Positions 1-64,000 of a stretch of 64,000 bases of DNA are shown in pieces. The stretch covers positions 1,674,001 through 1,738,000 of the forward strand of contig WIUZ02000006.1 in the NCBI GenBank assembly GCA_015956445.1, read 5' to 3'. The notes beneath the pieces were generated by a model. It saw nothing but the letters and a program-made list of their open reading frames with translations, was not told the DNA's origin and ran no database searches. How positions within the stretch are numbered: the stretch's first letter is position 1; each line of letters starts with the position of its first letter. The DNA comes from Thelephora terrestris (lineage: Eukaryota > Basidiomycota > Agaricomycetes > Thelephorales > Thelephoraceae). A program made the translations under genes and the position numbers.

Positions 1-1659
1 GATCTCCAAACTCTCCCACCCCGCCTCCGAGAGAAGTGTCTGGCTGTGTTGTGCCGGATATGCGGTCGCCAGGGTTTGCTTCCGAACGCATTGCAAATCC
101 CGATTTGCTACGATCGATCGGATACTCCGCTATATCGTGGGGGGTTCGCCGACGTGTGGAAGGGACAACTCCAAAGTCGCCATGTCGCAGTCAAGGTATT
201 AAGGATTTACTCAACTACGGACTCTGCCAAAACGACCAGTGTGAGCTGTTGCGATTCTACTAAAGAGATACATCGAACCACTGATGCTGACCTGTGTAGA
301 GGTTCTGCAGGGAGGTCGTCACATGGAACACTCTTCGCCACCCGAATGTGCTGTCCCTTATAGGTGTTACAATGAATAAAGGTGAATTCGCAATGGCATC
401 GGAGTGGATGGCGAATGGGAACATCAACGAGTTCGTAAAGGTGCATTGGGAAGTGAATCGGTTCGAGCTTGTGGGGCCCTGTTTCTTCCGCCTTCCGCAA
501 CTATTACTGACGGATAATGTCTGATAGCTCGAAGATGCCGCTAGGGGGTTGATACATATCCACAGCCAGGGAATGATCCATGGGGATTTAAAGGGGGTAT
601 GACTCTGAATCTCATTTTCAGCCCTGTGTTCTCACGTGCTTTCCACGAAGGCGAACATTTTGATTGATCAAAACCAACGTGCACGCCTTGCGGACTTCGG
701 ACTTCTCACAATCGTCTCAGACCCCACCTACTTCACAGCCTCAACTTCCGCTGCTGCAGGTGGGACGACGCGATGGATGAGCCCAGAGCTCCTTCACCCA
801 GAGCATTTTGGCCTTGATCATAGTCGCCCAAACAAGGAATCGGATTGCTATGCTCTAGGGATGGTCATCTATGAAGTGCTCAGCGGCCAGGTTCCGTTCC
901 CTCGGTGCAAAGATTATATTATCATACGGAAGGTTGTTGATGGCGAACGCCCGGCAAGGCCGGAAGGGGCAAAGGAGGTATGGTTTACGGATGATCTGTG
1001 GAAGACCCTGAGTCTATGCTGGGAGACACAAGCCCGGGACCGACCAGGTATCGAGGCTGTACTTGAATGCTTAAAGCGGGCCTCTACCACCTGGAAGCCG
1101 CTCCCTCCACAAGTGAACGAGGGTGTACGAAATGACGAGAGTGATTGGGATCTCACGGCCTTGCAGTATGTTTCCTTGTCTTGAAGGATCCTCCCGGGTG
1201 CTCAACTCAACTTTCAGACCGTCAAAATCGCCCCAGTTGACGCCCATGGTGCGTGGGGGTCAAGTGTCGCAGAACTTGGGGCCCCCATACTCGCCTTCTG
1301 GCCCACGCGATACTGGTTCGCCCGGCTTGAGCAGGAGGGGCGGCAGCCTCCCGCCACATCCTGTGGACAGCTCCAGGAGATTCTGGTTTTCAAGAGACTC
1401 CGACTCCGACTCCGACTCCCGGCCTATGGCAGTCACTCGTAGACTCGTGACCAGTCCGCCACGTGCGCTATTGGATTTATCTGGTAATACTAATAGTATC
1501 GACGCGCAGGTCACTCAGCCTATACATGCCTCGCCGGTTTTCAACAGTGACATGTCACTGTATGAATACCCTCCGCAACAGGCTTCACCGTTATATGGCG
1601 ACCCCCACGCTCATTGGGAGGATTTGTTTGCTGAGTTCAACGCTGGAGAGTATTTTTAA
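1..1659 (+). CDS. TKL-type protein kinase, 5' end outside window
   Basis: The reading frame is open from base 1, so the N-terminus lies outside the window. Exons joined by eye: 1-240, ~300-470, ~530-596, ~650-1165 and 1218-1659. Kinase motifs in order: a glycine loop (YRGGFADVWKG), VAVK lysine, HGDLKGANI catalytic loop (HGD rather than the usual HRD), DFG in LADFGLL, an APE-like MSPELL, the DCYALGMVIYE helix, and the late arginine in RDRPG. The intron at 1166-1217 keeps phase (CA|A) and adds a low-complexity tail of about 145 residues with a DSDSDSDS run, ending in TAA at 1657-1659. Kinases of this form are strongly expanded in Agaricomycetes; substrate unknown. The HGD variant is common in this group, so it does not by itself show inactivity. 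Confidence 0.85.
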
Positions 1660-2169
1660 CGGTCTCCCGTGTTTAAATCTCAGATCTTCTCTCCTTATCT
1701 TCTGCGCTGTGTTATCCAGTTTGATTTGTATTGCTCTCTCTCCCGTCTTTCATCTCTAATTTACCGAGCTTTCTCCTGGTTTAGCCAATATTGATTTTCG
1801 AATGACCAACGAGGTTCTCGATGGCCAATAAATTTGTCGCCGACACAGTCGATCAACTACACCTTGGCTCTAAACATCACCGGATCTCCGTCACTCTGTC
1901 AGTGAATAGGTCGTGGCGGCGACAGAGTTAGTGCCTCCCTCGATGTCCAGCTCAGCTGAGAGTCAAACTCCTACTCCGCCCTCTATTTTATCACAAGAGA
2001 CTAAGGGGGATAGGTGGTGCGGCCCGTTTCCTTCCCATTCTTGATCAACCGGCGGCTGCTTTTCTTGCGGGTTCTTCTCACTCTCGTGGACATGGACCCC
2101 GGGCTTGCATGTCAACCCTCCACCCCTCTTGTCCGGTTCATCGTTCGTCCGCATAATGTTCCCTTCCCA
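1660..2169. other. Intergenic, no gene seen
   Basis: This stretch follows the kinase stop and precedes the decayed MAP kinase copy. Short frames here show no motif I recognise. The last ~100 bases may be a more diverged part of the same duplicated segment, but I cannot align them with confidence. Confidence 0.5.
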
Positions 2170-2590
2170 AGTTCGATGTACGTGGGTAATGGGGTTTTCG
2201 GATGGTGTCGGAGAATTATGATCCCACGGTCAGGCCGAGTGGTTGGCAGGTCGCTCTCGACTGTGCCTATAGACTAGAGCGAAAAGGGGTTGAAGGGTGG
2301 CTTGCGGATATAGCGTCGGTTTGGAAGTTCATTACGTTGTTGGCTAGTGAGATGCCAGAGAATTTAAGGAGGTGGGTTTGAGCATAAGGACAAGGGTTAG
2401 GGTAAGGACGCGATAGGGAAGGGGAAGGGTACGAGTCTGTTTGATTTATGATAGGTGGGAGAAATGGTTGCAGTTTTCTTTCGTTCCGTGATCACCCATG
2501 ACTACGGCATGTGGCAGCAGGTTAGCCTGTGGCGCATTTTTTCGGTCGGGGAGGGCAGGCGGCTACTGAGTAGCGGATATAGACCCTCAG
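2170..2590 (+). pseudogene. Decayed copy of the 3' end of the CWI MAP kinase gene
   Basis: The sequence aligns by eye, at perhaps 70-75% identity with small indels, with 25710-26165, which is the last ~330 coding bases plus the 3' untranslated region of the MAP kinase gene. Shared blocks include GGGGTTGAAGGGTGG, TTTATGATAGGTGGG around the stop, and TTCCGTGATCAC beyond it. The copy carries indels and in-frame stops, so it is not translatable as the MAP kinase tail. It covers both coding end and 3' UTR and is in the same orientation. That points to segmental DNA duplication followed by decay; the 3' part has no introns, so retroposition cannot be excluded from this piece alone. Confidence 0.85.
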
Positions 2591-2650
2591 GCTATAGAAG
2601 TCAGACAACAATAATATAGTGGATGTGCTTTCATTCCTTGCCATCTCTTT

Positions 2651-4237
2651 CTACTTGTCTCCTAGAATATCCCTCAACCCTATAGGCGCGCATTAGATTC
2701 GTGGTCCGCTTGTGCCGGGGGGAATTTCGGAGATTACTCACGGTCGACAATATTCAAGTACGCTTCTGTGGCTGGGCTATCCGGATATTCATCCAGAAAA
2801 CTTACCCCGTAGTCGGCGCTTTTACCGATCCTCGGGTCAAGCGGAACGGTGCCAAGCAATTCGATACCAGCCTCCTCGGCCAGTCTTTTCGCCCCACCGG
2901 TCGTAGGCTTGAATATCTGGCTCTCTGTCTTGCACCCCGGACACACAAACCCAGACATATTCTCCACGAGACCCAAGATCGGGATACCAACTTTTCGGCA
3001 AAAGTCGATTTCCTTCCGGACGTCCTGGAGAGCTACTTCTTGTGGGGTCGTGATGAGTACGGCCCCATCAACTCCGGCGGTGTCTTTCAAGTACTTGACA
3101 ATGCTGAGATGTTCATCTGACGTGCCCGGTGGGGTGTCTACCAACATCCAATCCAACTCCCCCCAATCGACATCCCGAAGGAACTGAGAGATAATCCCGT
3201 TCTTCTTGGGACCACGCCAGATGACGGCGGAGGATTGAGAAGGGAGGAGGAAGCCGATGGATATCGCGGAGAGGTTCGGTTGGACGTAGATCGGAGACCA
3301 GCCTGATGAAGAGGAATGAATTGATTCGTTTGAGATGCCGAGGATTGTTGGGATTGAAGGTCCGCAGACGTCGATGTCCATTATGCCGGTCTGTACATGG
3401 GTAGGGTGAACCGGTTAATTGTGATAGATTGTGAAGAATGTGTTGTGGGGGGTCGGGCGGCGTTTGTAGAAATGTCAGGTGTATGTGGGTATCGTCCGGT
3501 GAGGTGGTGGTCGCCGGTTTTAGATAGAGAGTTCGGCAGAATTTGTCGATTCGTTCGAGAGGGTCCAGGGTCGGATGGTTGCATGCCAGTCGATCAACGC
3601 CGGAGTGTTGAATCGAACGTCCCACGGAAAGATGGACAAAAGCAAACCCGGATGGGGGTGATTGAGACCGAACGGCATAGTTTTCCACGTCACCGCGCGC
3701 GCGCGGGGGGTTTCATTGGAGCAAAGTTTTTTTTTTGTGGAGGGTGGGAGGCAGGGATGCGGATTGCATCCGTTTGATGCGTTTGATCGTAGGCGGTCAC
3801 CGAAGGGCATTCACATTGAGTTCCGTAGCAAAAACAGAATTTGAACAAAAGGGATTTCGGCGGTCAGCACAGTTGTTTCATTGCATCAGAACAAGTGAAA
3901 GGCTGGACAAGAGAGGGGAAGAAAAGAGAAGAATACTGACCTGGATGTCTTCGTCGGCGGCGAGAGCCCATCCGAGTTGGGAGGTAAAGGTAGATTTTCC
4001 GACCCCTCCCTTTCCGCTCAACACGAGGATTTTCCGTTTGACCCCGGCCAGCCTCTCGTTGATCATCGGGATCGTCGATGGGTCCTGGGCGGTGGATTTG
4101 GTTTGACCGGATGCACAGATATCCTGGTTCGGACACCCTTCGCAGGCGTCCACTTTGCCTGCTAGGTCGGATTCTGTGCCTGGGCAGTGGTCAGGGGCGT
4201 TCGTAGGCACGTCCGTAGGTTGTTGTACAGAGATCAT
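2651..4237 (-). CDS. nbp35: NBP35, cytosolic Fe-S cluster scaffold P-loop NTPase
   Basis: Nbp35 is the cytosolic scaffold that, with Cfd1, assembles 4Fe-4S clusters for cytosolic and nuclear proteins. Three exons in phase (4237-3941, 3390-2742, 2679-2651) give 324 residues, the usual length. The N-terminal C-x13-C-x2-C-x5-C cluster motif that separates Nbp35 from Cfd1 is present (DHCPG...[12 protein letters not shown]). It is followed by the deviant Walker [32 protein letters not shown], and the C-terminal CPGC that binds the bridging cluster. The last exon is only 29 nt and encodes the final RLRDILGDK. The first intron (3940-3391, 550 nt) is about ten times longer than others here. SGF73 lies 73 bp upstream on the same strand. 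Confidence 0.93.
3391..3940 (-). other. Unusually long intron of NBP35
   Basis: It starts GTCAGT and ends TACAG and holds a run of ten T and a CGCGCGCGCG run. Neighbouring introns are 45-70 nt. I see no nested gene in it; frames inside it lack recognisable motifs. Confidence 0.7.
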
Positions 4238-4310
4238 TACGGCGCGGAGTAAATGAGGTCGTGATAATGGTGGATAATGTACAAGATGAGAATGGTAGAG
4301 CGAAAGATGA

Positions 4311-5468
4311 CTAAGTCGGCCTGAACGACATCCCTGCCGGCGGGTTCGCTGAAACGGGAGTGGTGGTCAAACTTCCGTTGGCCCCTCCTCGCTTGAACGC
4401 GCTCTCGTACAATCCACGACAACTGCGCAGTCTTTCCCTCCTTGCCACGAAGAACGAGCCAGCGTCACATGGGACGGCGAGTGGGGTACCGACCAAACCA
4501 CGGGATTGTGCAGAGTGAACAGCGGAGATCAACGTATCCATCTCTGCCTCCGAGTCGAGATCGTCAACGTTCTCGTCGTCATCTACGACTGCTGGAGGTG
4601 GGTTGGCAGCGGTGGTCGCCTTCTTGCTTTTTTTGGGCCCAGTAGCGGTCGCAGCCTTCTTCGCCGGATCGACCCCTGCAGCAGCGGCAGCCTCCATCGC
4701 CTGTTTCTTCTTCTCAGCTTTCTCCTTCTCCTTTCTCTCTTTCCGTTCCATCTTTGACTCCTTCTTTACCGGCTCGACGAAGTTGGGTTTGTTGGCGCGG
4801 TTCCACTCGAGCAGGAGTTCATCGTATGGCTTTGATCGACCTTGGACGCTTCGCTTCGCACCCATTGAGTGGGATTTACATGAGAGAGAGCGAGAACAGG
4901 GAAGACCTTTGTCGTTGATGACACCGCATTGCTTGTCGTAATCGACTGGGCCTTTTAGCCGACCCTTGGTGACTTTGGTGGCCGCCTGCTTCTTCTTCTT
5001 GGTTTGGGTTGGGTCCTCAATCTCGTCTTCTGCCTTTCGTTTCTTGCCCTTTTTGAGATCTTGAGAGTATTAGGATATACATTCATCGTGAAGGAGACTG
5101 TAGTGTACCTTCGATGCCCTTGCCACTCTTCTTGGCTAGCGCCGCGCTCAGGGTGGAACAGTTGGCTGATTCCACACAGTTCAACCATCGTTCTCCCAAA
5201 GACATAGATGGCTCAACTTACCAAGATGGTCCGCAAACACGGTACGAAGGACGGGTCTGTCACATTGCTTACACCTGACTATGGCGATCTGCTCTTTGAG
5301 GGGAGTTGAGCCAAAGACCTTCATGTCTCGCGCGGAAAGCCATGCTGTGGGCGGGGATGGGAGGGACCCGATTTGAGTGAGAGGGACGTCGGCGGGGTCG
5401 GAGATGGCGTTGTCCCAGTCGGTGAGGACGGGAGTGGGTGACTGAAGTTTCTTGAGTTGGATGGTCAT
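4311..5468 (-). CDS. sgf73: SGF73-like SAGA subunit (ataxin-7 homologue, SCA7 domain)
   Basis: Sgf73 anchors the SAGA deubiquitinase module in the nucleus. Three exons (5468-5222, 5165-5109, 5059-4311) stay in phase and give 350 residues. The N-terminal zinc motif is [20 protein letters not shown], with the intron falling just before the last ANC. The SCA7 signature follows in exon 3: [11 protein letters not shown], then [15 protein letters not shown], then the [10 protein letters not shown] end. Between them is a lysine-rich segment, and after SCA7 comes a charged [12 protein letters not shown] coil and an alanine-rich tail. The ATG at 5468 is chosen because the only in-frame codon further up that could start is a TTG. 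Confidence 0.9.
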
Positions 5469-5626
5469 AATCGAAGGCAAGGGGCGCTGGAATTGAGTAT
5501 ATTATCTAATTTATCGACGATTTCAATATTGATGATATTCTGTTATTTATACCATGCGTCTCTGTATTTGAGGTTCTCCCCGCCCTTGTCCCTCGAGTGT
5601 CCTTCGTTCCTGCGCCCAAGTTTCAG

Positions 5627-7907
5627 ATGGATTCCGTTACCTTCCAACGCCAGGCTCCCCTCTCCCTCGATTTCCTCATCATCGGTGCAGGTGCTCTCCA
5701 TTTTCCCGCGTTCTCGCCATTTCGTTTGACACCGATTTCTCCCACACTCATCAAGGCATCAGCGGACTCGCTTGCGCGTATTCCCTTGCGTCTTCCGGTC
5801 ATCGAGTGAGGATTCTCGAGGCTTTGCCAAAGAATGCGCGCAAATCCTGCTCGGGCCTGCGCGTGCCCCCGAACATGTCTAAAATCCTCCTCGAGTGGGG
5901 TCTAGGCGATGAATTGAAAGCGAAGACTAGGCCGTGCAGGCAGGTGGTCTTTGACGATCGTAAGTCGCTTGAACGGTTCATTCCACCCACACGACCCTTA
6001 TTTGCTTCCGTCTCGCGCCTCGCGCCTATCGCCCCACCCTGACCCCCCGGGTTGACGCTTGGCCTTCTAGTGCTTACGAACGAGAACGTTGGCGCTATCC
6101 TATGGAGGGACGAGGTAATTGCCGAAACAGGCGGAGACTTCCTCTTGATGCACGTAAGTACCGGCCGTTACCCCTTTCGACCCCCACCCTAAACCTAAAC
6201 CCCTCGGAAATAGCATGGAGACCTCTATGAGATGTTGCTTCGCATCGCCCTCGAGGCCGGGGTCGAAATCAAATACGGTGCCAAGGTCTCACAGGTAATT
6301 CCTGGTAAAGAGCTTCCAAAGGACAATCCCCCACATCGGACCATGAATAGCTGCGGGACTACGCGTAGTCCCTCTCCTATTTGCTCCTATTCCGACCCTG
6401 CTACCTCGGGGTCTGTCACCGGACACGGCCCCCCTTCCGTGAGGCTCTCTCACGGCGAACTCTTAACTGCCGATATTGTCATCGGTGCCGACGGCTCGCG
6501 AAGCATGGTAAGGGAGCTACTACTCGAACCAGAGCACGACCACGGGGTTGAGTCTGGCTATACTGCCTATTCGTAAGCTCCGCGCCTTTACCGAACTTTT
6601 TCTCATTCCGCCCATCTCTGATTGAATTCCCCGCCGGCGATCAACACTCAATCCCTGCAATCACGCTCTCATCCCCATGTGCAATATGTGCCGTTCGTTA
6701 TTGTCATACCCACCGCGACTCTTCCATCGAACAGAACTGATGTCGATATCAAAATCATGGACAAAGACCCAATCCTTAAACAGCTCGTCAATGATCAAAA
6801 TTGGCATATCTGGATGGACGATAGGAGATCGCTATTGAGTTACCCAGTGGTTAGTTGTTCCCTCATGCATCCCTTTTACGGCCCCCTTTCCCATTGCGCC
6901 TTGCTGATGGTCTTGATCTCGCTTGTTGTGGGATTACAGGGGAGAGATGGAAAATATGCCGTACATGGCTTCTGCCACGATGACATCCATACGAAAGGGA
7001 CCTCCTCACTCCCCTGCGGCAAGCCGTCCTGGGAAACCGAGTACCCTAAAGACAAGCTTCTACGGTTGTTCTCTGATTGTAATCCAATGTACGTATCTCC
7101 ATTCAATTGCCCTCGTTCCCTTTTCCCATCATAGTTGGCGAGAGGCATGAACTGACTGTATCTTTGCCTTTGATTTCAGTTCTAGGCGGCTCCTGGAAAT
7201 CGCCGAATCCCCGATAGTCCTCGCCAGACACCTTGTACTCCCCAGATGTGAGACGTGGGTCCACGACTCGCATACAATTGCGCTCCTGGGAGAGGCTGCA
7301 CACCCTACTGTCGTGAGTGGTCTTCAGGCACATGACGGATCGGATCTGGTTCTCACGGGTTCCTTTCTTCGTTCCCGTCGGCTTGCGGTCACCTCAACTG
7401 TGCCTTACATTACATCACCCGTCGGCGCCGCAACTTCACCGTCCTGTGTCTTATTTTTTGGCTGGGAAACAGCCGTGTTCCAATCAATCAATTGGGATGT
7501 GTATTGAGGACGCTGCCGTGTTCGGCGGCCTCTTTTCCCGACTGAGGTCCTGGGACCAGGTTCCTTCTTTAATGGAGGCATACCAGGACTTACGACAAGA
7601 CAGAGCATATGCTGCAGCGTGTCAAGATCAATCCAATGCCGAAATTACCTGGCTACCGCCTGGTCCCCACCGAGATGCTCGCGATGCTGCCATGCGGGCG
7701 GACAAACAGTGCGATATAGGCGATTTCAACGAGCGTATGTTGAGGGACCAGTGGGATACTGTCTGCGAGGTGTTTGGGTATTCTGCCAGTGAGGCAGCCG
7801 CGAATTGGTGGGTTGGGTGGGGTATGTTGGCGGAGATGGCGAAGCGGAGGACGGGGGATTCTCTGCAGATTGAGATGACCATCGCCCCGCAGGGAATATT
7901 TGTTTGA
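5627..7907 (+). CDS. FAD-dependent monooxygenase (salicylate hydroxylase-like)
   Basis: Class A flavoprotein monooxygenases hydroxylate aromatic or related substrates with NAD(P)H and oxygen. The start MDSVTF leads into the dinucleotide fold IIGAGISGL (interrupted by intron 5690-5757) and the acidic end of strand two, ILEA. Then come the DG motif, IVIGADGSRSM, and the flavin-phosphate motif as LLGEAAHPTV (Glu where Asp is usual). An intron at about 7313-7472 restores phase to GMCIEDAAVFGGLF. The family's usual order and about 430-480 residues are met. One junction is odd: after the exon ending near 6575 there is no AG acceptor before the IPTATL coding-like stretch, and the first acceptor (6734) would skip it. 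Substrate cannot be told from sequence. Confidence 0.85.
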
Positions 7908-8664
7908 GGCTCTGTGAGGACATTTCGGTGACTGGGGTTCCGCCGCGTCTGGGTTCTCTACCTCCGCCCCCCTGATACCTTGGGATTGTGATCTGAATGT
8001 TTGCTCATCTCCCTCTTGCTTATCGGCTTAACCCATCTACTTCCGGCTTCACGGCAAGAACCACGATTTTATTGACTTATAAAAGTTTTTATCTCTCGAT
8101 TTACCATGGACAACTAGACCCATCCAGTTATCTTGTTCCCTTCCACATTGGTTTTCCATCCGTCTCGTCTTGCCACCTTTGCTCCGTTAACCTCTACCCC
8201 ATGTTTCCAGTTTATACTATTGCTATTTCATTGTTCTCGCTGTCGTTTACACGCGTTACGTTCCTTCCCTCCCTTACTCCGGTTACTCAACCAGCGCAAC
8301 CAAGAAGCTGGGAAGAGACGACATCCTACTGCCTCACCTCCTTTCTTCTTATTCAGCACTAGGAATCTATCTTATATCACTGTGCGTTATTCCAGGGCAT
8401 ATTTTCATTCCGTTCATTAATGCTGAGCGCTGGACGTGAATGTTATTAAATATTTTGAAGCTTTATTTTCCACGTGACCAACACGAACGCGTTGTGTCAC
8501 GTCACGTGTCACACATATCCTCTCATCTCAACCAGTCGATTGGACGAAGAACGGGCCTCCTAACAAGATCTTATCTCTTGCGACATATCTCTCGTCGCCC
8601 ATTCTGCTGGAAACCGCCAATTCTATCTCTCCGTGACACTTTTGGCCGACACTAGGTTTGTAAA
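7908..8664. other. Intergenic, condensin promoter side
   Basis: It holds the 3' flank of the monooxygenase and the 5' flank of BRN1. Apart from the E-box/MCB cluster at 8471-8508 I see no gene; the frames here are pyrimidine-rich and motif-free. Confidence 0.6.
8471..8508. promoter_or_regulatory. Two CACGTG E-boxes flanking an ACGCGT MCB element
   Basis: CACGTG occurs at 8471-8476 and 8503-8508, and ACGCGT at 8487-8492, about 160-190 bp before the BRN1 start. ACGCGT is the MCB site bound by MBF in fungi, which drives G1/S genes. CACGTG is a bHLH site. The tight grouping ahead of a condensin gene fits cell-cycle control, but binding is inferred from motif alone. Confidence 0.45.
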
Positions 8665-11600
8665 ATGGCCCGATCAGTGAGGGCGCGAGGCCCGAAGGCC
8701 AAAGCTGCAACATACACCGAATCGAACAACTCTGACGACGATACTGAGACCGAGGAACAAGAATGGAACGAAAATCCTGCGAACAGAGCTGGAAGGGCAT
8801 CTTCTTCACGACTTAGCGGCAAAGCCCCCGCTAAACGACCCATCCGGACCGACGTTGGCGATAAGGAGAACGCGGGAGACGGCTACGTACCCACCGGAGC
8901 TGGGGGATCGAGCGGGAGCGGTGCAAAGACAGCGGTGGGTCTGAAGCGTACGGAGACGTCGGGGAGGTTCAACGACGATGAGGCGGAGAAGAGGAAACGG
9001 AGGAAGAGCGCCAAGTTGTTGGGGCAGCAGACGACCATGTTCGATGGCCTTACGGATTCGGGACCAGCGGCGAACGGGTTGAACGCTGGGAAGCAGCCGG
9101 TCCAGTTGGACTCAATCGTCCCTGCTGCACCTATCATCAATGTCCCCAGAGATGTGATGAACTCAAATTTTGAGGAATGGATGAAGATGGCCACTGACAA
9201 CGTGAGTTTTGTTACCGGTTCAGTCGATGTCCTCTTGGGTGACTGACGTGGTCCTTGCTTTTTTCTCATTTCTACTTTATACAGAAAATTAACGCCAACA
9301 ACTCTTGGAACTTCGCTCTAATCGACTATTTCCATGACATGTCACTATTGCGAAACAACACCGATAATTCGATCAACTTCCAACGAGCCTCCTGCACGCT
9401 AGACGGCTGTGTGAAGATCTGGACTTCGCGTGTAGACAGCGTCAACGACGAGACGAACAAACTCCTTCGAGGAGTCCGGGACGGTCCAAGCGGAGATTCT
9501 GACAACGACGAGGACCAGGACGGCGCCGATGGAGGCCCCGGTTCTCAACGAACCCAACGCAAGGGAACACATCGTGCCGAAGCGACACTGGCCAAATCCG
9601 CTGCCCAGCTGAGGAGCAAGAAGCTTGATCTGGAGTTTTCCGTCGATCCTTTGTTCAAGAAGACCTGTGCGGATTTTGATGAGGGAGGCGCTCACGGGTT
9701 GTTGATGAACCATCTGAGCTTGGGTGTTGGCATCGACGGAGGAGGGTTGAGGGTCGTGTTTGATGCCAGCGACGCGGTCGCCAAGTCTGGAGATGACGAG
9801 GAAGCGGACGAGGTCGAGCCTGTCGATACCGTTGATTTAAGTGAGCTGAGAGGTAGGATCTTGTGGGGTATCTTAACTTCGTTGACTGATTTTTCTGGCC
9901 CTCAAGCGCAATTCCTGCCCGACCTTGACGGCCTTGATCACAAGTCGATCGTTCCTTCGTTAAGGGACTTCTCGTTCTCAGGCAACGGCTTTTCTTTCGA
10001 CGATGACCACAACGACCTGTACCGAGACGATACTTTTGCGTTCAACCAAGGGGAGTTTGACGACGAAGACGCCGGAGACAGTGACCCGATCGGATATACC
10101 CAGGAGGACGTTGGAGGCGGAGCGCCTTTAGACGGTGGTGACGCCCAAGACCCTGCGCCGGTTCAGGACTTTTTCAGTAGCGACCAGGCGAACCAGGAGG
10201 GGTACACAGGCGACGGCGATTTCGGAGGCGATGGCGGGTTTGGAGGCGACGACGATTTTGGTGGGGATGGTGAAAATGGGTCTGTGGGTGCGGATGCGGA
10301 TCATCACGCCGACGGTCATGTGCAAGGGAGGGGAACGTTCGTTCCGTTTGACCCTACGAAAGGACCGAACGGGAGGGACTTGATCATGGCAATGGTGGAT
10401 CCGGACGCGGAAGGAGGAACGATGGATTACTTTGATAAGAATGTGCTGAAGAACTGGGCGGGTCCTGAGCATTGGAAACTGAGGAAAGTCATTCGTAAAC
10501 GTGAGTGCCCTCTGCAGTATCCCGTCGAGCGGTCTGAGAACGTGATTTTTTGCGTCTGTTAGCCATAGGAGAGCAGCCTGCAGCCGCCGCCACCAAGCAG
10601 AAGCGAGAGAAAAAGGAGGCGTTCAAGATTGACTTCTACGAACCTCTTGGGATGTCCGTCAAGGAGTTTTCGAAAGAGAAGTTCGCACCGCCCACTCGAG
10701 GTATTGGGATCAACCTACCCGGATACTCTTTGCCAAGTTCTTCGAAGCCAGGGAAGAAAAGCAAGAAAAGCAAAGAGAAAGAGAAGGAAAGGGAAAAGAA
10801 GGAGGAGCAGCTCCTTCCGGATGACATGCATTTCACGAGTCGGCAACTGGTCAACTTGTTCCTCAAACCAAACTTCTCGGTATGTATTTGCGAGTTGCTT
10901 TGCTTCTTGGATTTTTTGATCGAGCTGGTATTGTCGTAGCTGAAAATGCGTGGTCGGAGGGTTAACCCAAAGACGAACGCGGAGGGTGAGATCGATGAGA
11001 ACTTTTGGGCCCAGGCTGCTGCGGATCAAGCGGCTGGGCGGTCAGGGGAGGATGGTAACGAGTGTAAGTACCCCCCACATTCTCTAGATCTCCCGGGAAA
11101 CTGACATTTATCCTGTACTTCTACCTCCAGTGGACGTTGATGGGCAGGCGATACCCTTCAACACCCAGTTCTTCCATGACGACTTTGATGATGACGGCGA
11201 TGGCCCTGGATTCGACGATGGGGACGACGGTGTCGGGATCGGTTCCGTTGTTCCTGGGGCGGAAGGTGACGAGCCTGACCTCATGGCTACCCTGGCGGGA
11301 ACCTCGAGGAGGGTCAGACCACAGTATGTGAACTACGCGAAGAAGGCGAAGAGAGTAGACGTGCGGAAGTTGAAAGATAATATCTGGAAGAGCTTGGACA
11401 TTAAGGTTCCAAAACCGACGGACCCAGATGAATCAATGGTATGCATTTCGAGCTTTCATATCCTGCCTTTTTTTTCCTGCGTGACGTTGCTCATCGCGTT
11501 GTTTCACTTTTCAACAGGACGTGGACGATGGAGACCAAGTAGGCTTGACGGACCCAAGCGAACATCGAATGTTCGACGGCGTCGTCTCGAATCTGCGGAA

Positions 11601-11864
11601 GACGTATCCGAAGGACAAGATGCAGGACATCAGCACGAGCTTTTGTTTCATCTGTTTGCTCCATCTGGCCAACGAACGTGGATTGAAGATCGAGGTCGGG
11701 GAGAGTCCCGAAGCGGAGGATGAAGGGGAACCTGAGGAAGGGGATAATAGGGTCGGAGATCTTTGGAGTCTGAAGGTAATATTCTTTGCGTCATCTTATC
11801 TCGGAAACTGATTCTCGTTAAAATTCAGATCTTCCGAGATCCAAACGCTGTTCACTCGGCGTGA
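8665..11864 (+). CDS. brn1: Condensin complex non-SMC subunit BRN1/CAP-H (barren)
   Basis: CAP-H is the kleisin of condensin and bridges the SMC2/SMC4 heads during mitotic chromosome compaction. Seven exons (8665-9201, 9285-10500, 10563-10879, 10940-11063, 11131-11438, 11518-11775, 11829-11864) sum to 2796 nt, exactly 931 residues plus stop. The strongly conserved block is intact: ALIDYFHDMSLLR, SINFQRASCTLDGCVKIW, RVDSVNDET. Later blocks also fit Cnd2: FWAQ...F, PFNTQFFHDDF, YAKKAKRVDVRKLK, and the terminal DISTSFCFICLLHLANERGL. The middle (about 10000-10320) is very rich in Asp and Gly. The last exon is 36 nt. Confidence 0.95.
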
Positions 11865-12089
11865 GTGGACACTGTTACTATGCTCAGCACCTTATGTACA
11901 TGGACTCATCTACATGTTTTGTATCGCTTTGTTCGTTTCTTTACCATATCTCGGTCGTTCTATTTCTCGTCAGCTTTCGGATATATACGTCTATCTTATA
12001 TGTAGTAGTGTGTTTCCCATAAGCCCCTTTGAGTGGAGGCTTTACTTGGGTTTTTATTTTGAGAGGCGCACAGTGTGAGGGGATTGGAG
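11865..12089. other. Convergent intergenic space, no gene seen
   Basis: BRN1 and the methyltransferase gene converge here. It should hold both 3' UTRs. I see no further structure. Confidence 0.5.
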
Positions 12090-13480
12090 TCAAGGAGACT
12101 CGGCTTGACCTATCCAAAACTCGATAGGAGTGCTTCCCGGCCACCCTTCGCATTCTCCGACCTTTTCGAGGTGGATGCCGACTTCACTTTCGAGTGCGCC
12201 CCACAATGACCGCTCGTCTGAATCACGTTCTTTGTAACCCATGATCACCATAGGAGGTGGGAGTGAACGTTTTACGTTTAGTTGGACGAGAGAAGATAGT
12301 GTTCGGAGGAGGGAAGGAAACGAGGCGGTGTTGTATGTCACGTCTGCCATTCTGGAAGAAAGGAGCTAGTTAAGATATCGAGAGAGAGAGAGAAAATTGA
12401 TGGGCCATTCCCAGCGCATGAGAAGAAACGTACAGTATGGCGTCGAAACCTCCGACCTCCATAACTTGTTCAGGGAGATTTTCTTCATCCCAGTCTAGAG
12501 TGAGGGGTTGGGGCGTATCTGGAGGTTGGGTAAAATACTTGGCGTTGCAAGTTAGGTTATGGGAGAGGATAGGCATGGCAGATGCTGTTCGCCCCCGTCA
12601 GTATGGTATCGAGCAGCAGTATGCTGCACCCACCAAGGTCAGTGGCAAGAAATCGACCTTCGCGCCGTGTCTCGCCAAGTCGCGCAGCCCTGAGAGCAGA
12701 AATGACGATGGAGACGATACCCGTTCCTGTGCCTACAGGCGTGCGATTAGTCTCGAATTTGTGGCGTTGACGGTAAGATGCATTCGACCTAGTTCAATCA
12801 GATTCGACGAGTTTGACAGAAGCGCATCCCTCGCTCGTGTAACCGCAGGCCGTTCCGTGTCGGGCGGCGAAGAGTTCAGTAGATCTACCAACCACGAGCT
12901 TAGCCCGATCCCACTATCCCAGACTTTCTAGAACATTCAACACTCTCTTCTGTGCAAGTGCAAACGAAGGATATATCACCTTGTCTAGGTCGAAAGAGGT
13001 TTGCTCGCGAAGGAGGAAGCGGAGGTCTCCAAAACCGCAAAGGGAGGCACTGTATATGCGCTCAATTTGAGTCTGTTTCGTTGGGGCTTTGTCTGGCTTG
13101 GATGTAATCTTGATTGGCATTGAGATGACCGGGAACGGCTCCTTCCCCGTCGAGTGGGCGTTTGCCAGTGAGATCGACATATGCTGGGCGGACGCGGAGC
13201 CCGATAACAACAGCCTCCAAGACTGCCCAGGCCGCGCGTTTGGAGGTAACGCGAGAGATATTTCCTTATAAGCGACGGCCCGGCTCCACGTCATGAGTTT
13301 CCGGGGCTTAGAAAGTGTATTCTCGAGAGATTCTGTGGGCGATAACCAAGCATAATAGATGTCCTGGGTCCCTGGGAAGAGCTCCGTCCGCAAATCGTTT
13401 GCGACTTGAGGTGTGAAGTTGATGGAACCTGGCGTGGATGACGATGGCGGTGGTCGGAGGAAAGAGATGTAATAAAACAT
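12090..13480 (-). CDS. METTL21/Methyltransf_16-type protein lysine methyltransferase
   Basis: Members of this seven-beta-strand family methylate lysines of chaperones, elongation factors and similar proteins. Five exons (13480-12980, 12927-12789, 12732-12634, 12584-12434, 12351-12090) give 1152 nt, 383 residues, all in phase. The first intron is easy to miss because it reads open; removing it gives the family's VWDSGIGLSSWL helix. The SAM-binding loop is IELGTGTGIVSI, the acidic end is LATDL, and the substrate motif is DVTYN (D-x-x-Y form), followed by SFPSLLRTL. The N-terminal ~165 residues before VWDS are longer than in METTL21 itself, as in several fungal members. Which protein it modifies is not evident. 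Confidence 0.85.
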
Positions 13481-13732
13481 CTTGGGCGCAACCAGTTACG
13501 GTTCCGGAGCCTGGAGGTGCTTTCTTCCGTTTTCCGATCATCAGCGCCCAGAGTGGGCGTCTGATTGGCGGACCATGCTAGGCTATCCTAGTTACCCTGG
13601 GACACAGAACCGAAATTTGCGGATCACGGGTCAGGGATATCCTGCTCTTTCACGAACGACATCCTAGGGTTCCTCCAAGGGACAGTAGGGCAGCAAGCAC
13701 AACCTCCGTTGCCTCCTTTGCATCGGCAAGCC

Positions 13733-14671
13733 ATGGACCCACTAGAAATCACCGCTGAAGACACGATCTCTCGTACGCCTGAGATCATCGCCGCCACTCC
13801 AGGCGCATCTGCGGACTCGACCTTCCACAACAAGCAACTCCCACCTTTGAACAAGGGCGAATGTCCCAACTTCCCCCCGCTCACGGTCAGAATTGAACCG
13901 TTGGACGCATTCACGACCGCCAGGAAGTACATCCAGAGAGATCCCACGATAAGAGGAAAGGTCGCCGTCCTTAATCTCGCGAGCGACCAGCACAGAGCTG
14001 GTGGATGGAGGGATTCGCTCTGCAAGACGCAAGTGCGTAGAATGATCTTTGCAGGTGTCCTCTGGGGTGATTGCAGCTGAACTCGTTTTTCGATCATGGC
14101 AGGAAGAAGCACTGTGCTATTCTTCCACCTTATACATCACGTTGAAAGAAGAATACTATCCTTGGGCAAACCTTGGGCCCGGTTCAGACGCTGGGATTTA
14201 CTCTCCAGCGGTCGTGATCTTCAAAGACGACTTGGACCACTCTTGCGTCGACCTCCCGGTTGACCAGAGGGAAACAGTTGCGGTCCTCACAATCGCTGCT
14301 CCTCGGGGCCCCGAAGTCTTGAATAACAGGTTATTGAACAGCTCGGATCTTCATGATTTCAGGGAGAAAATCAGGCTGGCTTACCGCATGGCGGGACACA
14401 ATGGAAACCAAGCGCTTGTGCTAGGTGCGTGCTGTTGGTCTCCATCGTGTGTATTCTGTATTTACGAGATGATTAACACTCAGGCGCTATGGGGTGCGGC
14501 GCGTACTGTTGTCCACCGCGTCAGGTCGCTGAGGAGATGAAATCGATCTTGTTCGATGAAGAATTTGTCGGTTGGTTCAAAGATGTCGTCTTTGCGGTTT
14601 ACCCAGCCGGGCGGACGGGGCAAATCAACTACGATATTTTTAAGGAGGTCTTCGGAGCATTGGAGTCCTGA
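13733..14671 (+). CDS. Microbial-type PARG (TIGR02452-like ADP-ribose glycohydrolase)
   Basis: These macrodomain-fold enzymes cleave ADP-ribose from proteins. Three exons (13733-14032, 14103-14424, 14484-14671) give 269 residues in phase. Conserved landmarks: VLNLASDQHRAGGW, then TQEEALCYSSTLY, where the paired Glu of the PARG signature sit directly across an intron (Q|EE); and the phosphate loop LVLGAMGCGAY, again spanning an intron. The first loop reads AGGW rather than the GGG of many bacterial forms. It is divergently placed from the methyltransferase gene, with 252 bp between the two starts, so a shared promoter is possible. Confidence 0.85.
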
Positions 14672-14898
14672 AATGTCGGAAGGCGTCCGTCGGAGGTTTT
14701 CACAAAGTGCGGTCAAAGAAATCGTTGTCCACCGTCGACCTTACGCTTAAGGAGGTACTTGTAGCCATGCTTAACGAATTAAAGTACTGAGTATGTACAC
14801 AGTTGTAGGAATACCCATGCTGTTCGTCCTCGTGTCAGCCTTACTTTCTTGGCGCCGTTACGTAGACTCGAGTAACTTCACGTTGCACTCTCACCACG
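14672..14898. other. Short intergenic stretch
   Basis: No gene seen between the PARG stop and the weak small ORF that follows. Confidence 0.4.
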
Positions 14899-15368
14899 CG
14901 ATGCCGGGCCCCAAAAATTCCAAGAAATCTCGTCAACCTTCCCGACGTTCGACACCGTTGGAGACGCCTTTGGAGACGCCTTCCAGTACCGCCGCAGTGC
15001 TTCCGAGCATTGACGCAAGTTCAGAACCGGCCGCTCAGTCTGAAGGTGAACTCCGTCGAGGGGAATCATCCTCTGGAGTCAATCTGACATTTATGGCCGC
15101 TGCAGCAAGTCAACTTTCCCACACAAGGGATACGTTGAGCCCAACTCCTATACATGAGGGGGAAGTCACACATGTGTGGGCTCTTTTCCTTTTCTCCAGG
15201 GGCAACCCGCGCTCCTCAAGACCCACGCGCCGCGCTGGGAAGCTCCAGGCGGTGATAGTAGGGCACGAAACAGTTCCGGTCCGCCGTGAATATAGCAGTC
15301 TCTGGATCATCATACCTGCCCTCCTCTTTCTCGTTTACCTCTTCTTTTTCTTTTTTTCATCCTCCTGA
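14899..15368 (+). CDS. Small hypothetical ORF, basic N-terminus and C-terminal hydrophobic stretch
   Basis: From ATG at 14899 the frame is open for about 156 residues. It begins MPGPKNSKKSRQ, contains a short TPLE repeat, then a Ser/Glu-rich part, and ends with a hydrophobic run (LWIIIPALLFLVYLFFFFF). That run comes from a T-rich tract, so it may be an artefact or an intron rather than a membrane segment. The lysine-rich start resembles first exons of mushroom genes. It lies outside the inverted repeats of the transposon downstream. I do not recognise it, and the coding case is weak. Confidence 0.3.
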
Positions 15369-15610
15369 GCTGAGCCCAACTCGGCATGCCGGACGAGCCC
15401 CAGACCTTTGGGTAGGAAAGAACTAACGGATGGTTCCCGCCATCGTAGTAATCCCCAGTCGTTTGGCCCTCTTCACCTTCTACTTCTATTCCTTTCTTTT
15501 CCTTTTCAATCTCCCCGTGTGGTCAAGAATCCCCTTTAGGTTCGGTTTTTCATGCCCACTTTCCTTGGTCTAACAGTCGAGAGGCTGACAACAATGCCTC
15601 ATGCCATCCC

Positions 15611-15662
15611 TTCCTTTCGCCGTCTTTTTCGTTGTAAAAAGGGAAAAGGACGGCGAAAGGAA
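15611..15662. repeat. Strong hairpin, 20-bp arms with one mismatch
   Basis: TTCCTTTCGCCGTCTTTTTC at 15611-15630 pairs with 15643-15662 with one non-Watson-Crick position, around a 12-nt loop. It sits in otherwise gene-poor sequence, 380 bp before the transposon's left end. It could be a small foldback remnant or a transcript-end structure. Confidence 0.7.
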
Positions 15663-16041
15663 GGCCTCTTCGAGGGGCCCACCTTGTTTTTGGGCTGGTG
15701 GCTTCATCCTTACTATCTCTGCCTCTTTTCCATTCTTGCTCCCACCATTTTCATTCTCCCCTGCTCGAGTTTCTCCGGGGTGAGATATCCCCGCTCTCTT
15801 CATAGCTTAGCTGTGTGTTACGGTTAGACAATTTGTTGAAAAAGTCACGGATGTGTTCGTCCTCCCCAGCTTCGAGTCACTGACTCTTGTCACCGATGAC
15901 TGTTGCTCAAACATGACGAGGCGGTTTGGATAGTTGGCTAGCAGATGGAGGAATTGAAGGCATTTGCAAGCCTTTGCCGTGGCAACGGTCAGGTTCATCG
16001 ACTCCGCGGCCATGACCCCTGCGTTTTTCGCCCGATCGCCC

Positions 16042-16049
16042 AGATCGAG
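16042..16049 (+). repeat. Left target-site duplication AGATCGAG
   Basis: The same eight bases stand at 20919-20926, directly outside the right inverted repeat. With the neighbouring C bases the match could be read as 9-11 bp, because it runs into the repeat end. Confidence 0.8.
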
Positions 16050-16050
16050 T

Positions 16051-16067
16051 GGGGACCGGCAACCCGC
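16051..16067 (+). repeat. Left terminal inverted repeat
   Basis: GGGGACCGGCAACCCGC; exact inverse of the right end. An extra T at 16050 separates it from the 8-bp duplication. Confidence 0.9.
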
Positions 16068-16358
16068 TGCCAATCTTTGGCTCCGCGCGGAATTCCCACA
16101 CATTCAGTTGGGGTCGCAATTTTCGATCCCATTTTTCTCCAGGGCACCGCCAGCTACAACAATTTTAAAAACATATATCGCGAGTAGGTACAACAGACTT
16201 CAATTCGGTGACGAGGTTTCTGTAGAAATTATTCCAAGAAGTAGAAATTGAACTCTTCTTCGAAAACTCTCCGATCAAGTGATCGACCTCAGAGAAGAAA
16301 CCCGCCCGCTCAGGGGTGTAAGCATAACTTTCTTTTTGCGCAACGCCCCCACTGCCTC

Positions 16359-19300
16359 ATGTCTCCAAAAAAAAGAAAACGACGCTCCGAAGCCCAAGTC
16401 CGCCACAGTGCTCTTCTTCATAAGTCGCAAAACGACCCTCTCACGTACTATGCTACTTCACTGGAAGAGGTGGCCAGCACGGCTGAGAAGCAGAGGGAAA
16501 GGGCTCGTCTGGCTGAGGTAGATGCAGAGCACAACAGAAAGGCGTTAGCCAGAGCACGGAACCAGGTGTGTTTCAGGGCAAGCACACATGAGATAGATTA
16601 TGAAACCAGACTCACAAGGTCACTACGCTTCGAGAGAAGCTGACTTCCAAGGAATTGACGGCAGACACGTTATCCCGGTCACTCAATAGCAAAGAAGCAG
16701 AGCTGCGGGAGTCCGTTGAACATTGTTCTAAGTTGGCTGAAACGGTTGCTTTGCTTCATCAAGACGTCTACCGGTTGAAGAAGAGATGCGATCGAGCTGA
16801 TGATATACGTTCCCGAGCGATTGAAAAGGCGGTCGACAGGGCCAGAAGGTGTTTCGAGACCGCCAATACAAGGCGAGTCAAACGTCCTGATGGTCGGATC
16901 GAGGACTGGGTCCGTGACCTCGTTGTTGAACTTGTCGCTCTTGACGGGGTCCCAACCACAAAAGTCCCTCAAGTAATTGAACGAGTCCGGTGTAGTTTTG
17001 TTCCAAAGGGGGACGGCGATGAACACAATGGTCAAGCTGGAGGTGATGACGAAGAACAGAAAATCAGTGACCGTTCGGTCCAGCGGATGCTGGTTGAAGC
17101 ATATGTCAAGGCATTTCTGCGTGCAGCGGAGCTCTTTGACAAAGCACCCTGTTAGCGTTGTAACTCGTGTTTCGTGATGAACGAAAGCTAACCTTTGCTT
17201 GTATAAAAGCTTGGACTGCAAGCGGTGACAGTACATCCTACAAGGGTATCAGCATTGGATATCACTTTTCCACCTTCCCCCCTGTCCCCTTCAAGGAGAA
17301 TGTCGTTGGCGTGACACCCGGTGTACCCTGCCGCCAATTCATTGCTACTACCCGAGAAGTCAATCACAAAACTTCTACCCAGTTCGAAAATTGGCTCACT
17401 CTCTTCGATGATATTGCAACGACCCATAACAACAGCCCATCTGGAAGCAAGAAACCTATAACCCTCGACGAAATCATTCGAAAGGTGACTGGATATACAG
17501 GCGACCATGCGGCGGACCAGAAGAAGCTAGCAAAGGAGTTCTGCGAACAAAAGCGGGAGGCGGTTGTGAGGGTCCATGGAAGAGAAGCGATGCGGGCGAA
17601 GCCGTCGGAGGAGGTAGAGGAGGTGATGATGGAGAAGTTTCTGGGGGCGTTGAATGGGATGGGTGGTTGGGAGGGCTGGGAAGGCACATCACGGGAGGAC
17701 CAAAAGCAGTTTTTGGAACAACTCGTCGAAGAAACACGGCGCCACTTTGGAGAGCTTGATCTTGCCATGTTGCCCGAGCCGGAGCGCCGTATTGAACTTC
17801 TTTTTGCCCAGAGCTGGTGTGCGATGCATAAGGACCTAAATACATTCAAGGCCGGGGCGACACATCTAGGAAGATTTTGGAAGGAGGAGAGTTTGGATGG
17901 ACCTGTCAAGCTGCTGAGCCGAGATCAGGAGAAAGCAGAGGCACTTGCAGCCCAGGACGATACTGACAGTGACTTGGAGAATGCAGTCGGTGGAGCGGTC
18001 AAGCTGACGAGCCTTATTGGTGCCCTTGTAAACAACAAAGACGAGGGGAAGGGATGTTCCGAAGAGTTTCGGACGTACACGTTTACTCGCCTTGGGAAAG
18101 TGATCGCCTATCCAGACACATCCAACGTTCGGTATCAGTGTTATGGGGACGCGGCCGCCGAGATAATCCGACACGCAGATCTGTATGCTGACTTCGTTAA
18201 CCAACATGGGATGAAGAAGAAGGGAGCAGCAGGACCAAACCATATGGAGATCAACATTCTGAAAGGCCTCGGGGATCCAACAACAATGACGGAAATAGCT
18301 GTCTTGGCCCTCTATCACGAGTCAGTTAGCAAGCCGTACGCAATGCAGGTTCGTGGAGTCATCAACGAGAACAAGAACACTCTCGACCTCGGGCCACTAC
18401 ATCATGATCTGGAGACCCACTGTGATACGATAATCGGCGAACCATCGCTCTTGATCGGCGATACCGTCTCGCACACGACGGGGGCTTTCTATGGAACCCC
18501 ATGGAATCAGGACACGGTCGATTGCATACGATCTCGCCAAAACCAACTACCTCACCTTGAACACGCTCTCGTTGCATTCTTCAAAGGTGCCCGAGAAAAG
18601 TGGCCGGCTTTCACAGAAGAATTCCACCCCAATTCAGAAGCTTCTCAGTTGACAGCCGAAGAGAAGGCGTTGGCGTTTCGTTCTCCGACTAACGACCACA
18701 GCGAAGGAGCTGGTGCAATGTGCAAGCAGTGGTCAAGACGTGCGCCCACGATGACAACACACCAAAGAAATGCACGTGTTCAGGTACAACTCAGTGGACC
18801 TGGGCTCCTTGAGTTTAACCATAGTCTTGGGCAAGAGGATCTCGCCTTCACCCGTCGCAGGGCAAGAGAGATAGATGCATCAAAACTCCCACTGAAGGAA
18901 AGGCAAGCCCAGGCTACAGCAGACGACGAAGCAATTGCGGAGGAGCAGAAGAAATCTGAGGATCGTGTCAGGCGAAAGGAAGCAAGGGAAGTTGAGGAAG
19001 CCGAGATGATTGAGGATTTCGTACCTATCCTTGATCTCGACAAGTTCCGCTCACTACCGGCATCACTCCCCTTGAACAACTTTCTCAGGCGGCAGTTGGT
19101 CTGGCATCGGGTTGTATGTGGCGATGATAGTTTGCCATCAGGGTTGTTCAAAAGCGTAAAGAAGGAAAAGATGAAGAAGCTGGTTGTGGAGGCTTTGCAA
19201 CGTCACGATGAGACGGCGCGGGTCGATGAGACGGTGGTCGTTGAACACGATGTGTTGATGGCGGACAACACCGGTGAGATGCCAATATATACGCAGGCGA

Positions 19301-20381
19301 GGATCGATGATCCAAACGTACACAAACACAGCTCTCATCTCTGATGATTCCGAAAATGAGCTGGAGCTCATTGACGAGGTCGGGTTGGGCCCGCAAAACG
19401 TCGAGCACCTCAAACAGCCCCCCACAGACCTTGTTCGTAGTCATTTGTACTCTTCCTCAACCTTCTGACTCGCTAACTTAGATCACACCGGTCTACAATT
19501 TTGGATGCAGATGGGATGCCACCGACTACTCTTGCTCCTACGACTGTGTCTTCATGACTTTCGCCTGGGCTTACTTCCATGCCACTGAGCATTGGAGGAC
19601 AACATGGACAGGCCGGTCCGCGGCAGCAAAATCGCTTTCGCGCCACTTCAAGTCGATCCTTCATGCCATTGAACGTCCGGCTGACCATGGGCCGGCTCCG
19701 CAAATCCCCGCCTTATTTTCGCGTGGACGCAACGCCTTCAGAGACGTGCTTTCGGAGCAAAACCCTGTGATGTTCAAACGTCACGGCGAAGTCGATGCTT
19801 GCTTGGCCGACATTCTTCACTCCCTCTCACACGATGATCTCCCATCTCGATATTTCTCCGTATTCTCCTCTTGCGGTGGCCGAAACTGCAAGATCAAGGT
19901 CAAGACACCTGCAGGTGCACCTTATATGTTGACCCCCAGTGTGTGGGCCTCAATCACCCATTCGGAAAACGCGCCGCATTACGAGTCGCTACAGGAGTGG
20001 GTCACCCGGTGGTTCGATCAGAAGGCATCATCCTTGCAGCGTGTTTGCGCGGGCTGCGGTGCAGAATGCTTGTTGACCCGCTCGTTTCTACAGCCACCCT
20101 GGATCTGGTTCGAGATTTTCGTCGAGCAACCACACGTCGTGACACCCGCCCTCGAGTTGGTATTTTGGTCACATACTTACCGGCTCGCTGCGGTCATATA
20201 TGGTAATGGCCGCCATTTCGTTTCGCGCCTCAGCACTTCTTCGGGCGTCTGGTGGAACTATGACGGCCAAGCCAACGGCGGCAGGCCAAAGGCAATTGCA
20301 CCTATCCGCACGGGATTCGACGTTCTGGGGTATGGACATGGATATATAGCGAATGCATTGGTTTACTGCTTGACGTGTTGA
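16359..20381 (+). CDS. Transposon protein: coiled coil, DDE-like core, SAP-like segment, USP-like protease
   Basis: Five exons (16359-16565, 16619-17150, 17210-19273, 19332-19432, 19482-20381) sum to 3804 nt, 1267 residues, with every junction in phase. Residues ~20-150 form a charged coiled coil. Around residue 250 SGDSTSYKGISI offers a first Asp; MHKDLNTFKAG a second Asp; PTNDHSEGAGAM a Glu. The spacing (roughly 200 and 300 residues) and context suggest an RNase H-type DDE core, which is my inference. A basic coil and a SAP-like helical pair follow (LPLNNFLRRQLVWHRVV..KKEKMKKLVVEAL). The last ~300 residues carry a Cys box (DYSCAYDCVF), two paired-cysteine knuckles (CGGRNC, CAGCGAEC) and a His box (GRHFVSRL...VWWNYDG), the layout of ubiquitin-specific proteases. 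Exons 4-5 could be a separate gene, but splice phases favour fusion. Confidence 0.8.
19482..20381 (+). other. USP (C19-like) cysteine protease domain of the transposon protein
   Basis: This is the last exon. YNFGCRWDATDYSCAYDCVF replaces the usual USP NTCYxNA box, with the likely nucleophile in DYSCAYD. Zinc knuckles lie at SSCGGRNC and VCAGCGAEC, as in the USP finger. The His box HFVSRL is followed by VWWNYDGQ, matching the USP pattern HY/FV..-W...D. It may cleave ubiquitin or SUMO from host factors; that role is inferred, not shown. Confidence 0.65.
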
Positions 20382-20901
20382 TAAACTTTGCCATTCATGC
20401 AATATATGCTATCTCTTCCATTCCAAATGCATGCTGTGTGAATATTTTGTCCTACGTGTGTTCGCTCAGCAACTTATATCTGCTTTTCGACCTTGAGTCT
20501 GGTCGCCGATCGTTGTGGCGGATATGTCCCGATCTCCGGTCATAACACGGACATAAGTTTGCACGAGAGATGAAAATCTGAGAAAAAATTATCTCCTCAG
20601 CCTGACACAAGGCTTTTGGGGAGTCGTAAGTGTGATGTAAGTGGCAACCTCAACTATGATGAAAATATCAATATATATAACATCGCGACCCCCAAAGAAG
20701 GCTACTTCTTTTGCAACCACTTTGATGAGGTTCTACATAAAGTATTAGGTTTTGAAAAAATCGCCGTCACCGATAGATGCGCGGTTGCATCGCGTGGCAA
20801 TTCCGGGAAGTTAGTCTGGCATCCTCGCCTCCGTTGTGCTCGAAAACAGGGTATCATACCTCTCACTCAAAATGAATTTCACATCCGGCCGCAGGACCAA
20901 G

Positions 20902-20918
20902 GCGGGTTGCCGGTCCCC
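20902..20918 (-). repeat. Right terminal inverted repeat
   Basis: GCGGGTTGCCGGTCCCC, the exact reverse complement of 16051-16067. Confidence 0.9.
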
Positions 20919-20926
20919 AGATCGAG
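20919..20926 (+). repeat. Right target-site duplication AGATCGAG
   Basis: Matches 16042-16049. Confidence 0.8.
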
Positions 20927-21249
20927 GACCCTTACTGGACACCACGTGCGGGGTTCCCAGGGCTCACAGTGAGTCACAGTTGCTTGTTGCGGGTTGCCTC
21001 CACCCACCATCTGTCTCATAATCGGGACTTCCGATGGCACCCAAACCTCGGCCTCAACCAGCATGGCAGATATATGAAGAGTGAGCCTCTGAACTCGACA
21101 TTCGCATGTCGTGCCTGCCTCACTTTGGAGGTTTCCCTCCGATCCACAGACAGATGGAATGCCTTTGCTACGGTCACGCTTTATGGTAGCTTATTCCCTC
21201 GTTAGTAGTCACGCACACTGTATCTGAGGAGGTCGAAACTCAAGGGAGC

Positions 21250-22990
21250 CCGCACCCACAAGCGAATATACCCGCATCAGCATCGGAGATGTTGGCTTCG
21301 TCCGTCAAGGGCGATTTCATTTGTTGTTCTCCGCTGGTCTTCCCTTGGGAGAACGCGAACGGGGAGAGGACGTTCCCAGCACGTTCGAGCAACTGATCGT
21401 TGGGAAATTACAAACAACACAGCCTCGAGACCCTGGCTGCGTTGCGGCGAGCACTTCTCGGGAGGTTGGAGCTAGTGATGATGTCACGGAACCTATCCTG
21501 CAGTGAGTTCGATCTCTTAGACCATCCCACACTGTTCTCAAGCGAGTGTCACCCAGATCCCTGGAGCCTGGCGCAAACTCCTCGTTTGAGCTCACCGGGA
21601 ATCGTGGTGCAGCACTGGCAACAAGGTACCCAACATACAACGAAGATTCTCAAGTAGATTCTGCGTTCAAAAAATACACCATACGCCATTACAAGTCTTG
21701 GGTTAAGTTCGCCCGTGACAAGGAGTACGGCGAAAACTTGCGACCAGTCCTCGTATCCGGGTTTGAGATGACCAAAGACTTCGCAATAATGGCATATTCA
21801 AACAATCGCGCCTCTGTTCAATCCGACGAGGCCTTTCCTACTCCGATGTTCGGTTCTGCTTCTGCATCCAATTCGTGGACGTGGCGCACGCCGTGTAGAC
21901 CCCATGTCAAACACGGGCCACAGCAGTGCAGACCCCCTTCGCCCTCGCAATCGAGAGCCGCAGAAAGCCCTCCCAACGAGTTCAATCAATGTGTCTTCGT
22001 TCGGTATTACACCATGCGCTTTGAGTTTGGGTTATTTCCCAGAGTAATCCGGGCCGGGGCGGGACCGCACGATCTTGGTCCGGGGGATAACAGAGGGGAC
22101 ACCTTTCCCGAGTTAACCGCGCGATCCAGTGCTGAACCAATGAATGATGTTCAGGACGCCGAAGAACAATGGGATCCGGCCATCAGCGATCCTGGGTCCG
22201 AGGATATGGTTATCCGTAACGTACCATATGTATGGTTCTTTGCATGTGCTCAAGTTTCATCTCTGACATTTGCCTCTAGGATGAAGGACATGAAAGTTGG
22301 GATGCTATCGCTGAATACGTGTTCCAGGTAACTCCCCTTTCTCGTGTCTTCGCTAGACCACTGACCCTCGTGATAAAAGAACTCGAGCGCTACATCCGTT
22401 CTGATGCACCATAAGGATCTAAGGGGGATTCGTGCGGTGTGCTATATAGCCTCAAGTGAATCCCCAATTCTCACGCTTTTGCAGATGGGACACAATAGTG
22501 ACATATCATCTCTATTGGCAATGCACAAGCCGCGAATAGTTGTGGACGGGGACAGAGGTGAACTTCCGTTGAGTTTTACCGTTTGATGGACCATGTCTCA
22601 TTTTCTCAGTGGGTGAGATCATTTTGGGAGGGGATGCACTGCCTTCTCAGGGTTTCACGATGGTTTCACCACAAAATATGCCTCGCGGTGAGAATGGTGC
22701 GCCCTTTTTTACCAGTTGCTCCTGCCAATTCAGTCACAAGGGATCTTCCAGACGACGGCACAACCGTGAGGGCAGGATCGGTGGGTCCTTGAGAGTGTTT
22801 CTGACTCGGATGTTGATCACCCGGTCGTGTACAGCGCGATTGGGTTCGACAAGACCCCGTCGAGTTTTCTGTAGGTGGACAGCCTGGAATCAGACTTATA
22901 GATGCCCTCGATCCGCAATTCTCGGGTCCCGATCAAAGAGATGATGAGATGTTCCTGTACCCTGGCGCTGGGAGCTCGGGCTCGTGTCGA
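21250..22990 (+). CDS. Agaricomycete-specific family protein of unknown function
   Basis: Coding starts in or before the segment ISIGDVGFVRQGRFHLLF (about 21280). It continues with LTGNRGAALATRYPTY, YKSWVKFARDKEYG, RPVLVSGFEMTKDFA, NQCVFVRYYTMR and GAGPHDLGPGDN. A Glu/Asp-rich part follows, then an intron at ~22329-22379 that joins IAEYVFQ to NSSATSVLMHHKDL. The IGDVG...NRGA...VTGxxMTxDFA...QCVF order is one I recall from a large mushroom-only family that lacks an assigned function. First exon and 3' end are uncertain: an ATG at 21034 (MAPKPRPQPAWQ) is a possible start, and coding-like pieces such as GAGSSGSCRI reach ~22990. Exact splice sites after 22580 are not settled. Confidence 0.55.
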
Positions 22991-23106
22991 ATAAATGTAC
23001 GCAAGTCTTACGGAAAGCTCTGGCTTCCCTTACTCAACTCTCTGAGCAGAATGGGCTCAGAAGGTTCGTGTCCTATGTACGTGACTTTCTGGGTCCTTTA
23101 TAGCTG

Positions 23107-26038
<2,932 letters not shown>

Positions 26039-26202
26039 TAGGTGGGGTGATTGTTGCGGTGTTCGTTCATTCCGTGATCACTGATGAGTACAGCATGTAG
26101 AAGCAGGTTATGTGGCACATTTTTTTTGGTCGGGGGAGGGGTGGGCAGAAGGGTGCTGGGTAGTATGTATGTATATATATCTTCAATGAAATGGACATTT
26201 TG

Positions 26203-26227
26203 CCCCCCCCCCCCCCCCCCCCCCCCC
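26203..26227 (+). repeat. Poly(C) run of 25
   Basis: An unbroken run of C, 165 bp after the MAP kinase stop, preceded by a TATG/TATA microsatellite. Confidence 0.95.
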
Positions 26228-26239
26228 GTTCGAGTACTC

Positions 26240-27350
26240 ACGACTGATCAGCAGGCCGGTCGTATTCGATTGGTGGTTGCATATGACAGGCGTTTTGGGG
26301 TCCAGAGCCACCGACGCACTTCTCGTTCGTTTCTCGCCTGCACAACCGTTTGAACTCAGTGGAGGGGAGCTAGTTTCACTGCCCTCATAAGTCGAGCGAA
26401 GGGTTCTCGACGTGCTTGGAGTTGACGTATGGGTCGGCAGATACGGGAGTGCCGAACGAGAAATCGGGAACAGCGGAAAACGATCCAACCCAAACAGCCA
26501 TACATACTACTGTTTGCGTTTCGATACGACTACACATTTCCACGCCTTTATGTTTAAGACAGCGCGTGTCACTTTGATAGACCTTTCTCCATAGAATAGG
26601 CCCCAAGTATTTGTTTACCTTTTGATGGCATAGGGGTCCGGCACAGTGTTGGACGGCTAATGGCGAAAACCCAAAGCTTACAGCCAGAGCTAAGCGATGC
26701 CACTGGTTATAGCCACAAGGCGAGATGGCTGCTAGCTTTCGGTCTTACCCGGTTGCACCTCTCAACTTTGCCGAACCAATGGGAACACCTGATGGGAAGG
26801 ACGGTTTCGGCTTCTCTGAGAAAGGTACAAAGTAGAATTCCGGGAACTGATATCGCGCATCTCCCCTTGGCGGAGGCGTGAGAACGGAAACCCCCGAAAG
26901 CTACGGCCATATCGCGGCGATTTGTCGACATTTGGCACGGCCATTGGCATTGTGTCGCTAGCCATTGGCCGGCACAACACTGGTCCGGCACCCCGGTACC
27001 GGCCAGTTCGTACATTGGCCTCCAGCAGGCCGTGAATTTACCCAGTCCGCCCGATGTTTGGCATTCGGGGACGTCAAGGACCCATGGCCGGTACCAGGGA
27101 TTTTTCCTGGTGGGGCACTGATGATGTCGAGGGAGTTTTGCAGAGGAACCTGAGAGGGTCCTTGCACGGCATTGTCCGCCGGGCCGGGTCAGAGTCCTGA
27201 GCCGCGTCCGAAAGTGACCCCCAGGCTTTCCACCAGTGCATCGCTCGTGCTCACACAGCCGTTCAGGCAAAGTCTACATCCAAAAACAAAAATGCAATAG
27301 TGGGTGTGTCCATAGTGTTTAACCGACATTAGTTATGTTACGCATATATG
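26240..27350. other. Gene-free stretch of about 1.1 kb
   Basis: Between the MAP kinase and the convergent Doa10 gene. Frames of up to 187 codons occur on the minus strand but show no motif and no splice-consistent continuation. The part 26880-27200 is GC-rich with several GGTACC/GGCC palindromes and may be an old repeat. Confidence 0.5.
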
Positions 27351-30300
27351 CTACAGCAACAACTGTTCTTCTTCGTTATCCGACTCCGCGTCACTCTGGT
27401 TCTCTATCAGGTCCACCACAGGAAGATCTCGAACTGCCGCCTCCTCCTCCTCTTCTTCTTCCTGCCCGCGAGCCCGATCCCGTTTCCGCTCCGCCTTTCT
27501 CGCTGAAGGTTTCCCCTTGTTCTCTTCAGGCTCGAGGTTCCTTAATCGCATCTCCACCAGGAATTCTTTGTCTCGAACGGACTGTGCCCACTTCAGATAC
27601 ACGGTGACTAGCCCGAAGGCACCACGAAGTATGCCAACACCCGTGAATATCCCCGGATAGATGCTTGTGACTGTGGAAGACTCATCAGACTCAAGTGAAT
27701 ACAGGGGTAACTCGAAACATACAGAGTGTCCGGTCTGCAATCGGGACGCCGCCGAAAGTTTTTGCTACCCACGATACTCCCACTGGGAAGAGCAACATCA
27801 CCAACAGTCCTCCGACTGCCGGACCGATCACTTCCTTCGTTGCTGTGATTGGGTCCGGACGACTCCATCCATTGCGATTAATCTGTGTGCAAGTCGACCG
27901 TCAGTAAGTGACTCGGATGTGTGGAACACCGCGCTCACCCGTTGGATCCCTTCATTCATGTTCCGCGGAGCTTCGAATCCAGGGAGCCGGAGGATGATCT
28001 TCGTATAGAACAGACCGAGCACCCACATCTCAACCAACTTCACTCTCACCAGCATCCTGGGATCGTAGATCAATCTGACCGGCAAGAGCACGTAAACTTC
28101 CATGACCAAGGCGATTAGCGTCGGGATGAGGAAGACCAAGAAGAAGGCCATGTACGAAGCTTGAGCGAGCCACAGCGAACTACGTTTGGCAAGGAAGAGC
28201 GGCCACCAGGCCCGAGCGCCGTGGTCCCTACGCTGCCTATGACGATCGAGGCGTTCGACGGCCTGGGCGACGAGCCAGCAGCCCCACAGGAGATGGAAAC
28301 CAATGACGAACGAATACCCGTCGTGGACCTCCCGAGTCGTAAACAAGAGGAAGAACCTTCTGCCCAACAAGACCGGTCCGGCGAGCATTGTTGCTATTGC
28401 TATGCAGCAGACTGACCAGACTGCGAAGATGAAGACAAGGATCCGGTACTTGAAGTGAGGTGGGATATACACGACGGTGTAATCCTCCTCGACGCTACGC
28501 TTTTGCCGTTCTGCTTCCGCGTTTTGAAGTTTGAGTAGCCTAGCCTCAGCGTCATTGATGGGTTTTCCGTCTTCAGTGACCTCGATGGTGGCTCGCATGC
28601 CTCGTACGATCGCGACATTATCGTTAGAGGGAACTCGTCTCCACCCTCCCTCCTTTTGCGCTTCCTGGGTACCTGTCGCATTATTGAAACGGAAGTTGAA
28701 GAGTCCCTTCGAAGCCACTTCCTCTGCTGGATGGCGTTCACCGAACATGTAAGACGAAACGCGCAGTTTCCTGGAAAGCCACTTCCAGAATACGGTTCCG
28801 ACCTGTCGAACGGCGGTACGGGGCCGGAAGTAGTGGATAGTGTAGGGAAGGATGAGATGCATGAAAACCAGATCGTACGGGACAGTCGACAATGGTTCCC
28901 TATTATCCTCTCGTCAGTTGTGTTGCCTGTCATAGAGACAAGTGTCCATACCTCGGTTTCCATCTGAACGGGAGCAGCGAAGGGGTAAGCACCTGCACGA
29001 CGAGTGAAATGTTCCCTACCCCACAAACCACCACAAGCGCATACATAACCGCGCTTTGAAAGAGTTTGTAAAGGTGGGTGAATGTGGGTCGCTCGAGTAT
29101 ATCTCTTATGGGGTGCATGTTCTGGTTTTGAGGGTCCTTTATGAACCACATCGCCCCAGAACGCATGATTTGGCGACAGCCACCGAGCAGGATAGCAAAC
29201 ATGTACCTGTCCAGAAAGTTATAGAGCCACGTAACCGGAAAATGATATCGATGGCGACGAACATGAACATCGTCCCGACGACCCAATGGTAAAACGTCGC
29301 CGTTAAGGGAGCGTACTGCATGAACACCAGTCGCGCCTTGAGACTGACCTCTGGGAAGAACCATATCGTGCACAAATCGAGTATCGCACCGCAACCCAGG
29401 GGGAAGATAATCAGCTCGATAATGATAAACGTTGCGACCTGTGACCGCGGATCAGTCTCATGCGGTTGCGAGTGGAGGGGATTGGAAATGACCTTGACAA
29501 CGAGCAGTTGTTGGCGAACGGCAGTCCTCAACGCCTTTTCCGCTGTCTTGATCGTGCCCACAGTCAGGATGTTCATATAAACCGCCAGGCCGATCCCAAC
29601 CAGGAGATATCCGAAAACGATCGCAAAAGCTTTTTCGACAGGGCCACGTCCCAAGCTCATGCGTATCCACCAACTGGCAACCCCATCAGCATTTTCGCGG
29701 ACTTCCTGGCCGAGGGTTGCGAAATATGGCTCAATCAGTCGTCCAAGCGTGCTGTTAAAACCTTTGTCCAAGAACAAGTTCGCTGGTGCATCGGGAGCTG
29801 TTGTTCCTTCAAAGAGAGAGATAACGTCTTTGAATCTACCGTGAACGAACGAGGCCAAATCCGAACCATGCTGATACTGGAATTACGGGGGTCAAAACAA
29901 GACCCGGGTGGTACATGGAGAAAGAACTTACCGTCGACGCCAGAGCGTCCGTCACACCTTTGACCCTGTCTTCGCCTGAGATGATGCGGGATAATCCGGC
30001 ATTAATGATTCTCTGGCAGATTCTGAGCAGGGGTCCTAAAATAACGAGCTGAAGCGCGAGCCCAACCATGTCGACGATAGGGTCTGTAACGAATCGAATA
30101 GCTCGAATTGGTAGATGTGCTAGTTGGAAAATCCGCCGAGGGTTGAGCTGCAAGGGTGTTGGTCAAAAAGAGGGTAACCCAGATCAGCGGGGACATACAA
30201 AGAGGAGAGCCGACGACTTCCCAAGCGTAAAAGGGAGTAAGACGCTGACCCCGATGGTGGTATCAAGAATCAGAACCATTAGAGCGGCCTGCAGAATTAA

Positions 30301-32886
30301 TAACCGAGTTAAGTGTCGAAACCAACGATCTAGCAGACAAGACCGATACCCACGTTCTGAAGGACAGTTAAAACTGGGCCCCGCAAGCCGATAGCCTCCA
30401 TTGCACCCTCCATATCATCGTCCAGATTTGGTTCTATCTCCTCGTTCACCTCTTGTACTGCTGCCACAGGATCCACTTGATCGTTTGCAGGCGGCGGGTT
30501 CACAACTCCATTTCCGACCCTATTCTGTTGTCCGGCACCACCAGCCTCTCCTGCCAAGTTTTCAGCAACCCCAGGACGAACCTCTCGTATCCTCAGCCCA
30601 ACAGGCGCCCCATCCCTTAACATGTGATCGAGGTGTCCCAAATCCTGGGCATCATCCTCTTCATCTTCTGAATCCGTGATTAGGAGATGGTCGCGCTCTC
30701 CGTTGGCGAAGTAGGCAGGGAAGTCCCCAGGATCGAACTCGTCCCCATCGTCCTCGGGTTTCTTGTCGGCCTTCTCCCGCCCAACGGGAATTCGCTCCGG
30801 CAGTTTGGGTCCGCCATCGTTTTCATCCCGACGTCCTACGGGACCTAAGGGTTCGTCAAGGCTAGTACCGTCGCCAAGGTCTGAAAAATCGGTATCACTG
30901 TCATCATCTGGCACATAACCTCCCCTTGCACTCCCCAGCAGCTTCCCCGTCCTCTCGTATCCGTTGTGGTCAGCCTCTTTGTTTCCACCCCCACTCCCGA
31001 GACCACTAGGTCCTTCCCCGACGTCTAAAGGTAAATCGAAATAGTCTTTATCCGTCTTCTTTGTGACCCCCAACTCCTCCGGTGCTATGTATGATGTTAG
31101 GTTTGGGCTTGCAGGCGCGCTACCCATCCATCTCTTACCACTCGACGGACCAGCCCCAGGCGAAGAGAAGGCAACGTCTTGGGGAGATGGAATAGTGGAC
31201 GATGGCATGGTTGGGCGACGGGGAATTAACGGGTAGGGAAGTGATGGACCTGGAGTGGGGAGAGTGGAAGAGGGTGTAGTGGAAGGGAAGAAGGATTCCT
31301 GGCTCCGCGAACCAGGAGATCCGGCTTGGTATTTGGGTGTAGAGGGTAGGGATGTTGGACGCGGCGGAGAAGGATCGTTGGGAGTGGACCGGGCACGACG
31401 CATGTATGTGGGAGGGAGCGAAACTGGAAACGGATCAGGGAGAAACGCGTCTTGGGACGACGTGGACGATATTTCGTTCCATGTCTGAGATTCTGCGGAA
31501 AAGGTGGCGGATACATTCTCCTCTGGATTAATCTTCGGGGAAGTGACAGCATCTCTTCGTCTTCTCGCTTCTTCGTGGGCCTCTTTTAGCGTTGCATTAG
31601 AGTTGAAATAGGTGGGGGAAGAAGTCGATTCAGATTTTGCATCTTCGTCATCGGATTCTGAGCTCGAGTCTATGGGGCTCAATCTCTTCTTGAACCTGGC
31701 CAAGTGTTTTAGGTTGTCCGGGTCATCCAATTGGTCCCTAGCCCTGTCAGGACCTCCGTTCATACGAGCTCTACGGACCCTCCTCGGAAATGCTTGTCTG
31801 TGGATCGCTCTTCGACGGGGTTCCGGAGGAGGAAGAATAATGGGTTCCACGGGGGGTGGTGGCGCCTCAGGCCGGGGACCGATCGGTGGGGGAGCGGGCT
31901 CATCTGGTTGAGGATCGTGTGGTTGATCAGCCGCAGCGATGGGTTCGGGTGCAGGGTCGTCCGCCTGTTGGGGAACATCGACGTCTTCAAATACTCCAGG
32001 ACGAGCATTCTGCGACACCCATTCACGCAAAAGAAACACAGCCACAAATGTAAGAACGATAAGCGATGCGATGATCTGGCCAAGGAAAATATCCGCAGCG
32101 AGAGATTTCCAGAGAGGATGAGAGCTTATGAAAGAAACGAGGCTAGTGTTGGGGTCGCTGAGGTTCGAGAAGAGTGTCGTATTGTGTGGAGGGCCGAGTT
32201 CTTCCTTGTCGTGAGGGATAGGAGGTCGCTGAACAGCCGCTATCCAAAACGCGCTGTAGAAATATCAGTGACTTGATAAAGGAACGGATCGTAGGGGCAC
32301 GCACGCAATATCTCCCCCAGTAAAGTACACCCTCCACGTCCACAAAGTGATCCAAGGTAAGACAGCTAACCAAATGCACGCGACCAGGACTGCACGGATA
32401 CTGAATACTACAATTGAGATGGACTGTTGGACGAGTTTGCGAAACACGAGCAGGATGGGAAGTCGCTTTGGCATGTCCGATGCGTAGACTACAATCCCTC
32501 ATATCAGCACGGTACTCGTAATGATCGGGAGTGGGGGAATGTCTCAAGTACCTTTGGTAAAGGAGTAGGGATGCTTGCAAACATCGCAGTGCTGTTTCTT
32601 GCTATGAGCCAACCATGTCGTTAAGCTACGGTATCGCGGTATCGCGTGAGTAGCTGGAGAGCACAGTGGCGGAAGCAAAGTATGAACCGAGGACGCACCA
32701 GTCCTGATGGATGTACCGAATGGTTCCGGAGCACTTGCAGGGGTGAAAGAGAGGTTGATCTTGTTCCGCTGGGGCACTACATATCCGACATGTGTCTGGT
32801 GAAAGTGCTCGTGAATATCCTTCCCTCTCCCACGAGGATGCATGAGGCCGGGGCATGAGCTGCGACTGACCTTGCTCGTCTTGCAT
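27351..32886 (-). CDS. ssm4: Doa10/SSM4 (MARCH6-type) ER membrane ubiquitin ligase
   Basis: Doa10 is the RING-CH E3 of ER and inner-nuclear-membrane protein degradation. The first exon (from ATG 32886) encodes CRICSAPAEQDQ and CKCSGTIRYIHQD; an intron splits the codon of the next Cys, and exon 2 gives CLTTWLAHSKK followed by CDVCKHPYSF, completing the RING-CH. The next exon starts VYASDMPKRLP and leads into the first membrane pair. About 14 membrane segments can be counted over the rest. The TEB4-Doa10 core is clear near 29200-29050 (CRQIMRSGAMWFIKDPQ, HPIRDILERPTF) and WKWLSR...SYMFGER near 28780. Between membrane segments two and three lies an acidic, Pro/Ser-rich insert of over 500 residues (32000-30400). 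The C-terminus keeps YLKWAQSVRDKEFLVEMRLRN. At least eight introns; smaller junctions not all resolved. Confidence 0.9.
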
Positions 32887-33078
32887 CTCAACCCGCGACA
32901 GGTACCGGAGAATTTTGGCAGCTCAGCGTGTGCTGCTTAAGTGGTACAGTAAGACCGGGACGAAAGGAGCTGTTGAGGTTAATCGTGGAGATGGGAAATT
33001 GGAGGAATTTGGAACACAGAGAGGTCGTGAGTCTCTCGTCACGCGTCACGTCCCCCTACTTTCAGTCAGCCACTCACC

Positions 33079-34312
33079 ATGGCCGCCCCAAATTACGAAG
33101 AGGCCGCTGCAATTGCCACAGAATTCGTCTCGAGTTTGTCTTTGGCTTAACTTTGGTTCCCTCAGGCTGAATTATTCAGGTTACTCCCAGATCTTGACAA
33201 CCTTCCGAGCGAGGTTACGTTCCTGCTGACTGAGATCCAGAATATTGACATTAGGTCTCAAGGTACGCCATAGACCGCTTCTTCCTTGCGAGCATATCTC
33301 ACAATCCCATCCAGAACTCCAGCAAGAAGTCGCCAAAGATGCTTCACGATATATCCGTCATTCCGGCAGATCTACACCGAGCGCTCCACCAAACCCAAAG
33401 GACATGGCCATCCAGGAGACCATCAAAGAACATTACGCGCAGATCGAACAACTGGCCGACGAGAAACTCGTTCTGGCACAACGGGTCATTGATCTCATAT
33501 CAAGAGCACGGGCCAAACTAGACCATGAGCTATCAAGAGTACTCGTTCAACAGGGTGAAGATCCCACCGCTGCTTCAATCTCAGCTCCTTCTAGTATATC
33601 TGTTCCACGACGGGGTACTTTTCAGGAGATAAAAGAGGCATTGAGAACGCCTCGGGAGACTACACCTGTGGTAACCGTGGTCCCTACTCCTAGCCAGGTC
33701 GTTGGGAATAAAAGTATCAATATCAAATACCTTCTTGTTCGTATACTGATGCTATACGCAGGGAGGCGAACTGCCGGAGGCATTGCGACCGGTTCTGCGG
33801 GTTACAGCAGTCCAGCACCTTCCACAGTATACTCTGGAACCGGAACTCAGCGTTCCACCCGCCTCGCCGCCTCCGATTTTAGCCAGGGTCCTCGACAATC
33901 TCCTCTCCCTCGTCGGCAAACCCCCTCTGTGGAAGCTGAGGAGGACGCTGAGGGTGAAGAAGACGACGGTAACGAGGAAGACAAGAATCTGTATTGTTTC
34001 TGCCAGAAGCTCTCATACGGAACGGTAGGTGTTTGGATATCGTCGATATCAATAAGATTTGTTTACAATCATCTGCCCTCAGATGGTAGGTTGCGACGAC
34101 GACGATTGCCAATACCAATGGGTACCGTCCATTCCGTGCGTGTGTGCCCCTCTGGTCGCATTAACCCTGTTTCATAGTTCCATGTGGGGTGTGTTGGGCT
34201 TAAAGATCCCCCAGAGGGCGGTTGGTACTGTCCCGAATGTACTGCTCGACGCGGCCAGAAAGTTGCAGGAGGGACATCGAGGAAAGGAAGGAAGAAGAAC
34301 CTTGGTCACTGA
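33079..34312 (+). CDS. ING-family PHD-finger chromatin protein (Yng2-like)
   Basis: ING proteins are H3K4me3 readers in NuA4 or Rpd3-type complexes. The N-terminal ING helix region is LDNLPSEVTFLLTEIQNID, then QELQQEVAKDASRYI, with KEHYAQIEQLADEKLVLAQRVIDLI. A basic patch GNKRRRTAGG is created across an intron at ~33711-33761. A Ser-rich linker and an acidic EEDAEGEEDDGNEED run precede the C-terminal PHD: CFCQKLSYGTMVGCDDDDC, H and C in FHVGC, then WYCPEC, with two introns inside it. The tail is basic (RKGRKKNLGH). The ATG at 33079 is likely, but the first short exon joins the second by an intron I could not fix exactly (~33137-33180). It is divergent from Doa10, with 192 bp between starts. 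Confidence 0.88.
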
Positions 34313-34815
34313 TAATCTCCTATCAGGTCTCTCCTCTTACCGCGCCTTCACCTTAGCCCCATTATTTGTACATTATCGGCCAATCGATCCTTTAGAATTA
34401 GTTCCACCACCGCGCGGCGTGGACGCTCTTGCGTACACACGGATTCCGTGGACTGACGGGCTACATGGTCACCTGGCCTTACATGTGCCAACTCCTGCTG
34501 TCTCGAGTATATAACAGGGCAAACGGTCTCGATGTACCTCATGTACACATAAGCTGATACACCCCGGAATATTTTCAACGAGGGAGGTCAAGTGCTGCAT
34601 GCGTGATCGATGGTATGAAGCAAAAAATCAAGACCCGGCCCGGGTATCCGGACGGCGATCACACGGGTTCACGCGGAGGCTTCCGCTATCGATCTACCAG
34701 CTACTATACCCGCCGCCCCCCACCACTGCGCGTGCGACATAACAGTTGGCTCCACCTGCCGCCCATCTCCTTATCCGGATATCACTTCCCCTCCACCATC
34801 TACGATCAAGACACA
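34313..34815. other. Intergenic, no gene seen
   Basis: Separates the ING gene and the F-box gene on the same strand; should hold the 3' UTR of one and promoter of the other. Confidence 0.5.
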
Positions 34816-36271
34816 ATGCCGCCTACAGCTTCTACCAACAGGAACAAACTGGTTCAACGAGATCCCCCAGTGTGAGCGGACACGCCACCCAAGCCAAACC
34901 ACGAGCTGATCCATTCTAAGCAGCGAAGCCAATATTGAATCCATACGGGCTTTGGAGGAGCAAATCAGGGAGCACGAGACGGCGATCATAAAACTCAAAC
35001 GGGCCCGGAACTCACTGCTGAACGTGTCCAAACTTCCGCCAGAAATACTCGGGGACATTTTCTGTTTGAACGCTACCATCAAGGATGAATTTGAATTGCG
35101 GGAGACGAGATCTCACAATTTCCTACTCGCTTGTCACTACTGGTACGAGGTCGCCTTGCGCACCCCGGACGTTTGGAGTTACTGGGGTGACGATGTGGAA
35201 GAATGGGCAAAACGACACCTTCAACACACTACGGCCCCACTCGATCTCGTGCTCAGCAGTGGAGAACTCGAACGGTGCACCCTCGACGACAGCCTGCGAA
35301 ATGCACTTCAGGATCGAGCCATGCAGGATACTATACGATGGATTCATCTCGGTGCCGAAAATTCAGTGATTCTGAACGCTGTACTCTCCTCCCTGGCCGG
35401 GTGCGACGGGATTCGGCCCAGTAGCGTCGAGTCGGTCATTATAAGTTCTGGGAATGTGGAAGGAGCAGCCGTCGTCTCGGATTTCCTCGCCTCTCACCGC
35501 TTCCCGAAGCTGCGACGCCTCGAGCTTAGCGGCTGCACAATCTCATCTTGGGACCTCCTTACGTCAACCACTTCTGTACTCCAAACCTTACTCCTCGATA
35601 GTGAATCTCCCACACCCACGATAACATCATCTCCCACACCCACGATAACGTCATCTCAAATACTCTCGATACTTCGCTCCAACCCTTCTCTCCGGGAAAT
35701 CACTCTCCGAGGGTACGCAATCCCAGATGACGGTGGTGGTAATTCCCCTCGAGTACCACTCATCCACCTGAGGAAACTCTATTTGGAGGGACGCCCTCGG
35801 GGTGTCTTCACGTTCCTCCGTCAACTAGACTATCCCAGGAACATGGAACATCTGGATCTCTACCTAATGAACCTTACAGCCGAGGATATTTCCAGGATCG
35901 TTGGGCCATACATTCGGGACGACCTTCAACGTCGCAGAAGCTCCCAAAACGGGCTGGGAGTTAACCTGTACTCCTGCGACGACATCAAAATCGGAGACCC
36001 ATGCAGAAGCGATTTTTCTGCCCCTGGATTGGAATGGATGAACATGTCATCAACGATCAGCATCTGTGACCTAGAGAACGAGAACCTCATGGATCTTATC
36101 ACATACGTCCCTCGGGAAGTGATTACCCACCTTGGAGTAGGCAGTAACCCCATATTGACGGCATTCATGTCCGCCCAACTCCCATCCCTGAGGGTGATAC
36201 ATTTCAGGTCCACCCCTCTTCACCTCATCTTCTCGCAGTCGAACCTTGGTCAGGAAGAGATGTTCCCTTAG
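34816..36271 (+). CDS. F-box/LRR-type protein, C-terminus displaced by mobile elements
   Basis: Exon 1 (34816-34871, MPPTASTNRNK) joins exon 2 in phase (GT|C) at about 34922. A coil (RALEEQIREHETAIIKLKRARN) leads to the F-box-like LLNVSKLPPEILGDIF, with HNFLLACHYWYEVALRTPDVW typical of mushroom F-box proteins. Leucine-rich repeat-like strands follow (LRRLELSGCTI, LREITLRGYAI, LRKLYLEGR). A 24-bp in-frame tandem duplication at about 35605-35652 gives SPTPTITS twice. The stop at 36271 follows LPSLRVIHFRSTPLH, and coding-like sequence in another frame continues briefly. A fragment typical of the C-terminus of this family lies 16 kb away at 52316-52543, beyond the nested elements, so this gene is most likely interrupted. 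Confidence 0.75.
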
Positions 36272-36551
36272 TGAAAGTCTCGTCGCGTGAGGTACGATTG
36301 AGTAAGAGAATGCCGTCTTTGCGAAAGCGGCAGAGATGGGCACGTGCTGCTCTTGTCGGAGCACTTCCATCTCCTCGCCGTTTTCGGTCGCTCAATCATC
36401 TCTTTTCAAGACTTCCCTACGCTATCAATTCAAGTAACCTAATCCTTAGTTCACAATCTTTCAGCATCGACATTCACCAACTGTCCCCCCTCGGGAAACA
36501 ATTTGATTCTCATTCCCCGTTCCGTTCACCTCGGAGAGTCCGCACGTCGAA

Positions 36552-38099
36552 ATGCCTCCCCGAGACCCCGCGTTAGACATTCAGCCAAACTTCGAAAGCG
36601 AGGAGTGGAGTATTCCTAGGGTCGCCCTCATTGCCCAAGGGAATTCGGAAGAACAAGCCATCGCCGCGTTGCGAAAATCATGGGAGGACTTCCACCAGAG
36701 AAATCTGGAAGCTTGGGACGAGTACTTACAGCAACAGCAGGGGAACCAGGACAACGAAGGGGAGGACCCCCCCAATCCCATAATTCCCCCGGTCACCGCC
36801 CCCAGCACGATGGAAGAGAGACCCAGCTGGGCCGATCGTCCCACCCCGAGCTTCCTCGACATCCAACCCGCTCACCAGGTTATGAAGAGACTAGAGAAGA
36901 GAGAGTACGTAGAGCTTTGGCATTTCACAGCTCAGGGATGTCGAGATGCAGCTCAGCGGGATCTCGAGGAGCCGGATCAATCCATCAGAGTGATCCCGTC
37001 CAACAAAGGCATGATAGTCAAGGCAGGCTCAACCGGGTCGATCTCGTCGAAAGCGATCAGGGACGAGGACCTCACCTACGACCAATGGTCAGAAGGGAAG
37101 ACGAGGTTACTAAAGTGCATGGAGGGAAACGGATGGACCGCGGAAGAAACCAGAGAGTTAGCGAAGTTTTTCCTCAACTTGGATTTCGACCCTATGCGTT
37201 CGGAAATCAATGGCCTGCAGGCTGTGATGCGTTACCAGGAGAAGGTTCGCCGGGACTGGGTCAAGTCCCTCAAGAACGGCACAGGGTACGCCATAGGAAC
37301 CATAAACAGGAACCTCTTGAACGATTATCACCGGCAGGTGCAGTCAGAGATACAAGCTAGGAACAATGTAAGCCGTTTCACTAACGAGACAGAACCTCTA
37401 CTAATGACCGTTTCCCGTTTCAACTCATTTTTGTCATTGAAAAAATCACTCACCCAAACTGCACCTGCCCCTGCCCTACTGCACCTGCCCCGCACCACGC
37501 CCCGCACCCCGCACCCGCACTTGCACCCGCACCCACACCCGCACCTTGCACCCGTGCCCGAATCACACCATCGCACCACCGCCAATTACCGCACCCGCAC
37601 CCCTCACGAACAGGCTCGACAAGACGAGATCCTAAGTAGACAGGAGGAGATGTTGGATAGGATGCATTCCAGGCCGACTACCAGAACCCGAGAATCGAGA
37701 CTGAGGCGGTATAGATCTTCGCGATCAAGATCTCCTGTCAGACATCCCAACCGCCAGCATCACCGCTCACGATCGCCAGAGGTGGCAAGGAGACAAAATT
37801 TTCGAACCTCAGCGCCGGCCACGCCCCGTTCCAACCGACTCCCAGCATGTCCCATATGTCTGGGCAGACACAAACATCACCCGGCGTCCTGCCAAGCAAC
37901 AAAAATGTGGAACGGTAGCAACGCCCGATGTTCGAGAGCCGCCAATGGAAGGATCCTTAACAATCAGGGCGGAGTCCTCTGCACAGACTGGCAGAGACCA
38001 AATCGATGCACCAACTTCGTCGCGAAGCATCTTCACGAGTGCTCGGGTTGTGGTTCGTCAGAGCACGGGGCCGACTCCTGCCACAACGCCCAACCCTGA
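36552..38099 (+). mobile_element. Gag-like ORF of the YR retroelement
   Basis: An open frame of 515 codons starting MPPRDPALDIQPNF. The middle is a Pro/His-rich stretch of CACCCG-type repeats near 37470-37600, then an Arg/Ser-rich part. The C-terminal end is Cys/His-rich (CPICLGRHKHHPASC, CSGCGSSEHGADSC), compatible with zinc knuckles. It overlaps the start of the RT frame. Confidence 0.7.
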
Positions 38100-38919
38100 G
38101 ATCCGCACTCCCCTCAGAGCAGAAGAATGGAGACGCGCTCTAACAAATGCAGCCATCTTCGACAGATACCCTCAAATCCCCTATTTTATTTCCCACGGCG
38201 CAGACGCCGGAATAGCGCCTATAATTTCCACCTTCATTCCCCCTAATCATCCCTCTATTGCATCCAATCCATCCGTCTTTGAAGAAATTGTAGATATCGA
38301 GTTCGCGAAAGGACGTTACTGGGGCCCGTTCTCCAGGGCCGAGGTCGAACGTATCCTAGGACCGTTTCAGACATCACCACTTTCCCTAATTCCGAAGCCC
38401 GGCAAATTTCGTCTTATCCAGAACCTCTCATATCCCAGGAATGTAATCGGCATAAAATCGATAAATTCATCCATTGAAACTGATCTGTATCCATGCACAT
38501 GGGGAACTTTTTCAACCGTCGCAACGCTCGTCCGATCATTGCCACCGGGCTCATTAGGCGCATGCAGAGACGTCTCGGAAGCCTATAGGATAATTCCACT
38601 AGCCAAAAATCAATGGCCAGGCATCGTGGTTCGCTTGGCAGAGGACAACACATCGAACCCTCGGACGTTCGCCATCAATACGTGCACCAGCTTTGGGAAG
38701 AAATCATCTGGCGGACTTTTCGGTGTATTTGGTGATGCACTCCTGGACATTTTCCGTGCAGCCGGCATCGGCCCATCCCTGAGATGGGTGGATGACTTCA
38801 TATTTTTCCGGCTTCAGCAAGAATTTTTAGCTGACTACAACAAGCTACGAGAGGAGTGGAGGAAGAGCATAGAGCTGAATGGCGGAAAGCAACAGAAGGG
38901 TGGGAGATTCTGGTACAAA
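37945..38919 (+). mobile_element. RT region of the YR retroelement, 5' part
   Basis: Reverse transcriptase landmarks are visible: LSLIPKPGKFRLIQNLSYP, GACRDVSEAYRIIPL and LRWVDDFIFF. The copia insertion separates this part from the rest at 45311. The frame overlaps the Gag-like ORF. Confidence 0.8.
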
Positions 38920-38924
38920 GGCAG
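38920..38924 (+). repeat. Target-site duplication GGCAG, left of copia
   Basis: Repeated at 45306-45310. Confidence 0.9.
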
Positions 38925-39278
38925 TGTTGAGCAGGTAGAGTATATTCTATACTACTACATGGCGTACTCTAGTTCTTACCTGAGAGGGGAGGATATAGTA
39001 GTGCAAGTGGGAGAGAGAGAGAGAGAAGCGATTGATTAATCTATGGACACATGAAGGGTATATATACTATCTACTCTATTAATGTCACATCTATACATTG
39101 TGACTGATGCATGGTCCGTGCGGCGGCTTAAGGCACGCGCGCGTCATACCGATCAATCAGGTCACTGATGTGACACCGATCCTTCGGGTCGCTTATTCAG
39201 CGCTCTCCGGCATCGGCTCTCGCACGAAGCGGTAGAGCCGGTTGACCCGTTGCCGGGCACAGACCTTTCGGTTCAACA
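38925..39278 (-). repeat. 3' LTR of copia (left on the + strand)
   Basis: 354 bp, contains a GA microsatellite (GAGAGAGAGAGAGA) and a TATATATACTATC box. Same sequence as 44952-45305. Confidence 0.95.
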
Positions 39279-39287
39279 CTCCCCCTT
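39279..39287 (-). promoter_or_regulatory. Polypurine tract of copia
   Basis: AAGGGGGAG on the minus strand, directly before the 3' LTR; the usual plus-strand primer site. Confidence 0.7.
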
Positions 39288-39355
39288 ACTAAGTGCAGCT
39301 TCCTGTATAACTTCATTGGTGGGATCTGGACTGTAGTAAGTTTGGAGGTATGTGC

Positions 39356-42300
39356 TCAGAAGAATTCAAGGCCTAAGGCATCTCTAAATTTTCTGAGTTT
39401 GACGACTCCAAGGTTCTTCGTCAGGAGATCCGCGGGATTGTCATCTCCGGGAATGAAATACACTACCACGCGTCCATCATTGATGACCTCGCGAATATAA
39501 TGATAGCGGATGTCGATGTGTTTCGACCTCTTTTCAGTAACCGGGTTTGAGGCGATAAAGATCGATCCTTGGTTGTCTCCGCAGATCGGAATGGCTTTAA
39601 GGTCATAGCCGAGCTCCCCCAGAAGGGTATGTATCCAGACTACTTGGCGGCTACAATCGGAGAGCGCCATGTATTCAGCCTCAGTGGACGATAGCGCAAT
39701 GGTTTTCTGCGCTCTTGAGGTCCATGAGATGAGCCCTTTTGCCATTCGGACAAAGTATCCACTTTGGGATCGTCTCTGAGTGGGGTCTGAAGCCCAGTCT
39801 GAGTCGGTACAGGCTGAGATACCTTCCCGTGAATCTCCGTCGTAGGTTAATCGATATTTGGAAGTCCCGATTAAATAGCGGCAGATATACAGCGCTTTCT
39901 CGACGTGCTCTTTTGATGGGTTTGCAGCATATTGCGCAAGTTTGGTAACCGCAAAGGCGATATCTGGTCGGGTACCCAGCATGAGATATAGTAAGGAACC
40001 AATTATGGTTTGGAACCTGCTTCGTCTTTCCGGGCATGTTACTTCTGTCGACGGAGTCGGCACATACCCGGCCGGGAGAGGGGTTGCTGCGACTTTAGCG
40101 TTTTGCATCCCACATCGCTCAAGGACCGTTTGAAGGTAGGCGCATTGATCTATGGAGATTTTGCTGCCATGTCGGGTGATCCTCATGCGGAGGAAATCGG
40201 TTAGGTCCCCTAAATCCCTAGTTTCCCATATCTTCATAAACTCCCCCTTGAGCTGCTCCGTAAGCGCTGTGTGGGGTCCGGTAAAGATGGCATTGTCTAC
40301 GTAGATTAACGCAATTACAAATCTTCCATCTTTATCCTGGTAGATGAAGATCCCAGCATCTGAGCTCAAGGATTTGAATCCGAGCTTTTCCATGGACCGT
40401 TTCAGGGCTCGCCACCATGCGAGCCCGGCTTGTTTCAGTCCGTAGAGGGCACGCTTTAAGCGGAGAACATGAGTCTCTTTTCCTGGAGCTACGAATCCCT
40501 CTGGTTGTTCCATGTATATTTCCTCGTCGAGTTCGCCGTATAGGTACGCGTTCCGAACATCAAGTCCTTTGAGGACCCATCCTCCGAGGGCGGCCATTGC
40601 AAATATTAGGTGCACTGTCTCGAATCGGACAACGGGGGAGAACACGGCATCGTAGTCCATTCCCTCAACCTGTGAGAAGCCTTTTGCTACTAAGCGGGCT
40701 TTCTTGCGACCATCTGGTTTCTGGTCGAATACCCAGCGGTTTTTGATAACCTTGCGGCCTCGAGGGCGCTCTACCAGGTCGTATACTTTGCGCCTGCGAA
40801 GAGCTTCCAACTCTTCGTTGCAGGCTGTCCTCCATTCCTCGAGCTCTGCCTGTGGTAGTGTGGCGATGTCTCGGTATTTCCATTCTTTTGGAGTTTTTTC
40901 GTTGGCGGTTGGTGAGACGGCTTTCGAAATTAAGAGGTTTTGGAGTTCTACTCCCCCTTCCCGGCATAGCCTAGCCAGAAGGGCGTCAGTGTCTTCCTCA
41001 GGGGTGGTGAATCCGGACGGTTCAACGGACTTCTCAACCTCATCTTCGGATTCTGACGCCGCTTCAGTCTCCTCCTCAGCGGAGGATTCTCTCTCAGGAA
41101 GTGGCTGCGTGCTAGGTCCGGGGACTGCTCCTGAACTTCTCCCGCGCCTAGGTGCTACGGAAAAATCTCCGACAACCTTCTTCCAATCCTTCATACGCCG
41201 GGTAGACTTAATTATCTCTACCGGATGCTTACTACCGTAAACATTGCCGGGCTTGGCCGGTACTTTCCGCTCACGCTGGGGCCTCCGAGTTTTAACGGGT
41301 GACGGAGGCATAATCGTCGGCGGGGCGGGTGGTGCATCCTCAGGGCCGGAATCAGAGCTAGAGCTGGGTGTAGGCGATCTCGGCGGCTCCGAACTGGGCG
41401 CTCTAGATTGTACCGGCGTTTGTGGCCGTGGTGCGGGCTCAATAGTACGTTCCTTGCCTTTTGAGGAAGGCTTGGGGGTAGGTTTGGGACGCGCCGAGGG
41501 TGCTGCGTCATTTTCCTCTTGTCCTCCCGGAAGGGGACACTGGCAGTCACCGTCTTTATGACAGTGATGACTGGGTAGGGGTGGCGCAGTAGATTGCAGC
41601 CGTGTGTTTCGCCGTACACTGGCAGTTGGGCATTTTGGAAAGTGCAACTCATCGAAGGTGGCCTGAGCAGCGGAGAAAATGATATTGCTAGGGCCGCGCA
41701 TAAAGATCCATCCTTTTCCTCCTGGGTGAGTACCCAGGTAGGTCATCAATTCTGATCGGGGCGCGAGCTTGTTTACCCGTACTTCTTCTGGGATGAAGAC
41801 GTAGGCTCCGCAGCCGAAGACCCGAAGGTGATCAATCGAAGGCTTGCTTCCATTTAACAGTTGGAATGGAGTCTGCCAACTTAGGCGACGGTTCGGCGTT
41901 CGATTGTAAACGTGAGTTGCGTGGTCAAGGGCGAATTCCCACCAAGATTGAGGGAGGCAAGCCTGTAACCTCATGGATTCTGCTTTATCCATCAATGTTC
42001 GAATGATCCTTTCCGCGCGACCATTTTGTTGGTGTGCATGCGGGATAGACTGGAGGATCTCAATTCCTTTTTCCTTGAGCATCGTTGTAAAAGCTAGGGA
42101 CGTGTACTCTCCTCCGGCATCGGACATCCATCGGCGTACTCTCTTCTGGTACTTGGTTTCAACCATAGCCAGGAAGTGTCTGGTAGCCACAAGTGCAGCA
42201 TCTTTAGTGCGCAAGTTCATGGTCCAGGCGTGTGAGGTGTAGTCGTCATAGAAAACAATTGAGTACTTGTATTTGCGATAGGATTCGATGGGAAAAGTCT

Positions 42301-44245
42301 TCAGGTCCGAGTGGATCAGCTCAAAAGGGGCGCTTGCTCTGGTGTTGGATGGGGGAAAGGGTTTGTTTGTCATCTTTCCTTGCGCACATCCAGTGCAGAG
42401 GTGCTCTTTCGGGACTTCGACATGAGGAAAATCCTTGACATGTTTCCCAGCCTTTTGGATCACCTCTTTTGAGGGGTGAGCCAGTCGGCGGTGCATGATT
42501 TCAAAATCAGCACTATAAATGGTTTTGATTGTGGCAGCAGTAAGTTGCGCTCCGAGGAAAGTCCTGATGACGTAAATACTGTCATCCTCGGTTCGAGGGT
42601 GGAAGGTAAGAAACTCTGTTTCTTCCTCATAAAGTGAGATTTCGCGAGCACTCCCCCTCGAGAAGAGTCCGCTTTTGAGGAACTGACCAAGGGATAGCAG
42701 TCTATGGGAGATGGTTGGGACATGATAGACAGGACTTAGTCGAACGGCTTTTTCGCTTATGTAGAGGATCACCGTTCCTTTACCAATAATCGTCGTGAAG
42801 CTGGTCGCTGTTCTCAAAGGAATGGACTCAATAGCCTCGTACTCCACGAAGTCGTTTATGTCAAAAGTAAAGTGCCGGGATGCCCCAGAATCGAGCATCC
42901 ACACAGCTTCAGTTTCACTCGGGGCAGACAAGGTAAAACAAATATATTTGAAAGCAACTACTGAAGAATTATGTACATCTTCAGGTGCTGTGGAGTCGTT
43001 AGTTTCGTCACTCAACACTAAATTTGTTTCATACCTTTCGCCAAGGCCAGACGGTCCGGCAACCGACGCAGGGGAGACAACATCCATTTCATTATCCGAC
43101 CATCCCAGGCTCACTTCATCCTCGCCTGGCGGGGTACGCGCCTTTTTGCGGGGGCGAGGATCAACGGTCTGCTCGTAAGAGCGCTCCAGCCTTTTGAGGG
43201 TCTCAATTGAAGGCTTTACGCTTATGCGTGCTGCGAGGTCCCTAGCCTCCTGTACAGAGGGGTAGAAGGAAGGGGCCCCTGTGCCTTGTCGATGGACGGG
43301 GGGATGGCGTATGGGAAAAGCCGCCATGGAGGCAAAACCGTAATCCGAGACCGAGATGTTAGAGCTGGAAGGAATCGGAGGTTGTGGAGGAGGTGGCGCC
43401 TGAGACTCGTCAGTTTGCTGAGCCTGCTGCTGGAATCTTCCTCGACCTCCTCTTTGTCCTCGACGATTTCGTCCTCGGCCTTGGCCCTGGGGCTGGCTCC
43501 CGTCGTGCTGCTGCTGTTGCTGCTGGAAATTTGGGTTTCCAGGGGCGCGCTGTACGTTGGACAACTTCTGTGCTTGTTGTCCGGAGCGACGGGAGCTGGA
43601 TTTCTGTTCCCAGGCCAGTTTGACCATTTTCCTTAGCTCATCGATCTGGACTTTACCGATATCGTCGGCTTGGCAGAGGATCTGGGCAAGGTAATCGTAG
43701 GCAGGGGGCATCCGGGAGAGTATCATCATGGCTTTGATGAAATCTGGGACTGCTGCATTTGCTTCAGCAAGTCGACCAAAGTGGGCCATGATTTTGTCTA
43801 TTGCCGGGATGGGGTCCGCATTTCCGGGGATCTGTACGTCCAGAGCGCTTTTGAACTCTGAGTAGATACCCATTACGCCGGGTTTCCCATATTCCGCATC
43901 GATTGCCTGGTATAAGGCCCAAGCGTCCTCTTCGGACTTATGTTTTGCCTGGATGTCAGGGCTTAGCCTTAGGAATATGTTTCCGAGGGCTTTGGAGTTG
44001 TTTTCCTCCCACGCTTCGAGCGCGTCTTCGTCAATGTCTTCACCGCCCTCCTGTGCCGGAATTTCTTCAGCATCATCGGTGGCAGGGACAGCTGCTATGT
44101 ATGGTCGTACCGTTTTGGTGGGCTTTCCCTTCTTCATCAGTCTCCACTGTCCTTGTGCCATCAAGAAGCTTCTGACGGCAGGGGCCCATCGCTGATAATT
44201 GGGGCCTTCGAGGACGGGGACGAGAGAGGTAAGCTGAGACGACAT
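39356..44245 (-). mobile_element. Copia gag-pol ORF
   Basis: One frame of 1629 codons. Order: UBN2-type Gag with an RG-rich tail; protease (MLDSGASRHF); integrase with zinc part (HRRLAHPS...CTGCAQGK) and core (HSDLKTF, DAGGEYTS, QNGRAERIIRTL); RT (NRWVFDQKPDGRKKARLVAKG, LDVRNAYLYGEL); RNase H (CTDSDWASDPTQRRS, TIALSSTEAEYMAL). Protease, integrase, RT and RNase H in this order define Ty1/copia. Confidence 0.95.
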
Positions 44246-44939
44246 TTTTTTTCTTTGGTTTTGGGGGGGTGGAAGTGCCTACGCCCAAAATAAGAGTCAT
44301 CAGTTAATGAACGCTTCTATGCCAAATGCAATGAAAGAGGGAAGAATTTAGTCTTTTCCCTTTTAAGGATTACTTTAGTGAGAGGTTTATTGCATGTTGC
44401 CTCAGTCCACACCGTCGGCAGATGTTAATCGACTACCCTCCCCTTATGGGGTCTACGAATGTGTGTTGTGCTCAGCTTAGCCAATCACTGTTTCATCCCC
44501 TTTTGGGGTTTTGACTTTTTTGTTCTAGGTCCCCTTCCTGCGCAGTGGATAGGCGAAGGTTTATTGACATGTCTAAAAGAAGTACTGCTTAGGGACGCGA
44601 CGTATGACTCGTCGTGGTCCGCCTTCTTGGGCGCGCTTTGTCATCTCCTCTAGTACGTATCTAATACGCATTCTGAGGTTATCCCCTTTCCCCAAGTCCA
44701 GCGCTCTAAGCTCCTTTGGAGGTGGCGTTTGGTCGATGAGGGTAGGTTCGTTTTCCATATTCTTTTGATGAGGGGTAAGCCTACAAATCAAAAAGAACAT
44801 GGTGAATAGTGCTTTCTAAGCAGGTAGACAGTCAAGCCTGGATAGCGCAGTGGCAGCCACAGAGGGTGCACTAAGGTAAGATCAGAGCCTGTTCACAGCG
44901 CAGCCATAGAGGCGCAGCTTGGAACACAGGGCGTAGCCC

Positions 44940-44951
44940 GGGCTCATAACC
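44940..44951 (-). promoter_or_regulatory. Copia primer-binding site, anticodon arm of initiator tRNA-Met
   Basis: The + strand GGGCTCATAACC directly abuts the 5' LTR. It equals the anticodon stem-loop of initiator tRNA-Met, with CAT as anticodon. Drosophila copia and Ty5 are known to prime from a cut half of this tRNA, not its 3' end. The same logic would apply here. Confidence 0.65.
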
Positions 44952-45305
44952 TGTTGAGCAGGTAGAGTATATTCTATACTACTACATGGCGTACTCTAGT
45001 TCTTACCTGAGAGGGGAGGATATAGTAGTGCAAGTGGGAGAGAGAGAGAGAGAAGCGATTGATTAATCTATGGACACATGAAGGGTATATATACTATCTA
45101 CTCTATTAATGTCACATCTATACATTGTGACTGATGCATGGTCCGTGCGGCGGCTTAAGGCACGCGCGCGTCATACCGATCAATCAGGTCACTGATGTGA
45201 CACCGATCCTTCGGGTCGCTTATTCAGCGCTCTCCGGCATCGGCTCTCGCACGAAGCGGTAGAGCCGGTTGACCCGTTGCCGGGCACAGACCTTTCGGTT
45301 CAACA
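44952..45305 (-). repeat. 5' LTR of copia (right on the + strand)
   Basis: 354 bp, same sequence as 38925-39278; followed by GGCAG. Confidence 0.95.
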
Positions 45306-45310
45306 GGCAG
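45306..45310 (+). repeat. Target-site duplication GGCAG, right of copia
   Basis: Matches 38920-38924. Confidence 0.9.
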
Positions 45311-46457
45311 AGTGCTTCCCGATGATCAGTTTGAAGAATTCGCAGAAGACATGACCGCGCCGCTGCGAAATCTGTCAGGTCAGAGAGACGAGCCGAAAAC
45401 ATCAGAATACGCATACTCGATGGAAGACGTTGACACCATCAGCGCGCGATTGGGCATCCCCTGGGAAAGATCAAAAGACGTCCCGTTTGGGAAGATCGTG
45501 CCATTCATCGGTTTCGACTGGAACCTGGAAAATAAGACGGTCAGTCTTCAGGAGAAGAAGAAGACCAAGTATCGGAGCGCAATCGAGGAATGGAAACGCC
45601 GAAAGGTACACACCTTGGACGACGTCCAAAAATTGTACGGAAAATTGCTGCACACGTGCGCAATCGTTCCCGAAGGGCGCGCGTACCTTACTAATCTGGA
45701 AAAGATGCTCGGGATCTTCCACAACACTCCCCGCAAGCCACGACATCAGCCACGACACACTGAAAGCGACCTCCTCTGGTGGCTTCGCACTCTCAGCCAA
45801 CCCAGTCTAGTACGAGAAGTCCCAGGAATAGGCGAGGTCGTTGATGTCCGAGCTTTCTCGGACGCTAGCTCGAGCCTTGGAATCGGAGTTGTCGTTGGTG
45901 ATCGGTGGAGGGCCTGGGCGCTCAAACCCGGGTGGAACACAGACGAACGAGATATCATGTGGGCAGAAGCCATCGGCATGGAACTCCTGGTCAGAACCAT
46001 TATCAGAGAGGCACCTCAGGGCACGCGGTTCAAAATCTATGGAGACAACCGAGGCATTGTCGAAGGATGGTGGTCGGGCCGGAGCCGTAACCACCAAACG
46101 AACGAAGTCTTCAAGCGAATCCATTCTATTCTCCGTCTATGCGGATGCTCAGTATACACGAAATACGTCCCCAGTGCCGCCAATCCAGCAGATGGACCAT
46201 CGCGCGGCGTCTTACCCAGTCTCGACAAACTTCTTCCCCCAGCTGAGATTCCCCGAGAAATCCAGCAACTGGTATTCCCATTCGACCACCCCAAACACGG
46301 ATTTCAGAGGCGACTCGCCACTCTTCGAAGCTTTCGACCGTGGGAGAAAGTCAGGATTACCCAGGACGAAGCCGAGCGGCGAACCCACGAGGCCGTCTGC
46401 CGCGAATCCCAGGAGTGGGAATTTTTCGAGGCCGAGGACATGTGGCAATACTGTTGA
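45311..46457 (+). mobile_element. RT end and RNase H region of the YR retroelement, 3' part
   Basis: After the copia element: IPFIGFDWNLENKTVSL and LLHTCAIVPEGRAYL match the RT thumb of this group. RNase H landmarks follow: RAFSDASSSLGIG, DIMWAEAIGMELL, KIYGDNRGIVEGW and ANPADGPSRG. Confidence 0.8.
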
Positions 46458-46489
46458 AGTTCAATGCCGAACGACGGCCTCAGCATTGA

Positions 46490-47537
46490 CACGTCCGGGC
46501 GACCTCCTTCCTTACCCAACCAACGTCCCTCTCACACCCTCCGTCCTTCGCCCGGACTGCCTAACCGGTGATCGACTGAGGCTCTGGCGCCCAATTCACT
46601 CCCGAATTGCAGTTGATTCACGTGGACACCCTCTCCCCTTGACCCAAGAGGATTTAGCACGCATTGCAGGGGTCACACTCAACTCCCTACAGGAGTCGAC
46701 TCAGGAGACCTACGGCGCCGGTTTGCTGGCCTTCCACAGGTTCTGTGGGTGGAAGGAGATAGCGGAACACCAGAGAGCCCCAGTCGACAGATTAGTGTTG
46801 CAGAGTTTTATCGCCACCCTCGCCGGGATCTATCGAGCCAACACTATCACCAATTATGTAGCAGCGGTCAGGGCGTGGCACATTATACACGGGGTACCCT
46901 GGAACGTTGGAGGACCTGAAGTAGAATCTCTCCTTAAAGGTGCTAAAACCCTGGCTCCAACCTCTTCGGCTAAACCAAAGAGAGTTCCGATGACGGTGGA
47001 CCACATCGAGAAGCTACATCAACATTTTTCGGACACCGATCCTCTCGATGTGGCCGTCTTCGCGTGTCTCACGTCAGCTTTTTGGTCCACCGCGCGGCTC
47101 GGAGAACTCACTGTACGAACCCTCAAATCCTTTGACCCCATGGTACATGTCAAGAAGTCAAACTTGGGCGAAAAATTGGACAGGAATGGCCTTAGGATGA
47201 CCACAATTCATGTCCCAAGGACGAAATCCAACCCAACGACAGGAGAGGAGCTCTACTGGGCGGAACAAAACGGGCCCAGCGACCCGAAGAGCGCCATGCA
47301 GAAACACCTCGACATCAACAAGCCGGCTGAGAACTTCCATCTCTTCGGATATAAAAGAGATAGGAAGGTGTTTCCCCTAACAAAGAGGGCCTTCCAGTCC
47401 CGCTTAACGACCGCCGCAACCAGCGCAAATCTGCCGCAACTGACAGGCCACTCGATCCGAATTGGATCGACGCTCGAATACCTTCTGCGAGGAATCCCCT
47501 TTGACGTCATGAAAGTCAAAGGGCGTTGGAACAGCGA
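46490..47537 (+). mobile_element. Tyrosine recombinase region of the YR retroelement, 5' part
   Basis: N-terminal SAM-like part (SLQESTQETYGAGLLAFHRFC, NYVAAVRAWHIIHG), the catalytic Arg region (FWSTARLGELT) and the HSIRIGSTLEYL box (H-x-x-R). The foldback element begins directly after the 11-bp TGGAACAGCGA at 47527-47537. Confidence 0.8.
47527..47537 (+). repeat. Left target duplication TGGAACAGCGA of the foldback element
   Basis: Eleven bases repeated at 51968-51978. Confidence 0.8.
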
Positions 47538-47689
47538 GCCCCTTCAGCTATCTTTTCTCCATGGGTCATGGACCATACATCGTGACAATTCTCCATGGGT
47601 CATGGGCCATGCAACGTTGTACAACGTGTTGTACAACCCATGACCCATGGAGAAAAGATACCATTGTACAACCCATGACCCATGGGTAA

Positions 47690-49165
47690 TGGAATAGTAT
47701 CCGTTGCCCATGCCCCATGGGTTGTACAATGGTATCTGTTGCCCATGCCCCATGGGTTGTACAACACTATCCCTTCCCCATGCCTCATGGGTTGTACAAT
47801 GCTATCCTTTCCCCATGGGTCATGGGTTGTACAATGCTATCCTTTCTCCATGGGGCATGGGTTGTACAACACTATCCATTCTCCATGCCCCATGGGTTGT
47901 ACAACACTATCCAGTTCCCATGGGTCATGGGTTGTACAATGCTATCTGTTCCCCATGGGTCATGGGTTGTACAACGCTATCCTTTCTCCATGGGGCATGG
48001 GTTGTACAACACTATCCATTCTCCATGGGGCATGGGTTGTACAACACTATCCAGTTCCCATGGGTCATGGGTTGTCCAATTCCCATGCCCCATGGGTTGT
48101 ACAACACTATCTGTTCCCCATGGGTCATGGGTTGTACAACGCTATCCGTTCCCCATGGGTCATGGGTTGTACAACACTATCCTTTCCCCATGGGGCATGG
48201 GTTGTACAACGCTATCCTTTCTCCATGGGGCATGGGTTGTACAACACTATCCATTCTCCATGCCCCATGGGTTGTACAACACTATCTGTTCCCCATGGGT
48301 CATGGGTTGTACAACGCTATCCATTCTCCATGGGGCATGGGTTGTACAACACTATCCAATTCCCATGCCCCATGGGTTGTACAACGCTATCCGTTCCCCA
48401 TGGGTCATGGGTTGTACAACACTATCCTTTCCCCATGGGTCATGGGTTGTACAACGCTATCCTTTCCCCATGGGTCATGGGTTGTACAACACTATCCTTT
48501 CTCCATGGGGCATGGGTTGTACAACACTATTCTTTCCCCATGGGGCATGGGTTGTACAACACTACCCATTCTCCATGCCCCATGGGTTGTACAACACTAT
48601 CCAATTCCCATGCCCCATGGGTTGTACAACGCTATCCAATTCCCATGCCCATGGGTTGTACAACACTATCTGTTCCCCATGGGTCATGGGTTGTACAACG
48701 CTATCCTTTCTCCATGGGGCATGGGTTGTACAACGCTATCCATTCTCCATGGGGCATGGGTTGTACAACGCTATCCATTTCCCATGGGTCATGGGTTGTA
48801 CAACACTATCCATTCTCCATGGGGCATGGGTTGTACAACACTATCCAGTTCCCATGGGTCATGGGTTGTACAACCCTATCCAATTTCCATGCTCCATGGG
48901 TTGTACACCACTATCTGTTCCCCATGGGGCATGGATTGTACAACACTATCCGTTCCCCATGCCTCATGGGTTGTACAACGCTATCCGTTCCCCATGGGTC
49001 ATGGGTTGTACAACACTATCTGTTCCCCATGGGTTGTACAATGCTATCCTTTCTCCATGGGGCATGGGTTGTACAACACTATTCTTTCCCCATGGGGCAT
49101 GGGTTGTACAACACTACCCATTCTCCATGCCCCATGGGTTGTACAACAGCATCTTGTGCCCATGG
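47690..49165 (+). repeat. Minisatellite, left arm, about 40 copies of a 35-bp unit
   Basis: The unit is CATGGGTTGTACAACACTAT followed by CCNTTCYCCATGGGG. It carries the perfect palindromes GTTGTACAAC and CCATGG. Variation is confined to a few positions (GGGGC/GGGTC/GCCCC before CATGG, CCATT/CCTTT/CCGTT/CTGTT). Because the unit lacks stops in every frame and 35 is not a multiple of three, all three frames stay open for over 500 codons; these are not genes. Confidence 0.9.
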
Positions 49166-49259
49166 GGCATCAGTTGCAGAATGGTGTCCTTTCTCCATGT
49201 CCCATGGATTATATCACTATTCCAGGAAAGGAGATACTTTGTAAATCAACCATTAGCTG

Positions 49260-49830
49260 TGTGAATTTGAAAAAAATTAGACTCTGTTTGTATGCATGAT
49301 AGACCATATATCAGTTTGTGGCTCTAACCTAATGGAAACTAAACTTAACCTGATAATAGCCACAACCTAATCCTCAATCTAACCTGAGCCAATGTAAACT
49401 TGACCCATGAACCTAAGCCTAACCTAATCCTAAACCTGGTCTAATCCCAAATCTAACCCTAACCTGACCTGACCTAACCTAACCTAGCCTAACCTATACC
49501 TAAACCAACCTATACCTATACTAACCTATACCTAACCTAACCTGGTTTGGGCAAACCTAACCTACCTATCATGACCTGTTTCAGCCTAATGTCATGTATG
49601 CCAGCCAAGACTAACTTCACCCAGTTGCAAACATATGACTTGGGTCACAGGACCATAAAGCAAACTGCAGTCCCCTCACTCTGTGCCCAACCATCCCATA
49701 AGCCCACAGACGCACATATATATCATCAGCAACCCAGCATCATGCTTATCACCCATGTTCAACCACAAACCACTCTCACCCTTTGTTCTGTGCTATCTCA
49801 AAGCCTAACCATAACTCCAGCTCACCCACC
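49260..49830 (+). repeat. Left inner arm with CCTAA-rich, telomere-like sequence
   Basis: From about 49325 to 49560 the strand is dense in CCTAA and CCTATACCTAAC. The rest to 49830 is unique-looking sequence repeated in inverse at 49890-50170. Confidence 0.8.
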
Positions 49831-49889
49831 CATATTAATCCTTGTGTGGAATATGTTATAAGTCTATAAACCATATGTTTGTAGGCCAC

Positions 49890-50460
49890 TTGCTTGTGGG
49901 CCCAAGGAGGTGGATGAACTTGAGTTGTGGTTTGTCTGTGAGATGGCACAGAACAAAGGGTGAGAGTGGTTTGTGGTTGAACATGGGTGATAAGCATTAT
50001 GCTGGGTTGCTGATGATATATATGTGCGTCTGTGGGCTTATGGGATGGTTGGGCACAGAGTGAGGGGACTGCAGTTTGCTTTATGGTCCTGTGACCCAAG
50101 TCATATGTTTGCAACTGGGTGAAATTAGTCTTGGCTGGCATACATGACATTAGGCTGAAACAGGTCATGATAGGTAGGTTAGGTTTGCCCATACCAGGTT
50201 AGGTTAGGTATAGGTTAGTATAGGTATAGGTTGGTTTAGGTATAGGTTAGGCTAGGTTAGGTTAGGTCAGGTCAGGTTAGGGTTAGATTTGGGATTAGAC
50301 CAGGTTTAGGATTAGGTTAGGCTTAGGTTCATGGGTCAAGTTTACATTGGCTCAGGTTAGATTGAGGATTAGGTTGTGGCTATTATCAGGTTAAGTTTAG
50401 TTTCCATTAGGTTAGAGCCACAAACTGATATATGGTCTATCATGCATACAAACAGAGTCT
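49890..50460 (-). repeat. Right inner arm with TTAGG-rich sequence
   Basis: Inverse copy of the left inner arm; TTAGG runs lie at about 50170-50410. Confidence 0.8.
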
Positions 50461-50559
50461 AATTTTTTTCAAATTCACACAGCTAATGGTTGATTTACAA
50501 AGTATCTCCTTTCCTGGAATAGTGATATAATCCATGGGACATGGAGAAAGGACACCATT

Positions 50560-51830
50560 CTGCAACTGATGCCCCATGGGCACAAGATGCTGTTGTACAA
50601 CCCATGGGGCATGGGAATTGGATAGTGTTGTACAACCCATGGGGCATGGAGAATGGGTAGTGTTGTACAACCCATGCCCCATGGGGAAAGAATAGTGTTG
50701 TACAACCCATGCCCCATGGAGAAAGGATAGCTTTGTACAACCCATGGGGAACAGATAGTGTTGTACAACCCATGACCCATGGGGAACGGATAGTGTTATA
50801 CAACCCATGACCCATGGGGAACGGATAGCGTTGTACAACCCATGAGGCATGGGGAACAGATAGTGTTGTACAATCCATGCCCCATGGGGAACAGATAGTG
50901 GTGTACAACCCATGGAGCATGGAAATTGGATAGGGTTGTACAACCCATGACCCATGGGAACTGGATAGTGTTGTACAACCCATGCCCCATGGAGAATGGA
51001 TAGTGTTGTACAACCCATGACCCATGGGAAATGGATAGCGTTGTACAACCCATGCCCCATGGAGAATGGATAGCGTTGTACAACCCATGCCCCATGGAGA
51101 AAGGATAGCGTTGTACAACCCATGACCCATGGGGAACAGATAGTGTTGTACAACCCATGGGGCATGGGAATTGGATAGCGTTGTACAACCCATGGGGCAT
51201 GGGAATTGGATAGTGTTGTACAACCCATGGGGCATGGAGAATGGGTAGTGTTGTACAACCCATGCCCCATGGGGAAATAATAGTGTTGTACAACCCATGC
51301 CCCATGGAGAATGGATAGTGTTGTACAACCCATGACCCATGGGAAATGGATAGTGTTGTACAACCCATGCCCCATGGAGAAAGGATAGCGTTGTACAACC
51401 CATGACCCATGGGGAAAGGATAGTGTTGTACAACCCATGACCCATGGGAAATGGATAGTGTTGTACAACCCATGCCCCATGGAGAATGGATAGTGTTGTA
51501 CAACCCGTGGGGCATGGGAATTGGATAGGGTTGTACAACCCATGACCCATGGGAACTGGATAGTGTTGTACAACCCATGCCCCATGGAGAATGGATAGCG
51601 TTGTACAACCCATGACCCATGGGGAACAGATAGGGTTGTACAACCCATGGGGCATGGGAATTGGATAGCGTTGTACAACCCATGCCCCATGGGGAAAGGA
51701 TAGCATTGTACAACCCATGAGGCATGGGGAAGGGATAGTGTTGTACAACCCATGGGGCATGGGCAACAGATACCATTGTACAACCCATGGGGCATGGGCA
51801 ACGGATACTATTCCATTACCCATGGGTCAT
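50560..51830 (-). repeat. Minisatellite, right arm, about 36 copies of the 35-bp unit
   Basis: Same unit as the left arm in opposite orientation, again open in all three minus-strand frames. Confidence 0.9.
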
Positions 51831-51967
51831 GGGTTGTACAATGGTATCTTTTCTCCATGGGTCATGGGTTGTACAACGCGTTGTACAATGTTGCATGGCC
51901 CATGACCCATGGAGAATTGTCACGATGTATGGTCCATGACCCATGGAGAAAAGATAGCTGAACCCTG

Positions 51968-51978
51968 TGGAACAGCGA
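51968..51978 (+). repeat. Right target duplication TGGAACAGCGA of the foldback element
   Basis: Matches 47527-47537. Confidence 0.8.
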
Positions 51979-52096
51979 CGCATTCCACGAGTACCTTCGA
52001 GACCACGCGAGAATTCTCGCCCCATACATGCAATCCGCTCCTCCGGAAATCAACGACCAATTCATTCGAGTCGTTATACCATCCGCTCGCGCCTAA
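51979..52096 (+). mobile_element. Tyrosine recombinase region of the YR retroelement, 3' end
   Basis: Short open piece with FHEYLRDHARILAPY, typical of the C-terminus of this recombinase family (Tyr region), ending at 52096. Confidence 0.7.
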
Positions 52097-52202
52097 AGTA
52101 AGCATTTCAGACGACTAGAACCTGGGTATGAGCTCAGCTCATGCGTCGCCACTCCTAGAAACCGGGAGCAGCTGATCTCCCCAGGTCCACATTTCCTGAT
52201 CG

Positions 52203-52221
52203 GAGAGCCCTCCGGGCTCTC
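52203..52221. repeat. GC hairpin, 8-bp stem
   Basis: GAGAGCCC, loop TCC, GGGCTCTC. It lies 107 bp after the recombinase end, near the presumed right limit of the YR retroelement, and may belong to its 3' end. Confidence 0.5.
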
Positions 52222-52315
52222 TCCCAGCGTCTTACATACTTCGTCATCTAACCTCCCTCCCTCGCCTTTGTCTCAAATATATTTTTCGCCCTGTTCACTA
52301 TCTACTTTTCACAGC

Positions 52316-52543
52316 CCTGACAGAGCGCGTTGCAAAGATCTCCAACTCGTCTGCATCACTTTGGACAAGGCACCCGTCGTACGCCACAGTGATTGGGGCC
52401 CATTGACAGCCTTCCTCGACCATTTCGCATCCTCTGGAAAAAAACTCGACACACTGGAGATTCAGGGTTCTTACGATATCGACCCGGGGGTGGAGGAGAG
52501 GATCAGGGAAGCGGTTCGGGAGTTTAGGATGGTACAACGCTAA
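52316..52543 (+). pseudogene. Distal C-terminal fragment of an F-box/LRR gene
   Basis: RCKDLQLVCITLDKAPVV, SDWGPLTAFLDHF and KLDTLEIQGSYDIDPGVEERI form the usual C-terminal end of mushroom F-box/LRR proteins, yet there is no F-box before them here. The fragment is on the same strand as the F-box gene at 34816-36271 and directly follows the nested elements, so it is probably that gene's severed 3' end. It could also be a separate remnant. Confidence 0.6.
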
Positions 52544-53313
52544 GTGGATGATTTTCGTCTCTCCCACAAGCTATATCGTGTCTAGTACACGTTCCTAGGT
52601 AGCTTCTTGTTACGGTTGACCTTGGTGTTTCTGACCAAATCTGTACTCCGTATCTCCATACACTGCGTCAACTCCGGTTAGAATTTCTGACGACGCCGAA
52701 AGGTTCTGGGCGATCTTGAGCGCCTACCTCCGGGGACGAGCATGATAAAAATGAGACGTTCGTTGAGATTGAGTGTCTCTGGGACGTTCCGAAGTTCGGC
52801 AACGATGGCGGCCCCTTAAGCTCCCGTTGAGGGGCGGAGCGGTGGCAGGGGATGTTCCAACGTTGGCTGGATGGTGGTGAATGGCCGAGCGCAGGCCGTT
52901 CATTGGCTTTGATTCGGGGATTCCTAGGAGGGAGAAACTACTGGGGTGAGAGGCCAATAGGGTGCCAGGTCAGTTGGGTCTGCCCCTGGCATCAACTTTA
53001 TATCCCCCCACTAGTGCGCGATCCAGGCTAGATCCCGCATCACTCCTGTACTGAGGACCTGGTCCTCAACTTTCAATGAGGCCTGATGGTCGTTGGCCAT
53101 ATGTAATAATGTATCTCACTCCCGGGGACGGCGGCCGGGGGCCTCGTGGGGGTGAGAGCGTGGGAAAAAGACAAATAGATAGAAGTCTTGGGCAAACCGC
53201 GGACTCGCTGGCAATCGGTTAGCTTATGTATTGAAGGGAAGACTGAATCAAGGAGTTTTTAAAGACAGGCCTCCGCCGTACAATCACCTCTTGAGTCTTT
53301 CCTGCCGTTCCCC
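52544..53313. other. Gene-free stretch
   Basis: No coding motif seen between the F-box fragment and the P450; promoter of the latter lies in its last part. Confidence 0.5.
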
Positions 53314-55564
53314 ATGTCCACGTCGGAAAAGTACGCTGGTTCAGCTTTCGCCGTTGTCGCGACCGCGATCGCTATCGCTATGGTACGGAAGAAATGGGGT
53401 TCAAGGCGTCCTCCGTACCCTCCTGGTCCGAAAGGCTACCCGATTATAGGGAACCTATTTGATTTTCCCCAGAATCCGATCTGGGAGGGATTCGCGAGGA
53501 TGTCCCAGGAATATAGTGAGTAGCCAGCGCCTTAGAGAGTCGTGGTGGCGCCCTCTGGATGATTTTGATGTGGTTGGATCATTGCAGATACGGATATTCT
53601 GCACTTGGATATGATGGGTTCGCATATGGTGGTGCTGAACAATAGTGACGTGGCTGCAGACCTCCTGGAACGGCGCTCGCTTATATACTCTGATAGGGTA
53701 TGCAAGCCCTTGCCATCACGTTGACCAGTCTAGTCCTCACAGATACCTACTGTCAGCCACGAATGCCTATGGTAAATGAACTGTGCGTGCTGCTTTGCTT
53801 ATTTGTAGCCGCACCAACAATCAGTGATGGATCCCAGGATGGGGTGCGCCTGGTCCTTCTCAGTGATGCATTACGGTACCACCTGGCGCAACCACCGCCG
53901 ATTATTCCACAGATTTTTCAACATCTCAGTCGCCGATCAATTTGACGACAAGATCCACAAGGCAGTGAACGTCTTTCTCCGCCGGCTTGCTGAATCCCCC
54001 GAACGGTTCTTGAAGCACGTACATTTGTACGTCTGCCTGCACTCGGTTCAATCCTTGCATTGGCCAAGCTCACACGTCCATTCCTTCTAACCTCGAAGCC
54101 TGACCGGTTCCTTGACTCTTTCTATTGCATATGGAGTCGATATAGAGTCAGAGAGCGACAGGTTTTATGCGGCATCTGAGGAAGCGATGTCCGCTGTACA
54201 AGTCGCCCTATTGCCTGGGTCCTTTCTTGTCGACGCTTTCCCCATCCGTACGTGATTTAGTCGAAGAGTCCCCCCCCCAGGAATCTCATGGCATTCGCCC
54301 CCACGCAGTTAAACACATTCCTGAATGGTTTCCTGGAGCTGGCTTCAAGACCTTCGCGAGGAAGGCGAAGAAGGATCTTGATAAGCTAGCCGATCTCCCT
54401 TTCTACCACGTCAAGGAATCTTTCGAGGTTCGCGAACCGTGCTTGTTTGGCTCTCACGCGGGTGGCTTGCTGACGTGGATTCAAGGCGAAGACTATCACC
54501 GATTCGTCGTTTACCGCAACTTGTTTAGAAGAACTACCGGAGCTCGCAAAAAACGGGGTTGATGAAGAGGCAATTCGAGCAGTGGGTGCGACGATATTTC
54601 TTGGTGAGCATCATGGCCATATGATCCCGGAAAGAATGGAGTCTGACAGGTTAATCAGCTGGAGAAGAGACTGTAAGTCTCATACCTGCAGTTGCACAAC
54701 CCTTCCTGATTACACCACGAAGACATCGTCCTCCATACAAGCATTCTTCCTGGCGGTGACCATGCATCCCGAGGTCGTTCATCTAGCGCAACGAGAGTTG
54801 GATGAAGTCCTCGGCGGTGAACGTCTACCAGATTTTTCCGATAAGCCTCGTTTGCCCTACATCTCCGCAGTGATAAAGGAAGTGCTGCGATGGAAACCCC
54901 CGAACCCGCTCGGTACCGCCTTCCCGCATTTCCTCTTCACATGCGAATCTGCCTGAACTGGATTTTCAGGGACACCGCATCGGTTGATGGAGGATGACGT
55001 GTACGAGGGATGGTTCATTCCCGCTGGTGCGACGGTCTTCGACAACCCATGGTACGCAATTCAGCCCGACACCCCTAGCTGAGATGCGATTAAGTGTCCA
55101 ATAGGGCGGTTTTCCATAACGAATCTTTGTATCCCGACGCACACGCCTTCAAACCCGACCGGTTCCTCAAAGACGGTCAGATCGATCCCGACGTGAAGGA
55201 CCCAGAAGTGCTGATCTTTGGGTGTGGCAGAAGGTATTTTCCATTCACGGCGCTACTTGATCCACCCGGAGATGACGCGTAAAATGTGATAGGATCTGTC
55301 CCGGAAGACACTTCGCTTTACGGCTCCTGTTCCTGACTATCGCTCGCACCCTCGCCGTTTTTGATATCTCAACGTGTTTGGATGAAGACGGGAATCCTAT
55401 CGTCCCAGATGGGAGGTCCACCCATGGACTTATTTCGTGAGTACCTCACATGTTGTGTGCTGATTCAAATGTTGACTCGGGAGATGCCTAGCCATCCGCT
55501 GCCCTTCAGATCCGACATCAAACCACGATCCGACCAGGCTCTCTCGCTCATTGCGGGGAACTAG
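53314..55564 (+). CDS. Cytochrome P450 monooxygenase (OrdA-like, ER anchored)
   Basis: Microsomal haem-thiolate monooxygenase of the type expanded in mushrooms. N-terminal anchor AGSAFAVVATAIAIAMV, hinge PPYPPGPKGYPIIGN, C-helix WRNHRRLFHRFFN, I-helix AGEETTSS, ExxR as KEVLR, PERF region as FKPDRF, and haem loop FGCGRRICPGRHFA. About twelve introns can be placed in phase. A 14-nt microexon (CTGGAGAAGAGACT, about 54657-54671) supplies the AGEET of the I-helix, and the haem motif is restored by intron 55233-55299. The next-to-last splice joins GLIS to HPLPFRSDI, and the frame stops at 55564. All key residues are present, so it looks functional. Substrate unknown. Confidence 0.88.
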
Positions 55565-56300
55565 ACAAGGCGGGGATTCGAGAATTTTATTCTTACCTTT
55601 TCTTGGGACGTTAGTATCCGGTTTGTCGTTCAGGATCTCAAGCTCCACGCTGATGACCTGATTTTCACGGTAATATACTGGCACATCGGACTTTTTTGAC
55701 ACACTTGCATTTGGTGCTCCTTCGTCGGCTTGATCTTTTTTCAATGTATGAGCTCAACCTCTTGTGCAGACGGGAACCCAACTGTCGAGACTGTCGCTCT
55801 ATCAAGGCGTTCTGAAATGATGTTGCTGCAAAGTAATTGCACAGGGGGAATGATACCAAACTCTCCACAATCTCTTCTTGCACGATACAATCACGGCTTC
55901 CGCTACAGGATGGGTCAGATACGGCACCAAGCCACGGTCCCACCAGGCTCTCTCGCTCATCGCAGGGGCACTGGGCGAGGCGGGAGTCTGTGGTTTTTAT
56001 CTCTCTCTCTTCTGGCACCGGTCTTACCATACACGGGATCGCACGCCCCACACTTAACAACCTGGTTTTCACACTAATTCATCACATCGGATTTTCGGTA
56101 CACACACGGCAGCTGCAGTCGCGAGCCCCTTAGTCGGCTCAACTCCTCGCATCGTACGCGCCGACTGGAACCCAACTATCGAAAGCCATCGTTCTGTCAA
56201 GGCTTTAACGAAGTACGTTAGGAACTCGCTGCACACGTCTCTGCGTTGGGGAGGGGGAACAGCTCACCGTACAACAGAGAAGGTCCTCATGAGTGAGTAC
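55505..56300 (+). repeat. Two diverged tandem copies (about 400 bp) of the P450 3' end and flank
   Basis: ACCAGGCTCTCTCGCTCAT occurs at about 55535 (inside the last P450 codons) and again at about 55947. Similar order of later blocks follows in each copy: GGCGGG, TCGGCT, GGAACCCAACT, GTCAAGGC/ATCAAGGC. The second copy is degenerate and not coding. Confidence 0.7.
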
Positions 56301-56425
56301 ACGCAGACTTTCTGTATATTCCTTCTGAGATTGAGCTCAGTGATCACACTTTGACACGAACTCACAAGGCGTTGAGCGGTAACCATCTGAGCCGAACCGA
56401 GAATTCCGCGTTTATAAGGTAGGCA

Positions 56426-56520
56426 CGTCGCCCGGTGGCTCAGCAAGCCGAGCGCTTCGTCGCTACGGCCCAGTATCTCGTGGCCTGATACGATGATGGT
56501 GGGAATCGAGACCGGTTTTG
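56426..56520 (+). other. tRNA-like sequence, possible SINE or tRNA relic
   Basis: TGGCTCAGCAAGCCGAGCGC matches an A-box with a perfectly paired GCTC/GAGC D-stem. GGGAATCGAGACC about 60 nt later resembles a B-box, followed by TTTT. A full cloverleaf with matching acceptor stem cannot be drawn, so I do not call it a working tRNA. Confidence 0.3.
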
Positions 56521-57051
56521 CGGGAGGGGTCGAAGCAAGTTCATCGCCAACAGACCGGAGAGTAGATTCACAGACGGTGGATACCGGCTTCGCGTCCCGC
56601 TCGGGCCAGAAGATTTCTCCTCGTTTTGCTGATTCCAGACGTCAGGTCGTGGTCTGCTCAAGCCCTCTTCCGGTCATCCAGTGGGGGCACGACTCACTAG
56701 ACAGCGCGGTTGGTGACATGAGAATTACCCGGGGTTCAAAACGTCCAGCGGCGCCCCCTACCCGCCCGTACTTGGGGTTTCAGTGGTCAATCGTGGTTCA
56801 AGGTATAAGTTAGGTATATCCCCCATATGCCACCGCCGAGGAATGATCATTAAAAAAAGGCAAAAGAGCCAAAAGTTCATCACCATAAGGAACAGCCTCG
56901 TCCTAAAATGAAAACAAGCAGGAAAGGGGTCAAAAAAAAAAGTGTCCTCCGTGCCAATTAATCTTAAATCGTGAGTATGAGAAGTCCATATGCGCCAACT
57001 ATATCCGTAGTTTCGAAAAAAGCCCGAAACAGGTCCATCTCAAAAAAGATC
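56521..57051. other. Gene-free stretch before the sedolisin 3' end
   Basis: Contains A-rich runs near 56840-56940; no coding motif seen. Confidence 0.5.
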
Positions 57052-59306
57052 CTACCATCCGCCCCTGGGTATTCCCATTTCACTAAAGTCCCTCTTCTTC
57101 GCACTTCCACCGGCCGTCGTAGGTTTCACAGCGAGATCCTTGAGCAGCCCAAAGTTCGGCGTTCCCAAACCGGTGACGGGGTCCCACCCCTTGACAGCTT
57201 GGAATCCCGGCGTTTCACATCCCGGATTGCTCCCGCCCACGATATCGTTCAGGCCCTTGACCCCTTGAGAGTACAACCACGGGTTCAGGAACCCAAGCGG
57301 GGGAAGCTTCGCCGCAAGACGGGCATCGTTCAAGAGAGAAACCAACGCAGCAAAAGTCTAATCAGATGATATCAGAATGTCAGCGGGCCGCCGGTTGAGT
57401 GGTAACTTACGGGCGAACTGGCGCTGGTGCCTCCAACGGAGTAGATGTTGCCTCCGGTTATGACTTGGAAGTTTAGTCCCTGAGCTGCGACATCTGGATA
57501 CGCCCGGCCGGAAGAACTACCGGGTCAGGATGTCAGCCCAGCGAACTTGAACTACTCAGCCCCAACACCCACTTATATAAACCGGAGTATGTCTGTCCGA
57601 GCGCGGTCAAGAAGTTCTGAACCGGTTGAGATTGATAACTCGGTCTCCCGAAATAGTTCGAGAAACCGCCTCCGGAGAAATACACCGCCTGCTCAGGGTT
57701 GGTTCCGTTTGTCCCACCGACAGTCGTCACGTAGGGACCTGAATTTGGTGTGATGAGCGAAAAGGATCCCGGGAATGAAGTACGTACAAGTTGCAGGGAA
57801 AATAGGCAAGAATTTCACTGAGTTCGTTCCGTCGTTGCTCAGACAATCGCCACCGCCGACGGCGTTATCACCCGAGCTGAAAAGCACGCTCGATCCCATT
57901 ACTCCCAATTTCATGAAACCGTTGCAGACGTCCTGAGCGTAGTCTGGCGGAACGGTCTGTTCGTCGTCCCCGTAGGAAGTGGTGATAGTCTGGGGGATGG
58001 AAGTTTGGCTGAGGATGTAGTCGATGAAGGAGAGGTACGGTTCGTTGGTGTTAGAGCGCGTGTTGTCATCTGGGGTGTAAGGTGGGGAGCCGCCGACACT
58101 ACCAGAGTCGAAGGTTGGCGTTGAGTTGAGAACGCATCGGGGTGGAGATAGGGAGAAGATATTACCTATAGTAGATGTTCGGAGTCGGATACGACAAACT
58201 GAGAGAGTATTGGATATCTAAATTCGCCTTCGAAACCATCAGTTTGGATTGAAGGAGTGTTCTAGATCCGACTTTACCTCCAGGCCCGGGTTGCTCTGAT
58301 TATTACCACCGTTGGCCACTTGAACGACGGTAAAGTCCCCGTTAATCGCGTCTGGCTTGTACCCCGTGAGGAATTTCTATACGGTTGAATGAGTGATGCG
58401 CAGGATGCTGAAGTCTGGCACTCCTCACCTGGAGATCAGAGTGGCTAGCGAATTGGTTGAGGTAGCCCACGACGCCCAATGAGTTGTTGCTGGTCGAGAC
58501 GGGCGTGTAGGATACGTTGTATAGTGCGTTGATGCACGAAGGGGTGATCTGGTGGTCGCAGGTCGGGCTGACTGGGAGTGAAGAATCTTCAACACCGCCG
58601 TTCGTCACAATGTCTACAGCTTCGTTGAGGGCCCCGAAGGCATAGTCGCCGACCTTTTCGATGAACGACGTCTGGCGTTGTGGTTTCGGGAGACTGAAGT
58701 AGGTTGAAGGAGTGAGGACAGTGACATGGTCGTGAAGGATCGTTGGTAAGCTGTAGCTGATCGTTCGGATGAGGGTGGTTTCCGTGGCGGAGTGTTTGTA
58801 GACGTAGTACTTGGTCCCGAGCATCCGTTCCAGCTGGCCGATGGGTATGGATAGGGAGATCCAATCTCCGGAGGACGAGCGGGTCATTTGGCATTCGGGG
58901 CTATGAAGGAGGTCATAATGCGAAAGCCAGTCCTCCACGAGACCGGTCGAATCTGGGTGAGGAGCGGAGAGAGCGTCGACTTGTGCTTTGGTGAGGTGCT
59001 GGCCGTATCTGAGGCGAAGAAAGATTGAGTTAAACGATCCAGCCACACTGAATAGCTCCCGTACCGGTCGTGATTTGGGTCACTAACAGCATACAAATGC
59101 GAAATGAGATCGTCGATGCCATCTTGCTTCAGTCCAATCCTCACGGCGAGCCTTTCCTCCGACGGCGCGGGACCAACGACCTCCCATCCTTTTGGAACGC
59201 CGTCGACCCAAGCGTGTTTGACTTTGAGGTCGTCCCAGCGCTTATGCAGGGGTTTGCACAGGGAGGTTCCAACGAAGAGGAACAGAAGGAGAGCGTTCTT
59301 GAGCAT
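57052..59306 (-). CDS. Secreted S53 sedolisin protease (tripeptidyl-peptidase type)
   Basis: Acid serine-carboxyl protease, secreted to digest protein. ATG at 59306 opens a signal peptide ([16 protein letters not shown]), followed by a pro-domain ([45 protein letters not shown]). The catalytic Glu and Asp are in [10 protein letters not shown], which spans an intron; the oxyanion Asp is in FSSGDNAVG; the Ser is in [13 protein letters not shown]. The calcium-binding end is present as [12 protein letters not shown] and [10 protein letters not shown]. About eight short introns in phase where checked. It converges on the P450 gene, with about 1.5 kb between. No glycolipid anchor or membrane segment at the C-terminus. 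Confidence 0.9.
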
Positions 59307-60891
59307 CGTTGGTAAGGGAGAGAGGCCGAGCCCGGGCAACCTCTTATAGGAGACGGACAAGCGAGAAAGAACGGGACGTGTGACAGGCGGGGGCAGCGGG
59401 GTGCTTATTGCCGCGCCTCAAGCGATCAAGCACTCATCCGCATACATAGCTTGAACTCTTACGCTTTGACCTTGCAACCCGATAACCCCATTCCACTCTT
59501 ACTCTCTCCGGTCGTAGCTCAGCATCAGGTGAGGTTTTATCTTCGATTCTTTTCTAGCGACAGGATCAGACACTCAAATAGACCAACTCGCATCAATAAC
59601 TTCTTAGGCTTCTCTACGACTCCGGAATTAGACCTTGCCGTGTTCTCTTAAACATTCTTGGAAGCCCCCTCCGTTGCGATTATTCATGACGCTATCCCCG
59701 TCATCGTTAATCTGGACAGCTGGCGTATGTTGACACAGCCAGAACACGATGACGATGAAAGAGGAGCCTAGTTGGCTAACACGAAGAGTGGATTCCGTTG
59801 GCAATGGGAAGATATCTCTCCATCATCCTGAGGTGACCTCACGTGCGGAGCATCGCCCTGTAGCACCTCACCATGCTACAAGTTTCACCATGCTAAGTAC
59901 AAGTTTTAGGAAGCAAAGTGTTCAAACGTTCATCTCCAACGAAGACGGTAGTCACACTTCCCAGTCTCTCCAGGTTGATGACCTCCCTCTCGCTCCACAT
60001 GGCGTCGAAGTTTCCACCTCAGCTCCAGTAGGATCTCATTCTCTTTAATCAGCGTTCATGAAACTGTAAGAGCTCCAGAACCTTCTTCGTCGTCATAGCG
60101 GCATCCCCTGTCGCATCTCGACTGTGATGTATGACTTTTCTCGTGCCGCTCCTATATGAAGAAAAAGAACCCTTTCCAAGGGTTGGTGACTAAATTCTCT
60201 GATCGTTCACGATGCTCACGTCTTCTGCAGTCGCCTACTTACAGGGCTCTCGCGATGTGAATCTTTCAAAGGATACGAGCTCGGGCACTTATGCGACAAA
60301 CGATAAGACGAGTACGGAGTTCAATATTTGAAACTTCGCAAGGCGCTCTCCGATCCCCGAATTCCGCACACCCTTCCCACCTTGCCGTGTTAACAAAAAT
60401 TCTCCCTGCAGCTGAAGAACAGGACAGCCTCACGGGTGTCACCCGAGTTTCTGCAGGGTCAGTACACCAAAATACTAGTAGACACGAGACTTGTATAATG
60501 ACTTCTTGGATAGGACAGCCCATACCACGGATCGATGGATCTTCTGCCCTCTGACGCGTCAATTGCTCAGGTAGGATCCCATCCAACTTTTCCTGTCATC
60601 GGTCATGATCATGAGAGTTAACCTCTTTCAAGATAACGAGGCCACCTCCCAGGAAAACACTAATCGCTCTTCGGTTGACCAAGACCGAAGGAACATTCTT
60701 TGATCTACATTACTAAGCTGCTACTACCGCCGGTTTGCTTGTCGCCTGGGTTCATCTAATTTGCCTGGCTCTGAAATGTCTCTATGCTCCCACCCCGGCC
60801 CATGTGGACTTGCAATCCAGCTGAGCTTGCGCCGCAAATGACCTTTGGCTTGGAAAAAAAAACCGTGTTGGGAGGCCTCCACTCTAAAATC
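59307..60891. other. Gene-free stretch of about 1.6 kb
   Basis: No frame here shows a motif or splice-consistent continuation. A tRNA-like start at 59508 was examined and rejected. It should include the sedolisin promoter at its left end. Confidence 0.5.
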
Positions 60892-62630
60892 TCAACGAAA
60901 GGCCGACTCGTAGTAGCTCTCGAGCTGATCGTCGTCAGAACCGTCATCGTGCTCTTCGTGTGAATCATCATCTGGCCCACTATAGTCTAAGCTCGCCAAC
61001 TCCACGTTTTCCCATCCAACCTCAGGCACCATTTGCTCGAGAGTAAGCCTCAACTCAACATTCTGCACCAGGCACGACCGTAAAACCAACTTTTTCAAGC
61101 CACCATGAAGCCTACGCCTCTCCTTCAAGAAGTCTAAAAGCCTTCTCTCACAATCGAAGAGGATCTCGAGGTGAGATAAGGTCAGGGATCCCAGCTTGGG
61201 AAGGGTTTGTTGGCACGGTCCGTCTATACACATGAGTGAATCGGTTTGGGTTTGGCAGCTGGCTGATACATACCTCGATCGCCTGAGGTTAATCCATTCA
61301 ACGCCGACCAGAGATCCAGATCGTCGAGCCGCAGGTACGAAAGGTTCTCTATTTCCCCAAACATCCAACGACACTCGTCCTCATAAAAAACCGATCCTTC
61401 GAGGGCAAGCCCTCGCACATCGTTCAGTGGGAAAAGGGGAAATGCCTTCTTCATCGCTGCGACTGGTGCAGATATTCCGTTGAGCTGAAGCTTGAGATTG
61501 GACCTAAGGCTCGCTGGTGCAGCCAAATGAGACCGGGTATTGAAAGTTATACGATGTTTGTCCGAGTTATGTGAAATGGTGAGGTGGTTGACCTTCCGGG
61601 GGTGGTTGAGCCCCGGGCATTCATAATATGCCGCGAGTACTCTCTTCACGGTGTCGACAAGATCTGGAGGAGCGAAAAACGGGGGACGGCTAAAGCGCAG
61701 TACGACGTCGTGGAGGGGGGATGACATGCCGATGAATTCAAGGAACCCAACGACAGCTACATCCATGCCATACAATCTGAGGCTGGTCAATTGCGGGAGG
61801 GTGAAAGAAACCGGAGAGGTTCCTGTTGGTCCAGGCAGAGGGATCGCGTTAAAGACCGACTCCAGCTCTCGAAGGTTTGGGTGTTGTTGAAGAATACGTG
61901 AGAACTGAACCGAAGTATAGTAGGACTTTCCGTAGGGAATGAAGATTTTCAATGAGGTGAGGCTCGAGGTTGTGAGAATGGGGAATGATTTGGGTGGTAA
62001 ATTCCCGAGAACAAGTTGTGAGAGTTTAGGAAATGATGTGGAGAGGAAACGAGAGAGGCGTTCTTGTGGTTCGGGGTCGCCTAGCGAAAGGACTCGCAGC
62101 CGGATGGACCGAGCATTTGAAGGAGGGCTTGAATCGAAAACGCAGAACAAGTCTTCCATTTGTCTGCTAGAACCGGTGAAGTCGAGTTCGCAGATCCGCC
62201 TCGGAATTGCGGGGTCCATGAGGGCAGATCGTGCAGGGTCATGGAGGCGAGATCGCCACGTCAGGAAGATGGGAGCACCTTTCGACCGGGAGTTTAAGAG
62301 AGGCCACACTTTGACGGCACTCGCGACCCACCAACCCCAAAGCTGAGGGAGACCAAGGGCCACTTCATTCCAACGTCTACACACTCGGAGAAAGCTGAAC
62401 GTTCCGGTGGCGAAGCGCGTGCCGTCGTCTCGAAGACCGGACTCGACGAGGCAAAGAAACGCTTCCGCCAACAGTTCGAATGGCAGGCGGAAGATAGGGA
62501 CGTGAGTGTTCTGGGCGTATCTTAACCGATTGACCTCTCCGACGTGAAAGTCTATCTGCTTTTGAAGGGATTCGATCGCGTTTTTCTGTAGGCCATCTGC
62601 AGGGCCGAGAAACAAGTCCTGTGAGTTCAT
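60892..62630 (-). CDS. F-box-like/LRR protein
   Basis: Adapter-type protein for SCF ubiquitin ligases, by family. Two exons (62630 to about 61276, then to 60892) join in phase (G|AC). After a coil (LQKQIDFHVGEVNRLR) comes the F-box-like IFRLPFELLAEAFLCLVE and FSFLRVCRRWNEVALGLPQLW. Then come LRR-like strands (FPKLSQLVLGNLP, LTSLKIFIPY, LRELESVFNAIPL, LTSLRLYGMDV). The end is acidic (PDDDSHEEHDDGSDDD). About 560 residues, normal for the group. It is divergent from the STAND gene, with 194 bp between starts. Confidence 0.8.
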
Positions 62631-62824
62631 GCGAGCGGGGTGAGCGGTGAGGACACTGACGGTGCGGGCGTGTCGAGCATTTTGCTGTACTCTGGATCAG
62701 ATTTGGGAGCCATAACGCTGCAGGCAGGACCTTTGGGTTTGGGTAGCCGAGAGAGGAGGAGACAGCCTCAGGACAAAGAGAGTGATTTGGCGCCGAGGAG
62801 ACTTGCCCTTATCGATCCCACCAC

Positions 62825-64000
62825 ATGCCGCGGTTCAAAAAGCTCAAGAAATTCTTCCAACGTTCCCAGCATCAAACGTCACAGGGAACTCCTTCCCACA
62901 TTGCCGTCGGAGCCCCCAGCTCCGCCGCAGACCCCAGGCCCGGAAGTATGTCCTCGGCGAAGTCTATAAATCAGCTGGGTCGATCTGACCATCGTGACAG
63001 GCGTAAACGACGGGGATGGTTCCAGGATTGCATTTAGGAACAGCGATGATGCTCAGCGACCCGCCGCGTCCAATGTGTTGCCCCATACCGCTGAGCCCCA
63101 GGATACCGACACACGTGGCGTCATACCCCAGCTGATTGCGCCGGCGTCGACAATCCCGATAGCGGCAAATGAGCGAGAAAAAGAGGGAGAAAGTGAAGGC
63201 CCCTCGAACGTTACAAACGCAGGTTTCGTACAGAACCCCACCGTCACTGAGAGGGAATCAGAACACCGAAATTTGCAGGAACGCGAGAATCAAGGAACAA
63301 CCACCGGGTGGTCACCAATGACTCTCGCCTCTCACGTACCCAAAGATGACCACCTCCAAGTCGGCAAGGATGCACATGGCACCTTCCAGTCGGGGAAGAC
63401 CAAGGGCGGGTGTCAGTGTTCCTGCAGTCCTCTCGCTTGTATTGACTTCTTCTAGCTGCAGAGAAGAACCGGGGGGACAGAACCACTGGGAGTGCCGCCA
63501 TTCCTATGGATGAAGGAACCACGCGCAAATTCAACCCCCTCAAAGCTACCCTATCCGCCATTTACACTACTTGCAATGTTCGCTTGTGATTCACCGTTCA
63601 AGATCCTTCCTAACGAACTCATCTGCAGGAAACTATTCATATTGGAAACAAGATCACAGTCCTCCTCTCACGGATAAACGCATTGGAGGAACACTTTGAT
63701 TCACGTCCAAGCGATGTTGAGGAACAGAGGCGCCGAAGTAAAGTGATACAGTATGCAATCATTTCCTCGTTGTGCTAGGTGCTGAGTTTCCTTCAGAAAC
63801 CTCAACGACATCGAGGAGCGCCTGCGGGTTCTGTCAGAGGAGCCTCGACCGCGACCACTTAATGACCAATCTCAAGGCTATGGAGACACATTCGAGCTTC
63901 TCGAAGATCTACGAGAGACTGTATTCGATTACCAGGTTTGTCGGTGACCTCGACGCTCCTTTCGATGCTGATAAAGACAACAGAAAATACAACAAACAAA
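62825..64000 (+). CDS. N-terminal part of a mushroom STAND/NLR-type protein, cut by window end
   Basis: The ATG at 62825 starts MPRFKKLKKFFQRSQHQ, a basic start common in this family. Introns at about 62949-62999, 63415-63467, ~63572-63629 and ~63750-63798 keep phase. They assemble a helical region seen before NACHT domains in mushrooms: RKFNPLKATLSAIY, IGNKITVLLSRINALEEHF, VEEQRRRSK, NLNDIEERLRVLSEEP and LLEDLRETVFDYQ. A ~170-residue disordered linker lies before it. No NTPase motif is reached by base 64000. Calling it STAND rests on the N-terminal pattern alone; it could be another member of the same N-terminal family. Confidence 0.6.

Follow-up and report, generated by a model that had tools for sequence, protein, structure and literature searches.

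An apparently undescribed family of DNA transposons in Thelephora terrestris: a complete member with a probable DDE core and an isopeptidase-like C-terminal domain

In a 64,000-nt stretch of Thelephora terrestris DNA (the window, within which all coordinates are given), we found an element that we read, with a probability of about 0.8, as a complete DNA transposon of class II (cut-and-paste) from a family that apparently has no description; the element's one spliced gene encodes a probable DDE core and an isopeptidase-like tail (Table 1). A wider reading, which we put forward tentatively and at somewhat less than even odds, is that the element represents a new eukaryotic superfamily, with a 7-bp target site duplication (TSD), TGG(G/T)G..GGCA(A/G)C ends and a core of the CxxH type in which a long conserved insertion separates D2 from CxxH, and that it encodes its own SUMO/ubiquitin isopeptidase, which fungal DDE transposons and Helitrons have exchanged. 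Proteins of this kind are said, in a preliminary description of this DNA, to be abundant in Agaricomycetes as 'hypothetical'. Were the element new at the superfamily level, ends, a TSD and an enzyme would be assigned to proteins that have no Pfam name. In that case its copies and their derivatives of about 670 bp could also be masked and dated.

Table 1. Positions of the element and its features in the window
Feature	Position	Strand	Basis or remark
Complete transposon, 4,870 bp	16050..20919	+	Ends common to other group-1 copies; 28 copies cut to both ends, window copy included
Left terminal inverted repeat (TIR), 18 bp, perfect in window copy	16050..16067	+	TGGGGACCGGCAACCC is the family core
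Right TIR, 18 bp	20902..20919	-	Ends shared with group-1 copies
Left TSD, GATCGAG, 7 bp	16043..16049	.	Flank and copy comparison
Right TSD, GATCGAG	20920..20926	.	Flank and copy comparison
Exon 1, transposase start	16359..16565	+	Same length in 4/4 other copies; donor GT in 4/4
Exon 2: charged, probably coiled stretch, then HTH-like block (DWVRDLVVELVALDGVP...) common to group 2	16610..17150	+	
Exon 3, transposase core, 687 whole codons (17212-19272)	17210..19273	+	dN/dS 0.08-0.12
Candidate first catalytic Asp, SGD[S/G]T, residue 256 (D6 of exon 3)	17227..17229	+	Invariant in 8/8 full rows; putative role
Candidate second catalytic Asp, D348 or D352 in GDHAADQKK (D98 or D102 of exon 3)	17503..17517	+	Both invariant in 8/8 full rows; putative role, from position before CxxH
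C-A-M-H (C453-x-x-H456), only invariant Cys of core	17818..17829	+	Alignment
Candidate catalytic Glu, TND.xEG, residue 748 (E498 of exon 3)	18703..18705	+	Invariant in 8/8 full rows; putative role
Exon 4, 3' boundary provisional	19332..19432	+	Donor not GT in 3/4 copies
Exon 5, C-terminal isopeptidase-like domain and stop codon	19482..20381	+	dN/dS 0.11-0.18
Candidate catalytic Cys, SCSYD	19533..19535	+	Invariant in 8/8, Helitron copy included
CxxC pair, putative zinc finger	20046..20057	+	Invariant in 8/8
Candidate catalytic His, GNGRHFV	20214..20216	+	Invariant in 8/8
Candidate catalytic Asp, YDG	20262..20264	+	Invariant in 8/8

Ends, copies and empty sites

The preliminary description had reported a perfect 17-bp inverted repeat and an 8-bp direct repeat around the gene. 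The repeats are indeed perfect (100% identity) but 18 bp long. AGATCGAG does flank the element on both sides (16042-16049 and 20919-20926, within repeat D10), but its right-hand copy begins with the last base of the TIR, and in 22 of the 28 group-1 copies the exact repeat that abuts TGGGGACC...GGTCCCCA on its outer sides extends to 7 bp and no further; we therefore rejected a TSD of 8 bp in favour of 7 bp. An exact TSD is absent from six of the 28. Loci at which both ends were not defined (L016, L022, L031, L032, L033, L037, L038, L040 and L044) did not enter this count. Two copies, L042 and L043, have identical flanks and may be one insertion seen twice, which would make the count 21 of 27 independent copies. 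A second lineage, group 2, has a transposase 36-38% identical. Its right-hand DNA was read for four of seven loci, giving both ends in three and only the left end in C14; the three completed copies all have a 7-bp TSD.

Copies with these ends, including the short non-autonomous ones that the preliminary description had suggested looking for, are dispersed in the genome. An exact 16-mer of the ends occurs 63 times in 40.6 Mb, compared with no occurrence of a reversed-pattern control, so the ends are not a chance match. There are 54 DNA matches to the element, including one other full-length copy at 99%, and 22 of the 28 group-1 copies cut to both ends are non-autonomous, with lengths of 658-682 bp. 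The left end of one copy, L021, is scrambled.

Empty sites were sought as paralogous sites in the same genome. Neither the target-site set nor the empty-site set includes the duplicate L043 or the loci with no exact TSD (L014, L015, L021, L024, L035 and L041). Such sites, each with one target copy as had been anticipated, were found for five of 24 joined insertions and not for the other 19. Of the ten places read, eight supported an empty site with a single target copy, with a mismatch in the target in one case. The target over the 24 sites is weakly symmetric, S-W-N-N-N-W-S. Together, the shared ends, TSDs, copies and empty sites demonstrate past transposition, and the claim that the DNA transposon is complete and has defined ends holds, with copies of both autonomous size and reduced length. 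TIRs common to dispersed copies, a TSD of fixed length and empty sites that contain the target only once place the element in the cut-and-paste (TIR) order. The enzyme would cut at TGGGGACC/GGTCCCCA and join the 3' ends to S-W-N-N-N-W-S targets with a 7-bp stagger; the reduced copies of about 670 bp may have been moved in trans.

Gene structure and candidate catalytic residues

The gene can be read in five exons, as had been proposed, with a corrected length: 207 + 541 + 2,064 + 101 + 900 nt encode 1,270 amino acids plus a stop, not 1,268 codons. All four other copies compared have a GT donor after each of exons 1, 2 and 3. After exon 4 the donor is GT in only one of the four, so this junction is provisional. 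The charged and HTH-like region encoded by exon 2 probably binds the element ends. Both the core and the C-terminal domain are under purifying selection (dN/dS of 0.08-0.12 for exon 3 and 0.11-0.18 for the C-terminal domain), with dS of 0.7-2.5; ratios from dS above 1 are rough because these values are near saturation.

To locate candidate catalytic residues, we used a core alignment of nine members (A1) and counted invariant residues on its eight full rows, leaving aside L052, which is without the N-terminal part. Excluded from A1 were L061 (like L054 after its own N-terminus), L048 (internal stop), the partial L050, L051, L053 and L059, L046 (98% like the window copy) and L058 (same core as L057). 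Sixteen acids are invariant. Among these, D6, D98 or D102, and E498 fit with an invariant C-x-x-H that falls between the candidate D1/D2 and E. In hAT, P, MuDR and Kolobok transposases a C/DxxH motif follows the second Asp, according to an excerpt of PMC3706591. As CAMH reads as this motif, the second Asp is more likely to lie in GDHAADQKK than in MHKDLN, where the preliminary description had placed it; the Asp of SGD and the Glu of TND, which it had also named, are invariant in all eight rows. About 100 residues, which include a conserved stretch, separate the candidate D2 from the CxxH that follows it, and with 16 invariant acids to choose from the triad is tentative. The quality of a single-sequence model of the core (pLDDT 36.3) was too low for an RNase H core to be discerned. 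We infer that the core may adopt an RNase H fold and use DDE chemistry, as a probable DDE transposase of the CxxH (hAT/P/MuDR/Kolobok-like) clade.

Relation to known transposon superfamilies

Profile searches gave no match to a Pfam transposase model for any of the nine members at E values up to 10, and no PDB transposase at E ≤ 10. The core alignment retrieved six unrelated Pfam entries (best XPD_arch, E = 0.035) and one unrelated PDB entry (E = 1.6), and the whole protein matched only V-type ATP synthase subunit F in the PDB, weakly (E = 0.012-0.015). We found no viral relatives in IMG/VR, with exon 3 of the window copy or the alignment as query, and none in prokaryote genome contigs, in scans seeded with two to six short peptide patterns, which could therefore miss far relatives. 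In agreement with the preliminary description, the open-licence full-text literature yielded no published name for the family and no account of it as a transposase with defined ends, and neither KDZ nor hAT profiles match the transposase.

It could be argued that a KDZ transposon of the Kyakuja type was overlooked, given that KDZ elements are abundant in the Thelephora genome and that Kyakuja, also a fungal DNA transposon, has a 7-bp TSD in Agaricomycetes (PMC12730594), the length seen here; Zisupton and Dileera have 8 bp. We regard this as very improbable. The ends of Kyakuja are CA..TG without TIRs (PMC12730594), whereas the element has well-defined TIRs beginning TGGGGACC. PF18758 (KDZ) does not match the transposase but detects two KDZ proteins of the same genome at E = 1e-44, and of the 125 listed matches to KDZ in the genome not one falls on a locus of the family. 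Comparison by hhalign with three KDZ proteins of the genome gave a probability of 0.6%, outside the catalytic motifs (column-shuffled controls, 0.1-0.2%), compared with 100% between the two lineages of the element family. TET/JBP is likewise missing from the element's Pfam hits. On these grounds we rejected KDZ.

A more serious alternative, somewhat doubtful yet far from negligible, is that the element does not represent a new superfamily but a lineage that has diverged very far within a known one, with P and hAT as the most plausible candidates. The long interval between CxxH and E would suit an insertion domain. Seven-base-pair TSDs occur in both groups: the element falls within the 7-8 bp of the P superfamily, in which Galileo has 7-bp flanks (excerpt of PMC3573991), and hAT elements, usually with 8 bp, include subgroups with 5, 6 or 7 bp, among them hAT7. 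The motif reported for P and hAT (PMC3706591, in part) is also present. Against this stand the profile searches above. No sequence relation to the P superfamily was detectable: P-element models matched none of the nine members at E ≤ 10, although one of these models, PF21787, was silent in both the own and the control genomes and so provides no positive control. The hAT dimerisation profile finds three places in the genome, none in the element, and we rejected hAT proper on this basis. Similarly, MuDR/MULE was rejected because no MULE domain was matched, whereas PF10551 finds two places elsewhere in the genome.

Dada resembles the element in its 6-7-bp TSD and C/DxxH motif and occurs in Laccaria, but it targets small RNA genes, and the Dada elements described in the excerpt of PMC3706591 lack TIRs; here the TIRs are perfect, and nothing beyond the weak consensus is common to the 24 targets. 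Plavaka/CACTA elements have TSDs of 2-3 bp, compared with 7 bp here.

The C-terminal domain and its Helitron relatives

Judged from its sequence, the C-terminal portion of about 300 residues, which the preliminary description had missed, is probably a separate cysteine isopeptidase domain of USPL1/USP type. Cys, His and Asp in this order, together with a CxxC finger, define the USP/USPL1 family (C19/C98), and all eight members have this arrangement. An alignment with USPL1 pairs the CxxC, His and Asp. Profile matches were weak: PF15499 (E = 0.042) and UCH, PF00443 (E = 0.19), each in one of eight members, and USPL1 in the PDB (E = 0.13), below an unrelated methyltransferase (E = 0.11). These values, the similar size of chance matches obtained with the core (such as XPD_arch, above) and the poor structural model (pLDDT 45.9, with which fold searches were uninformative and gave no USP among the best 50 matches of each) leave some room for a structural or other domain that is not an active isopeptidase, the element then being a transposase with a tail. 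We consider this unlikely in view of the four invariant features (in the Helitron copy as well), the pairing of the CxxC, His and Asp with USPL1 and the purifying selection on the domain. An active isopeptidase might protect the transposase or counter host SUMO/ubiquitin control.

Relatives of the C-terminal domain are found in four Helitron loci of the same genome. If the superfamily reading is true, an isopeptidase passed between DDE transposons and Helitrons would mean that unrelated mechanisms share a counter-defence or protein-stability cassette. Its presence in both would make it possible to test directly whether unrelated transposons gain from ubiquitin or SUMO removal, a question of benefit that Helitrons with herpesvirus-type deubiquitinases (VTD) had raised (PMC9741609, in part). 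Like Helitrons with VTD or OTU domains, the element is a transposon that carries a putative ubiquitin-type protease. The VTDs use an Asp-x-His arrangement, according to an excerpt of PMC9741609, whereas the domain described here has the order Cys..CxxC..His..Asp, as in USPL1/USP, and we therefore rejected a herpes-type VTD; its invariant His lies 16 residues before its invariant Asp in the eight members.

Ends, copies and target sites

The transposon in the window is 4870 bp long, has perfect inverted ends of 18 bp and is flanked on either side by GATCGAG. The preliminary description had recognized a perfect inverted repeat within a direct repeat, giving their lengths as 17 bp and 8 bp. Both repeats are present, with true lengths of 18 bp and 7 bp; the extra A in the direct repeat is the final base of the right terminal inverted repeat (TIR), which by coincidence also precedes the left GATCGAG.

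A DNA search of the Thelephora terrestris genome (40.6 Mb in 60 contigs) with the interval first described gave 54 matches. A 16-mer of the TIR, TGGGGACCGGCAACCC, had 63 exact matches, and its reversed-letter control had none. Twenty-eight copies of this lineage (group 1), the window copy among them, were cut at both ends. An exact 7-bp direct repeat lay immediately outside TGGGGACC...GGTCCCCA in 22 of these, and was not found in six (L014, L015, L021, L024, L035 and L041). Two copies on separate contigs, L042 and L043, share the same target site duplication (TSD) and identical adjoining flanks, so the independent count is 21 of 27; the pair may reflect a segmental duplication or haplotypes that were not merged. 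Six of the 28 copies measure 4.8-6.2 kb and 22 measure 658-682 bp, too short for the gene (non-autonomous copies). Two exact 16-mers on C5, 10 kb apart, face outward from each other, so they are not the two ends of one intact element but parts of separate or broken ones.

Searching at the protein level with exon 3 of the transposase gene (the core) identified a second, diverged lineage (group 2) of seven more loci at 36-38% identity and, separately, one fragment at 56%. We fetched the right-hand side for four of the seven and cut three complete; these copies, of 4849-4867 bp, all had a 7-bp TSD and ends related to those of group 1 (TGGTGGTGGGCAACGC, TGGTGGTCGGCAACAC or TGGGGATGGGCAACGC). TSD length and a GGCA(A/G)C end core are therefore conserved at 36-38% protein identity. 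One group 2 locus, L058/L067, is 99% like the copy on C2 and contains about 1.4 kb of additional sequence; the likeness ends before the right end of the C2 copy.

For empty sites, the 100-bp flanks of 24 insertions were joined with a single target copy retained and run against the genome. Paralogous copies spanning the junction were found at ten places for at least five of the 24 insertions (L009, L011, L025, L028 and the group 2 copy on C3), a lower bound from scoring 40 of 86 candidates; among those scored, none was seen for the other 19 insertions, including that of the window. All eight junctions read contained one target copy, with a mismatch inside the target in one (L009). Six aligned without gaps, and two L028 junctions had 12-14 extra bases located 3 bases outside the target. 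Across the 24 sites, the 7-bp target had A/T at position 2 in 21 and at position 6 in 20, and G/C at position 1 in 18 and at position 7 in 17. This weak, symmetric preference is what one would predict for a pair of transposase subunits that join to opposite strands at points 7 bp from each other.

We propose that the protein binds the element ends, probably through a helix-turn-helix (HTH)-like block in exon 2, and would then excise the element. Insertion with a 7-bp stagger, followed by gap repair, would give the TSDs and empty sites observed. The non-autonomous copies, which have the same ends, are presumably moved by the same enzyme.

Coordinates of the element and related loci
Feature	Sequence	Positions
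Transposon	window	16050-20919
Exons 1-2	window	16359-17150
L042	C58	1931000-1934500
L043	C36	13800-17300
TIR 16-mer	C5	276955-276970
TIR 16-mer	C5	287301-287316
L058/L067 (group 2)	C14	567077-573512
Helitron-like locus with tail-domain relative	C18	70354-75477
Helitron-like locus with tail-domain relative	C10	680852-685972
Helitron-like locus with tail-domain relative	C3	864350-869473
Helitron-like locus with tail-domain relative	C3	398927-404062

The transposase gene and its core

The five-exon reading proposed earlier works, with introns of 44-59 nt and a product of 1270 aa in place of the 1268 codons first given. Donors 1-3 are GT in all four other copies, and the exon 4 donor is GT in one of four. 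Nei-Gojobori dN/dS (own script) was calculated between the window copy and those on C7 and C45: the core gave 0.12 and 0.08, the C-terminal domain 0.17 and 0.11. Inside group 2 the core gave 0.12 and 0.09, the C-terminal domain 0.18 and 0.12. These comparisons had dS of 0.7-2.5, the higher values being near saturation. The low ratios indicate that both domains are kept by selection. The C23 copy differs from that of the window by a dS of 0.011, with too few changes for judging selection, and it has lost the reading frame in exon 5. The part of the protein that comes from exons 1-2 has a charged stretch, probably coiled, together with the HTH-like block, which is common to group 2; this region, without a Pfam match, is likely to be the end-binding domain.

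The whole protein had no Pfam match at E<=1, nine members searched at E<=10 gave six unrelated rows only (best 0.035), and a profile search of PDB sequences with the core found no transposase. KDZ transposase domains are very abundant in this genome (125 matches listed, many with stops), and none of the matches listed fell at loci of this family; Helitron matches are numerous in the genome as well, and together with the short introns these matches point to a fungal source. Profile comparison with three KDZ proteins of the same genome gave 0.6% probability (shuffled controls, 0.1-0.2%), and 100% for the two lineages against each other. We therefore rejected a KDZ identity, in agreement with the KDZ signature having been judged absent at the outset. 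Other profiles were rare in the genome: hAT matched three times, MULE twice and P-like not at all, the last being silent in control genomes too.

Sixteen acidic residues are invariant in the eight full rows of the core alignment, and the sole invariant Cys of exon 3 is C203, within C-A-M-H. A C/DxxH motif has been described after the second Asp in hAT, Kolobok, P, MuDR and Dada (PMC3706591). From this published position and the invariant CxxH, we read D6, D98 or D102, CxxH 203-206 and E498 (exon 3 numbering) as a candidate ordered catalytic set, which would correspond to residues 256, 348 or 352, 453-456 and 748 of the protein. The earlier placement of the second Asp in MHKDLN is unlikely, as that Asp is the second residue past the His of CxxH. 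A structure model of the core was too poor for use (pLDDT 36.3). The family is real and well defined and its kind of element is already known; its enzyme lies outside every profile tested. It may represent a new superfamily or a distant branch of P or hAT.

A C-terminal domain shared with Helitrons

The tail, encoded by exon 5, comprises the last 299 aa, in which Cys18, C189xxC192, His245 and Asp261 are invariant in all eight aligned copies (three from group 1, four from group 2 and one Helitron). Peptidase_C98 (USPL1, a SUMO isopeptidase) was touched by one of the eight members (E 0.042) and UCH by one (E 0.19). Against PDB, the tail profile reached USPL1 chains at E 0.13-0.16, below an unrelated methyltransferase (E 0.11), and the CxxC, His and Asp of USPL1 paired with those of the tail. 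The USPL1 and UCH scores by themselves look like chance, but the matching catalytic pattern argues for a relation. Such an isopeptidase may remove ubiquitin or SUMO from the transposase; alternatively, it might interfere with host silencing.

Deubiquitinases borne by transposons have been described, including VTD of Helitrons and putative Helitron OTU domains (PMC9741609), and transfer of TET/JBP genes from one lineage of fungal transposons to another is reported (PMC12730594). In the open-licence literature searched, we found no description of a USPL1-like domain on such elements. The genome contains 19 matches to the tail domain, 15 at these transposons and four elsewhere. All four of the latter have Helitron_like_N on the same strand, 4.3-4.5 kb away start to start, and at three of the four loci the tail domain and Helitron_like_N are in equal-length open frames (2406, 2406 and 2487 aa). 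Within a single genome, this DNA transposon and Helitrons thus bear relatives of one protease-like domain. One tail-domain match of the Helitron-like loci lies within the numbered locus L072.
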